Assembly (NCBI RefSeq): GCF_007625155.1
Contig: NZ_VMNK01000012.1
Coordinates: 1-64,000, forward strand
Length of the DNA: 64,000 nt
Origin: Denitromonas halophila
GTDB taxonomy: Bacteria; Pseudomonadota; Gammaproteobacteria; Burkholderiales; Rhodocyclaceae
Direction: 5' to 3'
The notes below the pieces were generated by a model. The model was not told the DNA's origin. It searched no databases and saw only the letters and a list, made by a program, of their open reading frames with translations. Made by a program: the position numbers and the translations under genes. Of this stretch, positions 1 through 64,000 are shown piece by piece. Numbering within the stretch: position 1 is the stretch's first letter; every line of letters starts with the position of its first letter.

Positions 1-118
1 GCTCAAAGCCCGCCGACACCGCCTCGGTGCCCCACCAGGCTTCGACGGGCAGGTCGAAGGCAGCGTCGCGCCATTCAAGCGCGAACAGGCGGGTGTCGGA
101 GGTGAAGGGTGAGAACAT
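1..118 (-). CDS. Type VI secretion VgrG-like protein, N-terminal fragment
   Basis: Only the first 39 codons lie in the window; the gene runs off the left edge. It starts at ATG 118 on the minus strand. The product opens MFSPFTSDTRLFALEW and continues LPVEAWWGTEAVSAGFE. That pattern, a DTRLxxLE strand followed by a VEAWxGxEAxSxGF segment, is how the gp27-like N terminus of VgrG spike proteins usually begins. VgrG trimers form the puncturing tip of type VI secretion systems. No other T6SS gene is visible, so this could be an orphan vgrG with effector cargo further left. The assignment rests on a short stretch and is tentative. Confidence 0.55.
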   Translation of the reverse strand, partial: MFSPFTSDTRLFALEWRDAAFDLPVEAWWGTEAVSAGFE

Positions 119-271
119 GTGAGCGCCCTGAGATCAGCGGGTATTCATTTTACATAAATTATGACGTTTGGAATTGTGCGGTGCGAAACGATCAGGGGGG
201 CTTCTTGGGTTTGTGTTGTCGATAGACAAAGATTTTTGCAGTGTTAGTTCAACGAGGCGGGATAATTCGGC

Positions 272-1717
272 ATGACCGATATTGTCCCGACCCCCGATAC
301 TGCCGCCGAGCCGCTTGCTGCGCCGGCCGCCGCGCCCGCCACGCCGTTTACCGAACTGCCCTTGTCGCCCGCCTTGCAGGCGACGCTGGTGCAGCTCGGC
401 TATCTCAACATGACGCCGATCCAGGCAGCCAGCCTGCCGGTGGCGCTGGCGGGGCATGACATCATCGCCCAGGCCAAGACCGGCAGCGGCAAGACTGCCG
501 CGTTTGCGCTGCCGCTGCTGACCAAGCTGAATCCGCGCTGGTTTGCGGTGCAGGCGATGGTGCTGTGCCCGACGCGCGAGCTGGCCGACCAGGTCACGCA
601 GGAGATCCGCCGCCTGGCCCGCGCCGAAGACAACATCAAGGTGCTGACGCTGTGCGGCGGTACGACGATGCGCCCGCAGCGCGACTCGCTGGCGCATGGC
701 GCGCATGTGGTGGTCGGCACGCCGGGGCGGATCATGGACCACCTGGAGCGCGGCAGTCTGACTCTGGATGGGCTCAATACGCTGGTGCTGGACGAGGCCG
801 ATCGCATGCTCGACATGGGCTTTCATGACGACATCGTTTACGTGGCCAAGCATTGCCCGGCCGAGCGCCAGACGCTGCTGTTTTCGGCCACTTATCCGCC
901 GGCGATTGCCGCGCTGGCGAGCCGCTTTCAGCGTAATCCGCAGGAGGTGAAGCTGCGCGAGCAGCACGCTGACAGCAAGATCCGCCAGCGCTTCTACGAG
1001 ATCAAGCACGACGAGCGCCTGCAGGCCGTGGGCGTGTTGCTCAAGCACTATCGGCCGGTCAGCACGCTGGCCTTCTGCAACACCAAGCAGCAGTGCCGCG
1101 ATCTGGTTGAGGTGCTGCAGGCGCAGGGCTTTCATGCGCTCACCCTCAATGGCGACATGGATCAGCGCGAGCGCGATCAGGTGCTGATTCAGTTTGCCAA
1201 CCGCAGCTGCTCGGTGCTGGTAGCCACCGATGTGGCCGCGCGCGGGCTGGACATCGCGCGGCTGGAGGCGGTCATCAATGTGGACGTGACGCCCGACCCC
1301 GAGGTGCACATCCACCGCATCGGCCGCACCGGTCGCGGCGACGAAGACGGCTGGGCGCTGAGTCTGTGCAGCCCGGCCGACAAGCGCCGGGTGGGCGCGC
1401 TGGCGCAGCAGATGGATACCGAGCCCGAGTGGCACACGCTGGGCTCGCTGCAAAGCGGCAACGATGAGCCGCTGGTGCCGCCGATGGTGACGCTGCAGAT
1501 CCTGGGCGGGCGCAAGGAAAAGATCCGTCCCGGCGACGTGCTCGGCGCGCTCACCGGCGAGGCGGGCTTTACCCGCGAGCAGGTTGGCAAAATCACCGTG
1601 ACCGACCAGAGCACCTATGTGGCCGTGGTGCGCGAGATTGCCGACGAAGCGGTGCGCCGGCTTGGGCGCGGCAAGGTCAAGGGCAAGACCGTGAAGGTGC
1701 GTGCGCTGACCGATTGA
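272..1717 (+). CDS. dbpA: ATP-dependent RNA helicase DbpA
   Basis: DEAD-box helicase of 481 residues. Visible motifs are AKTGSGKT (68-75), PTREL (100-104), DEAD (174-177), SAT (205-207) and HRIGRTGRG (347-355). The last 75 or so residues look like the DbpA RNA-binding domain, which in the family targets hairpin 92 of 23S rRNA during large-subunit assembly. A Pro/Ala-rich extension of about 25 residues precedes the Q-motif region. Start ATG 272 gives the full motif set; an ATG at 241 lies in another frame. The gene stands alone, divergent from the vgrG-like fragment with 153 bp between them. Other DEAD-box paralogues such as RhlE lack this C-terminal domain, so DbpA is preferred. Confidence 0.93.
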   Translation: MTDIVPTPDTAAEPLAAPAAAPATPFTELPLSPALQATLVQLGYLNMTPIQAASLPVALAGHDIIAQAKTGSGKTAAFALPLLTKLNPRWFAVQAMVLCPTRELADQVTQEIRRLARAEDNIKVLTLCGGTTMRPQRDSLAHGAHVVVGTPGRIMDHLERGSLTLDGLNTLVLDEADRMLDMGFHDDIVYVAKHCPAERQTLLFSATYPPAIAALASRFQRNPQEVKLREQHADSKIRQRFYEIKHDERLQAVGVLLKHYRPVSTLAFCNTKQQCRDLVEVLQAQGFHALTLNGDMDQRERDQVLIQFANRSCSVLVATDVAARGLDIARLEAVINVDVTPDPEVHIHRIGRTGRGDEDGWALSLCSPADKRRVGALAQQMDTEPEWHTLGSLQSGNDEPLVPPMVTLQILGGRKEKIRPGDVLGALTGEAGFTREQVGKITVTDQSTYVAVVREIADEAVRRLGRGKVKGKTVKVRALTD

Positions 1718-1803
1718 GCGGGGGCCGAAAAGCCGCTTGAAGCGGCGTTCGGCGGCGTCTAGGCTGGGATCGAAACCCCGGCCGGATGCCGATGGAGCCC
1801 GTC

Positions 1804-2301
1804 ATGCGCAAGTCCGCTTTTTTCATGATGCTGACACTGCTCGCCGGTGCAGGGGTGGCCGCGAGCGCACCGACCGGTTTATCGGCGGCCGAGCAAGCCG
1901 CCGCCTTCAAGGCCGCCGGCTTCACCCAGCACGGTGGTCAGTGGCGCAGCGAGTGTGATGATCCCGGCACGCCCAGCTACAGCCCTGGCAAGATCGATCA
2001 GGTGCTCGACCTCAACGGCGACGGTCGGCCCGAAGCGGTGATCTCCGAGGGCGGCACCTACTGCTACGGCATGACCGGCAGCGGCTTCTGGATCGTCAGC
2101 CAGCAAGCCGGCGGTGGTTGGCAGAAGATCACGGCGTCGGTTGGTTTGCCGGGCTTTCTTGCCAGCCGGGGCGTGGGCGGCTGGCCCGACATCCAGATTG
2201 GCGGGCCGGGCTTCTGCTTTCCGGTCCATCGCTGGAATGGCAAGGCCTACGCGCTGCATCGCCACGAGTACGAGGGCAAGCACTGCAAGCTGCGACGATA
2301 G
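1804..2301 (+). CDS. Secreted protein with a DLNGDGRPEAV calcium-binding-like motif
   Basis: Small exported protein of about 165 residues. I chose ATG 1804 over the in-frame ATG 1786 because it opens directly with a signal peptide (MRKSAFFMMLTLLAG, then an Ala-rich cleavage region). The mature part carries DLNGDGRPEAV, the Asp-rich loop seen in FG-GAP/VCBS-like repeats, and two pairs of cysteines that could form disulfides. No catalytic motif is visible. It lies between dbpA and ppk2 with its own short upstream gap. The function is unknown; a periplasmic or surface role is inferred from the signal peptide alone. Confidence 0.75.
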   Translation: MRKSAFFMMLTLLAGAGVAASAPTGLSAAEQAAAFKAAGFTQHGGQWRSECDDPGTPSYSPGKIDQVLDLNGDGRPEAVISEGGTYCYGMTGSGFWIVSQQAGGGWQKITASVGLPGFLASRGVGGWPDIQIGGPGFCFPVHRWNGKAYALHRHEYEGKHCKLRR

Positions 2302-2400
2302 TGGCGCCCGGTTCGCCCCGATGGCATAAAAATCCTGTCATCTTCGGAACTTGTTAATCCGGTTATCATCTCAGTCATCCCCTGACCGGAGATGTGCTCG

Positions 2401-3333
2401 ATGAGTGCCGATAGTTTCACGCGTGATATTGCCCGCGACCCCCACCTCCATGACGAGTTGCTCGACAGCTTTGATGAAGAGCTGGAGATGGAACTCGACG
2501 ACTATCGCATGGAGGCCTTGCTCGATCACGACACGCGGGGCGCCGATAGCGCCGAACGCGACATGGATCGCCGGCTGTATTTTCAGGAACTGATCCGGCT
2601 ACAGGGCGAACTGGTCAAGCTGCAGGACTGGGTGGTGCATCACAAGCTCAAGCTGGTGGTGCTGTTCGAGGGGCGCGACGCGGCCGGCAAGGGCGGTGCG
2701 ATCAAGCGCATCACCCAGCGGCTCAATCCGCGGGTGTGCCGGGTGGCCGCGCTGCCCGCGCCGAGCGAGCGCGAGCAGACCCAGTGGTATTTCCAGCGCT
2801 ACGTAAACCATCTGCCCGCGGGCGGCGAGATCGTGCTGTTTGACCGCAGCTGGTACAACCGCGCCGGGGTGGAGCGGGTGATGGGCTTTTGTTCGGACGA
2901 GGAATACGAAGCTTTTTTTCGCGATGTGCCCGAGTTCGAGAAAATGCTGACACGCTCCGGCATCATCCTCGTCAAATACTGGTTCTCGGTCACTGACGAC
3001 GAGCAAAACCGCCGCTTCCAGATGCGTATCCACGACCCGCTCAAGCAGTGGAAGCTCAGCCCCATGGACATGGAGTCGCGCCGGCGCTGGGAGCAATACA
3101 CCATCGCCAAAGAGGTGATGCTCGAGCGCACGCACATCCCCGAGGCGCCGTGGTGGGTGATCCAGCCCGGCGGCAAGAAGCGCGCACGGCTCAACTGCAT
3201 TCACCACCTGCTCAGCCAGATTCCCTACCAGGAAATTCCGCATTCAACGGTCGAGCTGCCGGCGCGGGTCTACAACAGCAACTACATCCGGCACCCGGTG
3301 CCGGACGAGATGTTTGTTCCGCCGGTGTATTGA
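2401..3333 (+). CDS. ppk2: Polyphosphate kinase 2
   Basis: PPK2-family kinase of 310 residues, which uses polyphosphate to phosphorylate nucleoside diphosphates (class I) in the cytoplasm. The Walker A loop GRDAAGKGG is at 91-99, and the Walker B-like FDRSWYNRAGVERVMGF follows about 65 residues later, with the lid region between and after them. The length and the single kinase domain fit class I PPK2. An acidic N-terminal tail of about 55 residues precedes the domain. In-frame ATG 2392 is a possible alternative start; 2401 is preferred for its distance from the upstream CGGAG. It is convergent with the metallopeptidase gene that follows. Substrate preference (GDP or ADP) cannot be read from sequence. 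Confidence 0.93.
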   Translation: MSADSFTRDIARDPHLHDELLDSFDEELEMELDDYRMEALLDHDTRGADSAERDMDRRLYFQELIRLQGELVKLQDWVVHHKLKLVVLFEGRDAAGKGGAIKRITQRLNPRVCRVAALPAPSEREQTQWYFQRYVNHLPAGGEIVLFDRSWYNRAGVERVMGFCSDEEYEAFFRDVPEFEKMLTRSGIILVKYWFSVTDDEQNRRFQMRIHDPLKQWKLSPMDMESRRRWEQYTIAKEVMLERTHIPEAPWWVIQPGGKKRARLNCIHHLLSQIPYQEIPHSTVELPARVYNSNYIRHPVPDEMFVPPVY

Positions 3334-3354
3334 TTGGATGGGTCGGTGCGCCAG

Positions 3355-3894
3355 TCAGCCATCTGCCGTGCCGGCGCCGGCCCACAGCGGCGCGCCGCCT
3401 GCGGCCAGATACGCCAGATAGGCGCGCAGGTCGAATTCCCACTGGTGATAGGCCGGCGCCATGTGTCGACACAGCTGGTAGAAGGCCTTGTCGTGCTCGC
3501 GCTCTTTCAAGTGCGCCAGCTCGTGCACCACGATCATTTCCAGAAACGCCGGCGGCATGTCCCGAAACACCGTCGCCACGCGGATCTCTCGCTTCGCCTT
3601 GAGCTTGCCGCCCTGCACCCGTGAAATCGCCGTATGCGTACCCAGCGCATGCGCGATGACCTGCAACTTGCTGTCGTAGGCCACCTTGCTCAGCGGCCCG
3701 GCCGTGCGCAGATGGGTGTTCTTGATGTCCAGCACATAGTCGTACAGCGCACGGTCGGTGCGCACGGCATGCGCGTCCGGGTATTTACGGCGCAAGACCT
3801 CGCCCAGCGTGTCGGCCGCGATCAGGTCGGTGACTTGCGTGACCAGATGCGCGGGGTAGCCGGCGAGGTAGTTGGGCGGGGGCTTCGGTCGCAT
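3355..3894 (-). CDS. YgjP-like zinc metallopeptidase-fold protein (DUF45/WLM)
   Basis: Protein of about 179 residues with the zinc motif HELAHL followed by a histidine in KEREHDKAFYQLC, the arrangement of the YgjP/M48-like family (HExxH plus a downstream His). Members of this family act as metal-dependent hydrolases; the E. coli relative has been assigned UTP pyrophosphatase activity. A GTG at 3924 would add 10 residues; ATG 3894 is chosen, but neither has a clear ribosome-binding site. It is convergent with ppk2 and divergent from the chemoreceptor operon. Confidence 0.8.
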   Translation of the reverse strand: MRPKPPPNYLAGYPAHLVTQVTDLIAADTLGEVLRRKYPDAHAVRTDRALYDYVLDIKNTHLRTAGPLSKVAYDSKLQVIAHALGTHTAISRVQGGKLKAKREIRVATVFRDMPPAFLEMIVVHELAHLKEREHDKAFYQLCRHMAPAYHQWEFDLRAYLAYLAAGGAPLWAGAGTADG

Positions 3895-3984
3895 GCGGGA
3901 GAGGGGCTGACGGAATGAGATCACGATTTTACGGGCTCGCGAGGATGCGGGCGAGGTACGCCGTTGCGCAGCCGCCGAATGCCG

Positions 3985-3998
3985 TTGATCGGTATCAA
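3985..3998 (+). promoter_or_regulatory. Perfect FNR/ANR-type box upstream of the chemoreceptor operon
   Basis: TTGATCGGTATCAA matches the FNR/ANR consensus TTGATnnnnATCAA at all ten fixed positions. It lies 67 bp before the chemoreceptor ATG. A class II promoter centred at -41.5 would place the -10 hexamer near 4021-4026, where TAAATT (4022-4027) is found, and transcription would start around 4033, leaving a leader of about 30 nt with the GAGGAG ribosome-binding site at 4054-4059. The box match is direct observation; control by an FNR-family regulator is inference. Confidence 0.7.
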
Positions 3999-4064
3999 TG
4001 CAATGGATTTGAATACCGTAGTAAATTACTCAACCTTTAGGCCGTGGGCCGATGAGGAGCGAGC

Positions 4065-5171
4065 ATGTTCGGGTTCAAGACAAGGCAGGCGCTGTCGGCG
4101 GCGCAGGCGGAAAACGCGGGGCTGAAGGCACAGGCGGCGGCCTTGGAGGCGGCGCTGACGGACACGCAGTCGCGTCTGGCCGAGTCACAGGCGCAGCAAC
4201 AGACGCTGGCTGTTCGGCAGGCGCTGCTCATTGGTGTGACGGGCAACATTCCGCGCTTTGGCGAATCGCTGGGCGGCATCCGTCAGTCCTTCGCCGGCTT
4301 GTCCGCGCAGTTGAACGAGGACTCGACGATGGCCTTGACGGCGGCCTCCGAGTCCGACGCCAATCGCGCAGCCTTTGCACAGATCGCGGGCAATCTGAAC
4401 GCCATGGTCGAGCGCATCAGCGTGGCCGGTGAGAGCGTCGAAGAATTGTCCCGGCGGGCCGGCGAGATCGGTGGCATCGTCCAGCTGATCAAGGAGATCG
4501 CCGAGCAGACGAATCTGTTGGCACTCAACGCAGCCATTGAAGCGGCGCGCGCTGGCGAGGCCGGGCGAGGGTTTGCGGTGGTGGCCAACGAAGTGCGCAA
4601 GCTCGCCGAGCGCACCGCCAAGGCGACCACCGAGATCGGCACACTGGTCACAGGCATCCAGCAGGAGACCAGCAACGCTCGGTCAATCATGGAAATCGGT
4701 GCCGACAACGCTGCCAGCCACAGCGCCGATAGCGAGGCGGCGATGCGCAGCATGCAGCATCTGCTGGAGCTGTCGCAGATGATGCAGGGCACAATCGCCA
4801 GCTCTTCGCGCATCGCCTCGGCAGAGCTGGCCAACATCGAGGAACTGACGCTCAAACTGGAGGTTTACAAGGTGCTGCTCGGCCTGTCCGACCTCAAGCC
4901 TGGCGATGTGCCGGACGAGACGCAATGCCGCCTGGGCCAGTGGTACTACGAGGGCGACGGGCGCGAGACCTTCTCGACCATGGCCGGCTATCGCGAGATG
5001 GAAGCGCCGCACAAGGCGGTGCACGATTTTGCCCGCCGTGCCGTCGAGCGTTACCTGGCCGGCGATGCGCCGGGTGCGTTGGACGCGCTGACGCGGATGG
5101 AAGAAGCCAACCTGACAGTGATGGCCGGCATGGAGCGGATCCTCGCCCAGGGTCCGGGTCGGGCGGCTTAA
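4065..5171 (+). CDS. Soluble methyl-accepting chemotaxis protein with C-terminal CZB domain
   Basis: Chemoreceptor of 368 residues with no transmembrane segment, so cytoplasmic. Residues 1-50 form a coiled coil. The signalling hairpin tip is at about 145-182 ([19 protein letters not shown] and [18 protein letters not shown]). A chemoreceptor zinc-binding (CZB) domain follows at about 255-350 with Cys288, His316 and His320. The position usually held by the first zinc-ligand histidine is Glu260 in the segment [13 protein letters not shown] domains sense zinc or cysteine oxidation in other receptors. A GAGGAG ribosome-binding site precedes ATG 4065. The stop overlaps the next start (TAATG), so the pair is translationally coupled. 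Confidence 0.9.
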
Positions 5172-7456
5172 TGGGGTGCCATGGTGAAGTGGTGGCGCTG
5201 GCCCCGGTCGAGGTCGACAGCATTGCCGCCGAAATGCGCATCGACGCGACCGAAATTGCCGCGCGCAAGGCCTTTCTCGAGCTTACCGAGACCGATGCCA
5301 ACTGCCTGCGCGCCATCCGCGAGCAGCTCGCCGGCGCGCAGCACGGCTTCGCCGACGGCTTCTACGCCTACCTGCGCCAGCTGCCCGAGCTGGCCGCGCT
5401 GCTGCCCGACGCGGCCACCGTGGCCCGGCTGAAACAGGCCCACGGCCGGTACTTCGACAGCCTGATCGAAGGCGAGTACGGCGAAGACTATGTGGCCGAG
5501 CGCCTGCGCGTCGGCATGACCCATGCCCGCATCGGGCTGACGCCAAAGTGGTATGTCGGTGCCTTCCGCAAATACCTCTCCGACATGCTGCGCGCTACCT
5601 GGCGGGCCACCGGCGGCGAGGCCGAGGCCTTCATGCCGGCCTTCGACGCGCTGCTCAAGGTGGTCATGCTCGACCTCGGGCTCACGCTCGACACCTACAT
5701 CCATGCCGACAAGCGTGCCATCGCGTTGCGTGACCGCGCCATCGAGTCGAGCGTCAACGGTGTCTTCATCGCCACCGCCGCGCCGCCCGACTACCGGCTC
5801 ATCTACGCCAACGCGGCGCTGTCGCACATCCTGGGCAGCGCGCCGGGCGCCATGATTGGCAAACCCTGCTTGTGCACCAGCGCCGAGGATGGCTTTGCGG
5901 TGATCCGCGAGGCGATCGCCGAGGGGCGCAACGGCTATACCACCTTGTCACGCCTGCGTGCCGACCGTTCGCGCCAATGGATCGAGCTGTTCCTCGCCCC
6001 GGTGCGCAGTGACACCGGCAGTGTCTCGCACTACGTTGGTGTGCTCAACGATGTCACGGCGCGCAAGGATGCCGAAGCGCAGCTGGCCTTTCTCGCCCAC
6101 TACGACACGCTCACCGGTCTGCCCAACCGCAGCCTGTTCGACGATCGTCTGGCCCAGGCGCTGGCCCGGGCCGAGCGCGGCGAAGACTTCGCGCTGTGCT
6201 TCGTCGACCTGGACCGTTTCAAGCTGATCAACGATAGCCTCGGCCATGGCGCTGGCGACGCGGTGCTGGTCGAGGTGGCGCGGCGCATGGCGGCGGTGTG
6301 CCGCAGCGCCGACACCCTGGCGCGCCTGGCCGGCGACGAGTTCGTGATTCTCGTCGAAGGGGCCGGTAGCGCCGAGCGAGCCGCCGCCATTGCCCGCCGG
6401 GTGCTGGCCGCGTTGGCGCCGCCGGTGGTTGCCCAGGGGCGCGACATCGACGTGGCGGCCAGTCTTGGCATCGCCCTGTGTCCCGTCGACGGCGCCGATG
6501 CCGACACCCTGCTGCGCAACGCCGATGCTGCCATGTATGCCGCCAAGGCAGCCGGACGCAACACCGTGCGCTTCTACGACGAAGCCATGAACCGCCGCGC
6601 CAGCCAGCGCCTGGCGCTGGAAACCGACCTGCGCCGTGCCGTGGCACGCGACCAACTGGTGCTGGTCTATCAACCCCAGCTGGTTGCGGCCGACGGCAGC
6701 CTGGCCGGCGTCGAGGCCTTGTTGCGCTGGCAGCACCCCGAACGCGGCACGGTGTCGCCGCTGGACTTCATCCCCATCGCCGAAGAGGTCGGCATCATCG
6801 CCGAGCTGGGCGAGTGGGCGCTGGGCGAGGCGGCCCGGCAGATGGTCGACTGGCGCCGGCGCGGCATCGACGTGCCGCGGGTCGCGGTCAATCTGTCGGC
6901 GCGGCAGTTTCACGATGCCGATCTGGCCGAGCGGATCGAAGCCATCCTTGCAGAGGCCGGTGCATCGGCTGAATGGATCGAGTTGGAGATCACCGAAACC
7001 GCAGCCATGGCGCACCCCTCCGACGCTGCCCAGGCCTTGGAGCGCCTGCGTGACAAGGGGCTGCAGATCGCCATGGACGACTTCGGCACCGGCCACTCCT
7101 CACTGGCCACGCTGTGCAAGCTGCCGCTCAACGTCCTCAAGCTCGACCGCGGCTTCGTCCACCACCTGCCCGATTCCGATACCGACGCGGCAGTCGCCGA
7201 TGCGGTGGTGACGCTGGCTTGCCGGCTCGGTCTGTCGGTGGTGGCCGAAGGGGTGGAGACCGAGGCGCAGCGCCAGTTCCTTGCCGACACCGGTTGCGAC
7301 GTGCTGCAGGGCTTCCTGTTTGCGAGACCGCTGTCGGCGGCGGCCCTCGAAGCGTGGCTGGCCGCGCGGGGCGGTTCTTCAAGCCCCTCGCCGGCATTGG
7401 GCTGCGCGTCTGTTAAGGTGGAACAACATGGCCAAAAAATTTCCGCTCCATCCTAA
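5171..7456 (+). CDS. Globin-coupled sensor with PAS, GGDEF and EAL domains
   Basis: Protein of 761 residues starting at ATG 5171, which overlaps the chemoreceptor stop codon. Residues about 30-180 are a globin-coupled sensor domain; His118 in THARIGLTPKWYVGAF is the likely proximal haem ligand. A PAS domain follows (about 190-305). The GGDEF domain carries AGDEF at 387-391, a variant still found in active cyclases. The EAL domain has EAL at 515-517 plus the ITET, DDFGTGHSSL, KLDR and AEGVET motifs needed for c-di-GMP hydrolysis. It is therefore predicted to adjust c-di-GMP in response to oxygen. Which activity dominates cannot be told from sequence. The reading frame extends upstream, but that part is out-of-frame chemoreceptor sequence. 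Confidence 0.9.
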   Translation: MGCHGEVVALAPVEVDSIAAEMRIDATEIAARKAFLELTETDANCLRAIREQLAGAQHGFADGFYAYLRQLPELAALLPDAATVARLKQAHGRYFDSLIEGEYGEDYVAERLRVGMTHARIGLTPKWYVGAFRKYLSDMLRATWRATGGEAEAFMPAFDALLKVVMLDLGLTLDTYIHADKRAIALRDRAIESSVNGVFIATAAPPDYRLIYANAALSHILGSAPGAMIGKPCLCTSAEDGFAVIREAIAEGRNGYTTLSRLRADRSRQWIELFLAPVRSDTGSVSHYVGVLNDVTARKDAEAQLAFLAHYDTLTGLPNRSLFDDRLAQALARAERGEDFALCFVDLDRFKLINDSLGHGAGDAVLVEVARRMAAVCRSADTLARLAGDEFVILVEGAGSAERAAAIARRVLAALAPPVVAQGRDIDVAASLGIALCPVDGADADTLLRNADAAMYAAKAAGRNTVRFYDEAMNRRASQRLALETDLRRAVARDQLVLVYQPQLVAADGSLAGVEALLRWQHPERGTVSPLDFIPIAEEVGIIAELGEWALGEAARQMVDWRRRGIDVPRVAVNLSARQFHDADLAERIEAILAEAGASAEWIELEITETAAMAHPSDAAQALERLRDKGLQIAMDDFGTGHSSLATLCKLPLNVLKLDRGFVHHLPDSDTDAAVADAVVTLACRLGLSVVAEGVETEAQRQFLADTGCDVLQGFLFARPLSAAALEAWLAARGGSSSPSPALGCASVKVEQHGQKISAPS

Positions 7457-7640
7457 ACGCCCCGAGCGCATCTGTTGGGGCTGCGACAAGTACTGCTCGG
7501 CCGACGCGCTGATGTGTGGCAACGGCGCGGGCCGTACGCTGCATCCGGCCGAGATGCTGGGCGACGACTGGTACGAGCACGGCGATTGGGGACTGGATGT
7601 GGATACGCCCGTGAAGGACCCGTCGGACACGGCCGAGTAG
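7428..7640 (+). CDS. DUF3079 small cysteine-containing protein
   Basis: Protein of 70 residues starting at ATG 7428 after an AAGGTGG ribosome-binding site. It matches DUF3079 in my memory of the family: MAKKFPLHPKRPERICWGC at the start, then CDKYC-like cysteines, HPAEMLGDDWYEHGDWG in the middle and a short tail. Three cysteines and one histidine could bind a metal, but no function is established. The first 29 bases overlap the 3' end of the globin/GGDEF/EAL gene in another frame, so it is probably co-transcribed with that operon. Confidence 0.8.
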   Translation: MAKKFPLHPKRPERICWGCDKYCSADALMCGNGAGRTLHPAEMLGDDWYEHGDWGLDVDTPVKDPSDTAE

Positions 7641-7775
7641 CGCGGTTTTGGCCGTGGCGCGTCGGCGCCAGATTTCCGAAACCATCGACACCAGCACCGC
7701 GCAAAGTGCCGATTGTCCCGGTTGCGGGGGTGCAAGAGGCTATGATGGTTGTCTTTACTGCTTCCGGCGCCCGCC

Positions 7776-8792
7776 ATGACCTCCCCCCTGTCTGATCAAC
7801 TCGCTGCCGCCTTGTCGGCCCGTGCCCCGCTTTTCGAACGTTTGGCAGAAGAGGGTACGGAGGCCTACCGGGTGTTTCATGGCAGCGCCGAGGGCGCGCC
7901 CGGTCTGACCGTGGATCGCTACGGCGATGCCTTGCTGGTACAGACCTTTCATCAGGCGCTGAGCGCAGACGATCTGGCAGCCATTGAATCGTTTTACGCC
8001 AAGGCCTACCCGGGCCTGCCGGTGATCTGGAACGACCGTAGCGCGGGCAATTCACGGGTGTCCAATGAGCTGAATGCCGCGCAGTCCGAAGCTGCCGTCT
8101 TGCCACGTGAGTTCTCGGAGTTGGGCGTCAATTACCGGTTTCAGGGCCGCCACGAGGGGCAGGACCCCTGGCTGTTTCTCGATCTGCGCGCGGCGCGGCG
8201 GCGGGTCATGGCCGAGGCCGCAGACAAGTCCGTGCTCAACCTGTTCGCTTACACCTGTGGTGTCGGCGTGGCCGCGGCCAAGGCCGGTGCGAAGCATGTG
8301 GTGAACGTGGACTTCTCCGCCTCCAGTCTCGCCGTGGGCAAGGACAATGCGCGTCTGAATGATCTGCCGATCCGGGTGCGCTTCGTGAAGAGCGATGTGT
8401 TCCCGGCGCTGCGTCAGCTGGCGGGGCAGGGGCAGTCAAAAGTGGTGCGGGGCAAGCGCATGCCGCCTTTCCCGCCGCTGGAGGGGCGCCAGTTTGATTT
8501 GGTGTTTCTGGACCCGCCGCGTTACGCCAAGAGCCTGTTCGGCGTGGTGGACCTGGTCAACGACTACTCCGCATTGTTCAATCTGGCGCTGCGCACCACC
8601 GCCGAGGGTGGCACGCTGATCTGCTGCAACAATGTGGCGCAGGTGGCGCGCGAGGACTGGGTGGACCAACTCCAGCGCAGCGCCAAGAAAATCGGTCGCC
8701 CGGTGCATTCGCTGGAGTGGATCGAGCCCGAAGCCGACTTCCCGAGTCCGGACGGTAATCCGCCCTTGAAGGTCGTGCTGCTGCGCGTGTGA
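7776..8792 (+). CDS. Class I SAM-dependent rRNA-type methyltransferase (RlmI-like)
   Basis: Protein of 338 residues. ATG 7776 is preferred over in-frame ATG 7749 because family homology begins near MTSPLSDQ. It has an N-terminal region with GLTVDRYGDALLVQTF, typical of the RlmI/YccW substrate-binding half, then a Rossmann methyltransferase domain with LNLFAYTCGVGVAAAKAG (SAM loop) and FLDPPRYAKS (motif IV). Family members methylate C5 of cytosine in 23S rRNA. The catalytic cysteine pattern is less certain (GTLICCNN), so base and position are not assigned. It is convergent with the DUF6916 gene. Confidence 0.82.
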   Translation: MTSPLSDQLAAALSARAPLFERLAEEGTEAYRVFHGSAEGAPGLTVDRYGDALLVQTFHQALSADDLAAIESFYAKAYPGLPVIWNDRSAGNSRVSNELNAAQSEAAVLPREFSELGVNYRFQGRHEGQDPWLFLDLRAARRRVMAEAADKSVLNLFAYTCGVGVAAAKAGAKHVVNVDFSASSLAVGKDNARLNDLPIRVRFVKSDVFPALRQLAGQGQSKVVRGKRMPPFPPLEGRQFDLVFLDPPRYAKSLFGVVDLVNDYSALFNLALRTTAEGGTLICCNNVAQVAREDWVDQLQRSAKKIGRPVHSLEWIEPEADFPSPDGNPPLKVVLLRV

Positions 8793-8808
8793 TCCGCTGC
8801 TGCGGTGA

Positions 8809-9102
8809 CTAGTTGAACAGCGCCTGGAAGTGTTGCCCCTGGTCGTCCTGACCGACCGGTACGAGAAACAGCTCAAGCGTGCCGACGCGGGCATGCGTGA
8901 GTCGCACCAGGCCTTGCGTCAGCCCCAGTTCGCGGGCCGCCCGAAAAACCAGCGAGAACGGGTCGGGCCGCGGCGCGCCAGGCCGGGCCGGCAGCGCGGT
9001 GGCCTCGATCAGCGCAAGGCTGGCCGTGGTGTGGCTGTCGTCCAGCGTGAACGGCTGTCCGATCAGGGGGGTGAATAGCGCGAGCGTGATCGCGGTGGGC
9101 AT
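8809..9102 (-). CDS. DUF6916 family protein
   Basis: Protein of 97 residues with a clear AGGAGA ribosome-binding site before ATG 9102. The sequence resembles DUF6916 proteins as I remember them: LALFTPLIGQPFTL at the start, a central SLVFRAARELGL, and a C-terminal TLELFLVPVGQD. These proteins often sit beside phage-tail-collar (microcystin-dependent-protein-like) genes, and two such genes lie 2-3 kb downstream with a second DUF6916-like protein. Here it is separated from them by a plus-strand oxygenase/GNAT pair. No signal peptide is visible, unlike the second copy. The function is unknown. Confidence 0.65.
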   Translation of the reverse strand: MPTAITLALFTPLIGQPFTLDDSHTTASLALIEATALPARPGAPRPDPFSLVFRAARELGLTQGLVRLTHARVGTLELFLVPVGQDDQGQHFQALFN

Positions 9103-9253
9103 GCGCGTCTCCTGTGCGATGGATTGTCGGCGCCGATGTCGGTGTTGGTACCGGCTGGCCTTGCGATGACGACAGCTTACGCTAAACTGGTTTCGTCGCT
9201 GACCCGCCGGCCGTGCCTGCGATAATGCCCGGCCCGCGACTGGGAGTATGCCC

Positions 9254-10462
9254 ATGCGAGATCCGACGCCGTTCCAGGATGCGCCCGCGCGCAAGCGGCC
9301 GCCGCTGCCGCCCGCCTTGCGCCTGGGCCTGCAGTTTGCGCCCGAAGGCCTTGCACGGGATCTCGCCAGCCTGCAAGCCCGCCCCTGGACCCCGCATTTC
9401 AATACCGATCTTTACCACGGCGACTGGAGCGGCCTGGCGCTGCGTGCGCCAGCGGGCGCCAGACATGCGGTCGAGGTATTGCATAACGCCCCCGGCCTGA
9501 CCGATTTCGCCGATCTGCCGGTGCTGGCCCGCTGTCCGCACTTCAAGGCGGTGGTCGACGCACTGGCGTGTGAGGTCAGGGCGGTGCGCTTGCTGCGTCT
9601 GGCGCCGGGCGCGCGCATTGCCGAGCATCGCGATCACGATCTGGGCCATGCCTTTGGCGAGGTGCGACTGCATCTGCCCATTGTCACCAATGCGGCGGTG
9701 GACTTCCGGGTGGCTGGCGCTCGGGTCGTCATGCGCCCCGGCGAGCTGTGGTACATCGACGCCAGCGAGCCGCACGCGGTGCGCAACGATGGGGCGGCGG
9801 CGCGGGTGCATCTGGTGGTCGACTGCCACCTGAATGACTGGCTGGAGGTGCAACTCCAGGCGGCCGGGCCGGCACCGGCGGCGGCCGAGAGCGCACATGC
9901 GCCGGCGGTGGCCGAGGCGATGGCGGGCTGGCCGCGGGTGTCACGCGAGGCCGACGACATGACGCCGCGAATTCTGGCTTTCTTGCACCGTATCGGCGTG
10001 CCTGTCAGCACGGCGGATCTGCCCGGGAAAAGCTTCCTGCCGGGGATCGAGATCGAGGCCGGGGGCCTGCGGGTCGACCCGTCGCGTCTGCGGTATCCCG
10101 GCGATCTGTTGCACGAGGCCGGCCATCTGGCGGTGTTGCCGCCCGACCAGCGCTGCCAACAGGGCGCCGAGGTGTCGAATGATCCCGCGCAGGAGATGAT
10201 GGCCATCGCCTGGTCGTGGGCGGCGCTGACCCACCTGGCGCTATCGCCCGAGGTGGTGTTTCATGCCGACGGCTACAAGGGCGATGCGCAGTGGTTGATC
10301 GACACCTATTCGTCGGGCACCTTCATTGCGCTGCCGATGCTGCAGTGGATCGGGTTGAGCGCCGATCCATCACATGCCGAGGCGCTGGGCATCGCCCCGT
10401 ATCCTCACATGATCCGCTGGTTGCGGGAGGAGGATGCCACGCATGACGCCATCGACCACTGA
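9254..10462 (+). CDS. Aspartyl/asparaginyl-hydroxylase-like oxygenase fused to an HExxH domain
   Basis: Protein of 402 residues with two parts. The N-terminal half (to about 195) is a cupin-fold Asp/Asn beta-hydroxylase-like domain with an iron triad HRD (125-127) and His174, plus RLHLPIVTN and Arg184, typical of 2-oxoglutarate binding in the family. The C-terminal half carries HEAGH (287-291), a zinc-peptidase-like HExxH, followed by QEMMAIAWSWAA and conserved-looking FHADGYKGDAQWL. I chose ATG 9254 because GGGAG lies 7 bases upstream; ATG 9248 is too close to it. The gene overlaps the following GNAT gene. Whether the C-terminal domain is a protease is unknown. Confidence 0.72.
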   Translation: MRDPTPFQDAPARKRPPLPPALRLGLQFAPEGLARDLASLQARPWTPHFNTDLYHGDWSGLALRAPAGARHAVEVLHNAPGLTDFADLPVLARCPHFKAVVDALACEVRAVRLLRLAPGARIAEHRDHDLGHAFGEVRLHLPIVTNAAVDFRVAGARVVMRPGELWYIDASEPHAVRNDGAAARVHLVVDCHLNDWLEVQLQAAGPAPAAAESAHAPAVAEAMAGWPRVSREADDMTPRILAFLHRIGVPVSTADLPGKSFLPGIEIEAGGLRVDPSRLRYPGDLLHEAGHLAVLPPDQRCQQGAEVSNDPAQEMMAIAWSWAALTHLALSPEVVFHADGYKGDAQWLIDTYSSGTFIALPMLQWIGLSADPSHAEALGIAPYPHMIRWLREEDATHDAIDH

Positions 10463-10931
10463 CAAGCTGGCGCTGCGGGCCATTGATGCGGCAGACGACG
10501 CCTTCGTTTTCGAGGTGTTTTCGGCTACACGGGCGGCGCCGTTTCGCCAGGCCGGGCTGCCAGAAAGCGTGATCGGGCCCTTGCTTGAGCAGCAGTATCG
10601 CGCGCAACAGTCGCAATACCGAGCGCAGTTTCCCGGTGCGGATTTCGATCTGGTGATGGTCGATGGCGTGGCGGTCGGGTATGTGTATGCGCTGCGTGGG
10701 CTGTCGCACTTTGCGCTGATTGATGTGGCCTTGCTGCCAGCGCACTGCGGGCAGGGCATTGGCAGCCGCGTGGTCGGCGCCCTGATCGCCGAGGCAGACG
10801 CCGCCGGCCTGTGCCTTAGTGCCCATGTGGCCAAGGGCGGCCGCGCCTGGCGGCTGTGGCAGCGCCTGGGTTTCGAAGTGGTCGGCGACGATGGCGTGTA
10901 TCTGGCCATCGAGCGCCGGCCGGTCCGGTAG
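10443..10931 (+). CDS. GNAT family N-acetyltransferase
   Basis: Protein of 162 residues with the GNAT fold: a central VGYVYALRGL strand, ALIDVALLPAHCGQGIGSRVVGALI (the acetyl-CoA pyrophosphate loop, Q-x-x-G-x-G/S form), and a C-terminal RAWRLWQRLGFEVVGDDGVYLAI segment. It starts inside the 3' end of the oxygenase gene (20-base overlap), with GGAGGAGG immediately upstream. ATG 10443 has better spacing than ATG 10434. Tight coupling to the oxygenase/HExxH protein suggests a shared pathway. The substrate is unknown; FRQAGLPESVIGPLLEQQ near the N terminus resembles GNATs found near phage-tail genes. Confidence 0.85.
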   Translation: MTPSTTDKLALRAIDAADDAFVFEVFSATRAAPFRQAGLPESVIGPLLEQQYRAQQSQYRAQFPGADFDLVMVDGVAVGYVYALRGLSHFALIDVALLPAHCGQGIGSRVVGALIAEADAAGLCLSAHVAKGGRAWRLWQRLGFEVVGDDGVYLAIERRPVR

Positions 10932-10949
10932 CGGGTGAGCCGGACTGGG

Positions 10950-11474
10950 TTAGTTGCGCGACGGGAAGAGGCCTTGTAGCGCGATGATGAAATTCACGCA
11001 CTGAAAGGGCTGCAGGTTGGTGTGGGACTGCCCGCCGCCGGCGTTGCCGATGGCGCCCGCATTCATTGCCGTGGTGGCCGGGCCGCTGCTGTAGGTGGCC
11101 GACGAGGCGCCGGCGTCATCGGCCCAGAAGTTGCCGGCGGCGTCATTGCTGTTACCGGCCGGCGCCACGGCGTTGGCCGCGTGGTTGTGGGTCGGGAGTT
11201 GCTGCGCTGTCAGCGTAACGTCTTCTACGCCGCCCCGCTCGCCAAGACGGCGATTGCTCAAGCCGGGCCCGTTGCCCGGCTGCATGGGGATGCGCCCGCG
11301 CAAGTCGGGCAGCGCGAAAGTGGTTCGGCCGTCGCCGCCATAGGTGGTGCCCAGCAAGGAAAACAAGGCCTGGTTCTGGTTGATGGCCAGCAACTGGCCA
11401 TCGCACAGGGCGTAACCGCGCGGGGCAAAGGTACCGCCAAACATCTTGATTTGACCAACAAAGGGCTCAGACAT
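10950..11474 (-). CDS. Phage-tail-collar (microcystin-dependent-protein-like) protein 1
   Basis: Protein of 174 residues with the tail-collar fold seen in MdpB-like proteins: FGGTFAPRGYALCDGQLL, LLGTTYGGDGRTTFALPDLRGR, LPTHNHAANAVAPAGN and a C-terminal QPFQCVNFIIALQGLFPSRN. The start is ATG 11474 behind CGGAG. It is a close paralogue of the protein at 12000-12524 and ends with nearly the same 70 residues. Such proteins occur in tail fibres and in stand-alone bacterial loci of unknown role. No signal peptide is present. It is the last gene of a minus-strand run that begins with the PEP-CTERM gene. Confidence 0.85.
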   Translation of the reverse strand: MSEPFVGQIKMFGGTFAPRGYALCDGQLLAINQNQALFSLLGTTYGGDGRTTFALPDLRGRIPMQPGNGPGLSNRRLGERGGVEDVTLTAQQLPTHNHAANAVAPAGNSNDAAGNFWADDAGASSATYSSGPATTAMNAGAIGNAGGGQSHTNLQPFQCVNFIIALQGLFPSRN

Positions 11475-11521
11475 GTTCTGGCTCCGGTGAATCGAGGAAA
11501 GGGCTGAGTGGAATCAGCGGC

Positions 11522-11920
11522 TCAGGCCATCAGGCCGAACTGCGCGGTATAGCTGCCCGCGACCGAATCGGAGGGCGTCAGGTGCACCAGCATTGCGCCC
11601 GTTTCGGGGTGGTAGAGGCGGTATAGCGCGGGTGTGAGTGGATTGGCCGCCAGATCGTCGGTGCCGCGCAGCAGCAGGCCGAACTGCTCCAGCCCCGGGC
11701 TCTGTGGCCCATCGCGGACCTCGGTCAGGGTGAGCCGCTGGGCTTCACCGCGACCCGACAGGCAGCGAAAGTTCGCGTTCATCAGGGCCTCGAAGCCCGC
11801 TTTTGACAGCTTGCGTGAGGGATGGGCGTCGGTGCTGCCGGCCGCCATCAGGCGGGTCGGTGCCACCAGTGCTGCCGCCCCCAGCGCACAGGTGTTGAGA
11901 AAATCGCGTCGGTCTTTCAT
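11522..11920 (-). CDS. Tat-exported DUF6916-like protein
   Basis: Protein of 132 residues starting at ATG 11920 behind a GGAG site 8 bases upstream; a longer in-frame start at 11959 is less likely. It opens MKDRRDFLNTCALGAAAL, a twin-arginine (RRDFL) signal peptide with a hydrophobic stretch. The mature part (FEALMNANFRCLSG, then LTLTEVRDG and a YRLYHPETGAMLVHLTPS tail) resembles DUF6916, as does the 8809-9102 protein, which lacks the signal. It lies between two tail-collar paralogues with gaps of 47 and 79 bp, so a joint operon is likely. The function is unknown. Confidence 0.7.
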   Translation of the reverse strand: MKDRRDFLNTCALGAAALVAPTRLMAAGSTDAHPSRKLSKAGFEALMNANFRCLSGRGEAQRLTLTEVRDGPQSPGLEQFGLLLRGTDDLAANPLTPALYRLYHPETGAMLVHLTPSDSVAGSYTAQFGLMA

Positions 11921-11999
11921 GAGTCTTCTCCGTGTGGGCATCGTGTTTTGATGTGTCATGCGACAGCCGGGCGGCTGTTCGTCGGCGACATGCCGCGAC

Positions 12000-12524
12000 T
12001 CAGTTTCTGGAAGGGAAGACGCCTTGCAGGGCGATGATGAAACTCACGCACAGAAAGGGCTGTACGTTGGTGTGAGACTGGCCGCCGCCGGCGTTGCCGA
12101 TCGCGCCGGCATTCATGGTTGTCGTGGCCGGGCCACTGCTGTAGGTGGCTGAGGCAGCGCCCGCGTCGTCGGCCCAGAAGTTGCCGGCCGCATCGTTACT
12201 GTTGCCCGCTGGCGCAACGGCGTTGGCGGCGTGGTTGTGGGCAGGGATCTGGTTTGCGTTGAGCGTAACGTTTTCGACGCCGGCTTTCTCGCCCAGCCGT
12301 CGGGAACTCAAACCGGGCCCGTTGCCCGGATGCATGGGCAGTCGGCCGCGTAGGTCAGGCAGACCGAAGGTGGTGCGGCCGTCGCCGCCGTAAGTGGTGC
12401 CGAGAATGGAAAAGAGGGCGGTATTCTGCGCGATGGGGAGTAACTGCCCGTCGCAGAAGGCCCAGCCGCGGGGGGCGAAGTTGCCGCCGAACATCGTGAT
12501 TTCGGCAATGAAGGGATCGGACAT
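12000..12524 (-). CDS. Phage-tail-collar (microcystin-dependent-protein-like) protein 2
   Basis: Protein of 174 residues, the same length as its paralogue at 10950-11474. The N-terminal third differs (MSDPFIAEITMFGGNFAPRG against MSEPFVGQIKMFGGTFAPRG), while the last 70 residues are nearly identical, including the PAGNSNDAAGNFWADDAGA block. It has the collar signature FCDGQLLPI and LGTTYGGDGRTTFGLPDLRGR. The start is ATG 12524 behind AGGAG. It lies 161 bp downstream of the PEP-CTERM gene, with no T-tailed hairpin seen in between. A recent duplication or gene conversion of the 3' half is inferred. Confidence 0.85.
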   Translation of the reverse strand: MSDPFIAEITMFGGNFAPRGWAFCDGQLLPIAQNTALFSILGTTYGGDGRTTFGLPDLRGRLPMHPGNGPGLSSRRLGEKAGVENVTLNANQIPAHNHAANAVAPAGNSNDAAGNFWADDAGAASATYSSGPATTTMNAGAIGNAGGGQSHTNVQPFLCVSFIIALQGVFPSRN

Positions 12525-12685
12525 GGTGCTTCTCCTGTGGGGGTGGTGGCGAGCGCCTCGCCGGCGGAGCTGGTCGAGCGGTGTTGCGATGGCCAAACCT
12601 GACCAGTCAATGAAGCGGTGTTACCGCGGTCGTCCGGGAAGGGAGGCTCCTCGGCGACCGGTTCTGGTTTATTCGATAGCGGGGA

Positions 12686-13399
12686 TCAAGGGTTCCGGCG
12701 CCGACGCCATGCCAGCGCCGACAGTCCCAGGCCGAGCAGGACGAGCGATGCCGGTTCGGGCACGTCATTGGGGTTGGGCGGCATGCCCTCACGGGTCTCG
12801 ATGGTCAGCATCGAGAAGATGTAGTGCGCACCGTTGAAGGTGGTAGCGCTGACCGGATTGTTGGGGTCGCAGCCGGGCAGGAAGATAAGGCACTCCTGCA
12901 GGCCGGGGCCTTGCAGGTTGAGCACGATCGACGCGCTGCCGTCGGCGAGGGCACCGGCCAGGCTGAGCAGATCGAGCTGGTAGACGTTGTATTCGTTGTT
13001 GCCGCCGCCGGAGGCATTGAACAGCGTATTGAGGTTGCTCGTCAGGTCGATGCCGTCGACGGTGAACAGCAGTACCTGATCGCCCGCGGCGGCCGAGTCG
13101 TGGTCCACCAGGCCGATGTCGAGTGTGGCGCTGATGATCGGGTCGGCGATTGGTGCGTAGGTGAACGTCCAGGCGCCGGTGGCGCTGGGGCCGATGACCT
13201 CATTGCCCAGGCCGGCGTTGAATGGGGCGGGTTGGCCTGACTGCGCGGCAAGAATCTGGGGGACCAATGCCGGTGTGTCGCCATCATTGAACCCCGGGGC
13301 GGTGTTGCCGAGCGAGGTGGTCATGACGGCTGCGGATGCCCCGCTGGAGGCCGCCAGAATGCCGGCGGCAAGAGTCAGTGCGCTGAGGGGATGCTTCAT
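12686..13399 (-). CDS. PEP-CTERM sorting domain protein 1
   Basis: Exported protein of 237 residues. ATG 13399 sits behind an AGGAG site and opens directly with the signal peptide MKHPLSALTLAAGILAA; the frame extends upstream without support. The C terminus is a PEP-CTERM sorting signal: VPEPASLVLLGLGLSALAW then RRRR, i.e. a PEP motif, a transmembrane helix and a basic tail, read by an exosortase. The middle is a beta-rich region without catalytic motifs; it has one CLIFLPGC cysteine pair. No exosortase is in the window. A sigma-54 promoter candidate lies 140 bp upstream. Such proteins are extracellular-matrix or floc components in related bacteria. Confidence 0.88.
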   Translation of the reverse strand: MKHPLSALTLAAGILAASSGASAAVMTTSLGNTAPGFNDGDTPALVPQILAAQSGQPAPFNAGLGNEVIGPSATGAWTFTYAPIADPIISATLDIGLVDHDSAAAGDQVLLFTVDGIDLTSNLNTLFNASGGGNNEYNVYQLDLLSLAGALADGSASIVLNLQGPGLQECLIFLPGCDPNNPVSATTFNGAHYIFSMLTIETREGMPPNPNDVPEPASLVLLGLGLSALAWRRRRNP

Positions 13400-13761
13400 G
13401 GGGTGGGCCTCTCCTGGAGTGACCTGCCAAAGCGGTCTGCGCGGGTGAAGCCTGGTACGAGCTTGCGATAAAAATGAGGGGGGGTGCTGCGCAGCGTTTC
13501 GGGCGGGCGGTAGCTGTGATGTCCAACGCTTGGAGTCGAGCAACATTCAAGCCAAAACAGATATTTGTATAACAATCAGCGGTTTGAAAAAAAGTGTGTC
13601 GGCACGTGTCGGCGATGCGTAAAAAATCTCGACAGTGGCATGGCGTGGCGATGTTGCGGCGCGATGGCGGTGTGGGATCGTAGCGGTTGATCTGCGCCGA
13701 TGGCGACCGCGGTGGCGCGTCAGCTGCGCGCAATTCCGACCCACTTGAGCCAGAATGAAGC
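13400..13761. other. Divergent intergenic region, 362 bp
   Basis: This gap separates the minus-strand PEP-CTERM gene from the plus-strand STN/HEAT gene. It contains the sigma-54 site at 13539-13554 and, just beyond it, an A/T-rich stretch (about 13555-13590) that could hold an activator site. I see no gene, terminator hairpin or repeat copy in it. No clear promoter for the plus-strand gene was recognised. Confidence 0.6.
13539..13554 (-). promoter_or_regulatory. Sigma-54 (-24/-12) promoter of PEP-CTERM gene 1
   Basis: On the minus strand the sequence reads TGGCTTGAATGTTGCT, against the sigma-54 consensus TGGCACGnnnnTTGCW. The invariant GG and GC are present with the required 10-base spacing, and only the two positions after TGGC differ. 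Transcription would start near 13527, leaving a leader of about 128 nt before the PEP-CTERM ATG. A second PEP-CTERM gene in this window has the same type of site at 60812-60827. In Zoogloea, PEP-CTERM genes are known to depend on RpoN with the PrsK/PrsR two-component system. Confidence 0.7.
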
Positions 13762-14496
13762 ATGAATCCGTGGCGAAACCTGCTTCTTGCGGTCATTTTT
13801 GTGGCGCTGTCGGGTGCCGAGGGGGCGCTGTCGGCCGAGGATGGTGTCGACCTCAATATTGCCGCCGGCCGGCTGAGCTTGAGCGCGGACGCCGCGTCGC
13901 TGCCGGTGGTGCTGGCACAGGTCGCGCAGGCGACAGGCGCACGCCTGACGATTCGCGGGCCGTTGCCGACCGAGCTGCGGCGATGGCAGTTGCACGCGGT
14001 GCCGGTGGCCGAGGCGGTGGTTCAGATCGCCCGGCCGTGGAATATTCTGGTGGTGCCGGGCGGTGCGCGGGGGGTGCGCGAGATCGTTGTTTTTGGTGCC
14101 GCCGATGTCCAGCCAGTATCGGCGCCCGTCACCACGCCTTCGGCGCGCCCAACTGATGAAGTGTGGCAGAGCCCGCCAGCGCCAGACGCCGAGACCATGG
14201 CGCGGCGCGAGGCCGTCGCGGCACTGAGTGGCGAGCCCGACGACGCCAGTCTGCGGGCGCTGGATGCGGCGCTGGGCGACCCCGACGCGGGCGTCCGGCT
14301 GGAGGCGCTGCGTGGGCTGGGCCGGATGGATTCCGACGCGGCGATTCGCCGGGTCGGTCAGGTGGCGCTGGGTGCCCGCAACCCGGCGGAACGGTCGGCG
14401 GCGGTGCAGGTGCTCGAAGCGAGCCGTCAGGAACTGGCGCAGGTCATGCTGGCGGCGGTGCGGGGGCGCAGTGACGAGGCTTTTGGCGATCGCTGA
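13762..14496 (+). CDS. Secreted STN-like/HEAT-repeat protein
   Basis: Protein of 244 residues. It begins with a signal peptide (MNPWRNLLLAVIFVALSG). Residues about 35-95 resemble a secretin/TonB short N-terminal (STN) domain: LSLSADAASLPVVLAQVAQATG, then LRRWQLHAVPVAEAVVQIA. A Pro/Thr-rich linker leads to a C-terminal pair of HEAT-like helical repeats (LDAALGDPDAGVRLEALRGL and the helices that follow). STN domains contact secretin or TonB-dependent partners in the periplasm, and HEAT repeats bind proteins. This combination suggests a periplasmic adaptor, but no secretion genes are adjacent. The ribosome-binding site before ATG 13762 is weak. It is convergent with the ceramidase-like gene. Confidence 0.7.
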   Translation: MNPWRNLLLAVIFVALSGAEGALSAEDGVDLNIAAGRLSLSADAASLPVVLAQVAQATGARLTIRGPLPTELRRWQLHAVPVAEAVVQIARPWNILVVPGGARGVREIVVFGAADVQPVSAPVTTPSARPTDEVWQSPPAPDAETMARREAVAALSGEPDDASLRALDAALGDPDAGVRLEALRGLGRMDSDAAIRRVGQVALGARNPAERSAAVQVLEASRQELAQVMLAAVRGRSDEAFGDR

Positions 14497-14517
14497 ACTG
14501 CGGGTGTGCCAGGGGGT

Positions 14518-15159
14518 TCAGCGTGCGAGGCGCGGCGCCAGCATCAGGGCGCGCATGGCGCACCACAAGACCAAGGCATTGTTCACATGCCAGCCAAAGT
14601 GCGTGCCGAGCGGGAAGGCGGCGCACACCACCAGATCGATGCTCCGACACAGCATGGACACACCGAACAGGGCGGCCGCGGCGGCGAGCCAGCGACGGGC
14701 GCGCGGCGTGGGGCAGATCACGGCAAGTGCGATCAGCGCCAGCCAGGGGCCGAGGTAGAGCTCCGAGCCGTTGAGCGCCGGGAGCGTCACGGTGAGCGCG
14801 ATGGTCGCGCTGACGACGAGCATGCCGAGCACCGCCACATTGGCGCGCCGCGTGCGCCAGCCAATCAGCCGGACCAGAGTGCGCTGCAGGAACACCACCA
14901 CAAAAATCGCGATGAAGACCACGTCGAGCACGGCAGCCCAGGTTTGCGCCACGGTGTGAAAGACCCCGCTGCCCAGGCCAACCGCGCCAATCAAGTACGC
15001 CAGCGCGCGCAGGTCGGCCGGCGTACGGCGGTCCATGCGGCGCAACAACCACGCGGCCACAATAATGAAGGCGAGGTTGGTGAGCGCGTTGACCGGTTCG
15101 GCCCACAGGCTGGCATCGGTGCGTTCGCAATACACGTCGAGCGGCGCGCGCCAGTTCAT
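14518..15159 (-). CDS. Ceramidase-family integral membrane hydrolase
   Basis: Membrane protein of 213 residues with about six or seven hydrophobic helices. The N terminus has ERTDASLWAEPVNALTNLAF, then GSGVFHTVAQTWAAVLDVVF, and near the C terminus GTHFGWHVNNAL. These His/Asp/Ser positions match the metal-binding pattern of the alkaline ceramidase (CREST) superfamily. Bacterial members are of unknown substrate, because most of these bacteria lack ceramide. Its ATG overlaps the stop of fau by 4 bases (ATGA), so the two are translationally coupled. Confidence 0.82.
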   Translation of the reverse strand: MNWRAPLDVYCERTDASLWAEPVNALTNLAFIIVAAWLLRRMDRRTPADLRALAYLIGAVGLGSGVFHTVAQTWAAVLDVVFIAIFVVVFLQRTLVRLIGWRTRRANVAVLGMLVVSATIALTVTLPALNGSELYLGPWLALIALAVICPTPRARRWLAAAAALFGVSMLCRSIDLVVCAAFPLGTHFGWHVNNALVLWCAMRALMLAPRLAR

Positions 15160-15728
15160 GCGGCTTCGACGCGGTGGATGCCGGCTTCGGTGACCAGCCA
15201 GTGCATGGGGTGGTCATGCGGCTGGGGGTGGGTGGTGGCGACCCGGCCGAGTTCGAAGCCGATGCCGACGGTCTGCGGCGCGGGCGAGAGGGCAGCCAGG
15301 GTGCGGTCGAAGTAGCCGCCGCCGTAGCCCAGGCGATAGCCCGCGGCGTCAAAGGCATTGAGCGGGATCAGAATCAGCTCGGGGTGTAGCGTGGCACCGC
15401 TGGCGGGCATGAGAATGCCATGGCGGTCGGGAACCATCTCGCTGGCCGGTGTCCATTGGCGGAATGTCATGGGCTGATCGGGCGCGATGACGATGGGCAG
15501 GGCCGCCGAACGGGCCGCGTCGGCCGCCAGCCAGCGTTGCACGACGGGCCGCAGATCGGGCTCGCCGCGATACGGCCAGCAGAAGGCCAGCGTGGCCGGC
15601 GCGAGCCGCGCAAGCAGCGCTTCGACATGCGTTTGCAGGGCGGCTTCGAGCGGCGCGCGCGCGTCGGCGCCGAGCGTTTCGCGGGCGCGGATGGCGGTGT
15701 CTCGCAGGTGCTTTCGGGCGATCTCCAT
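15156..15728 (-). CDS. fau: 5-formyltetrahydrofolate cyclo-ligase
   Basis: Protein of 190 residues (ygfA/MTHFS family) that converts 5-formyl-THF to 5,10-methenyl-THF using ATP. The family signature GYRLGYGGGYFDRTLA is clear, as is the N-terminal RKHLRDTAIRAR and the FCWPYRGEPDL strand. ATG 15728 is the first good start; the open frame continues upstream into non-homologous sequence. It is divergent from slt with 120 bp between them. In many proteobacteria 6S RNA lies next to this gene, but the gap here is too short and I do not see it. Confidence 0.92.
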   Translation of the reverse strand: MEIARKHLRDTAIRARETLGADARAPLEAALQTHVEALLARLAPATLAFCWPYRGEPDLRPVVQRWLAADAARSAALPIVIAPDQPMTFRQWTPASEMVPDRHGILMPASGATLHPELILIPLNAFDAAGYRLGYGGGYFDRTLAALSPAPQTVGIGFELGRVATTHPQPHDHPMHWLVTEAGIHRVEAA

Positions 15729-15848
15729 TTCGCTATCCAGAGCAGGTTTTTGCGGCACGGGCCGTGTAGAGTAAGCAGGTCGGTCCAGCGAGGCCGGGAT
15801 CACATCAAACAGCCCCGGCAAGACATGGGCGCGAAGGAATAGTAAGCG

Positions 15849-17771
15849 ATGAAGGCAGCAAAAGGCTGGGTCGTCCTGTGGCTCGGCGTGGTGTGCATGA
15901 CCCCGGTGTGGGCGCAAACGCCGACCGGCGATGAACGTATTCTGGCGGCACGAGAGGCGCTGCGTACCGGCGATCAGGCGACGCTCGATCAGCTCGCGGC
16001 GGGGCGCTCGCCGCATTTGCTGGAGCGCTACGTTAAATACTGGCATTTGCAGAACCAGCTGGCGCGCAGCGAGCCGCCCGACACGGCGCGCATCGAAGCC
16101 TTTCTGGCGCGTTACGCCGGCAGCGTGCTGGCCGACCGCCTGCGCGGCGTCTGGCTGAACCGGCTGGCCAAGGATGAGAACTGGATCGGCTTTATCGGCG
16201 CCTGGGGTGGCCTGGCCTCGCCGACCGATGGCCAGCGCTGTCAGCATTGGCTGGCGCGGGCGCGCGTTGGTGATCGCACGGCTCTGGATGAGGCGGCGGC
16301 GGTGTGGTCGGGGCTCAGCCTGCGTGCCGACGCCTGCGAAGCGCTGGTCGGTCAGTTGGCGGTGTCGGGTCTTTTGGCGCCGGAGGCGATCTGGGCGCGC
16401 TTTCGAGACGAGATGGAATCGCGCCGACCGAGCGATCTGGAACTGATCGTCAGCGGCTTGCCGGCCGGCGAGGCACCAAGCAGTGCCGCATTGAAGGTCA
16501 TGCGCAAGGATCCTGAGCGCTACCTGGACAACCTGCGTCCCGGCTTTGCACAGCGCCGCGCCGATAGCGAATTGATGCTCGGGGCGCTGGGCCGGCTCGC
16601 CGTGAGTGACCCGAAAGCGGCATACGCCCGCTTTGCCCGGCTCAATGATGCCTTGTCGGCCGAGGATCAGGCCTATGGCTACATGCTGCTCGGCTGGCGT
16701 GCCGCGCAAGACCACCTGCCCGAGTCAGTGCGCTGGTTCCACGCGGCCGGCAAGCTGCAGATGCCCGACGAGCAACGCGCCTGGCAGGTACGCGCGGCGC
16801 TGCGTCAGGAGGACTGGAAAGCCGTGCGTCAGGCGATTCTGGCCATGTCGGCCGAGCAACGCGCCGAGCGCAGCTGGACCTACTGGCTGGCCCGCGCCGA
16901 GCAGGCGCTGGGCGAGGCCGAGGGCGCCCGCCTGCTGCTCGAGCGCATCGCCGGCCATCCCGACTTCTACGGCATGCTGGCCGACGAGGGACTCGGCCGC
17001 GCCTTTACCCCGCCGCCGCCCGATACGCCACAAACAGCCGCGGTGCAGGCGAATGTGGCGACCGACCCGGACCTCCGGCGAGCGTTGGCGCTGTACCGAC
17101 TGGAGCTCTATACCGAGGGCACGCGCGAGTGGCTGTGGCGCCTGCGCCGCGCCGACGACAGTTTCCGTCTGGCGGCTGCGCGACTGGCGCTTGACGAGGG
17201 CATTTACGACCGCGCCATCAACACCGCTGAAGCGGTCAATCCGCAGGACAACTTCGGCTTGCGCTACCTCACCCCGTTCCGCGATCTGATCGAGCCGCAG
17301 GCCTTGTCGCTGAATCTGGATCTGGCCTGGGTGTATGGCGTGTTGCGCCAGGAAAGCCGCTTTGTCACCCGCGCCGCCTCGCCGGTGGGCGCGCAAGGCC
17401 TGATGCAGGTGATGCCGGCCACCGGCAGCTGGGTGGCCAAGAAGATCGGCATGACCGACTACCGCCGCAGCCGTCTGCAGGAGCCTGACACCAATGTGCT
17501 CTTGGGCACCAGCTATATGCGCATCGTGCTCGACGATCTGGACGATCACCCCGTGCTCGCCGCTGCCGGCTACAACGCCGGACCCGGGCGCGCCAAGCGC
17601 TGGCGTGATGAACGCATGCTCGAAGGCGCAATCTATGTAGAGACCATTCCCTTCAACGAAACACGCGACTATGTGAAGAAGGTGATGGCCAATGCGGTGA
17701 TCTACGCTGCCCTGATGGAGGGCAAGCCGCAGTCGCTGACGACGCGCCTGGGACAGGTGGCGCCGCGCTAA
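15849..17771 (+). CDS. slt: Soluble lytic murein transglycosylase
   Basis: Protein of 640 residues with a signal peptide (MKAAKGWVVLWLGVVCMTPVWAQ), a long superhelical U/L domain of alpha-helical repeats, and a C-terminal SLT domain. The catalytic glutamate lies in GVLRQESRF, followed by AASPVGAQGLMQVMPATG and AAGYNAGPGRAKRW, the classic SLT motifs. It cleaves peptidoglycan glycan strands in the periplasm to 1,6-anhydro products. The length matches E. coli Slt70. An AAGGAA site precedes ATG 15849. The next gene follows after 21 bp and may be co-transcribed. Confidence 0.93.
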   Translation: MKAAKGWVVLWLGVVCMTPVWAQTPTGDERILAAREALRTGDQATLDQLAAGRSPHLLERYVKYWHLQNQLARSEPPDTARIEAFLARYAGSVLADRLRGVWLNRLAKDENWIGFIGAWGGLASPTDGQRCQHWLARARVGDRTALDEAAAVWSGLSLRADACEALVGQLAVSGLLAPEAIWARFRDEMESRRPSDLELIVSGLPAGEAPSSAALKVMRKDPERYLDNLRPGFAQRRADSELMLGALGRLAVSDPKAAYARFARLNDALSAEDQAYGYMLLGWRAAQDHLPESVRWFHAAGKLQMPDEQRAWQVRAALRQEDWKAVRQAILAMSAEQRAERSWTYWLARAEQALGEAEGARLLLERIAGHPDFYGMLADEGLGRAFTPPPPDTPQTAAVQANVATDPDLRRALALYRLELYTEGTREWLWRLRRADDSFRLAAARLALDEGIYDRAINTAEAVNPQDNFGLRYLTPFRDLIEPQALSLNLDLAWVYGVLRQESRFVTRAASPVGAQGLMQVMPATGSWVAKKIGMTDYRRSRLQEPDTNVLLGTSYMRIVLDDLDDHPVLAAAGYNAGPGRAKRWRDERMLEGAIYVETIPFNETRDYVKKVMANAVIYAALMEGKPQSLTTRLGQVAPR

Positions 17772-17792
17772 CAAGGCCTGGGAGGCAGACGC

Positions 17793-18752
17793 ATGGATCG
17801 ATCGAAAGTCATTCTGGCGGTGGGCGGCAGCGGGTATGTCGGTCACTCGGTTGTCGCACAGTTGGTGGCGGCGGGGTATCGGGTGCGCGTGCCGACGCGC
17901 CATCGTCATCGGGCGCGGCATTTGCTGCTGCTGCCGACCGTGGAGGTGATTGAGGCCGATGTGTTCGACGAAGGCGAGCTCCGCGGTCTGATGGACGGCG
18001 TGGGCGCGGTGGTCAATCTGGTCGGGGTGCTGCATTCGCGACCGGGCACGCCTTACGGGCCGGCGTTCGAGCGGGCGCATGTGCTGTTGCCGGCCCGACT
18101 GGTGGCTGCCTGCCAGCGGCACGGTGTGCGCCGGCTGGTGCATATCAGTGCGCTGGGCGCCGATGCTAGCGGCCCGTCGGAATACCAGCGTTCCAAGGCG
18201 GCGGGCGAAACCGTGATCCGCAATGCTGACCCGTCGCTGGATTGGACGATCCTGCGCCCGTCGGTGATCTTCGGGCAGGACGACAGCTTTCTCAACCTGT
18301 TTGCCGGCTTGGTGCGTATCGCGCCGGTGATGCCGCTCGGCGGGGCGGCGTGTCGCTTCCAGCCGGTGTGGGTGGAGGATGTGGCCAAAGTCGTTGTTGC
18401 CTGCCTGGACCGCGCCGACGCGATTGGCCTCTGCTGCGATCTGGCCGGGCCGGGCGTCTACACCCTGGCCGATCTGGTGCGTTATGTGGGCAGGCTGGTC
18501 GGGCATCGGCCGCCGATCATCCCCATCCCCGAGGGCCTGGCCATGCTGCAGGCACGGCTGCTGGAGCTGGCACCGAATCCGATGATGAGCCGCGACAACG
18601 TGCGCTCGATGCGCGTCGATAACATCACCGAGGGCCCGCCGCTGCCCTTCGGCATGACACCCACCCCGCTCGAAGCGGTGGCGCCGAACTACCTCGGCCC
18701 ACACCCCGGTCGTCGCCGTTTCGTGGTCAATCGACGCCGGCTGGTGCGCTGA
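17793..18752 (+). CDS. NDUFA9-like NAD(P)-binding protein (complex I accessory family)
   Basis: Protein of 319 residues of the atypical short-chain dehydrogenase type. The dinucleotide-binding motif VGGSGYVGHSVV is at the N terminus, ISALGAD and SEYQRSKAAGE give the SDR core, and ILRPSVIFGQDD follows. This is the pattern of the bacterial complex I NDUFA9 subunit family. A GGGAGG ribosome-binding site lies before ATG 17793. Its role in bacteria is not settled. Downstream, repeat copy A fills the gap to cca. Confidence 0.88.
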   Translation: MDRSKVILAVGGSGYVGHSVVAQLVAAGYRVRVPTRHRHRARHLLLLPTVEVIEADVFDEGELRGLMDGVGAVVNLVGVLHSRPGTPYGPAFERAHVLLPARLVAACQRHGVRRLVHISALGADASGPSEYQRSKAAGETVIRNADPSLDWTILRPSVIFGQDDSFLNLFAGLVRIAPVMPLGGAACRFQPVWVEDVAKVVVACLDRADAIGLCCDLAGPGVYTLADLVRYVGRLVGHRPPIIPIPEGLAMLQARLLELAPNPMMSRDNVRSMRVDNITEGPPLPFGMTPTPLEAVAPNYLGPHPGRRRFVVNRRRLVR

Positions 18753-18809
18753 AGGCGGTCGAGCGGCGATAATGCCGCTTTGCCAACGCTGACCGGGCGC
18801 ATGACCCGA

Positions 18810-18935
18810 GAAACCGCAGTTGGCCGCTTGTGCCCATGAGCAAGGTATTAAACATGCGAAGCTTTTCGGATTCGAGGCCGATCGCCCGGTGGGGGATAGC
18901 GCTACGCGCCCGATTGCGCGTCCAACTGCGGTTTC
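18810..18935. repeat. Dispersed palindromic repeat, copy A (short form)
   Basis: The element is bounded by a perfect 14-bp inverted repeat: GAAACCGCAGTTGG (18810-18823) and CCAACTGCGGTTTC (18922-18935). The interior (about 18824-18921) matches copy B closely, including GCGAAGCTTTTCGG and TTCGAGGCCGATC. Compared with copy B it lacks about 100 bp between GATTGCGCGT and CCAACT, the segment holding the inner palindrome. Its right end lies 4 bp before the cca start codon. It encodes no protein. Confidence 0.85.
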
Positions 18936-18939
18936 CAGG

Positions 18940-20043
18940 ATGAAAACATACATCGTAGGCGGTGCCGTGCGTGACGCGCTGCTCGGCTTGCCGGTGCAGG
19001 ATAAGGATTGGGTGGTCGTCGGCGGCACGGTCGAGGCCATGCTGGCCCGCGGCTTTACCGCCGTGGGCAAGGACTTTCCAGTCTTTCTTCACCCGCACAC
19101 TCATGAGGAATACGCCCTCGCGCGCACCGAGCGCAAGAGCGGGCACGGCTATACCGGCTTCGTGGTGCATGCCGCACCCGACGTGACGCTCGAAGACGAT
19201 CTGCTGCGTCGCGACCTGACCATCAACGCCATGGCGCGTGGCGAGGACGGCACGCTGGTCGACCCCTACGGCGGCCAGCGCGATCTGGCTGCCAAGCGGC
19301 TGCGCCATGTCAGCCCGGCCTTTGCCGAAGACCCGGTCCGCATCCTGCGGGTGGCGCGTTTCGCGGCACGCTTCGACGGCTTCGAGGTTGCCGAAGAAAC
19401 CTTGACGCTGATGCGCGAGATGGTCGTCAGCGGCGAAGCTGACCACCTGGTGCCCGAGCGCGTCTGGCAGGAAATTTCACGCGGCCTGATGGCGCCCGCC
19501 CCGATGCGCATGATCGAGGTGCTCGACGCCTGCGGCGCGCTGGCGCGCTGCCTGCCCGAGGTGGTGGCGCGCCGGCGGATCGACCCCTTGCTGCCCGGCG
19601 TGCTGCGCTGCGCGGTGGCGCGCGATCTGCCGCTGGCCCACCGCTGGGCCTTGCTGGTCGGTCACGACGTGGCGGCCGCCGAGTCGGCCAGCGCTCGGCT
19701 CAAGGTGCCGCTGCCCTGCCGCGACCAGGCGGTGATGCTCGCCCGCGATGGCGAAACCCTGTCCACCGCCAGCTCGGCTGTGGCACGGCTCGACTTGCTC
19801 AGCCGCTGCGATGCTTTCCGCCGCCCCGAGCGCCTCACCACGCTGCTCGAAGCCGCCCCCTGCGCCCACCCCGTGCCCGGCGCAGCCGTCGTCCGCTGGC
19901 AGGCCACGCTGGCGGCGGCCCAATCGGTCGATGGCGGCGCGGTGGCGCGCCAGTGTGCCGACAAATCCGCGATTCCCGCGGCCATCCGCAGTGCCCGACT
20001 GGTGGCCATCGAGGCCGCCGACGCGGCCGTCGGCCGTGGCTGA
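18940..20043 (+). CDS. cca: CCA tRNA nucleotidyltransferase
   Basis: Enzyme of 367 residues that adds or repairs the 3' CCA of tRNAs. The N terminus [17 protein letters not shown] and the DKDWVVVGG strand hold the class II nucleotidyltransferase signature, followed by [10 protein letters not shown] and [20 protein letters not shown] and [13 protein letters not shown] come later. The C-terminal HD phosphohydrolase motif of the 412-residue E. coli enzyme (THDLGK) is not evident and the protein is shorter. The ATG directly follows the right end of repeat copy A; no good ribosome-binding site is seen apart from CCAGG inside the repeat end. Frame extension through the repeat is not believed. Confidence 0.92.
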
Positions 20044-20092
20044 CACCTTTGCTCACACGACGCAGGCGGCCGCGCGTGCCACACTTTCAGGT

Positions 20093-21973
20093 ATGAATCG
20101 CTGGGGTCGAAACCTGTTGTGCGCGCTGGGCTGGGGGGTCGCCGTGGCCACGCCCGCGCTGGCCGAAACGCAGGTGCTGCCGGCGTTTGCCGAGGTGCGC
20201 GCAGCCCATGTGAGCAGCGTCGCGCAGCTGGTCGACCGCCATGGTGAGCCGCTGGCCGAGCGCCAGCTGCGCTTCGACGACGACCGCCTCGACTGGGTCG
20301 GGCTCGAGGCCTTGTCGCCGGCCATGCTCGAAGCCTTGCTCGAAGCGGAAGACCGGCGCTTTTACCAGCACGAAGGTGTCGACTGGCGCGCCGTGGCCGC
20401 TGCCGCGGTGCAGAACCTGTGGTTCGAGCATGCGCGAGGGGCCTCCACGCTGACCATGCAACTGGCCGGCTTGCTCGACCCGGCCTTGCAGCCTGCCAGT
20501 CAGGGCCAGCGGCGCCGCAGTTTCGAACAGAAATGGGACCAGGCGCTGGCCGCGCAGGCGCTCGAGGCGCGCTGGAGCAAGGCGCAGATTCTCGAGGCCT
20601 ACCTCAATCTGGCGCCGTTTCGCGGTCGGCTGCGGGGCATCTCGGCCGCCGCCTGGGCCTTGACCGGAAAGGCGGCCGGCACACTGGACCGGCCCGAAGC
20701 GGCGGTGCTGGCGGCGCTGTTGCGTGGCCCCGGCGCCAGCCCGGCGGTGCTCTCCCGACGTGCCTGCGCCCTGGTCGCCCGGATTGGCAGTCCGGCAGCG
20801 TGCGAGCGGGTGCAGGCGCTGGCAGCCGCGCTGGACCCGGTCATGCTCACGCCGCGCTGGACGCTGGCGCCGCATCTGGCCGCCCGCGTGTTGCGCGAGC
20901 CGGGCACGACGGTGAGCACGGTGCTGGATGCGCGCTGGCAGCAGCGCATGCTGGCCGCGCTGCGCGCCGCATCGCCGGCGCGGGCAGCGGTGGTGGTGCT
21001 CGATAACGCCACCGGCGCGGTGCTGGCCGAGGTCGGCGGCTTGCGTGCCGAGCATGCCGATGCGACGAGTTTTGCCTATCCCGCCGCCAGCCTGCTGTGG
21101 CCGCTGTACTGTGCCCGCGCGGTCGATAAGCGGGTGGTGACGGCGGCCAGTCTGCTCAATGCCGGCACGCCCGAGGCGCCGCGCTGGCTGAGTGTACGCA
21201 ACGCGATGGTGAGCGGTGAGGCGGCCGCGGCTGCCGATCTGGCGCGGCGCTTGCCCGAAGGCGATGTGTCGGCTTTGCCGGTATCGGCGCACGCGCTCGA
21301 CCTGCCTCACCTGGCGGGGCTGATCCGCATGATGGCCGTCGATGGGCAATGGCGCGCGCCACACTGGCTGGTCGATGGCCGCCGCGCACCCGAGCCGGTC
21401 GTATCGCCGGCAGCGGCCTTCATTGGCAGCGATTTCTTTCCGCCGGTGATGGCCGCCATGGTGACCCCAGAGCGCGCCGCCTGGGCGGCGGGGGCTAATG
21501 CCAGCGTGACGATCGCGGTGTGGATGGAGACCGGGCCGACGGCACTGATCGAAGCGCGAGCCTGGCTGGTCGATCAGCTCGCCGCCGATGGCGTATGGCC
21601 CGTCGAGCGCGTGGTGCCGGCCGGGGTGCTGCGTCGCCCGGTGCGCTTCGATCCGCCGCTCGAAAACGCGCGGGACGAATGGTTTCTGGCCGGCACGGCG
21701 GTGGCGGTGGTGTCGCCGCCGCAGTCGAGCGCGCAGATTGCGTCGCCTGCGGTGCGCGAGATTATTGATTTGCGCACCCGCCCGCCGGGTCAGGGGGTGT
21801 TGCTGCGCGCCACGATTGACGATGCGCGTCTGCGCTGGCGCATGGACGGGCGGGAGGTGGGCACCGGCGGCACGGTACTGGTTCACCCGGCACCGGGGCT
21901 GCGGATCATTGAGTTGTTTGACGCGCGGGGTGAGCGCCTGGATCGGCTCAGTGTGGCCGTGCGTGGGCGCTGA
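20093..21973 (+). CDS. pbpC: PBP1C-like peptidoglycan glycosyltransferase with degenerate transpeptidase
   Basis: Protein of 626 residues, shorter than typical PbpC (about 770). It begins with a signal-anchor (MNRWGRNLLCALGWGVAVAT). The GT51 domain is intact: EAEDRRFYQHEG with catalytic Glu86, GASTLTMQLAG, KWDQALAAQALE, and EAYLNLAPFRG. The transpeptidase region is short. The expected SxxK is SLLW (Ser333 to Trp336), and no KTG motif is found. A C-terminal beta domain resembling BiPBP_C (LLRATIDDARLRWRMDG) is present. Predicted role: glycan polymerisation without cross-linking. The frame upstream to 19748 overlaps cca and is rejected. Confidence 0.85.
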   Translation: MNRWGRNLLCALGWGVAVATPALAETQVLPAFAEVRAAHVSSVAQLVDRHGEPLAERQLRFDDDRLDWVGLEALSPAMLEALLEAEDRRFYQHEGVDWRAVAAAAVQNLWFEHARGASTLTMQLAGLLDPALQPASQGQRRRSFEQKWDQALAAQALEARWSKAQILEAYLNLAPFRGRLRGISAAAWALTGKAAGTLDRPEAAVLAALLRGPGASPAVLSRRACALVARIGSPAACERVQALAAALDPVMLTPRWTLAPHLAARVLREPGTTVSTVLDARWQQRMLAALRAASPARAAVVVLDNATGAVLAEVGGLRAEHADATSFAYPAASLLWPLYCARAVDKRVVTAASLLNAGTPEAPRWLSVRNAMVSGEAAAAADLARRLPEGDVSALPVSAHALDLPHLAGLIRMMAVDGQWRAPHWLVDGRRAPEPVVSPAAAFIGSDFFPPVMAAMVTPERAAWAAGANASVTIAVWMETGPTALIEARAWLVDQLAADGVWPVERVVPAGVLRRPVRFDPPLENARDEWFLAGTAVAVVSPPQSSAQIASPAVREIIDLRTRPPGQGVLLRATIDDARLRWRMDGREVGTGGTVLVHPAPGLRIIELFDARGERLDRLSVAVRGR

Positions 21974-21985
21974 GCGCGCTGCCGC

Positions 21986-22186
21986 TCACAGCCAGCGAAG
22001 GATCAGCCAGGCCAGTAGCGACATCAGCACGGTGGTGGTGAAGGGCAGGTGCCAGGTGCGACCGTTTCGCACCATCGTGACATCGCCCGGCAGGCGGCCG
22101 AGCGGCAGGTAGCGGGCCAGCAACGGTTGCAGGCCGCCAAGCAAAGCCACCACGATCACGATTGAAACCAGCCATTTGAGCAGCAT
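21986..22186 (-). CDS. DUF2905 small membrane protein
   Basis: Protein of 66 residues with two hydrophobic helices: MLLKWLVSIVIVVALLGGL at the N terminus and TVLMSLLAWLILRWL at the C terminus. The loop between them, LPLGRLPGDVTMVRNG followed by WHLPFTTT, is the DUF2905 signature. It is an inner-membrane protein of unknown function, widespread in proteobacteria. It is convergent with pbpC, 12 bp apart. Confidence 0.85.
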   Translation of the reverse strand: MLLKWLVSIVIVVALLGGLQPLLARYLPLGRLPGDVTMVRNGRTWHLPFTTTVLMSLLAWLILRWL

Positions 22187-22331
22187 GCCGCCTGTCCGCC
22201 TCGGATAAGGGGCCGATTACAACGGATTGCGACCTGGATGGCAATTGTCCATGGTCGCGGCGCGGCGAATCCGTTACCGTGGTGCGGGTGTGTCGCGCAA
22301 CGCTGCGACGATGGAATCAGGAATCAGACGT

Positions 22332-23138
22332 ATGAACCGAAGTCGATTTGGCGAACTGGAAGTGCTGGCCTGTGCCCCCGAGGGCGAGGCGCACCCGGTG
22401 CCGCTGCTGTTTGTGCACGGCGCGTATACGGCGGCGTGGTGCTGGCAAGAGCATTTCATGCCCTGGTTCGCCAAGGCGGGTTTTTCGAGCTACGCCGTGT
22501 CCTTGTCTGGCCACGGGCAGAGCCGTCAGCGCAGTCAGCTCGACAGCTACAGCATCAGCGACTACGTCAATGACCTGGCCGAAGTGGCGGCCGCTTTGCC
22601 GGTCACACCGGCGCTGATCGGTCACTCGATGGGCGGCATGGTGGTGCAGAAGTATCTCGAACAGGCCGACGCGCCGGCCGCCGTATTGATGGCCTCGGTG
22701 CCGCCACAAGGCCTGTGGAGCTCGGCCGTGGGCCTGATGTTCCGCAAGCCGGCGCTGCTGGCCGATCTGAATCAGTTGCTAGAGGGCGGGCTGGCAAATG
22801 CCTCGACCCTGCATGACGCGCTGTTTCACAAACCGGTCCCGCCCGATGACATGCGCCGCTATCTGCGCGCATCGCAGCCCGAAAGCCACCGCGCGATCTG
22901 GGACATGACTCTGTTCAACCTGCCGATGCGCTCACGCATGGCGGCCACACCACTGCTGGTGCTCGGCGCGGAGCACGATCAGTTGATTCCGCCGGCCGAG
23001 GTGCGCTCGACCGGTTCGTCGTATGGCGTCGAGGTCGAGATTTTCGATGACATGGGTCACGCCATGATGCTGGAAGATGGCTGGGAGCCGGTGGCTGAGC
23101 GGATTCGCGACTGGTTGAATGAAACGCTGAGCGATTAG
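22332..23138 (+). CDS. Alpha/beta hydrolase
   Basis: Protein of 268 residues with an alpha/beta-hydrolase fold: LLFVHGAYTAAWCW (oxyanion HG), GHSMGG (nucleophile elbow with the catalytic serine), LLVLGAEHDQLIP (acid strand) and FDDMGHAMMLE (catalytic histidine). The triad is complete. ATG 22332 is chosen because the fold begins just after it; two upstream in-frame ATGs lie in sequence without homology. The substrate is unknown; the family includes esterases and lipases. It is convergent with the LysR gene. Confidence 0.88.
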   Translation: MNRSRFGELEVLACAPEGEAHPVPLLFVHGAYTAAWCWQEHFMPWFAKAGFSSYAVSLSGHGQSRQRSQLDSYSISDYVNDLAEVAAALPVTPALIGHSMGGMVVQKYLEQADAPAAVLMASVPPQGLWSSAVGLMFRKPALLADLNQLLEGGLANASTLHDALFHKPVPPDDMRRYLRASQPESHRAIWDMTLFNLPMRSRMAATPLLVLGAEHDQLIPPAEVRSTGSSYGVEVEIFDDMGHAMMLEDGWEPVAERIRDWLNETLSD

Positions 23139-23161
23139 TCGCCTCTCGGCGAACGTTCGCC

Positions 23162-24091
23162 TCAGCCGGCTCGGTCTGGTGCGGGAATCAGCCGCTCTTG
23201 CATGAGCGCGGCGAGCCAGTTCATGAATACCCGGACACGCCGTGGTTGATGGCGCCGGTTGGCGTAGATCAGTGAGACGGGCATGGCCGCCGCGCGGTAG
23301 CGCGGCATGAATTCAAACAGTTCTTCGCGCGCCAGCGCCGGGATGACGCCGGCTTCGGGCACTTGAATGATGCCAAGGCCGGCGAGGCAGGCGCCATAGT
23401 AGGCCGCCGAGCTATTGACCGTCAGTGCCCCCTTCATGCGATGGTAGCGCACGACACCGGCGTGATCCGGGTCCATGTATTCGAAGCCCTGATCCCGCGT
23501 ACCCAGGGTGGGGGCGTAGTGGATGAGTCGGTGTGTGGCCAGTTGATCCGGGTGGTCCGGCTGGCCATGGCGGGCGAGGTAGGCCGGGCTGACGCAATTG
23601 ACCATGCGGTAGTAGCCAAGCGGCCGCGCGATGTGGCTGATGTCGCCCAATGCGCCGACGCGCATCACGCAGTCGAAGCCCTCGCGGATCAGGTCGACCC
23701 GGCGCTCGCTGCTCGATAGTTCGATTTCGAGCGCTGGATGCGCCTGCAAGAAATCCGGCAATTGGGGAAGCACCACCTCGCTGGCGACCGCGCTGGGCAT
23801 ATCGACCCGCAAGCGCCCGGTCAAGGCGGTTGAATCGTGGCAGAACAGGTTTTGCAGCTCCTCCAGATCGGCCAGCAGGTCTTTGCAGCGCTCGTAAAAC
23901 AGCTGGCCGTCCTGGGTGATCTGCACCCGCCGTGTGGTGCGGTGCAGGAGCCGGGTGCCGAGTTCGCGTTCCAGTTGCTGGATGGCGGTGGACACCGTCG
24001 CCTTGGGCAGCCGCATGAGATCGGCCGCCAGAGTGAAGCTGGAGAGCTCGGCGACGCGGGTAAATATCTGCATGGCGTCAATGCGGTTCAT
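23162..24091 (-). CDS. LysR family transcriptional regulator
   Basis: Protein of 309 residues. The N-terminal winged helix (MNRIDAMQIFTRVAELSSFT, then LMRLPKATVSTAIQQLEREL and RLLHRTTRRVQIT) is typical of the LysR/CrgA branch, followed by a two-lobed effector domain. It is divergent from an SDR gene with a 126-bp gap, the usual arrangement of a LysR regulator and its target. The gap includes an imperfect inverted repeat beginning CAGATTGACGCGG (around 24130), a possible binding site. The effector is unknown. Confidence 0.92.
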   Translation of the reverse strand: MNRIDAMQIFTRVAELSSFTLAADLMRLPKATVSTAIQQLERELGTRLLHRTTRRVQITQDGQLFYERCKDLLADLEELQNLFCHDSTALTGRLRVDMPSAVASEVVLPQLPDFLQAHPALEIELSSSERRVDLIREGFDCVMRVGALGDISHIARPLGYYRMVNCVSPAYLARHGQPDHPDQLATHRLIHYAPTLGTRDQGFEYMDPDHAGVVRYHRMKGALTVNSSAAYYGACLAGLGIIQVPEAGVIPALAREELFEFMPRYRAAAMPVSLIYANRRHQPRRVRVFMNWLAALMQERLIPAPDRAG

Positions 24092-24217
24092 GTGCGGCTC
24101 ACTGTTCAGAATTTGCGATCAGTGTAATCAGATTGACGCGGTTTATTCTGCTACACCGAGCCAATAGGCTTCTTCTTGTTGCCGCCATGTCTGGCGGTGA
24201 ATCATTCAGGAGGGCGC

Positions 24218-25012
24218 ATGAGCACGACGAACAATCATCAGGCCGCGACTGATTCGGACTCGCGGATTGCGATCGTGACGGGCGGTGGCCGGGGGCTGGG
24301 AAAAAACACGGCGCAGCAGTTGGCGCGTTGGGGTGTGGACCTCATCATCACCTACCGCCATCGTCAGGCCGATGCGCAAGTCCTTGTCGATAGTGTGGTC
24401 GAGCGCGGCGGTCAGGCCATCGCTTTGCCGCTGGATGTTGGCGATAGCCGCTCTTTTCCCGTATTTGCCGATACGGTTCGGGCGGCGTTGCGTCATCACT
24501 GGCAGCGCGATCATTTTGACTATCTGGTGAACAATGCTGGCATTGGCGTCCGCGCCAGCTTTGCCGAGACCAGCGAAGCGCAGTTTGACGCGCTCGTGAA
24601 TGTTCATCTGAAAGGTGTCTTCTTTCTCACGCAGGCGCTTTTGCCCCTGATTGGCGATGGCGGACGCATCGTGAATGTGTCCAGCGGGCTGACGCGTTTT
24701 GCCTTTCCGGGTTACGCTGCCTACGGCGCGATGAAGGGGGCGGTTGAAGTGTTGACGCGGTATCTCGCCAAGGAGTTGGGAGGGCGCGGTATCGCGGTCA
24801 ATACCGTCGCCCCGGGCGCGATCGAGACCGATTTCGGGGGTGGCACGGTGCGCGACGATCCGCTGCTCAATGCGCAAATTGCCGCGCTGACGGCGCTGGG
24901 CCGTGTTGGTGTGCCGGAGGATATCGGCGGCGTGGTGGCGTCGTTGTTGTCTGAGGACAATCGCTGGATCAACGGGCAGCGGATAGAGGCGTCCGGTGGC
25001 ATGCTGCTGTAG
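24218..25012 (+). CDS. SDR family oxidoreductase
   Basis: Protein of 264 residues, a classical short-chain dehydrogenase. It has the cofactor motif TGGGRGLG, an NNAGIG motif, the active-site YGAMK (Tyr-x3-Lys) preceded by a serine-containing SSG strand, and a NTVAPGAIETDF segment. The start ATG 24218 has a strong CAGGAGGG site. It is divergent from the LysR regulator and probably controlled by it. The substrate is unknown; the fold fits NADPH-dependent ketoreductases. Confidence 0.9.
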   Translation: MSTTNNHQAATDSDSRIAIVTGGGRGLGKNTAQQLARWGVDLIITYRHRQADAQVLVDSVVERGGQAIALPLDVGDSRSFPVFADTVRAALRHHWQRDHFDYLVNNAGIGVRASFAETSEAQFDALVNVHLKGVFFLTQALLPLIGDGGRIVNVSSGLTRFAFPGYAAYGAMKGAVEVLTRYLAKELGGRGIAVNTVAPGAIETDFGGGTVRDDPLLNAQIAALTALGRVGVPEDIGGVVASLLSEDNRWINGQRIEASGGMLL

Positions 25013-25153
25013 CAGCGGCGGGTTTTGCCAGATGAGACCGATCGTCCTTCAGTTTTGCGCGAAATGTGCGTTATGGCCTGGTGCAGGGGGATTTTCCACG
25101 CCAGAATGAGCGTGCCGCATGTGGCGGCGCGTACAGCCCGGACAGGTGATGAT

Positions 25154-25339
25154 ATGGACGTGATTCCCGCGCCGGGCGCACCCGGCCCCGACTACGAAGA
25201 CGAAATTCTCGACGCCGGCTGGCTGCCTCAGCCCGAGGCGGTCGCGCCGGAGCCCGAAAGTCATCCGCCCGCGTCGCCTTCGGCGGCCCGCGAAGATGCC
25301 GACGCATTCCTGCAGACGGTGTATCGCAACCAGAGTTGA
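25154..25339 (+). CDS. Small acidic proline-rich hypothetical protein
   Basis: Protein of 61 residues starting at ATG 25154 with an AGGTGA site; an ATG at 25025 would add 43 residues of poor-quality sequence. It is rich in Pro, Glu, Asp and Ala (DVIPAPGAPGPDYEDEILDAG at the start, DADAFLQTVYRNQS at the end) and probably disordered apart from the last 15 residues. I recognise no domain. It is convergent with the MidA-like gene. Confidence 0.45.
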   Translation: MDVIPAPGAPGPDYEDEILDAGWLPQPEAVAPEPESHPPASPSAAREDADAFLQTVYRNQS

Positions 25340-25350
25340 TGCCGCGCGGC

Positions 25351-26511
25351 CTACAGGCCGTGCAGGCGGTCGCCGCGACGGAAGCCGAGTAGCGGCTCGG
25401 CGAGGCCCTTGCCGACCGCCAGCACCTTGAACAGCTCACCCATCTCGTGCGGCGCGGTCAGGCGTTGCACGGCGCGCGCGGCGCGGATGTAGTCCGGTTG
25501 CGTCTGGTCGCCGCGCTCGGCCAGCAATTCCAGTACCCCGCAGTTGTACAGAAAGCTCGCCTGGCTGGTGTAGCCATAGATGCTCAAGCCGGTTTCGAAG
25601 GCGGCTTCGGCAATGGCAGTGAAATCCACGAAAGCAGTGATGTCGTTCAGGCCTGGCCACATGAACGGGTCGCCGTGGGCGTGATGGCGGTAGTAGCACA
25701 GCAGCGTTCCGTTGCTGCGGCTGGGCAGGTAGTACTCGGCGCGCGGATAGCCATAGTCGATCAGTAGCAGGGCGCCGGCCTCGAGGCGGGCGCTCCAGTC
25801 AGCCACCCAGGCCGGTCCGGCCAGATTCAACTCGCTCACGTACTCGCCGTCGGCGGGCATCGGCGCGCCAAGGGTTTGGCTGGCGACGCGCAAGTGTTCG
25901 CTGGCGGGGCTGTCTGCCCAGGCGAACCCGCCCTCGGCGTTGATGGCGACGCCGCGCTCGAACACTGCGCCGTCGCGCCAGACAAGCACATGCACCGGCA
26001 TCACGTCGAGCACTTCATTGGCCACCACCGCGCCCGAGAAGTGTTCGGGAAGGGCGTCGATCCAGCGCACCCGCTCGGCCAGTGCGGGCGCCCGCTCACG
26101 CAGGGTGTCGGCCTGACGGCCGCGCAGTTCGCCGGAGACTTCAAGAATCGAATACTGCTCGGGCGCACAGCCGAGCCGGTCGAGCGCCAGGAGCAGATCG
26201 GCCGCAAGGTGTCCGGTGCCGGCCCCCACTTCGAGCACATGTGGCGCGGACTGCGCGGTGACCTCGGCCACTTGCTGTGCCAGGGCCTGGCCGAACAGCG
26301 GGGTGAGTTCGGGGGAGGTGATGAAGTCGCCTGCCGGGCCAAACTTGTGCGCGCCACCACTGTAGTAACCCAGCCCCGGTGTGTACAGCGTCTGATGCAT
26401 GTAGTCGGCAAAGCTGATCCAGCCACCTGCCTCGGTGATGGACGTGCGCAGACGCGCGACCAGTGCGTCGCTTTGCGCGAGGGCTTCGTCCGAGGGTTGG
26501 GGCAGGTTCAT
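25351..26511 (-). CDS. MidA/NDUFAF7-like SAM-dependent methyltransferase
   Basis: Protein of 386 residues. The N terminus has WISFADYMHQTLYTPGLGYY and GPAGDFITSPELTPLFGQALA, then the SAM motif VLEVGAGTGHLAADLL and a Rossmann core with ANEVLDVMPV. This is the MidA (DUF185) family; the mitochondrial member NDUFAF7 methylates an arginine on a complex I subunit. The start ATG 26511 is divergent from the pteridine reductase gene with 116 bp between them. A link to complex I is plausible by family only. Confidence 0.88.
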   Translation of the reverse strand: MNLPQPSDEALAQSDALVARLRTSITEAGGWISFADYMHQTLYTPGLGYYSGGAHKFGPAGDFITSPELTPLFGQALAQQVAEVTAQSAPHVLEVGAGTGHLAADLLLALDRLGCAPEQYSILEVSGELRGRQADTLRERAPALAERVRWIDALPEHFSGAVVANEVLDVMPVHVLVWRDGAVFERGVAINAEGGFAWADSPASEHLRVASQTLGAPMPADGEYVSELNLAGPAWVADWSARLEAGALLLIDYGYPRAEYYLPSRSNGTLLCYYRHHAHGDPFMWPGLNDITAFVDFTAIAEAAFETGLSIYGYTSQASFLYNCGVLELLAERGDQTQPDYIRAARAVQRLTAPHEMGELFKVLAVGKGLAEPLLGFRRGDRLHGL

Positions 26512-26627
26512 GGCGATTCCGGCAAAAAGTGCAAAGTTTACATGGGCGGCCGGGGCTTGTCGTTAGCCGGCGGGCCGGGTATGGGATACTGCACGCTATC
26601 GTCATTCCTTCCTTTTGGGAGTGTTTT

Positions 26628-27377
26628 GTGTCTGCCGTGGATGTGTCTCCCGTTGTTTTGATTTCCGGTGCCGCGCGGCGCGTGGGTGCGCAGATTGCGC
26701 GCGCGGTGCATGCGGCCGGCGCGCGCGTGGCAGTGCATTACCGCAGTTCCACCGAGGCCGCGTTGGCCTTGGCCGATGAGCTCAACGTCCAGCGACCGGG
26801 TTCGGCGGCGGTGTTCGCAGCCAATCTGGCCGATACGGCGGCCTTGCCGGCGCTGGTGTCGTCAGTGGTGGCACATTTTGGCCGGCTCGACGGTCTGGTG
26901 AACAACGCCTCAAGCTTCTTCCCGACGCCGCTCGGTCAGATTGATGAAGCCGCCTGGGATGATCTGATCGGTTCAAACCTCAAGGCGCCGCTGTTTCTGA
27001 TGCAAGCCGCCGCTCCAGCACTGAAGGCCAGCGGCGGCGCCATTGTGAACATCGTGGACATTCACGCTGACCGTCCGCTGGCCGATTACCCCGTGTATTG
27101 CGCGGCAAAAGCTGGCCTGGCCGGGCTGACCCGGGCGATGGCAATCGAACTGGCGCCGTCGGTTCGGGTTAATGGGGTGGCGCCCGGGGTGGTGCTGTGG
27201 CCTGACGATGGGCAGTTCGATCCGCTCGAACGCGCCGGCATTGTCGAGCACACCTTGCTCAAGCGAGAGGGAACCCCTGCCGATATCGCTGCGACGGTGC
27301 GGTTTTTGTTGTTTGATGCGGGCTACATGACCGGCCAGATTCTGGCCGTCGACGGTGGGCGTAGCGCGCATCTGTAG
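26628..27377 (+). CDS. Pteridine reductase (FolM/PTR1-type SDR)
   Basis: Protein of 249 residues. The cofactor motif is SGAARRVG, where the RR pair is characteristic of pteridine reductases. NNASSFFPT, an IVNIVDIHADRPL strand and YCAAK (Tyr-x3-Lys) follow, and MTGQILAVDGG closes the domain. It reduces dihydro- or biopterin with NADPH. A GTG at 26628 sits 6 bases after GGGAG and is the preferred start; GTG 26637 is possible. It is followed by ttcA, a neighbourhood seen in other betaproteobacteria. Confidence 0.85.
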   Translation: MSAVDVSPVVLISGAARRVGAQIARAVHAAGARVAVHYRSSTEAALALADELNVQRPGSAAVFAANLADTAALPALVSSVVAHFGRLDGLVNNASSFFPTPLGQIDEAAWDDLIGSNLKAPLFLMQAAAPALKASGGAIVNIVDIHADRPLADYPVYCAAKAGLAGLTRAMAIELAPSVRVNGVAPGVVLWPDDGQFDPLERAGIVEHTLLKREGTPADIAATVRFLLFDAGYMTGQILAVDGGRSAHL

Positions 27378-27507
27378 GCAGCCAAATAGAATAAACGGTC
27401 GTTTTAGCAGTACGCTATCGCATTGATATTTTGGATATCCCCGTGATATGCTGCGTCGCAACATAATCATTGCATTATTGTTTTCCTGATCAAGGCTCAA
27501 AGTGTCC

Positions 27508-28416
27508 ATGACGACTGTGCCGAGCGAGGCGCCTGAAGGGCGTCACTCCAACACCTTTCTCCGCCTCAAGAAGAAGCTTGAGCGTGCGGTAGGAGAAGCC
27601 ATCGCCGACTTCAACATGATTGAAGACGGCGATACGGTCATGGTCTGCCTGTCGGGCGGCAAGGATTCCTACACTCTGCTGTCGGTGCTGCTGGCCTTGC
27701 GCGAGCGCGCGCCGGTGGATTTTCGTCTCATCGCCATGAACCTCGACCAGAAGCAGCCGGGGTTTCCTGACCATGTGCTGCCTGAGTATTGCGCGTCGAT
27801 CGGTGTCGACTATCGCATCGTCACCGAAGACACCTACTCCATCGTCAAGGACTAGATCCCCGAGGGGAAAACCACCTGTTCGCTGTGTTCGCGGCTGCGC
27901 CGCGGCATCATTTACCGCACGGCGCGGGAACTGGGTGCGACCAAGATCGCCTTGGGTCATCACCGTGATGACATGATCGAAACCCTGTTCCTCAACATGT
28001 TCTTCGGCGGACGTATCAAGTCCATGCCACCGAAGCTGGTCAGCGACGATGGCGAGCACATGGTGATCCGCCCGCTGGCTTACTGCGCAGAGTCCGATAT
28101 TGTCCGCTTCGCGCGCGGCATGAACTACCCGATCATTCCGTGCAATCTGTGCGGATCGCTCGAAAACGCTCAACGTAAGCAGATCAAGGGCATGTTGCAA
28201 GGCTGGGCGCAGCAGCATCCCGGCCGTATCGAGTCGCTGACGACCGCCATGCGCAATGTGGTGCCATCGCATCTGTCCGACGCCAGTTTGTTTGATTTCA
28301 AGGGGCTGACCCGTGATACCCCGGTGAGTGAGGGGGACGTGGCATTCGATCCGCCCGAGTTGCCGCGCACGATGCAAACCGTCGTTCCCTTGATGCCATC
28401 GTCCCGTGAGGACTGA
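27508..28416 (+). pseudogene. ttcA: ttcA (tRNA 2-thiocytidine(32) synthetase) interrupted by an amber codon
   Basis: The frame codes for TtcA except for one in-frame TAG at 27853-27855 (codon 116). Before it are the PP-loop [11 protein letters not shown] and EDTYSIVKD; after it the frame continues [36 protein letters not shown] and IPCNLCGS, which carry the Fe-S cysteines and the rest of the enzyme. E. coli TtcA has lysine (AAG-type codon) at the matching place, so a single A-to-T change explains it. Start is ATG 27508 (GTG 27502 possible). Either a nonsense mutation, an assembly error, or amber readthrough. Nearby genes use TAG as a normal stop. If truncated, the product lacks both cysteine motifs. 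Confidence 0.85.
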
Positions 28417-28539
28417 CCCAATGCAAGCACTTGCACCGGGCATGGCATTGACCGATCATGAAGTTATAACAGGAGCCGGTTAAGGCCCTTGACTGTCGCC
28501 AGAGGCGGCAAGGCGCTTGGACGGGACGTGGAACGATCC

Positions 28540-29409
28540 ATGGCACAACAACGTAATGCATGCATGATGTATGCCGAGCTGGTCGGCGGCGAGCGCTTGG
28601 CCGCGCTGCTGAGCGAGACCGAGGCGGGGCATGCCATCGAGCGCAGCATGAATCGCATTGAGCGCGTGGTCGAAGGCCAGGGCGGCGAGATTCTGCGTCG
28701 GGCCACTGACGAGATCTGTGCCGCATTCGAGCGCTGCGACGGCGCCGTGCTGGCCGCCAGCGAAATGATCGACCGGGTGGCCAGCCTGCCGCCGGTGCGT
28801 GGCGTTCGGCTCGGCATCCGGATCGGTCTGCATCATGGCGCCATCGATATGGAAGGTCCGCCCTCGGGTGAGGCGTTGTCGGTCGCGATGCGACTGGCGG
28901 GAATGGCGCACGCCGGTCAGGCGCTGGTCAGTGGTGCTACCGTGTTGTTGTTGTCACCGGCCTCCCGGCAAGTCATTCGCGAGCGTGACGAGGCCGGGCT
29001 GAAGGTCGAGGGCTTCGAATGGCCGGTGTTTGCCTTGTCTGGCCGTGCCGGCATGGCTACCTCGGTGCCGCCGGCAACGCGCGTATCGCAGCGCCTGCGC
29101 CTGCGCCACCAGCAAGACGTCCACCTGATCGAGGAATTACGCCCCATCTTGTTGCTCGGCCGCGAGATGGGTAACGACGTGGTCGTGATCGACCCGCGGA
29201 CCTCCCGGCAGCACGCCCGGGTCGAGCGCCGACGCGAAGGTTTTTTCCTGGTTGACCAGAGCACCAACGGTACCTTTGTGGCCAATGAATCGGGCAGCGA
29301 GCAATGCATCCGCGGCGGGGAGGCCCTGCTGGCCGGGCAGGGCCGCATCGGCTGTGGGTTCTCGGCGCTGGAGGTGGAGCGCGATTTGGTGTTTTTCGAG
29401 ATTGTCTAG
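28540..29409 (+). CDS. Cyclase-like and FHA domain protein
   Basis: Protein of about 289 residues. The N-terminal part resembles a class III nucleotidyl cyclase fold (MMYAELVGGERLAALL, GGEILRRATDEICAAF, LGIRIGLHHGAIDME and SVAMRLAGMAHAGQALVS). The first metal aspartate position is Glu (YAEL), so catalysis is doubtful. The C terminus is an FHA domain: LLGREMGNDVVVIDPRTSRQHARVERR and STNGTFV, which binds phosphothreonine. ATG 28540 is used; a TTG at 28489 is possible and the true start is unclear. It is followed by a strong terminator. Probably a signalling adaptor. Confidence 0.75.
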   Translation: MAQQRNACMMYAELVGGERLAALLSETEAGHAIERSMNRIERVVEGQGGEILRRATDEICAAFERCDGAVLAASEMIDRVASLPPVRGVRLGIRIGLHHGAIDMEGPPSGEALSVAMRLAGMAHAGQALVSGATVLLLSPASRQVIRERDEAGLKVEGFEWPVFALSGRAGMATSVPPATRVSQRLRLRHQQDVHLIEELRPILLLGREMGNDVVVIDPRTSRQHARVERRREGFFLVDQSTNGTFVANESGSEQCIRGGEALLAGQGRIGCGFSALEVERDLVFFEIV

Positions 29410-29431
29410 CGCCATCCTGCATGCCGAAATC

Positions 29432-29463
29432 AAAAAACGCCCCGATCTGTTCGGGGCGTTTTT
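29432..29463. terminator. Bidirectional rho-independent terminator
   Basis: An 8-bp stem CGCCCCGA (29438-29445) pairs with TCGGGGCG after a short loop; six A residues precede and five T residues follow. It can end transcription from both convergent genes, the FHA gene on the plus strand and psiF on the minus strand. Confidence 0.9.
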
Positions 29464-29477
29464 CGTCGACCGGGTGC

Positions 29478-29705
29478 TTACTTCTTGGCCGGCTTTGCTG
29501 CCGCCAGTGGCGCCGGGGTCGTGGCTTTGCCGGACAGGCAGGTCTTCATGAAGGCCTTGCGCGGTTCGCCCTTGAGTGCCTTTTCCTTGGCGGTCTTGTT
29601 GCAGTTGCGCATCTTGTCATGCTGTGGATTCGCCTGGCCGGCAAGTGGCTGGAGCAGAAGTGCGGCGAGACTGGCGGCGATTGCGAGTTTTTTGGCGATG
29701 GTCAT
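29478..29705 (-). CDS. psiF: PsiF repeat-containing protein
   Basis: Protein of 75 residues with a signal peptide (MTIAKKLAIAASLAALLLQ) and a PsiF motif: NPQHDKMRNCNKTAKEKAL, then KGEPRKAFMKTCLSG. In E. coli psiF is phosphate-starvation inducible, downstream of phoA. The mature protein is periplasmic, small and basic, of unknown function. Start ATG 29705 is preferred; the frame continues 16 codons further. No PHO box was found in the upstream 80 bp. The gene shares a terminator with the FHA gene. Confidence 0.85.
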   Translation of the reverse strand: MTIAKKLAIAASLAALLLQPLAGQANPQHDKMRNCNKTAKEKALKGEPRKAFMKTCLSGKATTPAPLAAAKPAKK

Positions 29706-29789
29706 TTTTTCCTCAAATAGCTGAATGGCATAAACGAAAAATGAATATATCATGGCCGTGACTGATCATGCATCTTTCGATGCACAATG

Positions 29790-30025
29790 ATCCTGGAAAT
29801 CGCAGTTGACCGCTTGTGCCCATGAGCAAGGTATTGAACATGCGAAGCTTTTCGGCTTCGAGGCCGATCACCCGTGGGTGATCGCGCTTCGCGCCCGATT
29901 GCGCGTCTGGCGGCGCGCCTTGCTGCGTTGCTCCTCCTTGCCGCGTGCAGGCTGTACGTCGTCGCGCCTTGCCAGACAGCCGGTCAGACGCACGCTCGGG
30001 CGGGTCCAACTACGGTTTCTAGGAT
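29790..30025. repeat. Dispersed palindromic repeat, copy B (long form)
   Basis: A 236-bp element with imperfect terminal inverted repeats: ATCCTGGAAATCGCAGTTG at the left and, read in reverse complement, ATCCTAGAAACCGTAGTTGG at the right. Its left half is close to copy A. Its middle contains a second inverted repeat (29904-29990) shared with copy C. It has no start-to-stop gene conserved with the other copies. Confidence 0.85.
29904..29990. repeat. Inner palindromic segment in copy B
   Basis: CGTCTGGCGG (29904-29913) and CCGGTCAGACG (29980-29990) form imperfect inverted ends around a GC-rich core that includes CGTCGTCGCGCCTTGCCAGAC. The same block, with a perfect 12-bp inverted repeat, is in copy C; copy A lacks it. 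Confidence 0.65.
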
Positions 30026-30042
30026 GATTGCTCTCGGGGAAC

Positions 30043-30981
30043 TCAGTCGGGGTCGTTGCTGCTCAGGAGCTCACGCTGACGCGAGATGAACTCGTGGGTC
30101 GAGTCGATGCCGCGTAGCTGGAGAATGGTGTTGCGCACCGCCGCTTCGAGCAGCACGGCGATGTTGCGGCCCGCGGCGACCGGCAGGATGATCTTGCGGA
30201 TGGGTACGCCGAGGATGTCCTGCGCTTCGTGAGTGACGGGCAGGCGGGTGGGATCGTCTTCGCCGGGGCGGCGGCGTTGCAGGTAGACGATCAGCTTGAG
30301 CTGCATCTTTCGGCGACAGGCAGTTTCGCCAAAAATGGTGCGAATGTTGAGAATACCGATGCCCCGCACTTCGAGAAAATTCTCGAGCAGTTCGGGGCAT
30401 CGCCCCTCCAGCGTATTTGGGGCAATCCGTGCGAAATCGACCATGTCATCGGCCACCAGACCGTGGCCGCGCGAGATCAACTCCAGCGCGAGTTCTGACT
30501 TGCCGGCGCCGGAGTCGCCGGTGATGAACACGCCCAGGCCGAGGACGTCCATGAACACGCCATGCAAGGCGGTGCGTTCGGCCAGTTCGCGTGACAGATA
30601 GAGCCGCATCAGATCAATGACGCTGGCCGATGCCATGGCCGAGGTGAACAGTGCGACATCCATTTCTTCGCAACAGCGCCGGATGATGCCGGGGACGTCG
30701 CAATTGTCGGCAACGATGATGGCCGGTGGGCGGGCGGCGAGAATTTCGCGCACATGGTGGGCCACCTTGTCGCCGGACTGCTTGCGTGCCCAGGCCATCT
30801 CGGCCGTGCCGAGAATCTGGAAGCGATCGGGGTGGATCAGATTGAGATGGCCGACCAGATCGGCTGGCCAGGTATGCGCTTCGGTGACAGACAGCGAGCG
30901 GTCGAGGCGACCGCCGATATGGGTCAGCTGCAGGCGTTTGCCGAGTTTCTCAAAGAGCCGCGCGACGCTGGTCTGCCGCAT
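30043..30981 (-). CDS. hprK: HPr kinase/phosphorylase
   Basis: Protein of 312 residues. The P-loop GDSGAGKS is at 155-162, and the HprK signature DMVDFARIAPNTLEG and LEVRGIGILNIRTIFGE follow. It phosphorylates and dephosphorylates Ser46 of HPr-type proteins. In betaproteobacteria it links to the nitrogen PTS rather than sugar catabolite control. The start ATG 30981 lies inside the 3' end of ptsN (32-base overlap). It ends the lptB-rpoN-hpf-ptsN-hprK run. Confidence 0.95.
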   Translation of the reverse strand: MRQTSVARLFEKLGKRLQLTHIGGRLDRSLSVTEAHTWPADLVGHLNLIHPDRFQILGTAEMAWARKQSGDKVAHHVREILAARPPAIIVADNCDVPGIIRRCCEEMDVALFTSAMASASVIDLMRLYLSRELAERTALHGVFMDVLGLGVFITGDSGAGKSELALELISRGHGLVADDMVDFARIAPNTLEGRCPELLENFLEVRGIGILNIRTIFGETACRRKMQLKLIVYLQRRRPGEDDPTRLPVTHEAQDILGVPIRKIILPVAAGRNIAVLLEAAVRNTILQLRGIDSTHEFISRQRELLSSNDPD

Positions 30982-31438
30982 GGGCAGTACCCCAGGTGGT
31001 AAACAGCGCATGTACTGCGGCGGCATCGGTGGCTTCGGCCACGCGCTCACGGAAGGCGCTGTCGCTGAACAGCTGGGCCAACTCCGAGAGCAGTTGCAGG
31101 TGGTGCTCGGTGGCTTGCTCGGGCACCAGCAGCACAAACAGCAGGCTGACGGGTTTGCCGTCCGGCGCGTCGAAGGGGATCGGGGTGCTCAGGCGGATGA
31201 CCGCGCCGGTTGCGTCCTTGAGGCCCTTGATTCGGCCGTGGGGAATGGCAACACCCTGACCGAGGCCGGTCGAACCCAGACGCTCGCGGGCGAACAGGCT
31301 GTCGAACACGACGCTGCGTCCGATGCTCTGGTTGTTTTCGAAGATCAGGCCGGCTTGCTCGAAGACACGCTTCTTGCTGCTGGCGTCGAGATCGACGAGC
31401 ACATTGTCAGGAGAAAGGAGGGGGGCGATAAGATTCAT
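30950..31438 (-). CDS. ptsN: PTS IIA-Ntr regulatory protein
   Basis: Protein of 162 residues, EIIA-Ntr. The phosphorylated histidine sits in GVAIPHGRIKGL, and PVSLLFVLLVPEQATEHHLQ is the expected strand-helix region. It is the terminal phosphate acceptor of PTS-Ntr, acting on potassium and nitrogen signalling. ATG 31438 follows a 123-bp gap after hpf. The 3' end overlaps hprK by 32 bases. Confidence 0.95.
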   Translation of the reverse strand: MNLIAPLLSPDNVLVDLDASSKKRVFEQAGLIFENNQSIGRSVVFDSLFARERLGSTGLGQGVAIPHGRIKGLKDATGAVIRLSTPIPFDAPDGKPVSLLFVLLVPEQATEHHLQLLSELAQLFSDSAFRERVAEATDAAAVHALFTTWGTAHAADQRRAAL

Positions 31439-31561
31439 GTAACGAACTAGGCGCCCTATGAGGTGGGCGGAACAGACTCGGCGATGGAGGCGGGAGCGAT
31501 CAATGGAGTGTGACGCGCCCATTATAAACGCAACCCACCGCCAAGACGCCGAGGGAATCGA

Positions 31562-31885
31562 TCACACTTCGGTGCTTTGATGCTTGAGCGCGTCGTGTGC
31601 GTGATCTTGCAGCTTCTGTTTGTGCTTGATGACCTGACGGTCGAGCTTGTCTGCCATGGTGTCGATGGCGGCGTACATGTCTTCGTCAGTGCTCTCGGCG
31701 AACAGGTCCTTGCCGCGAACATGCAGCGTGACCTCCGATTTCTGGACCAGCTTTTCCACCGACAGGATGACGTTCACGCTGGTGACGTTGTCAAAATGCC
31801 GGATCACGCGATCCAGTTTGGCATTGACGTATTCACGGATGGCGGGGGTCACTTCTACATGATGTCCGGTGATATTGAGATTCAT
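31562..31885 (-). CDS. hpf: Ribosome hibernation-promoting factor
   Basis: Protein of 107 residues, short-form HPF/YfiA. MNLNITGHHVEVTPAIREYV and KLDRVIRHFDNVTSVNVIL are the family's N-terminal pattern; the C-terminal ribosome-dimerising extension is absent. It binds the decoding centre of idle ribosomes in stationary phase. The gene lies 14 bp after rpoN in the same orientation, the standard order. Confidence 0.95.
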   Translation of the reverse strand: MNLNITGHHVEVTPAIREYVNAKLDRVIRHFDNVTSVNVILSVEKLVQKSEVTLHVRGKDLFAESTDEDMYAAIDTMADKLDRQVIKHKQKLQDHAHDALKHQSTEV

Positions 31886-31899
31886 GATCGCTCCTGTTG

Positions 31900-33312
31900 T
31901 CAGATCGTCTTGCGCTTGCTAACCGGCGGGATGTTGAGCGACTCGCGGTACTTGGCGACCGTCCGTCGGGCCACAACCATGCCCTGCTGGCTGAGTAAAT
32001 CGGCAATTTTTGCGTCGGAAAGAGGTTTTTTGCTGTCTTCGGCGTCCACCAGTTGACGAATCAACGCGCGGATCGCCGTCGAAGAGGCTGCCCCACCGGT
32101 GTCGGTGGAGACATGACTGCCGAAGAAATATTTGAACTCCAGTACGCCGCGCGGCGTGGACATGAACTTCTGAGTGGTGACGCGGGAAATGGTGGACTCG
32201 TGTAACTCCAACTCTTCCGCGACCTCCCGCAGTGTCAGTGGGCGCATCGCCACCTCTCCATAATCGAAGAACTGACGCTGTTGGTCAACGATTGACTGTG
32301 CGACGCGCAAAATCGTGTCGAAACGCTGCTGGACGTTTTTGATGAGCCACTTCGCTTCTTGCAGTTGCCCGCCGAGGTCGCCGTTGTTGCCCCGATTCTG
32401 CTGGAGTATCCGGGCGTACAAGGCATTGACCTTGAGCTTGGGCATGGCGTCGGCGTTGAGTACCGCCGCCCACCGGCCCTTGTGCTTGCGTACCACCACG
32501 TCGGGGATCACGTAACGGGTTTCGTTGGTGGCGAAGCGGGCGCAGGGGCGCGGGCTGAGGCTGCAGATAAGGTGATGGGCATCGCGCAGGGCATCTTCTG
32601 AGCACTGCAGTGCCCGGCGCAAGCGGTTGAAATCGCGCTGGGCAAGGGTGTCGAGGTGCTCGGTGACGATCGCCAGTGCCAGTTTGCGGGTGTCGGTGTC
32701 GGGCAGGATGCGCAGTTGCAGCGCGAGGCACTCGGCCGGGCCGCGGCCGCCGACGCCGGCGGGGTCGAGGTGCTGCAGGTGCTGGAGGGCGATCTGCAGG
32801 TCTTCGAGTTCGATCTCGGCGTCTTCGGACAGCAGCGTCAGCAACTCGTCGAGCGGCTGGCTCAGATAGCCGTCGTCGTCCAGTGCTTCGATGAGGAAGC
32901 GCACCAGCGCGCGGTCGCGGTCGGACAGCGGCGTCAGTGCCACCTGCTGGTCGAGATGTTCGCGCAGGGTGATTTCGGCGGCCTGGAAGGACTGGAAGTC
33001 GGAGTCGTCTTCGTCGTCGCGATGCGTGGTGCTGGTGGTGCCCACGCTCATCCAGTCACTCATGTCGTCAAGCGGGGCCTCGGCGGCGGGTTCGTCGCGT
33101 TCGCTCGGGCCCTCGGTGGGGGCCTCGGGCGGGGCTTCGCTGGTGTCCTCACCCGGCTCGTCGTCGCGCTCGAGCAGGGGGTTGTCCAGCAAGGCCTGCT
33201 CGATCTCCTGGTTCAGCTCGATGGTCGACAATTGCAGCAGCTTGATCGACTGCTGCAACTGAGGCGTGAGCGTCAGGTGTTGCGAGAGTTTGAGCTGGAG
33301 GGTCGGTTTCAT
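31900..33312 (-). CDS. rpoN: RNA polymerase sigma-54 factor
   Basis: Protein of 470 residues. Region I (MKPTLQLKLSQHLTLTPQLQ and the Gln/Leu-rich stretch), an acidic region II with many Glu/Asp, the core-binding domain, and the RpoN box ARRTVAKYRE at 448-457 near the C terminus are all clear. It reads -24/-12 promoters and needs AAA+ activators. Two candidate targets are found in this window, upstream of the PEP-CTERM genes. It follows lptB by 15 bp. Confidence 0.97.
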   Translation of the reverse strand: MKPTLQLKLSQHLTLTPQLQQSIKLLQLSTIELNQEIEQALLDNPLLERDDEPGEDTSEAPPEAPTEGPSERDEPAAEAPLDDMSDWMSVGTTSTTHRDDEDDSDFQSFQAAEITLREHLDQQVALTPLSDRDRALVRFLIEALDDDGYLSQPLDELLTLLSEDAEIELEDLQIALQHLQHLDPAGVGGRGPAECLALQLRILPDTDTRKLALAIVTEHLDTLAQRDFNRLRRALQCSEDALRDAHHLICSLSPRPCARFATNETRYVIPDVVVRKHKGRWAAVLNADAMPKLKVNALYARILQQNRGNNGDLGGQLQEAKWLIKNVQQRFDTILRVAQSIVDQQRQFFDYGEVAMRPLTLREVAEELELHESTISRVTTQKFMSTPRGVLEFKYFFGSHVSTDTGGAASSTAIRALIRQLVDAEDSKKPLSDAKIADLLSQQGMVVARRTVAKYRESLNIPPVSKRKTI

Positions 33313-33327
33313 GATCGGCGCGGGGGG

Positions 33328-34050
33328 TCAGAGACGGAAATGCTCGCCCAGATAGACCCGTCGTACCTGGTCATTGGTCACGATGTCGGTCGGCGTGCCG
33401 CTGGCAAGCACCTCGCCCGCGTTGATGATGAAGGCGCGCTCGCAGATGCCCAGGGTTTCGCGCACATTGTGATCGGTGATCAATACCCCGATCCCGCGTT
33501 CCTTGAGGTAGCGGATGATTTTCTGAATGTCGAGCACGGCGATGGGGTCGACGCCGGCAAAGGGCTCGTCGAGCAGAATCAGTCGCGGTGAGGTGGCCAG
33601 CGCGCGGGCGATCTCGCAGCGGCGGCGTTCGCCGCCCGAGAGTGAGACCGAGGTGTTGTCGCGCAGATGGGCAATGCCGAGTTCGTTGAGGAGTTCGTCG
33701 AGACGCTTGGTGACTTCATCGGACGGCAGGCCCTGGAGTTCGAGCACCGCCTGGATGTTCTCGGCCACCGTGAGCTTGCGGAACACGCTCATTTCCTGCG
33801 GCAGGTAGGACAGACCGAGCCGGGCGCGTTCATGGATCGGCAGATGGGTGAGAACCTGATCGTCGAGCGTGATCTCGCCGCCATCGGCAGCCACCAGGCC
33901 AACGATCATGTAGAAACAGGTGGTCTTGCCGGCGCCGTTGGGGCCCAGCAAACCGACGACCTCACCGCTGCCGACGTCAAAGGAGACGTCGTGCACCACG
34001 GTGCGTGCGCGGTACTTCTTCCGGAGGCCGGTGACCTTAAGCAGACTCAT
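33328..34050 (-). CDS. lptB: LPS export ABC transporter ATP-binding protein LptB
   Basis: Protein of 240 residues. It has Walker [10 protein letters not shown] (36-44), the signature LSGGERRR, Walker [14 protein letters not shown] and the H-loop TDHN. LptB powers lipopolysaccharide extraction with LptF/G/C. The usual upstream genes lptA and lptC are not here: recX precedes it with a 14-base overlap. The following gene rpoN fits the normal order. Its start at ATG 34050 lies inside the recX 3' end. Confidence 0.94.
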
Positions 34051-34483
34051 CGTCGCGGTCTTTCAATATCCTGTGAATCACATCGGCACCAAAGCCGCGT
34101 CCCTGAAGGAAGCGCGCCTGCCTTGCCCACTCGCGGGCATCGACCGGCGGGGTGCCAAACTTTTTTGCCCACACGTCCCGAGCCCGTACTTGATCGTCCC
34201 CTTCGCTGCCTTCATCCAGCGCGGCGGCGATCAAGTCATCGCTGACGCCACGTTGCTTCAAATCCAGCGCGATGCGCCGGCTGCCGTAACGCGCCTGACG
34301 ACTGCGGACATAGCTTTCGGCAAAGCGCGCGTCCGACTGCAAATCCACTTCTTCAAGTCGCTCGAGCAGCGCGGCGATCTCCTCGGGCGTGCCGTGGGGC
34401 GCCAGCTTGCGAGTCAGCTCGGCGCGGCTATGTTCGCGCTGCGACAGCAGGCGCAAGGCACGCGTCTTGAGCGACTCGCTCAT
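34037..34483 (-). CDS. recX: Regulatory protein RecX
   Basis: Protein of 148 residues built of three-helix repeats: [38 protein letters not shown] and [22 protein letters not shown]. RecX caps and limits RecA filaments. It lies 5 bp downstream of recA and overlaps lptB, so the whole run may be transcribed together. RecA-RecX order is standard. Confidence 0.93.
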
Positions 34484-34488
34484 GCAGA

Positions 34489-35526
<1,038 letters not shown>

Positions 35527-35555
35527 GGTGTGGTCCTCTGAAAACGTGCGTTGGA

Positions 35556-36059
35556 TTATGGCACAGAGTTTGCTGGTGTGTCGGCCAGAAGCAGCCCTTC
35601 GAGGGCGTGAATCACGGCTTGGCGTCGCACCTGCTCCCGGTCGCCATCGAAATGAAATGTGGTGCTGCGTACCGGCCGGTCCGGCCACCCCCAGGCGATG
35701 CAGACGGTACCCACCGGTTTGCCGGGGCGGCCACCGCTTGGGCCGGCGACGCCGGATACCGCGATCGCGACCTGCGCGTCGCTGTGCGTCAGCGCGCCTT
35801 GCACCATGGCGCTGACCACGGGTTCGCTGACGGCGCCGAAGGTGTCGAGAGCGCTGGCCGGCACATCGAGCTGGCGCATTTTGGCGGCGTTGGAGTAGGT
35901 CACCCAGCCACTGTCGAACCAGTCCGAGCTGCCGGCAATGGCCGTCACGGTTTCGGCGATCCAGCCGCCGGTGCAGGATTCGGCCGTGGCCAGTCGCCAG
36001 CCGCGTTCGAGCAGCCAGTGGCCGGTGCGTCGGGCGAGGGCGTCGAGCTGCGCGTCCAT
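35556..36059 (-). CDS. pncC: Nicotinamide-nucleotide amidase (CinA C-terminal family)
   Basis: Protein of 167 residues, a stand-alone CinA C-terminal domain. It has [44 protein letters not shown] and GTVCIAW, the family landmarks. It hydrolyses NMN to nicotinate mononucleotide. The start overlaps the pgpA stop by one base (TGATG). CinA-type genes often neighbour recA. Confidence 0.93.
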
Positions 36060-36538
36060 CACAGGGCCAGCGCGCGGGCGGTGAGGGCCAGCACCAGCAG
36101 GGTGTAGCCGGCGGCGATGACATCGTCGAGCATGACGCCGAAACCGCCCTTGACCTTGCTGTCGGCCCATTTGATGGGCTGCGGCTTGACGATGTCGAAG
36201 AAGCGGAACGCCACGAAAGCGGCGGTCTGCCACGCGAGCGTGTCGGGGGTGAAGTAGAGCACCACCCAGAAGGGCAGCATCTCGTCCCAGACGATGGATC
36301 CGTGGTCCGACACGCCGAGCGCGCGGCCGGTGCGGTCGGCGGTGATGACGCCGAGCACGAAGCCGCTGAGGACAAACACCAGAAACTCGGTGCCGCTGAG
36401 GGATGCCAGCAAGGGGAACAGCAGCCATGCGGCCAGCGTGCCGGCGGTGCCCGGGGCTTTGGGTGACAGGCCGGAGCCGAAGCCGAGGGCGACGAAATGC
36501 GCGGGTTTGGCGAACAGGAAGCGGACAGTGGGGCGCAT
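36059..36538 (-). CDS. pgpA: Phosphatidylglycerophosphatase A
   Basis: Protein of 159 residues with about four transmembrane helices. [29 protein letters not shown] (conserved DDxxxDE-like region) and [11 protein letters not shown] are the PgpA signature. It dephosphorylates phosphatidylglycerophosphate in the inner membrane. ATG 36538 is 35 bp after thiL; the stop overlaps pncC. Confidence 0.94.
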
Positions 36539-36573
36539 CGGTCGGAGTGGGCTGGAAAGAGCCGAGTATAGGC

Positions 36574-37536
36574 TCAGGCGCTGAAGTGGTCGAAGCCGCG
36601 TCGCGCCAGTGGCGCGGTGCTGCCATCGGCAGCGTGCAGCGTGAGACCGTCGGCCGGCGGGGTGAGTGCGCCGATGCGATGCAGCGGCAGGGCGAGCTCG
36701 GTGCTCAGGCGGGCGATGGCGTCGCGTTGGGCGGCCGGGGCGGTGAATAACAATTCGTAGTCGTCGCCGCCGGACAGGCAGGCCTGGCGCGCGCGGGTGG
36801 TGTCGCCACAGGCGGCGATCAGCGCGGCTTCGGGCAGTTGGGTGGCAAGGATCTGCGCGCCGACGGCGCTGGCGTCGAGAATGTGGCCGAGGTCGCCAAG
36901 CAGCCCGTCCGAGACATCGAGCATGGCGCTGGCCACGCCACGCAGCGCGACACCGAGCGCGGCGCGGGGCTGGGGGCGGTGCAGTGCGGCGAGGCAGGCG
37001 TCGCGATGGCCGGGGTCCAGCGTCAGAGCGTCGCGCAGATGCCACAGCGCCAGGGCGGCGCGGCCGGGCTGGCCGGAGACCCACAGATCGTCGCCGGGGC
37101 GGGCGCCGTCGCGGCGGATGGCGTGGCCGGTGGGGACTTCGCCGCACATCGTGACGCTCAGATTGCGGGGGCCGCGCGTGGTGTCGCCGCCGACCAGGTC
37201 CACGCCGAACGCGTCGGCGCAGGCGTAGAAACCGTCGGCAAAGGCGGCCAGCCAGTCGGCATCGGCGTCGGGCAGGGCCAGCGCCAGCAGCGCCCAGCGG
37301 GGCGTGGCGCCCATGGCGGCGATGTCGGACACATTGACCGCGAGGCTCTTCCAGCCCAGATCGGTGGGATCGGTGTTGGCAAAGAAGTGCCGCCCCTCGA
37401 CCAGCATGTCGACCGACACCACCAGTTGGTGGCCGGGCGTGGTGCGCCACAGCGCCGCATCATCGCCGCCGGCTAGATCGGTGTGTCGGGTGGGGCGCGT
37501 GAAGTGGCGGCGGATGAGGTCGAATTCGGAAGTCAT
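36574..37536 (-). CDS. thiL: Thiamine-monophosphate kinase
   Basis: Protein of 320 residues. It has MTSEFDLIRRHFTR, GGDDAALWR, VSVDMLVEGRHF, WKSLAVNVSDIAAMGATPRW, GGDTTRGP and LDVSDGLLGDL. It converts TMP to thiamine diphosphate in the cytoplasm. In related genomes it follows nusB. Here the NAGGN operon on the other strand lies between them. No TPP riboswitch is recognised upstream. Confidence 0.94.
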   Translation of the reverse strand: MTSEFDLIRRHFTRPTRHTDLAGGDDAALWRTTPGHQLVVSVDMLVEGRHFFANTDPTDLGWKSLAVNVSDIAAMGATPRWALLALALPDADADWLAAFADGFYACADAFGVDLVGGDTTRGPRNLSVTMCGEVPTGHAIRRDGARPGDDLWVSGQPGRAALALWHLRDALTLDPGHRDACLAALHRPQPRAALGVALRGVASAMLDVSDGLLGDLGHILDASAVGAQILATQLPEAALIAACGDTTRARQACLSGGDDYELLFTAPAAQRDAIARLSTELALPLHRIGALTPPADGLTLHAADGSTAPLARRGFDHFSA

Positions 37537-37928
37537 GGCCGAGGTGTGCGGTGGGGCTTGCAAGCATAGCGCGGTCGGCGGGCGCCCCCAAGTGTCGGCG
37601 CGCCGGAGAGGTGGCTGGATGCGCAAGGAATATGCGTTGCGTCTTGAAACGTTTGTGCAAAATAGTTTTGTTACAATGCAACATTCTTGAATCCTGATGC
37701 GCTCTTTGGCCGGCGCGGATCGGGAGGCGCGTGCAAAACGCTCAAGGTCTTTTGACCACGGCCATCTGTCGCATCCGTGCGGCTGTCATGCGGTGTCGCC
37801 GTTTCGGCGTCACGGTGTTGTCCCTGTCGCCTCGCGCCGTATTGGCGGGGTGAGTCAGAGCGTTTTGTGTGGGCTGGCGAGCGTCATTGCGTCAGCCGGC
37901 ACGCGCGATGAACTCACGAGGACAAGGC
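37537..37928. other. Divergent region between thiL and the NAGGN operon, 392 bp
   Basis: The stretch 37640-37690 is locally A/T-rich (GCAAAATAGTTTTGTTACAAT) and is the most likely promoter area, with TACAAT at about 37673-37678 as a possible -10. The remaining 230 bp before the asnB-like start has short GC-rich hairpins but no gene that I can support. An osmotically controlled leader is possible; no known riboswitch was recognised. Confidence 0.5.
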
Positions 37929-39701
37929 ATGTGTGGCATAGCAGGTGAAATAAGGTTTGACGGGGCCCTGCCCGACGCGGCGGCGCTGGGGCGGATGGTG
38001 GCAGCGCAGGAAAGCCGCGGGCCCGACGGCGCGGGTCTGGAGATGCAGCTGGGGCGGGGCTTCGGGCATCGCCGGCTGAAGATCATGGATCTGACCGAAG
38101 CGGCGCAGCAACCGATGTTCGATCCGATGCTGGGCATGGGCATCGTGTTCAACGGTGCGGTCTACAACCACCCGGAATTGCGCGCCGAGCTTGAAGGCCT
38201 GGGCTACACGTTTTACTCCCACGGCGACACCGAAGTGCTGCTCAAGGCCTACCACGCCTGGGGGCTGGACTTCGTGCAGCGCCTCAATGGCATGTTCGCC
38301 TTTGCGATCTGGGAGCGCGACAGCGGCAAAGTGGTGTTCGGGCGTGACCGCCTCGGCATCAAGCCCTTCTACTATAGCGAGGTGAAGGGCGCGCTGCGCT
38401 TCGCTTCGTCCTTGCCGGCGCTGCTCAAGGCGGGCGGGGTGGATACGGCGATCGATCCGGTCGCGCTCAACAGTTATCTGTCTTTCCATGCCGTGGTGCC
38501 GGCGCCCTACACGCTGCTCAAGGGCGTGCGCAAGCTGGCGCCGGGCACGCTGATGGTGGTGCATCCCGACGGTCGCCGGGAACAGAAAACCTTCTGGGCC
38601 ATGCAGGCCGTGCGCAGCGCCGAGGACGAGGCGCGCAGCTTTGATGAGTGGTGCGAGCTGCTGCTCGAGCAGCTGCGGGCCGCGGTCAAGCGCCGGCTGG
38701 TGGCGGATGTGCCGGTGGGTGCGCTGCTCTCCGGCGGGGTGGATTCGAGCTTGATCGTTGGGCTGATGGCCGAAGCCGGGGTGCGCGACCTGCACACCTA
38801 TAACGTCGGCTTTGCCGATGTGGGCGGCGAGAAGGGTAACGAGTTCGAGTTTGCGCAGATCATCGCCGACCGCTTCGGCACCCGGCATGAGCGCATCTTC
38901 GTGCCCGAGGCGCAGCTGCTGCAGCGTCTGCCCGAGGCCATCGCGGCGATGAACGAGCCGATGGTCAGCCACGACTGCATCGGCTTTTATCTGCTCTCGG
39001 AGGCCGTGTCGCGCCACACCAAGGTGGTGCAGAGCGGGCAGGGCGCCGATGAGGTGTTTGGTGGCTACCACTGGTACCCCAAGCTCGACGGCAGCACCGA
39101 TGCGGTGGGCGACTACCTCGCCGCCTTCCGCGACCGAGACCATGCCGACTACCGCGATCTGGTGCAGCCGCAGTATCACGCCGAGGACTTCAGCGGCCGT
39201 TTCGTGGCCGAGCACTTTGCCCGGGCGGGGGCCGATGACCCGGTCGACAAGGCCTTGCGCCTCGATACCTCGATCATGCTGGTGGACGACCCGGTGAAGC
39301 GCGTCGACAACATGACCATGGCCTTCGGCCTGGAGGCGCGCGTGCCCTTCCTCGACCACGAGCTGGTCGAATTCGCCGGCCGTATTCCGGCGCGGCACAA
39401 GCTGGCCCACGGCGGCAAGGGCGTGCTCAAGGAAACCGCGCGAAAGGTCATTCCGGCGGCGGTGATCGATCGCCCCAAGGGCTATTTTCCGGTGCCTGGC
39501 CTCAAGTACCTGCAAGGCTCCACGCTCGATACCGTACGCGATGCCCTGCACAGCCAGGCGGCGCGTGAGCGGGGATTGTTCAATCCCGCGTATGTCGATC
39601 GCCTGCTCGCCAATCCGGGCGAGCACATCACGCCGTTGCGCGGCTCCAAGCTCTGGCAGCTCGGTCTGCTGGAGTGGTGGCTGCAGACGCACCTTGCCTG
39701 A
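37929..39701 (+). CDS. N-acetylglutaminylglutamine amidotransferase
   Basis: Protein of 590 residues, asparagine-synthase type. The start MCGIAGEIRF gives the catalytic Cys2 of the glutaminase domain; RGPDGAG, FNGAVYNHPELRAEL and the synthetase P-loop LSGGVDSSLIVGLMAE follow. It makes the terminal amide of N-acetylglutaminylglutamine amide (NAGGN), a dipeptide osmolyte. The next gene encodes the ligase and the third an M42 peptidase, the three-gene NAGGN operon (compare PA3459-PA3461 in Pseudomonas). The upstream frame to 37869 is not needed. Confidence 0.92.
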   Translation: MCGIAGEIRFDGALPDAAALGRMVAAQESRGPDGAGLEMQLGRGFGHRRLKIMDLTEAAQQPMFDPMLGMGIVFNGAVYNHPELRAELEGLGYTFYSHGDTEVLLKAYHAWGLDFVQRLNGMFAFAIWERDSGKVVFGRDRLGIKPFYYSEVKGALRFASSLPALLKAGGVDTAIDPVALNSYLSFHAVVPAPYTLLKGVRKLAPGTLMVVHPDGRREQKTFWAMQAVRSAEDEARSFDEWCELLLEQLRAAVKRRLVADVPVGALLSGGVDSSLIVGLMAEAGVRDLHTYNVGFADVGGEKGNEFEFAQIIADRFGTRHERIFVPEAQLLQRLPEAIAAMNEPMVSHDCIGFYLLSEAVSRHTKVVQSGQGADEVFGGYHWYPKLDGSTDAVGDYLAAFRDRDHADYRDLVQPQYHAEDFSGRFVAEHFARAGADDPVDKALRLDTSIMLVDDPVKRVDNMTMAFGLEARVPFLDHELVEFAGRIPARHKLAHGGKGVLKETARKVIPAAVIDRPKGYFPVPGLKYLQGSTLDTVRDALHSQAARERGLFNPAYVDRLLANPGEHITPLRGSKLWQLGLLEWWLQTHLA

Positions 39702-39713
39702 CGGACAACGGTC

Positions 39714-41462
39714 ATGATCCGAAAACATGTCACCCGCGCCCTGCGCCCCGGCAGCCAACCGCTGCATTTGTCGGACAGCCAGCCCGACAAGCGCGACATG
39801 CCGGCCAATGTGGTGATCGAATGCGGTTGGGGACGCTGGCTGCCCGCCCAGACATACTCCGATGCGGGCGAGCTGGCCGCCGCCTTGCTCGAGGAGCGCC
39901 CCGGCCAGCGCGACATCGCCTACTACGTCGAGCGCCCGCACGTGGTGGTCGCCCAGGCGCCGCAGCAACTCTTCCTCGACCCGTCCGAGGCCTTTCGACT
40001 CGGACTTGGCGGTTATCGTGCCCAGCGGGCCGGGCGGCGCGGCTTCACGCTGCGCCGCTTGCGCACCCGTAGCGATGTGGCGGCAATCAATGCGCTCTAC
40101 AGCAGTCGCAAGATGGTGCCGGTGGGCGCGCCCCAGGTCTGGGCGCAGCGGGCGGATCGACACATTACCTGGGCGCTGGCCGAGGATTTGTCTTCAGGCG
40201 AGATTCTCGGTGTGGCCATGGGTCTTGATCACGTCGAGGCATTTGCCGATCCGCAGCAGGGCAGCAGCCTGTGGTCGCTGGCGGTGGCGCCGCAGGCGGC
40301 CCACCCCGGTGTGGGCGAGGCGCTGGTGAGATACCTGGCCGAGCATTTTCATGCCCGCGGGCGTGCCTGGATGGATGTGTCGGTGATGCATGACAACGAA
40401 CAGGCCATCGCGCTTTACGAGAAGCTGGGCTTCCAGCGCATCGCAGTGTTTGCGGTCAAGCGGCGCAACGCGATCAACGAGCCCTTCTATACCCAGCCGA
40501 TCGACAACGAGGCCGAACTCAATCCCTACGCGCGGTTGATTACCGACGAAGCACGCAAGCGCGGTATTCATACCGAAGTGCTCGATGCGGCCAACGGCTA
40601 TTTTCGCCTGGCGCTGGGCGGGCGCAGCGTGGTGTGTCGCGAGTCGCTCACCGAGCTGACCTCGGCCATCGCCATGAGCCGCTGCCAGGACAAGCGGGTG
40701 ACGCTCAAGCTGTTGGGCGAGGCCGGCCTCAAGGTGCCCGATCAGCGTGTCGCCGATGGCTCGCAGGCGGATCTGGCCTTCCTCGCCAGGCACGCGGCGG
40801 TGGTGGTCAAGCCGGTGGAGGGCGAGCAGGGCAAGGGGATCAGCGTCAATGTGACCCGCGCCGACGAGCTGCTCTCGGCCATCGAGCGCGCCCGCCAGTT
40901 CTGCGACCGGGTGCTGATCGAAACCTTTTGCCCCGGACAGGATTTGCGTGTGGTGGTGATCGACTACCGCGTGGTGGCGGCGGCGGTGCGTCGTCCGCCG
41001 GTCGTGGTGGGCGATGGCGCCAGCCCGATCCGCGCGCTGATCGACAAGCAGAGCCGTCGGCGTCAGGCGGCCACCGATGGTGAATCCCGGATTCCGATGG
41101 ATGACGAAACCCGCCGCTGCGTGGCCCGTCAGGGCTATACGCTGGACGACATCCTGCCGGCGCAGGTGCCGCTGACGGTTCGCAACGCCGCCAACCTGCA
41201 CACCGGCGGCACGATTCACGACGTGACCGACACCCTCCATCCGGTATTGCGTCGCGACGCCGAAGCGGCCGCGCGGGCGCTGGACATCCCGGTCACCGGG
41301 CTCGATTTCATGGTGCCCGATCCGGCCGCGCCCGAGTACGTGATCATCGAAGCCAACGAACGGCCCGGCCTGGCCAACCACGAGCCGCAACCGACGGCGG
41401 AGCGCTTTGTCGATCTGCTGTTTCCGCGCACTCGCGCGCAACCCTACAACGGAGACCGCTGA
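39714..41462 (+). CDS. ngg: N-acetylglutaminylglutamine synthetase (GNAT plus ATP-grasp)
   Basis: Protein of 582 residues with two domains. The N-terminal half is a GNAT acetyltransferase (WSLAVAPQAAHPGVGEALVRYL, IALYEKLGFQRI). The C-terminal half is an ATP-grasp ligase like that of cyanophycin synthetase (VVVKPVEGEQGKGISVNVT, TGLDFMVPD, IIEANERPGLANHE). Together they acetylate glutamine and join the two glutamines of NAGGN. It starts 12 bp after the amidotransferase and its stop overlaps the next start (TGATG). Confidence 0.93.
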   Translation: MIRKHVTRALRPGSQPLHLSDSQPDKRDMPANVVIECGWGRWLPAQTYSDAGELAAALLEERPGQRDIAYYVERPHVVVAQAPQQLFLDPSEAFRLGLGGYRAQRAGRRGFTLRRLRTRSDVAAINALYSSRKMVPVGAPQVWAQRADRHITWALAEDLSSGEILGVAMGLDHVEAFADPQQGSSLWSLAVAPQAAHPGVGEALVRYLAEHFHARGRAWMDVSVMHDNEQAIALYEKLGFQRIAVFAVKRRNAINEPFYTQPIDNEAELNPYARLITDEARKRGIHTEVLDAANGYFRLALGGRSVVCRESLTELTSAIAMSRCQDKRVTLKLLGEAGLKVPDQRVADGSQADLAFLARHAAVVVKPVEGEQGKGISVNVTRADELLSAIERARQFCDRVLIETFCPGQDLRVVVIDYRVVAAAVRRPPVVVGDGASPIRALIDKQSRRRQAATDGESRIPMDDETRRCVARQGYTLDDILPAQVPLTVRNAANLHTGGTIHDVTDTLHPVLRRDAEAAARALDIPVTGLDFMVPDPAAPEYVIIEANERPGLANHEPQPTAERFVDLLFPRTRAQPYNGDR

Positions 41463-42664
41463 TGGCCCAGAAGGACTATCCCCTCGATTACGACTACCTC
41501 GAAGAAACCCTGCTTCAGCTGCTGGCGATCCCCAGCCCCGTGGGCTACACTGATGCGGTCGCACGCTACACCGCCGGCCAGCTCGAAGCCATGGGCATCC
41601 CCTACGAGATGACCCGCCGCGGTGCCATCCGCGCCACACTCAAGGGCGAGCAACCGCGTCCGGCGCGCGCCATCGTGGCGCACCTCGACACGCTGGGCGC
41701 GATGGTGCGCGAGATCAAGTCGAACGGACGTCTGGGCATTGTGCCGATTGGCCACTGGTCGTCGCGCTTTGCCGAAGGCGGGCGGCTGACGGTGTTCACC
41801 GACAAGGGCCAGGTGCGCGGGACCTGCCTGCCGCTGAAAACCTCGGGCCACGCCTTCGGCCCCGAGATCGACACCCAGCCGAGCAGCTGGGACCATGTCG
41901 AAGTGCGGGTCGACGTGCCTGCCCGCAGCGCGATGGACCTCGAAGCGGCCGGCCTGCGCGTGGGCGACACCATGGCCTTCGATCCGCAACCGGAGATCTG
42001 CCAGAACGGTTACATCGTGTCGCGCTATCTCGATGACAAAGCCGCCGTCGCCGCCCTGCTCACCGCCTGCAAGGCGGTGCAAGACGGCAAGCTGGTGCCG
42101 CCGGTCGATGTGCACCCGCTGTTCACCATCACCGAAGAGGTCGGCTCCGGCGCCTCGGCCGCGCTGCATGGCGACATCGCCGAAATGCTCAGCCTCGACA
42201 TCGCCATCGCCGCACCGGGGCAGAACACCGACGAGCACGCCGTCACCATCTGCATGCAGGACATGAGCGGCCCCTTCGACTACCACCTCACCCGCAAGCT
42301 GATCGGCATCGCCGAGAAGTACAACATCTCGCACCGCCGCGACGTGTTCCGCTTCTACCGCAGCGACAGCGCCGCCGCGGTCGAGGCCGGCAACGACATC
42401 CGCACCGCGCTGATCGGTTTCGGCGCCGACGCCTCGCATGCCTACGAGCGCACCCACCGCCGTGCGCTGGCGGCCCTCACGCGGCTCACCACCTACTACC
42501 TGATGAGCAAGCCGGTGGCCCGCCGCGACGAACGCATGCTCGGCTCGCTCGACGGCTTCACCGAGCAGCTCAGCCCGGAGGACATGGTGGTGCCGAGCAA
42601 CCCGCTGCCGCTACCGGGCGACTTCCTGACGCACGACCCCAAGGCCGGCGGCGAACCGGAGTAA
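41462..42664 (+). CDS. NAGGN-system M42 family peptidase
   Basis: Protein of 400 residues, M42 metallopeptidase type. The metal ligands are in AIVAHLDTLGAMV (His and Asp), SRYLDDKAAVAAL, FTITEEVGSGAS (the catalytic Glu pair) and the C-terminal GFGADASHAYERTH. In NAGGN loci this protein is always third and is thought to act on the dipeptide or its precursors. The start is ATG 41462 behind GGAGACC, overlapping ngg. A strong terminator follows. Confidence 0.9.
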   Translation: MAQKDYPLDYDYLEETLLQLLAIPSPVGYTDAVARYTAGQLEAMGIPYEMTRRGAIRATLKGEQPRPARAIVAHLDTLGAMVREIKSNGRLGIVPIGHWSSRFAEGGRLTVFTDKGQVRGTCLPLKTSGHAFGPEIDTQPSSWDHVEVRVDVPARSAMDLEAAGLRVGDTMAFDPQPEICQNGYIVSRYLDDKAAVAALLTACKAVQDGKLVPPVDVHPLFTITEEVGSGASAALHGDIAEMLSLDIAIAAPGQNTDEHAVTICMQDMSGPFDYHLTRKLIGIAEKYNISHRRDVFRFYRSDSAAAVEAGNDIRTALIGFGADASHAYERTHRRALAALTRLTTYYLMSKPVARRDERMLGSLDGFTEQLSPEDMVVPSNPLPLPGDFLTHDPKAGGEPE

Positions 42665-42679
42665 GCGCCGCTCGCGCAC

Positions 42680-42711
42680 AAAAAAAGGCCGCGACGATCG
42701 CGGCCTTTTTT
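42680..42711. terminator. Bidirectional rho-independent terminator
   Basis: A perfect 8-bp stem GGCCGCGA (42687-42694), loop CGA, TCGCGGCC (42698-42705), flanked by A and T runs of at least six. It ends the NAGGN operon on the plus strand and nusB on the minus strand. Confidence 0.92.
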
Positions 42712-42731
42712 GTCAGGCACCGGGCGGTGGG

Positions 42732-43184
42732 TCAGCCGCCCTTGCGCTCGGCCTCGCGGGCGGCGACTTCAAGTGGCCGCAGCTTGGCCGCGACCTTGTC
42801 CATCACACCATTCACGAAGCGGTGGCCGTCGGTGCCGCCGTAGGACTTGGCCAGTTCGATGGCCTCGTTGATCACCACTTTGTAGGGCACTTCGATGTGG
42901 CGCTCCAGCTCGTGCGTGGCCAGCAGCAGCACGGCGCGTTCGATGGGCGACAGCTCGGCCACCGTCCGGCCGATGAAGGGCGCGAACTCGGCCTCCAGCG
43001 CGCCGGTGTCGTTCAGCGTGCCGCGCAGCAAGGCGGTAAACAGATCGCCGTCGGCCTTGTCGAAACCGGGGGCGCTGCGCACCTGATCTTCAATCATGGC
43101 CAGGCTGTTGCCGGAGAGCAGGGCCTGATAGATGCCCTGCAGGGCAAATTCGCGGGCGCGGCGGCGGGCGGACTTGCTGCTCAT
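42732..43184 (-). CDS. nusB: Transcription antitermination factor NusB
   Basis: Protein of 150 residues. It starts [21 protein letters not shown], with the RNA-binding arginines, then [17 protein letters not shown] and the C-terminal [20 protein letters not shown]. It joins NusE in the rRNA antitermination complex. Its ATG overlaps the ribH stop by 4 bases (ATGA). In many relatives thiL follows directly; here a terminator and the NAGGN operon intervene. Confidence 0.96.
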
Positions 43185-43654
43185 GCCACCACCGCTCGCA
43201 GCAGATGCACCATCTCGACCGCCGTCTTGGCGCAGTCGCTGCCTTTCTCGTGCATGCGGGCCAGGGCCTGGTCGTCGTCCTCGGTGGTGAGCACGCCGTT
43301 GGCGATCGGCATGCCGGTGTCGAGGCCGACGCGGTTGATGCCGGCGGCCATTTCGTTGGAGACGATCTCGAAGTGATAGGTCTCGCCGCGGATCACCGCG
43401 CCGAGGGCGATCAGCGCGTCGAACTGCTCCGAGTCGGCCATGGTCTGCAACACCAGCGGAATCTCCAGCGCGCCGGGCACGGTGGTGATGAGGATGTCTT
43501 CGTCGGCGACGCCGAGGTTCAACAGCTCGTCCACGGCGGCCGAGAGCAGGCCCTCGCACACGTCCTGGTTGAAGCGGCTCATGACGATGCCGATGCTCAG
43601 GCCGCTGCCGTCGAGGTTCGGGGTGATTTCGGTGATGTTGTCAAAACGGGGCAT
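43181..43654 (-). CDS. ribH: 6,7-dimethyl-8-ribityllumazine synthase
   Basis: Protein of 157 residues. [55 protein letters not shown] and [19 protein letters not shown] are the lumazine-synthase landmarks, including the phosphate loop. It makes lumazine from DHBP and the ribityl pyrimidine, in the cytoplasm. It sits 3 bp after ribB and overlaps nusB by 4 bases. Confidence 0.96.
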
Positions 43655-43657
43655 GGA

Positions 43658-44788
43658 TCAGGCCTCAGAAGAATCGTTGGAATCGGCGGCATTGCAGCCC
43701 GGGTAGTAGCCAGTCACTTCCAGCCCGAAGCCGGCCATGCTGGGGATCTTGCGTGGGCTGGCGAGCAGGCGCATCTTGCCCACGCCCAGGTCGCGCAGGA
43801 TCTGGGCGCCAACGCCGAACAGGCGCGGGTCCCACTTGACGGCGGCACGCGGCACGGCCGGGTCGTTGGTGAGCTGGGCGAGCAGGTCGCGGCCGGTTTG
43901 CGGGCGATACAGCATGATCAGCACGCCGCAGCCAGATTCGGCGATGGTTTTGAGCGCCGAGTCGACCGGGAAGCTGTGGCGGTCGCTGCTGGTGTCGAGA
44001 AAGTCGATGACCGAGATCGGCTCGTGCACCCGCACCAGCGCTTCGGTGTCGGCACTGATGGTGCCGCAGGCCATGGCCAGATGGATGTCGCCCGAGGTTT
44101 TGTCTTCGAAGGCGCACAGGCGGAAGGGGCCGTGGGCGGTATCGACGGTTTTTTCGGACACGCGCTCGACCAGGTGTTCGGTGGCGGCGCGGTATTCGAT
44201 CAGGTCGCGGATCGCGCCGATCTTGAGCCCGTGCTGTTTGGCGAAGGGGATCAGGTCGGGCAGGCGGGCCATCGAGCCGTCATCGTTCATGATCTCGCAG
44301 ATCACCGAGGCCGGCTCCAGCCCGGCGATGGCGCCCAGATCGCAACCCGCTTCGGTATGGCCGGCGCGGATCAGCACGCCGCCGGGGCGCGCCATGATCG
44401 GGAAGATATGGCCGGGCTGTACGATGTCTTCCGGCTTGGCATTGCGGGCCACGGCGCGCTGTACGGTGAGGGCGCGATCGGCCGCCGAGATGCCGGTGGT
44501 GACGCCTTCAGCCGCCTCGATCGACACCGTAAAGGCGGTGCCGTGCGAGCTCTTGTTGCTGCGCGCCATCTGGCCCAGGCCAAGCTGGGCGCAGCGCGCC
44601 TCGGTGAGCGTCAGGCAGATCAGGCCACGACCATACTTGGCCATGAAGTTGATCGCCTCGGGCGTGACATGCTCGGCCGCGATGACCAGGTCGCCCTCGT
44701 TTTCGCGGTCTTCTTCGTCCACCAGCACGACCATGCGGCCCGCGCGGATGTCTTCAATGATTTCGGTGATCGGCGCGAGTGCGCTCAC
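43658..44788 (-). CDS. ribB: 3,4-dihydroxy-2-butanone-4-phosphate synthase with degenerate GTP cyclohydrolase II half
   Basis: Protein of 376 residues. The N-terminal RibB half is intact ([40 protein letters not shown]). The C-terminal half has the RibA fold, but where the zinc cysteines should lie (a C-x10-C-x-C pattern) the sequence reads [20 protein letters not shown] and carries no such triad. It is therefore DHBP synthase only, the RibBX type known in other proteobacteria. It lies between ribE and ribH. Confidence 0.92.
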
Positions 44789-44831
44789 GGTGTTCTCCTG
44801 TCGGGCCGGTGGCCACGGTTCGGTGTTGTTT

Positions 44832-45431
44832 TTATTCGCCCTGACGCCAGGCGAGCATGCGCTCGACGTAGCGGGCGATGATGTCGATTTCGAGATTGAC
44901 CCGCGCGCCCGGCGCCAGCTGCTTGAGCGTGGTGACCTCGACGGTGTGGGGAATCAGGTTGATCGAAAAATCGGTGCCAGTGACCGCATTGACGGTCAGG
45001 CTCACGCCATTGATGGTGATCGAGCCCTTGCGTGCGATATAGCCGGCCAGATCGTGCGGCGCGCGGATCACCAGCGCGTGGCTTTCGCCCACCGGTTCGA
45101 ACTTGACGACCTCGCCCACGCCATCGACATGACCGGTAACGATATGCCCGCCCAGCCGGTCGTCGGCGCGCAGGGCCTTTTCCAGATTCACTTCCTGGCC
45201 GGCGGTGTCGAGGCCAACGGTGCAGTTGAGCGTCTCGCGCGAGACGTCGAATTGCGCACGGCTGCCCTCCATGCCGACGACGGTCAGGCACACGCCATTG
45301 TTGGCAATGCTGTCGCCGATGGCCACGTCGTCGAGGCCGAGCGTGCCGGTATCGACGCTGAGGCGCACGCCGTCTTCGAGGAGGGTGATCGACTGGATTC
45401 GGCCGGTTGCGGCCACGATGCCGGAGAACAT
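44832..45431 (-). CDS. ribE: Riboflavin synthase alpha subunit
   Basis: Protein of 199 residues. [15 protein letters not shown] is the canonical start, chosen over the longer frame beginning at 45461. Two similar lumazine-binding halves are visible: [14 protein letters not shown] with [11 protein letters not shown] in the first, and [16 protein letters not shown] with [13 protein letters not shown] in the second. It dismutates two lumazines into riboflavin. No FMN riboswitch is seen upstream; instead repeat copy C begins 34 bp away. Confidence 0.95.
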
Positions 45432-45464
45432 GAGGTTTGCGCTGCGCTTAAAACGTTGCATTTT

Positions 45465-45703
45465 AACCTAGAAACGGCAGTTGACCGCTTGTGCTCCGGG
45501 GGTAACACCTTGCCTATGCGAGGGACTTACGGTATCGACAGCGATCACGAGGCCGGCGAGAACGCTGCGCATCCGATTGCACGTCTGGCGGGTCGCCTGA
45601 CTGCGTTGCTTCTCCTTGCAAGGTGCAGCTTGCGCGTCGTCGCGCCTTGCCAGACAACCCGCCAGACGCACACTCAGCTGCGCTCAGCCACCGTTTCCAG
45701 GTT
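45465..45703. repeat. Dispersed palindromic repeat, copy C (long, divergent)
   Basis: A 239-bp element with ends AACCTAGAAACGGCAGTTGAC and, in reverse complement, AACCTGGAAACGGTGGCTGAG. The first 30 bases and the whole inner block match copy B; the left arm is otherwise diverged. The inner palindrome (45582-45668) is better conserved here than in B. It sits between ribE and a VOC gene. Confidence 0.82.
45582..45668. repeat. Inner palindromic segment in copy C
   Basis: A perfect 12-bp inverted repeat, CGTCTGGCGGGT (45582-45593) and ACCCGCCAGACG (45657-45668), encloses a 63-bp core. The core includes GTCGTCGCGCCTTGCCAGAC-like sequence found also in copy B. Confidence 0.75.
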
Positions 45704-45762
45704 TGCGATTCTGGCACCGCCGCGCCGGCGGCGTTGCCGGCGGTGCCAAACGGCTGCGCGTG

Positions 45763-46131
45763 TCAGTTGGGCGAATGCAGCCCAACCCGGTTGCCCTCGC
45801 TGTCGATAAACAGCGCCATGTAGCCTATCTCCGGGGTGATCGGCGTCTTGGGCAGCGAGATGCTGCCACCAGCGGCGCCTACCCGGTCGAGAATGGCGCT
45901 CAGATCGTCGCCGCCGTTCAGGTACACCACCGTGCCCTGCGCGGTCGGGGTCAGGTCGGCGTGCTTGAACAGGCTGCCGCCGACCGCGCCGTCGGCATAC
46001 GGCAGCACGGCCACTTCACCGCCGCACATGGGCGAAGCGTTCAGGGGCGTGTCGAGGATGGCGCCGTAGAATTGGCAGGCGCGGGGCATGTCGGATACCG
46101 GGATTTCGAACCAGTTGATGGCGTTTTTCAT
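45763..46131 (-). CDS. VOC/glyoxalase-fold protein
   Basis: Protein of 122 residues. [22 protein letters not shown] is the VOC family start, [23 protein letters not shown] the middle, and [18 protein letters not shown] the last metal-binding strand. It is related to bleomycin-resistance-type or glyoxalase-like proteins; no substrate is assigned. It is divergent from a WYL regulator, with a palindromic operator candidate between them. Confidence 0.9.
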
Positions 46132-46177
46132 GAGAATTCTCCGTGAGTTGAAAGTGCCCGGCCAGTATCGCGAGGCT

Positions 46178-46201
46178 CTCCTGACAGCCTGGTGTCAGGA
46201 G
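46178..46201. promoter_or_regulatory. Palindromic operator candidate
   Basis: CTCCTGACA (46178-46186) and TGTCAGGAG (46193-46201) are a perfect 9-bp inverted repeat with a 6-base spacer in the 108-bp gap between the VOC gene and the WYL regulator. The position and symmetry suit a dimeric regulator controlling both genes. Confidence 0.55.
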
Positions 46202-46239
46202 CCCTCCGGCACGATGGGGCACTTCAAAGGAGTGAGTTG

Positions 46240-46917
46240 ATGCGACGTGCTGACCGACTGTTCCGGATCGTGACCCTGCTCGGCGGGGCGCGGGTGATGA
46301 CTGCCCGCCAACTGGCCGAGCTGCTCGAAGTGTCGGAGCGCACCATCTACCGCGATGTGGCCGACCTGATCGGCTCGGGCACGCCCATCGATGGCGAGGC
46401 TGGCGTGGGCTATCGCCTGCGGCGTGAGTACCGATTGCCGCCGTTGCATTTCTCGGAAGACGAACTGTCGGCGCTGGCGGTCGGCCTGCGCATGGTTGGC
46501 GGCTGGGCCGACCCCGCGCTCGGGCGAGCCGCTGAACTGGCGCTGGCGCGTATCGACGCGGTTATGCCGGCGGCCCGGCGCAGTCTGCGCGATGCACCGG
46601 TGATTGTGCCCGGCTTCCATGTCTCGCCCGCCATGGTGGCACCGCTGGCCAGCTTGCGTCAGGCGATGGCCAGCGCGCACAAAGTGCGTGTCGCCTATGT
46701 GCGGGCCGACGGCGAAGCCTCGCAACGTGTGCTGTGGCCGCTCGGGCTGATCTTCTGGGGCAGCAGCTGGACGCTGGGAGCGTGGTGTGAGCTGCGCGAT
46801 GACTTCCGCAGCTTCCGGCTCGACCGCATTGGCGAGATCGCGATTCTGCCCGAGCGCTTCGACGCCTCGCGCGGGCGGCGCCTGCAAGACTATATTGACG
46901 CGGTCAGATGTGACTGA
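46240..46917 (+). CDS. YafY-type HTH-WYL transcriptional regulator
   Basis: Protein of 225 residues. The N-terminal winged helix (MRRADRLFRIVTLLGGARVM, then LAELLEVSERTIYRDVADLI) and C-terminal WYL domain (KVRVAYVRADGEASQRVLWPLGLIFWGSSWTLGAWCELRDDFRSFRLDRI) match the YafY family. A strong AAGGAG site precedes ATG 46240. WYL domains bind ligands or nucleic acid. The divergent VOC gene is the probable target. The AraC-type gene follows 3 bp downstream and is likely co-transcribed. Confidence 0.9.
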   Translation: MRRADRLFRIVTLLGGARVMTARQLAELLEVSERTIYRDVADLIGSGTPIDGEAGVGYRLRREYRLPPLHFSEDELSALAVGLRMVGGWADPALGRAAELALARIDAVMPAARRSLRDAPVIVPGFHVSPAMVAPLASLRQAMASAHKVRVAYVRADGEASQRVLWPLGLIFWGSSWTLGAWCELRDDFRSFRLDRIGEIAILPERFDASRGRRLQDYIDAVRCD

Positions 46918-46920
46918 GGC

Positions 46921-47748
46921 ATGCCGATGAGTCAAGACAGTGAAGCCGCGCCGCCGCCGGCGTGTGCCGGGCGCGCGGGCTTGGGCGGGACGCTGGAATT
47001 GCGGGTGCGGCGCGAGCAGTACATTGCCGATGTGCCTTTCCCCGACCCGTGCGTGATCCTGGTCACCCGGGGTCACAAGACCCTGACGGTGGGCGATCAA
47101 CAGCGCGGTGCCGGTCCTGGTGAATTGCTGTTCATCAACGCCGGGGTGACAGCCGAGATGCGCAATACGCCTGACGCCGATGGCATCTATGCGGCCACCT
47201 GTGTGGCCGTGGCGCCGGACCTGGTGCGTGCGCATGCCGCCGCGCGCAAAACATTGCCCGGATCGCCGTGGCAGGCGCTGGTGCATGCCGCTGCCCAATC
47301 GACGCTGGCCGACGTGGTGCGTCACGCGGCGGCCGGCATGCTGGGTGGGCCGACGGTGTCCGACCGGCTCATCCGCCACCGACTCGAAGAGTTGCTGATC
47401 GCTCTCGATGATCTGGGCTGCTGGTGCCGGATCAGCACCGTGGCGACGGTGGCCGAGCGCGTGCGTGCCTTGCTTGCCGGCGATCCGGCCGCCAACTGGA
47501 CCGCCGCCGCGGTGGCGCAACGCCTGCACATGAGCGAGGCCAGCCTGCGACGGGCGTTGCGCAGCGAGGCCAGCGGGTTCCGCGCCGTGCTTGACGATGT
47601 GCGCATGTCCACCGGACTGGCACTGATCCAGGGCAGCGCGATGAGCCTGCAACAGATCGCCAGTGAGTGCGGCTATGTCTCACCGTCGCGTTTCGCCGCG
47701 CGTTTTCGACAGCGCTTCGGCGTCACCCCGTCGAGCTTGCGACGCTGA
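46921..47748 (+). CDS. AraC family transcriptional regulator
   Basis: Protein of 275 residues. The C terminus has the two helix-turn-helix units (AAAVAQRLHMSEASLRRALRSEASGF and LQQIASECGYVSPSRFAARFRQRFGVTPSSLRR). The N-terminal part is a cupin-like sensing domain (VILVTRGHKTLTVGDQQ, GELLFINAGVTAEMRNT). The stop lies 93 bp before the PEBP gene. The effector is unknown. Confidence 0.9.
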   Translation: MPMSQDSEAAPPPACAGRAGLGGTLELRVRREQYIADVPFPDPCVILVTRGHKTLTVGDQQRGAGPGELLFINAGVTAEMRNTPDADGIYAATCVAVAPDLVRAHAAARKTLPGSPWQALVHAAAQSTLADVVRHAAAGMLGGPTVSDRLIRHRLEELLIALDDLGCWCRISTVATVAERVRALLAGDPAANWTAAAVAQRLHMSEASLRRALRSEASGFRAVLDDVRMSTGLALIQGSAMSLQQIASECGYVSPSRFAARFRQRFGVTPSSLRR

Positions 47749-47841
47749 TCGGTTCTGCACAGTATCTGGCGGTTTGCGTGCAGCCGCGTGGTGGCGCATT
47801 GGCTAATATGCAAGTGTTCTTCAACGCATGGGAGTCGATGC

Positions 47842-48402
47842 ATGTTCGCGAATACATGGAAAGCCGGAGTTTTCGGCGCCTGCGCGCTGGCCGCCAGCGC
47901 CACGGTATGGGCCGAAGGCTTCACCCTTGGCAGCCCGACGGTTGGCGACGGCCAGCGCATGGCAGAGCAGCAGGTGTTCAATGGCTTTGGCTGTGCGGGT
48001 GGCAATGTGTCGCCCGCGCTCGTCTGGCGCAATCCGCCCGAGGGCACGCAGAGCTATGCGCTCACGGTGTACGACCCCGACGCGCCAACCGGCAGCGGCT
48101 GGTGGCACTGGGTGGTGGTCAATCTCCCCGCGCAGACGACGGGCCTGGCCGCCGGTGCGGGCAACCCGCAAGGTGTCTTGCCGGCGGGTGCGCGACAGAT
48201 CGGTACCGATTTTGGTGTGCCGGGCTACGGCGGACCGTGCCCGCCGCAGGGGCACGGCGTCCATCGCTACGTCTTTACGGTGCATGCCTTGAAAACCCCG
48301 CATCTGGATTTGCCGGCCAATGCCACGGCGGCGCTGGCGGGCTTCATGATACGCGCCAACAGCCTGGGCTCGGCGAGCCTGACGGCGACGTATTCGCGGT
48401 AG
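47842..48402 (+). CDS. YbhB/YbcL-family PEBP-like protein, exported
   Basis: Protein of 186 residues with a signal peptide (MFANTWKAGVFGACALAASA). GNVSPALVWRNPPEGTQSYAL, YDPDAPTGSGWWHWVVVNLP and PCPPQGHGVHRYVFTVHAL are the phosphatidylethanolamine-binding-protein signature. ATG 47842 is chosen because it opens with the signal. Periplasmic location is inferred; the ligand is unknown. It is convergent with dsbD. Confidence 0.88.
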   Translation: MFANTWKAGVFGACALAASATVWAEGFTLGSPTVGDGQRMAEQQVFNGFGCAGGNVSPALVWRNPPEGTQSYALTVYDPDAPTGSGWWHWVVVNLPAQTTGLAAGAGNPQGVLPAGARQIGTDFGVPGYGGPCPPQGHGVHRYVFTVHALKTPHLDLPANATAALAGFMIRANSLGSASLTATYSR

Positions 48403-48457
48403 GGACGCGCGACGTGGTGTAGGGCCGGTTCCAGCCGGCCGCGGCGCGACACCAACC

Positions 48458-50311
48458 TTATCGATTCAAGACCGCATCAAGCTGGCCGGTGAAATCGTCC
48501 GCCGGCATGAAGCCGACCACGCGCTGACCGGCGATCTCGCTGCCGCCGGGGGTGAAGAAGATCATCCCTGGCGGGCCGAACAGGCCGAAGCGCTTGAGCA
48601 GGGCCTGGTCGTCGGCGGTGTTGGCGGTGACGTCGGCCTTGAGCAACAGCATCTGGCTCATGCGTGTCTGCACGGTCGGGTCGCTGAACGTGAAGCGCTC
48701 CATCTCCTTGCATGAAACACACCAGTCAGCATAGAAGTCGAGCATTACCGGCCGGGTGCTGGTGGCAATGCGCGCGTCCAGCTCGGCCACCGAGCGCACT
48801 TTCTCGAACTGCGGCGCGCTCGTGGCGGCTACGGCCTGACCGCCGCGTAGCGCGGCCAGCGGCTGGAGCGGATCGCGCGAGCCGGCCAGCGCGCCGATCA
48901 GCATGGCGGCGCCGGCAAGCAGCGCGATGACCCCCACGCCTTTCCAGAAGCGACGCCAGCTGTGCGCGTTGGGCGGTAGCGGATCGAGTGCATGCAGGAA
49001 GATGCCGGAGAACACCAGCAGGGCCCCCCAACCGAGCATGGGCACCACGGCCGGCACCACCGGCGAGATCATCCACACCGCCAGCGCCAGCAGCATCATG
49101 CCGAAGGCTTTCTTGACCCCTTCCATCCACGGCCCGGCCTTGGGCAGCACCGAGCGTGCGGCGACGCCGACAGCGATCAGCGGCGCGCCCATGCCCAGCG
49201 CCATGACGAACAGCGCCACGCCGCCGAGCACCGCGTCGCCGGTCTGCGCGATATAGAGCAGCGCGCCGGCCAGCGGGGCGGCCACGCAGGGGCCGACGAT
49301 CAGTGCCGAGAGCACGCCCATGATCACCACGCCACCGAGCGAGCCGCCTTTTTCGTGGCTGGCGGTGTCGGACAATCGGCTTTGCAGGGCGGTGGGCAGT
49401 TGCAACTCGTAAAAGCCGAACATCGACAGTGACAGCACCACGAAAACCAGTGCGAAGCTGCCCAGTACCCAGGCGTTCTGCAGGGCGGCCGAGAGCAGTG
49501 TGCCCGAGATGCCCGCCGCCACGCCCGCCAGCGCGTAGGTGACGGCCATGCCCAGCACATAGGCGAGCGACAGCACCAGGGCGCGGGTCTTGGTGATCTT
49601 GTGGCCGTGGCCGACGATGATGCCGGAGAGGATCGGGATCATCGGGAAGGTGCAGGGCGTGAAGGCCAGCAGCAGCCCGAAGCCGAAGAAGGAAACGAGA
49701 ATCAGCGGCACGCTGGCGCCGGTGAACAGGCGGGCGATGCGGCCGGATTCGTCACCGCCGCCGGTCGTCGATACGCTGGCGACTGGCGCGGCGATGGCGG
49801 CAGCGGCCGGCGTGTCCATGGCCGGCGCGGGCGTTTTGCCACCGATGCCAAGCTTTTGCAACCAGCCGCCGGTGGCGGTGGGGGCGACCGTCTTGGTGAG
49901 GTCGACGGTCAGTGTCTGCGGGGTGGGCGGATAGCACACGCCGATGTCGGCGCAGCCCTGGCTGATGACGGTCAGCTCGAACTGACGGACGTCGGCCGGC
50001 GCCGTCACCGGCAGGGTGAAGATCAGCTCGTCGCGATAGGTTTCTACTTCGCCGAAGAACTCGTCGTTTTTCTTCTTGCCCGGCGGCAGGGCCGGGGTGC
50101 CGACCACCACGGATTCGGGCTCGGTGCGGAACTGGAACTTGTCCTTGTACAGATAGTAGCCATCGACGATCTCGAAGCGCACTTCGAGCTGGTCGGGGGC
50201 GAGCGTGCCGACGCTGGCGCGGTAGGCCTGTTCGGGCGGGAGGAGTTCTTGCGCCTGCGCGGGGCCGAGCAGGCCGAGCAGCAGCAGGAGCGGGGCGAGG
50301 AGGCGGATCAT
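48458..50311 (-). CDS. dsbD: Thiol:disulfide interchange protein DsbD
   Basis: Protein of 617 residues. It has a signal peptide (MIRLLAPLLLLLGLLG), an N-terminal periplasmic domain with a cysteine pair (SQGCADIGVCYPP), about eight transmembrane helices with cysteines (FTPCTFPMIP, GPCVAAPLA), and a C-terminal thioredoxin-like domain (DFYADWCVSCKEMERF). It passes electrons from cytoplasmic thioredoxin to periplasmic DsbC and cytochrome maturation proteins. The cutA gene lies 7 bp upstream, an order common in proteobacteria. Confidence 0.95.
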   Translation of the reverse strand: MIRLLAPLLLLLGLLGPAQAQELLPPEQAYRASVGTLAPDQLEVRFEIVDGYYLYKDKFQFRTEPESVVVGTPALPPGKKKNDEFFGEVETYRDELIFTLPVTAPADVRQFELTVISQGCADIGVCYPPTPQTLTVDLTKTVAPTATGGWLQKLGIGGKTPAPAMDTPAAAAIAAPVASVSTTGGGDESGRIARLFTGASVPLILVSFFGFGLLLAFTPCTFPMIPILSGIIVGHGHKITKTRALVLSLAYVLGMAVTYALAGVAAGISGTLLSAALQNAWVLGSFALVFVVLSLSMFGFYELQLPTALQSRLSDTASHEKGGSLGGVVIMGVLSALIVGPCVAAPLAGALLYIAQTGDAVLGGVALFVMALGMGAPLIAVGVAARSVLPKAGPWMEGVKKAFGMMLLALAVWMISPVVPAVVPMLGWGALLVFSGIFLHALDPLPPNAHSWRRFWKGVGVIALLAGAAMLIGALAGSRDPLQPLAALRGGQAVAATSAPQFEKVRSVAELDARIATSTRPVMLDFYADWCVSCKEMERFTFSDPTVQTRMSQMLLLKADVTANTADDQALLKRFGLFGPPGMIFFTPGGSEIAGQRVVGFMPADDFTGQLDAVLNR

Positions 50312-50318
50312 GTGAGGG

Positions 50319-50648
50319 TCAGGCGTCCGGGGTGGTTTCAGTGCGTACCCAGTCGAGGTAGCCGGGCAGGCCGTGCGTAACAGGGACTGCAACGATTTCA
50401 GGAAGTTCATATGGATGCTGCGCACGGATCGCCGCCTCGAGCGCGTCATAGCGCCCGGCGGTGGTTTTGATGAGCAGCGGCACCTCGGTGGCGGTCTCGA
50501 TCGCGCCCTCCCAGCGATACACCGAGCTGGCCGGGGCGAGCACGTTAACGCAGGCGGCCAGTCGTGCCTCGATCAGGTGGGCGGCCAGCGCGTGGGCGCT
50601 GTCGGCGTCGGGCAGATTGGTGAGTACCAGCAATACGGGGGCGGTCAT
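50319..50648 (-). CDS. cutA: Divalent-cation tolerance protein CutA
   Basis: Protein of 109 residues. VLLVLTNLPDADSAHALAAHL, ACVNVLAPASSVYRWEGAIE and VPLLIKTTAGRYDALEAAIRAQHPYELPEIVAVPV are the CutA1 landmarks. It forms trimers and binds copper-type cations. ATG 50648 is 7 bp after the ABC permease stop; dsbD follows 7 bp later. Confidence 0.94.
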   Translation of the reverse strand: MTAPVLLVLTNLPDADSAHALAAHLIEARLAACVNVLAPASSVYRWEGAIETATEVPLLIKTTAGRYDALEAAIRAQHPYELPEIVAVPVTHGLPGYLDWVRTETTPDA

Positions 50649-50655
50649 AGCAACC

Positions 50656-51447
50656 TCATTTGAGCAGGCGGCGACGGGTGAGTGACACCGCCAGCCAGAA
50701 GCCGACGGCGGCATAGGCGGCCATCACCGCCAGATGCGGCAGTACGGCCGTGGGCAACTCACCGAGCATCAGCGGCCGGGCGATGGCGATGGCGTGGGCC
50801 AGTGGCAGCATCTGCGCGCCAATCTGCAGCGCGGCGGGGAGCTGGTCGAGCGGAAAGAACACGCCCGAGAGCAGCGCCATCGGCGTGATGAACAGGGTGA
50901 AGTAGTACATGAAAAAGTCGTAGTTCGGCGCCAGCGCGGTGACCACCAGCCCCATGGCGGCGAAGGTCAGGCCGATCAGGAAGATCAGCGGCACTACGCC
51001 GAGCGTCAGCGCGCTGCTGGTGAAGCCGAACAGCGTTACCACCAGCAAAATGGCGGTGCCCGACAGCGCCGCCTTGCTGGCTGCCCACACCATTTCGGCC
51101 AGCACGATGTCGTCCAGCGCCAGCGGGGTGTTCATCAGACCCTCCCAGGTGCGCTGCACATGCATGCGCGAGAAGGCGGAGTAGAGCGTTTCGAAACTGG
51201 CGGTGTTCATGCACGAAAAGCACACCATGCCGGCGGCCAGAAAGTGCACATAGGGCACGCCATCGACCGTCTTGACCAGTGCGCCGAGGCCGTAGCCCAG
51301 GCCGAGCAGGTAGATCATCGGGTCGGCCAGATTGCCCAGCAGCGACGGCAACGCGAGCTTGCGCCACACGCGAAAATTGCGCGACCACACCGACGCAAAG
51401 CGCCAGGACAGGCAAGGCAATCGGAAGTGGGCGGCAGGGGCAGACAT
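50656..51447 (-). CDS. NodJ-type ABC transporter permease
   Basis: Protein of 263 residues with about six transmembrane helices. LGNLADPMIYLLGLGYGLGALV, MNTASFETLYSAFSRM and a C-terminal GEL-like PLMLGELP region resemble the ABC-2 (NodJ/daunorubicin) permease family. The matching ATP-binding gene (53653-54597) lies 2.2 kb away with three other genes between. In most relatives the two are adjacent. The substrate is unknown. Confidence 0.85.
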   Translation of the reverse strand: MSAPAAHFRLPCLSWRFASVWSRNFRVWRKLALPSLLGNLADPMIYLLGLGYGLGALVKTVDGVPYVHFLAAGMVCFSCMNTASFETLYSAFSRMHVQRTWEGLMNTPLALDDIVLAEMVWAASKAALSGTAILLVVTLFGFTSSALTLGVVPLIFLIGLTFAAMGLVVTALAPNYDFFMYYFTLFITPMALLSGVFFPLDQLPAALQIGAQMLPLAHAIAIARPLMLGELPTAVLPHLAVMAAYAAVGFWLAVSLTRRRLLK

Positions 51448-51477
51448 GATCCGGCGGTCGGCGGGAGACGGGCTGAT

Positions 51478-51483
51478 TATAAT
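51478..51483 (+). promoter_or_regulatory. Candidate -10 element of queF
   Basis: A perfect TATAAT lies 24 bp before the queF start. A convincing -35 at 17-bp spacing is not obvious, and no preQ1 riboswitch structure was recognised in the short leader. Confidence 0.25.
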
Positions 51484-51507
51484 CGCCCTGTGTTGATTGC
51501 CCTTGAG

Positions 51508-52365
51508 ATGGCTCAGACCTTGATGACTGATACGCCCACCCCCCACGGCGCCGAAGCCTCGCCGCTCGGCCGCAGCACCGCCTACCGCAACACCTACGCG
51601 CCGGAGCTGCTGTTTCCGGTCGATCGCGCGCCCAAGCGGGCCGAGATCGGCGTGGGCGAGACGCTGCCCTTTCATGGCGAGGACCTGTGGAACGCCTATG
51701 AGCTGTCGTGGCTGAATGCGCGCGGCAAGCCGGTGGTGGCGATGGGCGAGTTTCGGGTACCTGCGGTGTCGCCGTGCTTGATCGAATCCAAGTCGCTCAA
51801 GCTGTATCTGAATTCGTTCAACGCCAGCCGCTTCGACGACATGGCCGAGGTCGAGGCGGTCATTGCGCGCGATTTGAGCGCGGCCGCCGGCGCGCCGGTG
51901 TCGGTGGCACTGCAGTCGCTGCATGTGGCGTCTCGTCAGGTGACCAGCCTGCCCGGCACGCTGATTGACGATCTGGAGGTGGATATCGTCGACTATCACC
52001 CCGCACCGTCGCTGCTCGGCGCGGACGCGGGTGCCGCGCCGGTGTCCGAAACCCTGGTGTCGCATCTGCTCAAGTCGAATTGCCTGGTTACCGGCCAGCC
52101 CGACTGGGCGACGGTGTATGTGAACTACACTGGTGCGCCTATCGACCGCGCCGGCCTGCTGCGTTACATCGTGTCCTTCCGCGAGCACAACGAGTTTCAT
52201 GAGCAGTGTGTCGAACGCATGTTTTGCGATCTGATGGCGCGCTGCGGGCCGAGCCGGCTCGAGGTGTGGGCACGCTACACCCGCCGCGGCGGGCTGGACA
52301 TCAACCCGTGGCGCAGCAGCGTGGCGGGCGCGCCGCCGCTCAACCAGGGCGATCCGCGCCAATAG
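51508..52365 (+). CDS. queF: NADPH-dependent 7-cyano-7-deazaguanine reductase
   Basis: Protein of 285 residues, the long YqfB/QueF form with two T-fold halves. The catalytic cysteine is in SPCLIESKSLKLYLNSF, and SNCLVTGQPDW and FREHNEFHEQCVERMF are the other signatures. It reduces preQ0 to preQ1 in queuosine synthesis. ATG 51508 and 51523 are both possible; the ribosome-binding sites are weak. It is flanked on both sides by minus-strand transport genes. Confidence 0.95.
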   Translation: MAQTLMTDTPTPHGAEASPLGRSTAYRNTYAPELLFPVDRAPKRAEIGVGETLPFHGEDLWNAYELSWLNARGKPVVAMGEFRVPAVSPCLIESKSLKLYLNSFNASRFDDMAEVEAVIARDLSAAAGAPVSVALQSLHVASRQVTSLPGTLIDDLEVDIVDYHPAPSLLGADAGAAPVSETLVSHLLKSNCLVTGQPDWATVYVNYTGAPIDRAGLLRYIVSFREHNEFHEQCVERMFCDLMARCGPSRLEVWARYTRRGGLDINPWRSSVAGAPPLNQGDPRQ

Positions 52366-52428
52366 GGCGGGTCAACGTTTTTCCTTGCCGCCCGTTGAGG
52401 GGGCATGGCCTTTGAAAGGATGAACCGT

Positions 52429-52995
52429 ATGAAGCTCAAGCGATGCTTGCAGGGAATGGCCGTGGCGGGGCTGAGTGCGTTGCTGGCGCTGCCCGCGCCC
52501 GTGCTGGCGGATCCGCCCTCTCACGCCCCCGCCCACGGCTGGCGCAAGAAGCATGACCCCGACTACATCGGCTACACCGGCCGCAAGTGGACGCGCGACT
52601 ACGGCATTCTCGAGGGCCGCTGCAGTACCGAGGCGGTGGGTGCGGTGCTCGGCGGCGTGGTCGGCGGCGCCATCGGATCGACTATTGGTCGAGGCGATGG
52701 CCAGCGCATTGCCATCGTGCTGGGCACCGTGATCGGCTCGGTGGTCGGCGCCAGCGCGGCGCGCGAACTGGGCGATGTGGACCGCGCCTGCCTGGGCCAT
52801 GCGCTGGAACTGAGCGCCGACCGGCATCGGGTGCGCTGGCACAATCCGGACACCGGGGTCGATTACCTGCTCAGCCCGGTGCGTAGCCTCAAGCGCGACG
52901 GGCAGCCGTGCCGCGAGTTCGATCTCACCGCGGCGGGCAAGACGCATCGGCGCCTGGCTTGCGCGCAGGGCGATGGCCGTTGGCAGATGCGTTGA
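52429..52995 (+). CDS. Glycine-zipper outer-membrane/surface-antigen-like protein
   Basis: Protein of 188 residues. A signal peptide (MKLKRCLQGMAVAGLSALLA) precedes a mature part with a glycine-zipper (VLGGVVGGAIGSTIGRGDG and VLGTVIGSVVGASAA). The C-terminal region ending CREFDLTAAGKTHRRLACAQ resembles the RT0821/Lpp0805 surface-antigen family. Start ATG 52429 has an AAGGATG ribosome-binding site; ATG 52405 and 52420 also exist. Envelope location is inferred. Confidence 0.78.
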   Translation: MKLKRCLQGMAVAGLSALLALPAPVLADPPSHAPAHGWRKKHDPDYIGYTGRKWTRDYGILEGRCSTEAVGAVLGGVVGGAIGSTIGRGDGQRIAIVLGTVIGSVVGASAARELGDVDRACLGHALELSADRHRVRWHNPDTGVDYLLSPVRSLKRDGQPCREFDLTAAGKTHRRLACAQGDGRWQMR

Positions 52996-53004
52996 GCCCC
53001 GCGC

Positions 53005-53640
53005 TCAGCGGCCGGCGCGCGGGCTGCCGTCGCTGTTGACGCCGGCGGTGAGCACAAAGCGCATGGCCGCCTCGCGCGACATGTCGATCGGGGTCAGCTG
53101 CTCCGTTGGCACCAGCAGGGTGTAGCCGCCGATCTGGTAGCTCATCGGGAAATACACCGCCACTTCGCCCTCTCCGCCGATGCCGTCTGGCAGGCCGGTG
53201 AAATCGCTGCGCATGACGAAACCGATGAGGCGCACCGAGCTGCCCGGCAGCGTGAAGGCGACCACCTTGAGCTCATTGGTGGTGTCTTCCTTGGTGGCGA
53301 GGGCGAAGAAATCGCGAAAGGCGGAGTAGATCGACTTGACCATCGGCACCGCCAGCACCGCGTCCTCCAGGCGATGAAAGACCGCCCGGAACACCCACGC
53401 CCGCATCAGCAGGCCGACCGCCAGGATCACCCCCAGCCCGATCACGACGCCGGCGCCGGGGATCTGCAACACCTCGCCGGTCTCGGAGTCGCGCAGTGAT
53501 TCGGGCAGGAGCGCGAGCAGGGTGTCGCCGAAGATGGTTTCGGCGGTGTTGAAGATCCAGGCCAGCAGGTACAGCGTGGCGGCAATGGGGACGACGGCGA
53601 GCAGGCCGCTGGCGAAGATCTTGCCGAGGGTTTTCATCAT
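53005..53640 (-). CDS. DUF502 inner-membrane protein
   Basis: Protein of 211 residues with two N-terminal membrane helices (FASGLLAVVPIAATLYLLAWIF and VVIGLGVILAVGLL). The C-terminal soluble part holds VFRAVFHRLEDAVLAVPMVKSIYSAFRDF, and VRLIGFVMRSDF, the DUF502 signature. Its role is unknown. It lies between queF's neighbour and the NodI-like ATPase, in the same strand as both transporter parts. Confidence 0.9.
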   Translation of the reverse strand: MMKTLGKIFASGLLAVVPIAATLYLLAWIFNTAETIFGDTLLALLPESLRDSETGEVLQIPGAGVVIGLGVILAVGLLMRAWVFRAVFHRLEDAVLAVPMVKSIYSAFRDFFALATKEDTTNELKVVAFTLPGSSVRLIGFVMRSDFTGLPDGIGGEGEVAVYFPMSYQIGGYTLLVPTEQLTPIDMSREAAMRFVLTAGVNSDGSPRAGR

Positions 53641-53652
53641 GCCGGTCTCCGT

Positions 53653-54597
53653 TCAGTCGCGCAGGTCGCGGCCGGTCAGCTTGAGGAACACGTCTTCCAG
53701 GTTGGCCGGGCGGTGCAGGTAGCGCAGGGTGGTTTGCTGCGCCAGATGGGCGAGCAGGGCGGCGGTGTCGTCGACATAGCAGAAGGCGGTGTCGCCGCTC
53801 AGCTCACAGCGCACCGACAGCGGTTCGCCATGGGTGCACACCCAGGCGGCCATGCCGTCGGGCCAGTCGCCATAGACCTCGACCACATGCGGCTCGATAT
53901 GCGCGGCGATGACTTCGCGCGGGCTGCCCGTGGCCAAGATGCGGCCGTTGTCCATGATCGCCAGCCGGTCGGCCAGGCGCTCGGCTTCGTCCATGAAGTG
54001 GGTGGTCAGCAACACGCTGGTGCCCTCGGCCACCAGCTGCTTGAGCCGCCGCCAGATCAGGTGCCGGGCCTGCGGGTCCAGCCCGGTGCTGGGCTCGTCG
54101 AGCAGCAGCAGCTCGGGGCGGTTGACCAGGGCGCGGGCCAGGGTGAGCCGGCGCTTCATGCCGCCGGAGAGGTCCTGGATGCGCGCATCGGCCTTGTGCG
54201 CCAGCCCGGCAAAGGCGAGCAGCGCCGGGGTACGCTCGCGCAAGGTGGCGGTGTCGATGCCGAAGTAGCGGCCGAAGACCCGCAGGTTTTCGGTGCAGGT
54301 GAAGTCGGGATCGAGGTTGTCGAATTGCGGCACCACGCCGACGCGTCGGCGCGCTTCGCGGGCGCGCTCGGGCACGGGTTCGCCGCACAGGGTGATCTGG
54401 CCAGCGTCGGGCATGGTGAGCCCCAGCGCGCAGCGCAGGGTGGTGGTTTTGCCGGCGCCGTTGGGGCCGAGCAGAGCGAAGCACTCGCCCGGCGCGACGC
54501 TCAACGATAGATCATTGACCACCGTCTGTTCGCCATAGCGTTTGACCAGGCGCGCGATTTCTAGCGGCGAGCTGGCGCCAGGGCGTGCTGCCGCCAT
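53653..54597 (-). CDS. NodI/daunorubicin-type ABC transporter ATP-binding protein
   Basis: Protein of 314 residues. Walker [10 protein letters not shown], signature [15 protein letters not shown], Walker [14 protein letters not shown] and the H-loop [10 protein letters not shown] are clear, with the typical C-terminal domain of this subfamily. It pairs with the permease at 50656-51447. The short distance to the downstream DUF502 gene (12 bp) suggests co-transcription. Confidence 0.9.
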
Positions 54598-54605
54598 GCT
54601 TGTGC

Positions 54606-55211
54606 TCAGCCGGGCGGGCGGGTGCTGACGAAGCTGTCGCGTTCGCCGATGCTCGCCTGGAAGGCCTTCAGACGCGGATAGTGCTCGCGCCAGTTGAGGC
54701 TGGCGGCGCGCAAATCGAGATACTCCAGCGCGCAGCCGACTGCCACATCGGCCAGACTGATGCGATTGCCATGGAAAAACTCGCCGCTCAGTTGCTCCTC
54801 GAGCCGGCTCAGCGCGCGCCCGATTTTGTCGAACTGGCGGTCAATGCTGCTTTGCATGCGCGCCTCCGCGGGACGCAAGGTTTCCAGGTAGGCGAGTACG
54901 GTCGCGTCGAGAATGCCGTCGGCCAGCGCCTCGGTCTGGCGGACCCGGACTGCGGGCAAGCCGTCCTGTGGGATGAAATGCGGCGGGATGTCGAGGGCTT
55001 CGAGGAAGCCGGCGATGACCGGCGAGTCGAAGAAGGCTTCGCCCTCGTCGGTTTCGAGCACCGGCACCTTGCCCAGCGGATTGAGCGCCGGCACCGAGGT
55101 GGCGGTCTCCCAGGGGGAGTCCACCACCAGATCGCAGGGGATGTGTTTTTCTGCCAGCAGGATGCGGATCTTGCGGGCGTAGGGGCTGGTGAGCGAGGCG
55201 GTCAGTTTCAT
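54606..55211 (-). CDS. Glutathione S-transferase family protein
   Basis: Protein of 201 residues. The thioredoxin-like N-terminal domain ([40 protein letters not shown]) and an all-helical C-terminal domain identify a GST. The active-site Ser or Tyr is near SPYARK. No substrate is known. It sits 8 bp upstream of the ABC ATPase start and 12 bp downstream of a hydrolase, in a minus-strand run. Confidence 0.92.
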
Positions 55212-55223
55212 GGCGGCGTCCGG

Positions 55224-55871
55224 TTACAGGGGAGCCCAGCGCTGCGTGATGAGATCCCGGATGTGATGCAGCTTGCCGTGGAAGAAGTGGTCGGCGCCGG
55301 GCACCACGATGATCGGCAGCACCTGCGGCCGCGCCCAGTCGAGCACATTGGTGAGCGCCACGGTTTCGTCCTGCTCGCCATGGATGACCAGGGTGTCGGC
55401 CGGCACGGTTTCGGTGGTGTATTGGCGCGCGCCGGTGACTTCACCGGTGGCCAGACCGACCAGCACCATGCGCTTGATCGGCGTGACGCCCTCGGCGAGG
55501 CGTTTGGCCACGCGGGTCTGCACGAAGCCGCCAAACGAGAAACCGCCGAGCGCCAGCGGCAGCATGCCCCAGCGCGAATGTGCCCAGGCAATCACCGATA
55601 GCATGTCTTCGGTTTCGGCAATGCCGTGATCGTGCGTGCCTTCGCTCTTGCCAACGCCGCGGAAGTTGGGCCGCAGCGTGGCATAGCCCAGATCGCGCAG
55701 CGTGCGCGCCAGCGTGTGCGCCACTTTGTTGGTATTGGCGCCGCCGAACAGCGGGTGCGGATGCGCCACCAGGGCGATGCCGCGCACCTCGGCTGGGGCG
55801 TCGATCAGCACCTCGATGCTGCCGTCCGGCCCGTTGAGCAGGGCGGATTCCGTGGGTAGGGGTTTGCTCAT
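55224..55871 (-). CDS. Alpha/beta hydrolase (dienelactone-hydrolase-like small type)
   Basis: Protein of 215 residues. GIALVAHPHPLFGGANTNKVAHTLA, NFRGVGKSEG, LGGFSFGG (nucleophile elbow with Ser), LVIHGEQDETVAL (acid) and PGADHFFHGKL (His) are visible. This small subtype (DUF3530/CocE-like, about 215 residues) is common beside GST genes. It is 9 bp from the ferredoxin gene. Confidence 0.9.
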   Translation of the reverse strand: MSKPLPTESALLNGPDGSIEVLIDAPAEVRGIALVAHPHPLFGGANTNKVAHTLARTLRDLGYATLRPNFRGVGKSEGTHDHGIAETEDMLSVIAWAHSRWGMLPLALGGFSFGGFVQTRVAKRLAEGVTPIKRMVLVGLATGEVTGARQYTTETVPADTLVIHGEQDETVALTNVLDWARPQVLPIIVVPGADHFFHGKLHHIRDLITQRWAPL

Positions 55872-55880
55872 GGCCTCACC

Positions 55881-56189
55881 TCAGATGCGCAGGCGCTCAA
55901 CCACGCGCCCGCCGACCAGATGTTCGTTGACGATTTCGTCGATGTCTTCCTTGTCGACATAGGTGTACCAGACCTCTTCGGGGTACACGACCATCACCGG
56001 CCCCTCGTCGCAGCGATCGAGACAGCCGGCCTTGTTGATGCGCACCTTGCCCTTGCCTTTGAGGCCGAGCTTGGCGATGCGGTCTTTGGCGTAGGTTTGC
56101 AGCTCGCTGGCGCCGTGGGCGTTGCAGCAGGTGTCGCCGGCTTCGCGCTGATTGCAGCAGAAAAACACGTGATGCGAAAAATAGCTCAT
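55881..56189 (-). CDS. Thioredoxin-like 2Fe-2S ferredoxin
   Basis: Protein of 102 residues. It opens MSYFSHHVFFCCNQREAGDTC and ends its cluster with GCLDRCDEGPVMVVYPEEVWYTYV. The C-x(n)-C and C-x3-C spacing is that of thioredoxin-fold 2Fe-2S ferredoxins. It is a small soluble electron carrier. The gene heads the minus-strand run down to 53005. Confidence 0.92.
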   Translation of the reverse strand: MSYFSHHVFFCCNQREAGDTCCNAHGASELQTYAKDRIAKLGLKGKGKVRINKAGCLDRCDEGPVMVVYPEEVWYTYVDKEDIDEIVNEHLVGGRVVERLRI

Positions 56190-56242
56190 AGGGCGGGTCT
56201 CCGGTCAGTGCCGACCATTATAGCCATGCGTTGCGCCCGGTT

Positions 56243-57301
56243 TCAGTGGGGGCTACCCCGACGCAGATTGACCGCGCTCAGATAGGCCAGCGCCAGAAAC
56301 GGCCACAGGCTGGCGACCAGATGCGTGAGTCCGTTGAAGTTCAGGAAGTGGCCCTGGTTGATCAGCGTTTGGTTGAAGCTCAGATATGGGTTTTCGGGCG
56401 CCAGATTGACCAGCACCGTGCCGGCCAGCAAGGCGATCGCCGCCAGCATCTGGCGCAGGCCGTGGGGCAGCGCCAGGGTCGTGGCCAGCACCGGCAGGCC
56501 GGCGCCGAGGCCGGCAATGGCGCCGGGCGTCAGCCACAGCAGCGGGCGTGGCGGCAGGTAGAAACTGGTGGCTGCCAGCGTGCGTGCGCCCAGACCGAGG
56601 CAGATCAATACCACGATGGTGAGCGAGAAGCGTTGCAGGCTGGCGCGTGCGACCAGGCCGATCGCCACCAGATGGGTGGCGACGATCGCCGCCTCCAGAC
56701 GCATGAAGCGTTCCGGGCTGAAGGGCAGCGGCGCGGGCAGGTCGAACAGCCGGCGCAGGTCGCCCACCGAAAACAGCAGGGTCTCGGGCGAGAGTTGGGC
56801 GAGCAGCCACAGCGCCAGCAACACCACGCCCAGATCGCCAAGATGGCCGTCCAGAATGCGTTTGTCATGCCATTGGTGCAGCCAGCCGCGGGTATCGAAA
56901 ATCCGTTGGCCGAGGGCCGCACCGATCAGCGCGCCAAGCAGTCCGCCCAGCAGGTTGGCGCCCAGGTCGACATTGGACGCCACGCGGGTGGGCAGGAAGT
57001 TCTGCAGGGTTTCGAGCGACAGGCTCAAGGCGCCGCACACCAGCACGCTCAGCACCAGCGCGCGCAGCCGCGACCAGCGTTCGGGCCAGGCCGCCGTCAG
57101 CACGAAACCGAGCGGAATGAAGCCGAGTACGTTGAGGATGATGTCCTCAACCCGGTAGTACTTTGGCCAGGGCGCGTGGAGGAAGTCGAACAGCGGCAGC
57201 CCATGCGACTTCCACCCGGTGAAGGGGTGGAGGCAGGCATAGGCGATGAGCAGCCCGTAGGCCAGCGTCAGATAGCGGGGGAGCTGGGTGGATGCGCGCA
57301 C
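56243..57301 (-). CDS. VanZ family membrane protein
   Basis: Protein of 352 residues with about eight or nine membrane helices. The N-terminal half has the VanZ domain: YRVEDIILNVLGFIPLGFVL and LSLSLETLQNFLPTRVASNVDLGANLLGGLLG. The C-terminal half is a further membrane region. VanZ confers low-level teicoplanin resistance in enterococci, but most bacterial members are of unknown role. It lies between ubiT and the ferredoxin run. Confidence 0.88.
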   Translation of the reverse strand: MRASTQLPRYLTLAYGLLIAYACLHPFTGWKSHGLPLFDFLHAPWPKYYRVEDIILNVLGFIPLGFVLTAAWPERWSRLRALVLSVLVCGALSLSLETLQNFLPTRVASNVDLGANLLGGLLGALIGAALGQRIFDTRGWLHQWHDKRILDGHLGDLGVVLLALWLLAQLSPETLLFSVGDLRRLFDLPAPLPFSPERFMRLEAAIVATHLVAIGLVARASLQRFSLTIVVLICLGLGARTLAATSFYLPPRPLLWLTPGAIAGLGAGLPVLATTLALPHGLRQMLAAIALLAGTVLVNLAPENPYLSFNQTLINQGHFLNFNGLTHLVASLWPFLALAYLSAVNLRRGSPH

Positions 57302-57381
57302 TCGTCGGGCGGTCGGCGACCGGACAGCGAAGATGCACCGATTGTACGCGCAGCGGCCCGCTGAGGCGGGCCGGCGGTGAT

Positions 57382-57864
57382 TCAGGTAGTCGGTGTGCTC
57401 AGGCGAGGCGTCTTGAAACGGGCCAGCACGGTGGCCGGTTTGGCAGCGGCGATGAGCGCGTCCCAGTCCACTGCGTCGAGGGTGTTCTTGACCAGCAAGC
57501 CGATGTCAGTGTCGCCTTCCATGATCAGACGGCGGCTGAAGAACAGGGTGTCGGCGTCTTCTTCGCGCAGGGCCAGGGCGAGGTAGTCGCGGGTGGCGGC
57601 ACGCAGGGTGAGGTCGGCCTTCTGGCGGTCAAAGCGCGGGCGGAAACCGCGCGCCGACAGCGTAAAGCGCAGGCTCAACCCGGCGTCGGTGACGTCGAGC
57701 TGGAGGCGCTTGCCAGTCAGCGGTTCGAGGTCATCCTTGGGCAGGATGCGGCCGAGCGCGAGATTCAGCGCACCGACCAGCGCCAGCGTGGGCGGCAGTT
57801 GCGGCAGGCGGGCGACCACACGGCCGACGACGGGGGGCACACGAAAGGCGGGGATGCTGGCCAT
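57382..57864 (-). CDS. ubiT: Ubiquinone biosynthesis accessory factor UbiT
   Basis: Protein of 160 residues, an SCP2-fold lipid-binding protein (LALVGALNLALGRILPKDDLEPL, RFDRQKADLTLRAATRDYLALALREEDADTLFFSRRLIMEGDTDIGLLVKNTLDAVD). With UbiU and UbiV it makes ubiquinone without oxygen. Start ATG 57864 is 22 bp after ubiV. The frame upstream to 58074 is not needed. Confidence 0.92.
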   Translation of the reverse strand: MASIPAFRVPPVVGRVVARLPQLPPTLALVGALNLALGRILPKDDLEPLTGKRLQLDVTDAGLSLRFTLSARGFRPRFDRQKADLTLRAATRDYLALALREEDADTLFFSRRLIMEGDTDIGLLVKNTLDAVDWDALIAAAKPATVLARFKTPRLSTPTT

Positions 57865-57886
57865 GGATATCTCCGTGAAGTCGCGC

Positions 57887-58789
57887 TCAGGCGGCGGCAA
57901 CGTATTGTTCGAGGCCCGGCTTGCCATGCCAGAAGCCATTGCAGGGCGCCTCGGGCATGAGCGCCTGGGACTGCGCGAAGGCCTCGGTGGGCGCAATCTC
58001 GCCGTCGATGGCGCGGCGGAACAAGGCCAGCAGCTCGGCCATGTGTTCAGACTGCGGCAGCACGCGCAGCACATCGACGCCGGAGGCCTGGAGCGCCGGC
58101 AGGTCGCCGAGCAGGTTGTAGACCTTGGCCGATTGGGTCTGGATGCCGTTGAGCGTCAGGAAAGCTTCGCCCTCGCGGGTTTTGAGCGGCATGCCTTCGG
58201 CGTGCTGCAGGCAGCGGAACTCGCAGGTGTCTTTTTGCAGATTGAAGTGCCGGGCGGTAAAGCAGCGCGCCGAATAGGCCAGCGGCAGGCGGCCATAGGC
58301 GGTGACTTCGACCTCGGGGCGCACCGCGCAGCCGGCGAGCAGGCCGTCCATGGCTTCGCGTGCCATCTCCGGTGGCACGGCCCAGCGGGTGGCGCCCTGT
58401 TCGGCGAATACGTCCATGGTGGCGGGGTTGAAGACATTCAGCGTCGGCCCGGCGACCCAATGCTTGTGGCCGGCACGGATCAGCGCCTGTACCGCGGCCA
58501 TGTCATTGGCCTCGACCCGGAAGTCCGGCTGGCCGACGAGTTTGCGCAGCACTTTGAGGTCCGATTCGGATTCGATCAGCACCAGCGAGGAAAACACCAC
58601 TTCCTTGCCGGCCTCGGCCAGCACGTGGGCGACGTCGAACCAGTCTTCGAGGCGCATCTCGTGGCGGCGCGAGCACACCGATTCACCCACATAGACGATG
58701 TCGACGGGCGAGTCGGCCACATCGGCGTAGAAATCCATCATGGCCTGACGTGGCCAGTAGTATTGGTGCGGTCCGAGCGCGAGTTTCAT
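57887..58789 (-). CDS. ubiV: Oxygen-independent ubiquinone hydroxylase component UbiV
   Basis: Protein of 300 residues, U32-peptidase-like. MKLALGPHQYYWPR is the usual start (ATG 58789; ATG 58795 adds two residues). Cluster cysteines Cys39, Cys176, Cys189 and Cys193 are present (VCSRR, ARCFTARHF, DTCEFRC), matching the 4Fe-4S set of UbiV. With UbiU it hydroxylates ubiquinone precursors anaerobically. It is 9 bp after ubiU. Confidence 0.94.
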   Translation of the reverse strand: MKLALGPHQYYWPRQAMMDFYADVADSPVDIVYVGESVCSRRHEMRLEDWFDVAHVLAEAGKEVVFSSLVLIESESDLKVLRKLVGQPDFRVEANDMAAVQALIRAGHKHWVAGPTLNVFNPATMDVFAEQGATRWAVPPEMAREAMDGLLAGCAVRPEVEVTAYGRLPLAYSARCFTARHFNLQKDTCEFRCLQHAEGMPLKTREGEAFLTLNGIQTQSAKVYNLLGDLPALQASGVDVLRVLPQSEHMAELLALFRRAIDGEIAPTEAFAQSQALMPEAPCNGFWHGKPGLEQYVAAA

Positions 58790-58798
58790 GGGCACGAC

Positions 58799-59812
58799 TT
58801 ATTTCCAGGGGCGATAGTAGGCGCCGAGCGTATGGCTCTGGCCTTCGGAGACATTGTTCAGCGCGGTCATCCACTCGGGCTGGACGGCGAAGCGATCGCC
58901 GTCGGTCTTGAGCCGGTCGATGGCGGCGCGCCACACGCGGGTGACCTGCTGTACATAGGCGGGGCTGCGCTGGCGACCTTCGATCTTGATGGCGCGCACG
59001 CCGGCGCGGGCCAGATCGGGCAGTAGCTCCAGCGTGTTCAGGCTGGTCGGCTCTTCGATGGCGTAGTAGGTGTCGTCACCGACCGCAAAGCGGCCCTTGC
59101 ACAGGGTAGGGTAGCCGGCGCGCTCGTCGTCGCTGAAGCGATCGATGAGGATGCCGTTGAGCCGGGTTTCCATGCCCTTGGCGGTCTGCTCCCAGCGCAC
59201 ATGCTTGCCCGGCGAGCAGGCGCCATTGCAGTTGGGCGATTCGCCTGTGGCGTAGGCCGACAGTGAGCAACGCCCCTCAACCATCACGCACAGCCCACCG
59301 AAACCGAAGACTTCGATCTCGACCGGGGTCTTCTTGATCACATGCTCGACTTGCGGCAGCGACAGCACCCGCGGCAAGACCGCGCGCTGGACGCCGAAGT
59401 GCTCGTGATAGAAATTGATGGCTTCGTAGCTGGTCGCCGAGCCCTGCACCGACAGGTGCAGGCGCAGCGCCGGATGCGTGCGGTTGGCGTAGCGCATCAG
59501 GCCCGGGTCGGCCAGGATCACTGCATCGACGCCCATGTCGGCGGCCGTGTCGATGGTTTTTGTCCACTCCGGCCAGTTGCCGGCTTGCGGATAGGTGTTC
59601 AGCGCCAGCAGCACCTTGCGGCTGCGATCATGCGCGTAGCGAATGCCCTCGCGCATGCTGGCGTCGGTAAAGTTCAGGCCGGTGAAGTTGCGCGCGTTGG
59701 TGGCGTTCTTGAAACCGACGTAAACACAGTCGGCGCCGGCGTCGACGGCGGTCTTCAAAGCGGGCAGGCTGCCGGCGGGGCAGACGAGTTCGATCGGGTG
59801 GTTGGCAGTCAT
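58799..59812 (-). CDS. ubiU: Oxygen-independent ubiquinone hydroxylase component UbiU
   Basis: Protein of 337 residues, U32-peptidase-like. ELVCPAGSLPALKTAVDAGAD starts the domain. Cys175, Cys182, Cys199 and Cys238 match the four 4Fe-4S ligands of E. coli UbiU (Cys169, 176, 193, 232). RCSLSAYATGESPNCNGAC is the central stretch. It heads the ubiU-ubiV-ubiT operon behind an FNR-type promoter. Confidence 0.95.
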   Translation of the reverse strand: MTANHPIELVCPAGSLPALKTAVDAGADCVYVGFKNATNARNFTGLNFTDASMREGIRYAHDRSRKVLLALNTYPQAGNWPEWTKTIDTAADMGVDAVILADPGLMRYANRTHPALRLHLSVQGSATSYEAINFYHEHFGVQRAVLPRVLSLPQVEHVIKKTPVEIEVFGFGGLCVMVEGRCSLSAYATGESPNCNGACSPGKHVRWEQTAKGMETRLNGILIDRFSDDERAGYPTLCKGRFAVGDDTYYAIEEPTSLNTLELLPDLARAGVRAIKIEGRQRSPAYVQQVTRVWRAAIDRLKTDGDRFAVQPEWMTALNNVSEGQSHTLGAYYRPWK

Positions 59813-59839
59813 GGCGGCAGCAAGAAAAAGTGCCGCCAG

Positions 59840-59881
59840 AGTCTAGGGCCTGATAGAGAAATTAGGATTGATACGTGTCAA
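59840..59881 (-). promoter_or_regulatory. FNR-type class II promoter of ubiUVT
   Basis: TTGACACGTATCAA on the minus strand (59868-59881) matches TTGATnnnnATCAA with one deviation. A TAGACT -10 (59845-59840) begins 29.5 bases downstream of the box centre, exactly the class II spacing. The predicted start is near 59833, 20 bp before ubiU. UbiUVT is FNR-controlled in E. coli. Confidence 0.75.
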
Positions 59882-59912
59882 TAGCGCCAGCGCGGTAGCA
59901 CAGCGCGGGAAA

Positions 59913-59946
59913 GCACAAGGCCCACGCCGAAGCGTGGGCCTTGTGC
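59913..59946. terminator. Long perfect hairpin, probable terminator of PEP-CTERM gene 2
   Basis: GCACAAGGCCCACGC (59913-59927), loop CGAA, GCGTGGGCCTTGTGC (59932-59946): a 15-bp perfect stem lying 43 bp past the PEP-CTERM stop. There is no T run longer than three, so efficiency is uncertain. It also insulates the divergent-side ubiU promoter. Confidence 0.6.
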
Positions 59947-59989
59947 AGAAGCCGTCAGATCGGCGCCAAACGTGCGCCGAGCGCCGGAT

Positions 59990-60769
59990 TTACTGCTTGC
60001 GGCGGGACAGACCCAGGCCGACCAGTGCCAGACCGGCCAGCACCAGGGTGCCGGGTTCCGGTACCGGGTTGGTCACGGAGCCCTCGGGTACGGCCGAGAA
60101 GCGCAGCGTGCCACCAACGTTCAGAACTTCACCAAAGCCGTCGCCGAAGAAGGTCACGGAGGTGAAGGTGCTGGTGTCGTCGATGGCGCCGATGAAGTTG
60201 GTGAAGCTCTGGGCGGCGGCGTAACCCGGGTTGTCGGTCGCGGTCAGGGCGTTGGCGGTCAGGAAGGCCTGGCCGCCGTCGAAGGCGATCCACAGGCCCG
60301 AACCGGTCGAGGGCGTGCCCACCGGGCGAGTGCCGGACATGCAGCAGGTGGCCCAGTCACCAACTTCAAAGCCCAGGGCATTGATGGCAGAGGAGAAGGT
60401 GAAGGTCACGCCGGAATTGAAGCCGGGGATGGTTTCGCCGCCGTCTTGCGGATTGATGTTGATCATACCGCCGGTGGTTGTTATGCCGCCGCTGGTGTAA
60501 GGGCCGCGGAAGCTGGCGGCGCTGCCGTCGGGGCGGGTAATGGTTACGGTCGCCGGATTGCCACCCAGGTCGGTGTAGTTATACACGCTGGTGCCGCTCA
60601 CGATTTGCGCCGTTGCAACCGTCGAGCCGGTCAGTGCTACGGTGGAATCGAACTGGCTGATGCCGTTGGCGATGGTGTCGTTGAAGACGTTCGGCAGGGC
60701 GAATGCCGACGCGGAGGCGGTCATTACGCCAATGGCGAGGGCGGACTTGAGTGAGGTCTTGGACAGCAT
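59990..60769 (-). CDS. PEP-CTERM sorting domain protein 2
   Basis: Exported protein of 259 residues. Signal peptide MLSKTSLKSALAIGVMTASA; C-terminal sorting signal VPEPGTLVLAGLALVGLGLS with basic tail RRKQ. The middle is Gly/Thr/Ser-rich and beta-type (GGMININPQDGGETIPGFNS, LGFEVGDWATCC), like matrix proteins sorted by exosortases. No exosortase is present in the window. It has its own sigma-54 promoter 43 bp upstream and a hairpin downstream, so it is monocistronic. It is not closely similar to PEP-CTERM protein 1 outside the sorting signal. Confidence 0.9.
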   Translation of the reverse strand: MLSKTSLKSALAIGVMTASASAFALPNVFNDTIANGISQFDSTVALTGSTVATAQIVSGTSVYNYTDLGGNPATVTITRPDGSAASFRGPYTSGGITTTGGMININPQDGGETIPGFNSGVTFTFSSAINALGFEVGDWATCCMSGTRPVGTPSTGSGLWIAFDGGQAFLTANALTATDNPGYAAAQSFTNFIGAIDDTSTFTSVTFFGDGFGEVLNVGGTLRFSAVPEGSVTNPVPEPGTLVLAGLALVGLGLSRRKQ

Positions 60770-60811
60770 TATGGGCTCCTTGCGTGATTATTAATGCGAC
60801 GAGCCGGTTTA

Positions 60812-60827
60812 AGCAAAAGTCGAGCCA
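60812..60827 (-). promoter_or_regulatory. Sigma-54 (-24/-12) promoter of PEP-CTERM gene 2
   Basis: The minus strand reads TGGCTCGACTTTTGCT, matching TGGCACGnnnnTTGCW at all fixed positions but one (T for A after TGGC). GG and GC have exact spacing. Predicted start is near 60800, 31 nt before the ATG. It shares the TGGCTyG-type -24 element with the site at 13539-13554. Confidence 0.78.
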
Positions 60828-60892
60828 GGCTGAATAATCGTTTTGTTTCAGTCGGTTGGCATGGCTTTCTCGATATGCCTATGCCCTAATGT

Positions 60893-60924
60893 AAAAAAGA
60901 CCGACGCCATTGTTGGGCGTCGGC
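60893..60924 (-). terminator. Rho-independent terminator of the symporter gene
   Basis: On the minus strand, CCGACGCC (60923-60916), a 7-base loop, GGCGTCGG (60908-60901) and then a T run (60898-60893). It lies just past the symporter stop and just upstream of the PEP-CTERM sigma-54 promoter. Confidence 0.85.
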
Positions 60925-60949
60925 CTCATTGTGGCGGCGTGCGGGCAGA

Positions 60950-62359
60950 TCAGTAAGCGCGCTGTTGCCGACCGACCAGTCCGCCGATCAGCATGCCGAC
61001 TGCACTGACGCACAGGCCGGCCAGTTGCGGCGGGATGATGCCTTCGGGGGCGATGAATTCGAGCGCGATCCAGGTGGTGAGGCCGAAGACGATGGCCAGG
61101 GCGGCGCCGAGGTTGTTGGCGCGGCGCCAGTAGAGACCAGCGGCGAGCGGAACGAAGGCGGCGGCGAGGGTGACCTTGTAGGCGTTCTCGACCATTTCGT
61201 GGATGGTGCTTTCGGTCTGCATGGCGTAGCCGGTGACGATGATGGCGAAGACCACCACGGTGACGCGGGTCAGTTGCAGGAAGGCGCGGTCGCTGAGCTT
61301 GGGCATGAAGCCGCGCAGGATGTTTTCCGAAAAGGTGACCGACGGGGCGAGCAGGGTGCCCGAGGCGGTACTCATGATCACCGACAGCAGGGCGCCGAAG
61401 AAGATGACCTGGGCGGTGAATGGCATGTGGTTGAGGATCAGGTTCGGCAGGATGAGCTGCGAGTCCTCCGACATGTAGCGTTCGACCAGTGCCGGGTCGA
61501 TCTGCACCGCCGAGTAGGCAAGGAAGAGCGGGATGCCGGCGAACAGGAAGTAGGCGATGCCACCGAGCACTGTGCCGTTGACCGCCACGTTTTCGCTGCG
61601 CGCGGAGTTGGCGCGCTGGTAGACGTCCTGTTGAGGGATCGAGCCGAAGGCCATGGTCAGCAGCGTGGCAATCCAGGCGATGATGGCGCCGATGTTGGCC
61701 TCGGGCAGCCATTCGAACTTGCCGGCTTCAGCTGCGTGGCGGATGACCTTGCCCGCGCCGCCAGCCAGGTCGGACACCTCAAAGGCGATGTAGAGCAGGC
61801 CGAGCACGATGACGATCATCTGGATGAAGGTGGTGATGGCGACGGACCACATGCCGCCGAGCAGCGTGTAGGCGAGCACCACCGTGGCGCCGATCATCAT
61901 GCCCTGATTCATGCTGATGCCGCCTTCGGTCAGCACGTTGAAGACCAGGCCGAGGGCGGTGATCTGTGCCGACACCCAGCCCAGATAGGACACCACGATG
62001 CACATCGAGAGGATCAGCTCGGTGGTGCGGTTGTAGCGTTTGCGGAAGAAGTCGCCGAGTGTGAGCAGGTTTTGCCGATACAGGCGGCGAGCGAAGAACA
62101 GGCCGAACAGGATCAGGCAGATCGAGGCGCCGAGCGGGTCGGAGATCAGTCCGTGAAAGCCTTCTTCGAGGAAGGTGGCCGAGATGCCAAGCACGGTTTC
62201 GGCGCCAAACCAGGTGGCAAACACCATGGCGACCACGACGTACATCGGCAGATTGCGGCCAGCGAGGATGTAGTCCTTCGCGTTGTGGACGCGCATGGCG
62301 GCCACCAGGCCGACACCGATGGACAGGGCGAGATAGGCAGCGACAAGCCAGAGCAGCAT
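60950..62359 (-). CDS. Sodium:solute symporter (SSS family)
   Basis: Protein of 469 residues with about 12-13 transmembrane helices. AGRNLPMYVVVAMVFATWFGAETVLG is the typical N-terminal part, GALLSVIMSTASGTLLAPSV the Na-binding TM8-like region with Ser residues. It couples sodium entry to uptake of an organic solute; substrate cannot be read from sequence. Start ATG 62359. It is followed by a good terminator and lies downstream of ubiB with 157 bp in between. Confidence 0.9.
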   Translation of the reverse strand: MLLWLVAAYLALSIGVGLVAAMRVHNAKDYILAGRNLPMYVVVAMVFATWFGAETVLGISATFLEEGFHGLISDPLGASICLILFGLFFARRLYRQNLLTLGDFFRKRYNRTTELILSMCIVVSYLGWVSAQITALGLVFNVLTEGGISMNQGMMIGATVVLAYTLLGGMWSVAITTFIQMIVIVLGLLYIAFEVSDLAGGAGKVIRHAAEAGKFEWLPEANIGAIIAWIATLLTMAFGSIPQQDVYQRANSARSENVAVNGTVLGGIAYFLFAGIPLFLAYSAVQIDPALVERYMSEDSQLILPNLILNHMPFTAQVIFFGALLSVIMSTASGTLLAPSVTFSENILRGFMPKLSDRAFLQLTRVTVVVFAIIVTGYAMQTESTIHEMVENAYKVTLAAAFVPLAAGLYWRRANNLGAALAIVFGLTTWIALEFIAPEGIIPPQLAGLCVSAVGMLIGGLVGRQQRAY

Positions 62360-62516
62360 GGCGGTGGGCTCCAGAGCAGATGCGGATAGGCGGGGCCGGC
62401 TTTTGCTGTGGTCGCCCCGATCATTTTTTTCGGCGCGATTTTAGCAATGATGCCCTGGCAGGGGGCGGTTTTTTTACCGCATCGTGCCGGGATCGTTGGA
62501 GATCATGCCGCGATCA

Positions 62517-64000
62517 TCAGCTACCGACGAGGCGCCATAGCTCAAGCGCCAGCAGCGCGGCCAGCAGGGTGCCGACCACGGTGAGCCCCAGGCTCTGCCG
62601 ACGCTGGGCCTGCGCCAGACGCGCCATGTCGCGTCGGGCCGATTCGATGCGGTCGGGCGTGCTGAGCGCGTGGTGGATCAGGCGGGGCAGTTGCGGCAGG
62701 GTGGTGGCCCAGTAGGGCGCTTCTTCCTTGACATGACGGACAAGCGCGCTGAATCCGACCTGGTTGCCCATCCAGCGCTCCAGGAAGGGTTTGGCGGTGG
62801 TCCACAGATCCAGCTCCGGGTCGAGCTGCCGGCCCAGGCCTTCAATATTGAGCAGGGTTTTTTGCAGCAGCACGAGCTGCGGCTGCACTTCCATCTCGAA
62901 GCGGCGCGCGGTCTGGAACAGGCGCAGCAGGGTCTTGCCGAAGGAGATGTCTTTCAGCGGCTTGTCGAAGATCGGCTCGCACACCGCGCGGATGGCCGAT
63001 TCGAATTCGTCCACCCGGGTGTGCGCCGGCACCCAGCCGGCGTCGATGTGCGCCTGCGCCACACGCTTGTAGTCGCGCTGGAAGAAGGCCAGAAAGTTCT
63101 GCGCCAGATAGTTTTTATCGACATCGGTGAGCGTGCCCATGATGCCGAAATCGAGTGCGATGTAGCGCCCGTCGGCATGCACGAAGATGTTGCCCGGATG
63201 CATGTCGGCATGAAAGAAACCGTCGCGGAACACCTGGGTGAAGAAGATCTCGACCCCCGCACGCGACAGTGCCGACAGGTCGGTGCCCTGCGCCAGCAGC
63301 GCCGGGGTGCGCGAAATGGGCACGCCATGCATGCGTTCCATCACCATCACCGATTTGCCGCAGTAGTCCCAATACACCTCGGGCACCACCAGCAATTTGG
63401 AGTCGGTGAAATTGCGCCGCAGCTGCGAGCAGTTGGCCGCTTCGCGCATCAGGTCGAGCTCATCGCGCAGGTGCTTGGCGAACTCCGCTACCACCTCGCG
63501 CGGCTTGAGCCGGCGGCCTTCGGGCCACAGGCGGTCGAGCAAGGTGGCGCCGGCGTCGAGCAAGGCCATGTCGTGGGCAATGACGCGTTCGATGCCCGGG
63601 CGCAGCACCTTGATCGCCACTTCGGTGCCGTCCTGCAGGCGGGCAAAGTGCACCTGCGCCACCGAGGCCGAGGCCACCGGCGTGCGTTCAAACTCGGCAA
63701 AGACCTCGTCGACCGGCCGGCCGTAAAGCTTCTCGATGACCGCAATGGCCTCGGCACTGGGGAAGGGCGGCACCCGGTCCTGCAGCAGGGCCAGTTCCTC
63801 GGCGATATCCAGCGGCAGCAGATCGCGCCGGGTGGACAGCATCTGGCCGAACTTGACGAAGATCGGGCCGAGCGATTCGAGCGCACGGCGCAAGCGCACC
63901 GCACGCGGTTCGGAGAAGCGGCGCCAGAAGAACACGATGCGCCACAGACGCACCAGCTGACCGCTGCGGTCGGCGGTGAGGACCATGCGATCGAGTCCGA
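62517..64000 (-). CDS. ubiB: Ubiquinone biosynthesis kinase-like protein UbiB, 5' end outside window
   Basis: At least 494 codons of UbiB are present; the gene continues beyond 64000 because the codons upstream of ATG 63986 read GLDR, as in UbiB proteins. KFGQ (KxGQ motif), an Ala/Ser-rich loop [16 protein letters not shown] with [19 protein letters not shown] and ALDFGIMG are the ADCK/ABC1 kinase-like signatures. Two C-terminal membrane helices end the protein ([19 protein letters not shown]). It is needed for ubiquinone biosynthesis, with ATPase activity. An apparent start at 63986 is probably internal. Confidence 0.93.

Follow-up and report, generated by a model that had tools for sequence, protein, structure and literature searches.

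The 140-bp intergenic region in front of a chemoreceptor and globin operon of Denitromonas halophila is best read as a conserved two-input promoter, in which activation by an FNR-family regulator would be combined with repression by IscR; we regard this reading as reasonably probable. The operon lies near the start of the window, the whole stretch of 64,000 nucleotides of contig NZ_VMNK01000012.1 that was analysed. The region contains two sequence elements that are conserved in register in orthologous promoters, the two genes downstream are clearly identifiable, and the genome encodes both anr and iscR. ANR, or a DNR-type paralogue, probably activates the promoter at low oxygen and [2Fe-2S]-IscR probably represses it, with binding and the signs of regulation predicted from sequence. 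An earlier first-pass annotation had described the upstream box and the operon; the second dyad, and with it the probable two-input character of the promoter, is new relative to that description. The features are as follows:

3985..3998, no strand assigned: perfect FNR/ANR-type box, TTGATCGGTATCAA, centred at 3991.5
4013..4037, no strand assigned: candidate IscR type-1-like operator, ATACCGTAGTAAATTACTCAACCTT, with its core AGTAAATTACTCAAC at 4020-4034, lying over the predicted -10
4019..4028, plus strand: predicted -10 region, TAGTAAATTA, 22-23 bp after the box, placed by sequence and class II geometry
4065..5171, plus strand: soluble chemoreceptor with an MCP signalling domain and a C-terminal CZB-like domain, Glu260/Cys288/His316/His320 (Pfam, alignment, model)
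5171..7456, plus strand: globin-coupled c-di-GMP protein, protoglobin (His118)-PAS-GGDEF (AGDEF, I-site RSAD)-EAL (EALLRW, DDFGTG) (Pfam, motifs)

The FNR/ANR-type box and its regulators

The first-pass annotation reported a perfect FNR/ANR box at 3985-3998, and the sequence there is exactly as it stated. It is the only exact match to TTGATNNNNATCAA (TTGATN4ATCAA) in the window, where 100 dinucleotide shuffles gave a mean of 0.01 exact matches and a single shuffle reached one; with one mismatch allowed, 7 matches were found where 0.47 would be expected, and no shuffle gave more than 3. The whole genome (4,393,467 bases in 34 contigs) contains 15 exact boxes and 160 at one mismatch, compared with 0 and 10 for a reversed-pattern control, so the palindrome exceeds chance at both scales. 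TTGAT/ATCAA is the classical FNR/ANR site. The box centre is located 73.5 bp upstream of the ATG at 4065. In class II promoters the centre of the activator box lies at about -41.5 relative to the transcription start; applied here, this geometry would have transcription begin around 4033 and the -10 fall at about 4021-4026, a segment reading TAGTAAATT. The class II spacing proposed earlier agrees with a -10-like sequence at the right distance from the box, the start itself being a prediction; a consensus scan of 3300-7800 returned no sigma-70 site.

Open reading frames around the 15 perfect boxes were called mechanically, and those selected by eye were searched against Pfam. Eleven boxes have a Pfam-named ORF starting within about 300 bp, these being the receptor described here, an AMP-binding enzyme, a POR N-domain protein, OmpW, cytochrome c oxidase subunit II, a hemerythrin-CRP/FNR fusion, a TonB receptor, a cytochrome c, a nitrous-oxide-reductase (nos) propeller protein, a solute-binding protein and PqqD. 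An SSF symporter lies about 600 bp from one further box (L008) and a molybdopterin Fe4S4 oxidoreductase about 770 bp from another (L012), while the ORFs picked at L006 and L013 gave no named near gene. By its gene content, the set makes a credible anaerobic regulon. The box at the hemerythrin fusion regulator (L007, G000 C31:45528-45541) is positioned about 120 bp before a gene that itself encodes another oxygen-type sensor. Elsewhere in the window, an FNR-like box matching at 9/10 positions (TTGACACGTATCAA, 59868-59881, minus strand) is found 56-69 bp upstream of ubiU (58799-59812, minus strand; NF047963, 560 bits); passages of PMC10470549 describe E. coli ubiUV as Fnr-activated.

Ten HTH_Crp_2 matches above cut-off are encoded in the genome. 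The search for an FNR/ANR gene suggested by the first-pass annotation identified one at C15:72972-73712, with a CSQCNLQELC cysteine motif near its N-terminus, one further cysteine, and a score of 250 bits to NCBIfam Fnr NF008365 (cut-off 228). About 3 kb from anr is a second CRP/FNR protein gene (L019), whose product has an FNR-like E..SR helix and is without the cysteine motif. Among the 26 genomes of the ortholog set, ANR was detected in 22 (E <= 1e-50), counting one copy with an in-frame stop (G425) and one partial match of 51% (G553); G490 carries only a detected globin gene. No close ANR was found at this threshold in G543, G546, G549 and G555. DNR-like CRP/FNR proteins (L207, L209, L210) occur in three relatives without a close ANR, in which the boxes match at 8-10/10 positions, and those of G543, G546 and G549 have LTQEHFSRI helices; two of the genomes without a close ANR hold the promoters L042 (box 10/10) and L038 (box 9/10). 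Since some box carriers without a close ANR have DNR-like proteins, FNR-family control is well supported and control by ANR specifically less so. The regulator named earlier therefore stands as regards its gene and the conserved box, but ANR is not the only fit, given three box-bearing relatives with DNR-like proteins and no close ANR.

The second dyad and its conservation

The second conserved dyad, AGTAAANTACTCAAC, is located 31.5-33.5 bp downstream of the box, and its core, AGTAA-A-TTACT, is unique in the genome with up to two mismatches allowed. Compared with the E. coli IscR type-1 consensus, printed in a section of PMC3899308 as ATASYYGACTRWWWYAGTCRRSTAT, the window dyad matches at 19 of 25 positions (76%) and those of relatives at up to 22. 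The window copy has more than three mismatches to a simplified IscR pattern (one that hits 25 places where its control hits 16), and its left half is weak (CCGTAGT for YYGAGT). Clearer dyads are present in the more distant relatives L145, L146 and L147, and the Propionivibrio dyad (L038) reads ATTGTTGAGTAaaaTACTCAACAAT. The same section of PMC3899308 gives two sites, A and B, proposed for P. aeruginosa iscR, with GAGT and ACTC arms and 68 and 76% identity to the consensus. The D. halophila genome encodes iscR, one of four Rrf2-type matches in all; its own iscR promoter has two type-1-like sites (21/25 each), and a GAGT-type site is found just before a Grx4-family glutaredoxin gene.

Present in 23 of 25 genomes searched, iscR provided 22 distinct promoters, this genome's included. 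From these, 42 sites with at least 19/25 identity to the E. coli consensus were reduced to 30 distinct ones by removing duplicates and sites at the end of the upstream gene, and were built into a symmetrical broad matrix. Its best match in the window is 4013-4037 at 21.7 bits, the next being 10.0, and 20 mononucleotide-shuffled versions of the window reached at most 17.5; 23 of the 27 orthologous promoters described below exceed 16 bits. Across 80 loci (649,894 positions), 15 of the 16 matches of at least 20 bits are this element, as are 18 of 48 at 16 bits, the rest falling mostly in AT-rich loci. The broad matrix, whose sites were picked by the E. coli consensus, favours the element, whereas a genus-only matrix from five same-genus iscR sites gives 4013 only 12.9 bits, behind two other window positions at 13.7 and 13.4. 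A strong site for the IscR matrix (26.5 bits) is also found at 492-516 of L042, apart from the element.

Orthologous promoters were collected from a P0001 search of the genome collection, in which 393 stretches had a relative and the best 80 of 393 were used, and from a globin-domain search of a 150-genome family, in which 29 of 150 matched at E <= 1e-20. Among those best 80 of 393, the nearest named organism is Denitromonas iodatirespirans (89%). The comparison set comprised 27 distinct promoters, the window's own included, and the best box and best element were sought freely over 150 bp of each. A box of at least 8/10, centred 31.5-33.5 bp from the centre of the second element, is present in 20 of the 27, eight of them perfect; lowering the threshold to 7/10 in the same register gives 22. 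In half of the box carriers (10 of 20) the second half-site ends in TCAT instead of TCAA. Mononucleotide-shuffled promoters reached at least 8/10 at three fixed positions in 0.08% of cases, a control that leaves relatedness in, though the flanks have diverged. Absence of the box from relatives, which the first-pass annotation had named as grounds for giving up its proposal, is not what was found.

Seventeen of the 27 promoters, chosen for carrying both elements and taken from the window or named records, were aligned. All columns invariant before the codon preceding the start fall within the two elements (14 and 25 bp), namely TTGAT and TC.A of the box and T4014, AGTAAA.TACTCAAC and T4037 of the dyad, whose core is invariant but for one column. 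The pair is missing from five of the 27 promoters (L045, L046, L048, L053 and L149), and no perfect box was found at any of the family's fourteen globin-coupled genes for which a receptor was not detected. In L142 (G484, outside the 27), only 46 codons of the receptor gene survive, from its N- and C-terminal ends (1231-1480), and a perfect box and AATTCCCGAGTAAATTTCTCAAC are kept before the globin gene at a spacing of 32.5 bp. Conversely, L038, L041 and L042 keep both elements before the receptor, with no globin gene found within the examined locus. Together with the receptor-free globin genes, where no perfect box stands, these cases indicate that the pair goes with this operon. The last ~115 bases before the globin start of L148 (G490) encode a short receptor-like N-terminus, perhaps another receptor loss or fusion.

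Conservation of the dyad core may in part be just that of the -10. It is conceivable, though rather unlikely, that the promoter is of FNR-family type only, the downstream element being a strong -10 and initially transcribed region kept for promoter strength, with IscR uninvolved. The core AGTAAATT sits at the expected class II -10, the left arm is variable and the genus-only matrix is not decisive; however, ACTCAAC, which lies past the predicted -10, is the same in all 17 aligned promoters, and the arms in distant relatives are dyad-like (ATAGTTGAttaaaatgcTCAACTAT in L146, ATAGCTGActagactgcTCAGCTAT in L147) while the centre changes. A dyad serving as operator of another Rrf2 protein, or of an unrelated dimeric regulator with few targets, is harder to credit: the single occurrence of the core in the genome and the four Rrf2-type matches would fit it, but the Rrf2 gene L172, which we take to be NsrR-like, has a different palindrome upstream, and the broad matrix built from iscR sites scores no other window sequence as high as the dyad.

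The operon might also respond to NO or denitrification and not oxygen, the box being read by a DNR/NnrR-type regulator in place of ANR, which we consider unlikely. L019 with its E..SR helix so near anr, and the relatives with L207, L209 and L210, point in this direction, as do two boxless promoters with NsrR-like dyads, L048 (AAGATGTATAGTACGTACATCTT, 17/18) and L053 (AATATGTATAGTTAATACATGTT, 16/18, beside an IscR-like site of 19.9 bits). The NsrR half-site used is a presumed pattern, scored after the sequences had been seen; it gives 15 at this genome's NsrR-like gene and a maximum of 13 in the window, which L046 (13) does not surpass. It is possible that one Fe-S regulator has been swapped for another in L048 and L053. 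Against a DNR/NnrR-type reader stand the ANR genes in 22 of the 26 genomes and the classical FNR/ANR form of the half-sites.

The operon products and a two-input model

The operon content given in the first-pass annotation was recovered by Pfam. The product of the first gene is 368 residues long and has MCPsignal (7e-33) and CZB (4.6e-16) domains, and that of the second, at 761 residues, has Protoglobin (2.1e-33), PAS_9, GGDEF (2.6e-49) and EAL (1.1e-74) domains; the receptor stop codon TAA (5169-5171) shares one base with the ATG of the globin gene (5171-5173). The protoglobin domain aligns with HemAT and other globin-coupled sensors through an H-x-R-I-G-L motif that retains the proximal histidine, suggesting a putative heme globin. 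The GGDEF and EAL signature motifs are intact, including AGDEF with RSAD five residues upstream, EALLRW and DDFGTG, and the protein is predicted to be a c-di-GMP synthase/hydrolase. The globin gene is overlapped at its end by a DUF3079 ORF at about 7429-7640 (plus strand), which may be part of the operon.

A Foldseek search with the structure model returned the CZB domain of DgcZ (3t9o) as first PDB match. Cys288, His316 and His320 are kept, but the canonical zinc core of three histidines and one cysteine is absent from the receptor, as Glu260 occupies the position of the first ligand histidine; the glutamate is found in 25 of 25 orthologs, and this form of the CZB domain appears to be a new observation. 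A Marinobacter receptor (L055, 3884 onward) also has a Glu-form CZB-like domain and is without an FNR box of 8/10. Any metal and ligand of the receptor would be a matter of prediction. The two operon genes are probably sensors of oxygen or redox state that guide swimming and life on surfaces. In the earlier suggestion one oxygen regulator expresses another oxygen sensor; for the receptor a role in sensing oxygen itself is at most putative, Pfam having identified there a CZB-like domain only, with neither a heme nor a PAS domain.

In the two-input model, an FNR-family activator, most likely [4Fe-4S] ANR, would bind 3985-3998 and recruit polymerase from a class II position at low oxygen. [2Fe-2S]-IscR on the dyad at 4013-4037, over the -10, would block the promoter when Fe-S clusters are plentiful. 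Output would then be highest where low oxygen coincides with high cluster demand or damage, as in microaerobic, denitrifying, NO-exposed or iron-poor cells. The products, a cytoplasmic chemoreceptor of metal/redox type and a heme-globin c-di-GMP synthase/hydrolase, would tie oxygen and redox sensing to swimming and attachment. If correct, oxygen and Fe-S status meet at a single promoter that times deployment of the cell's direct oxygen and redox sensors for swimming and biofilm formation, in a bacterial group known for denitrification. A bolder and quite speculative extension is an iron-and-oxygen navigation module. In this scheme ANR and IscR (in some relatives NsrR and IscR) would control both the globin c-di-GMP enzyme and a novel subclass of CZB domain, in which the Glu-Cys-His-His site would hold iron or some metal other than zinc; taxis and surface attachment would thereby be coupled directly to Fe-S status, oxygen and NO. 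If the metal site of this CZB subclass is indeed altered, the question of what CZB domains sense would become testable by comparison.

Comparison with known systems

In the literature searched, no system turned up that joins an FNR box and an IscR-type operator to a globin c-di-GMP protein and a CZB domain of altered form. Aer is a membrane FAD-PAS receptor, whereas the receptor described here is soluble and CZB-like, shares its operon with a globin c-di-GMP protein and stands behind a second operator of Fe-S-regulator type. Control of a chemoreceptor tied to oxygen behaviour by an FNR-family anaerobic regulator is predicted here and reported in P. aeruginosa, where aer, the aerotaxis receptor gene, is under ANR control according to passages of PMC13401364 citing Hong et al. 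2004; an oxygen regulator driving an aerotaxis receptor is therefore already known. The E. coli dosCP (dgcO-pdeO) operon, as portrayed in parts of PMC8846402, likewise places a globin-coupled c-di-GMP enzyme in an oxygen-sensing operon, but there globin-GGDEF and PAS-EAL are two proteins and the pair includes no chemoreceptor, whereas here globin, PAS, GGDEF and EAL are joined in one.

The receptor shares with TlpD, McpA and DgcZ a CZB domain by profile and fold, the Cys-x-Leu-Gly-x-Trp motif and HxxxH, and TlpD is also a soluble receptor with a C-terminal CZB domain, but relative to the accounts in sections of PMC8262984 and PMC13370339 the first zinc-ligand histidine is glutamate in this clade. 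Similarly, the IscR-repressed isc promoter of P. aeruginosa, in the portion of PMC3899308 that treats it, has a type-1-like dyad overlapping the RNA polymerase site, as predicted here; in the present case the promoter serves a signalling operon and carries just one predicted site, alongside an FNR box.
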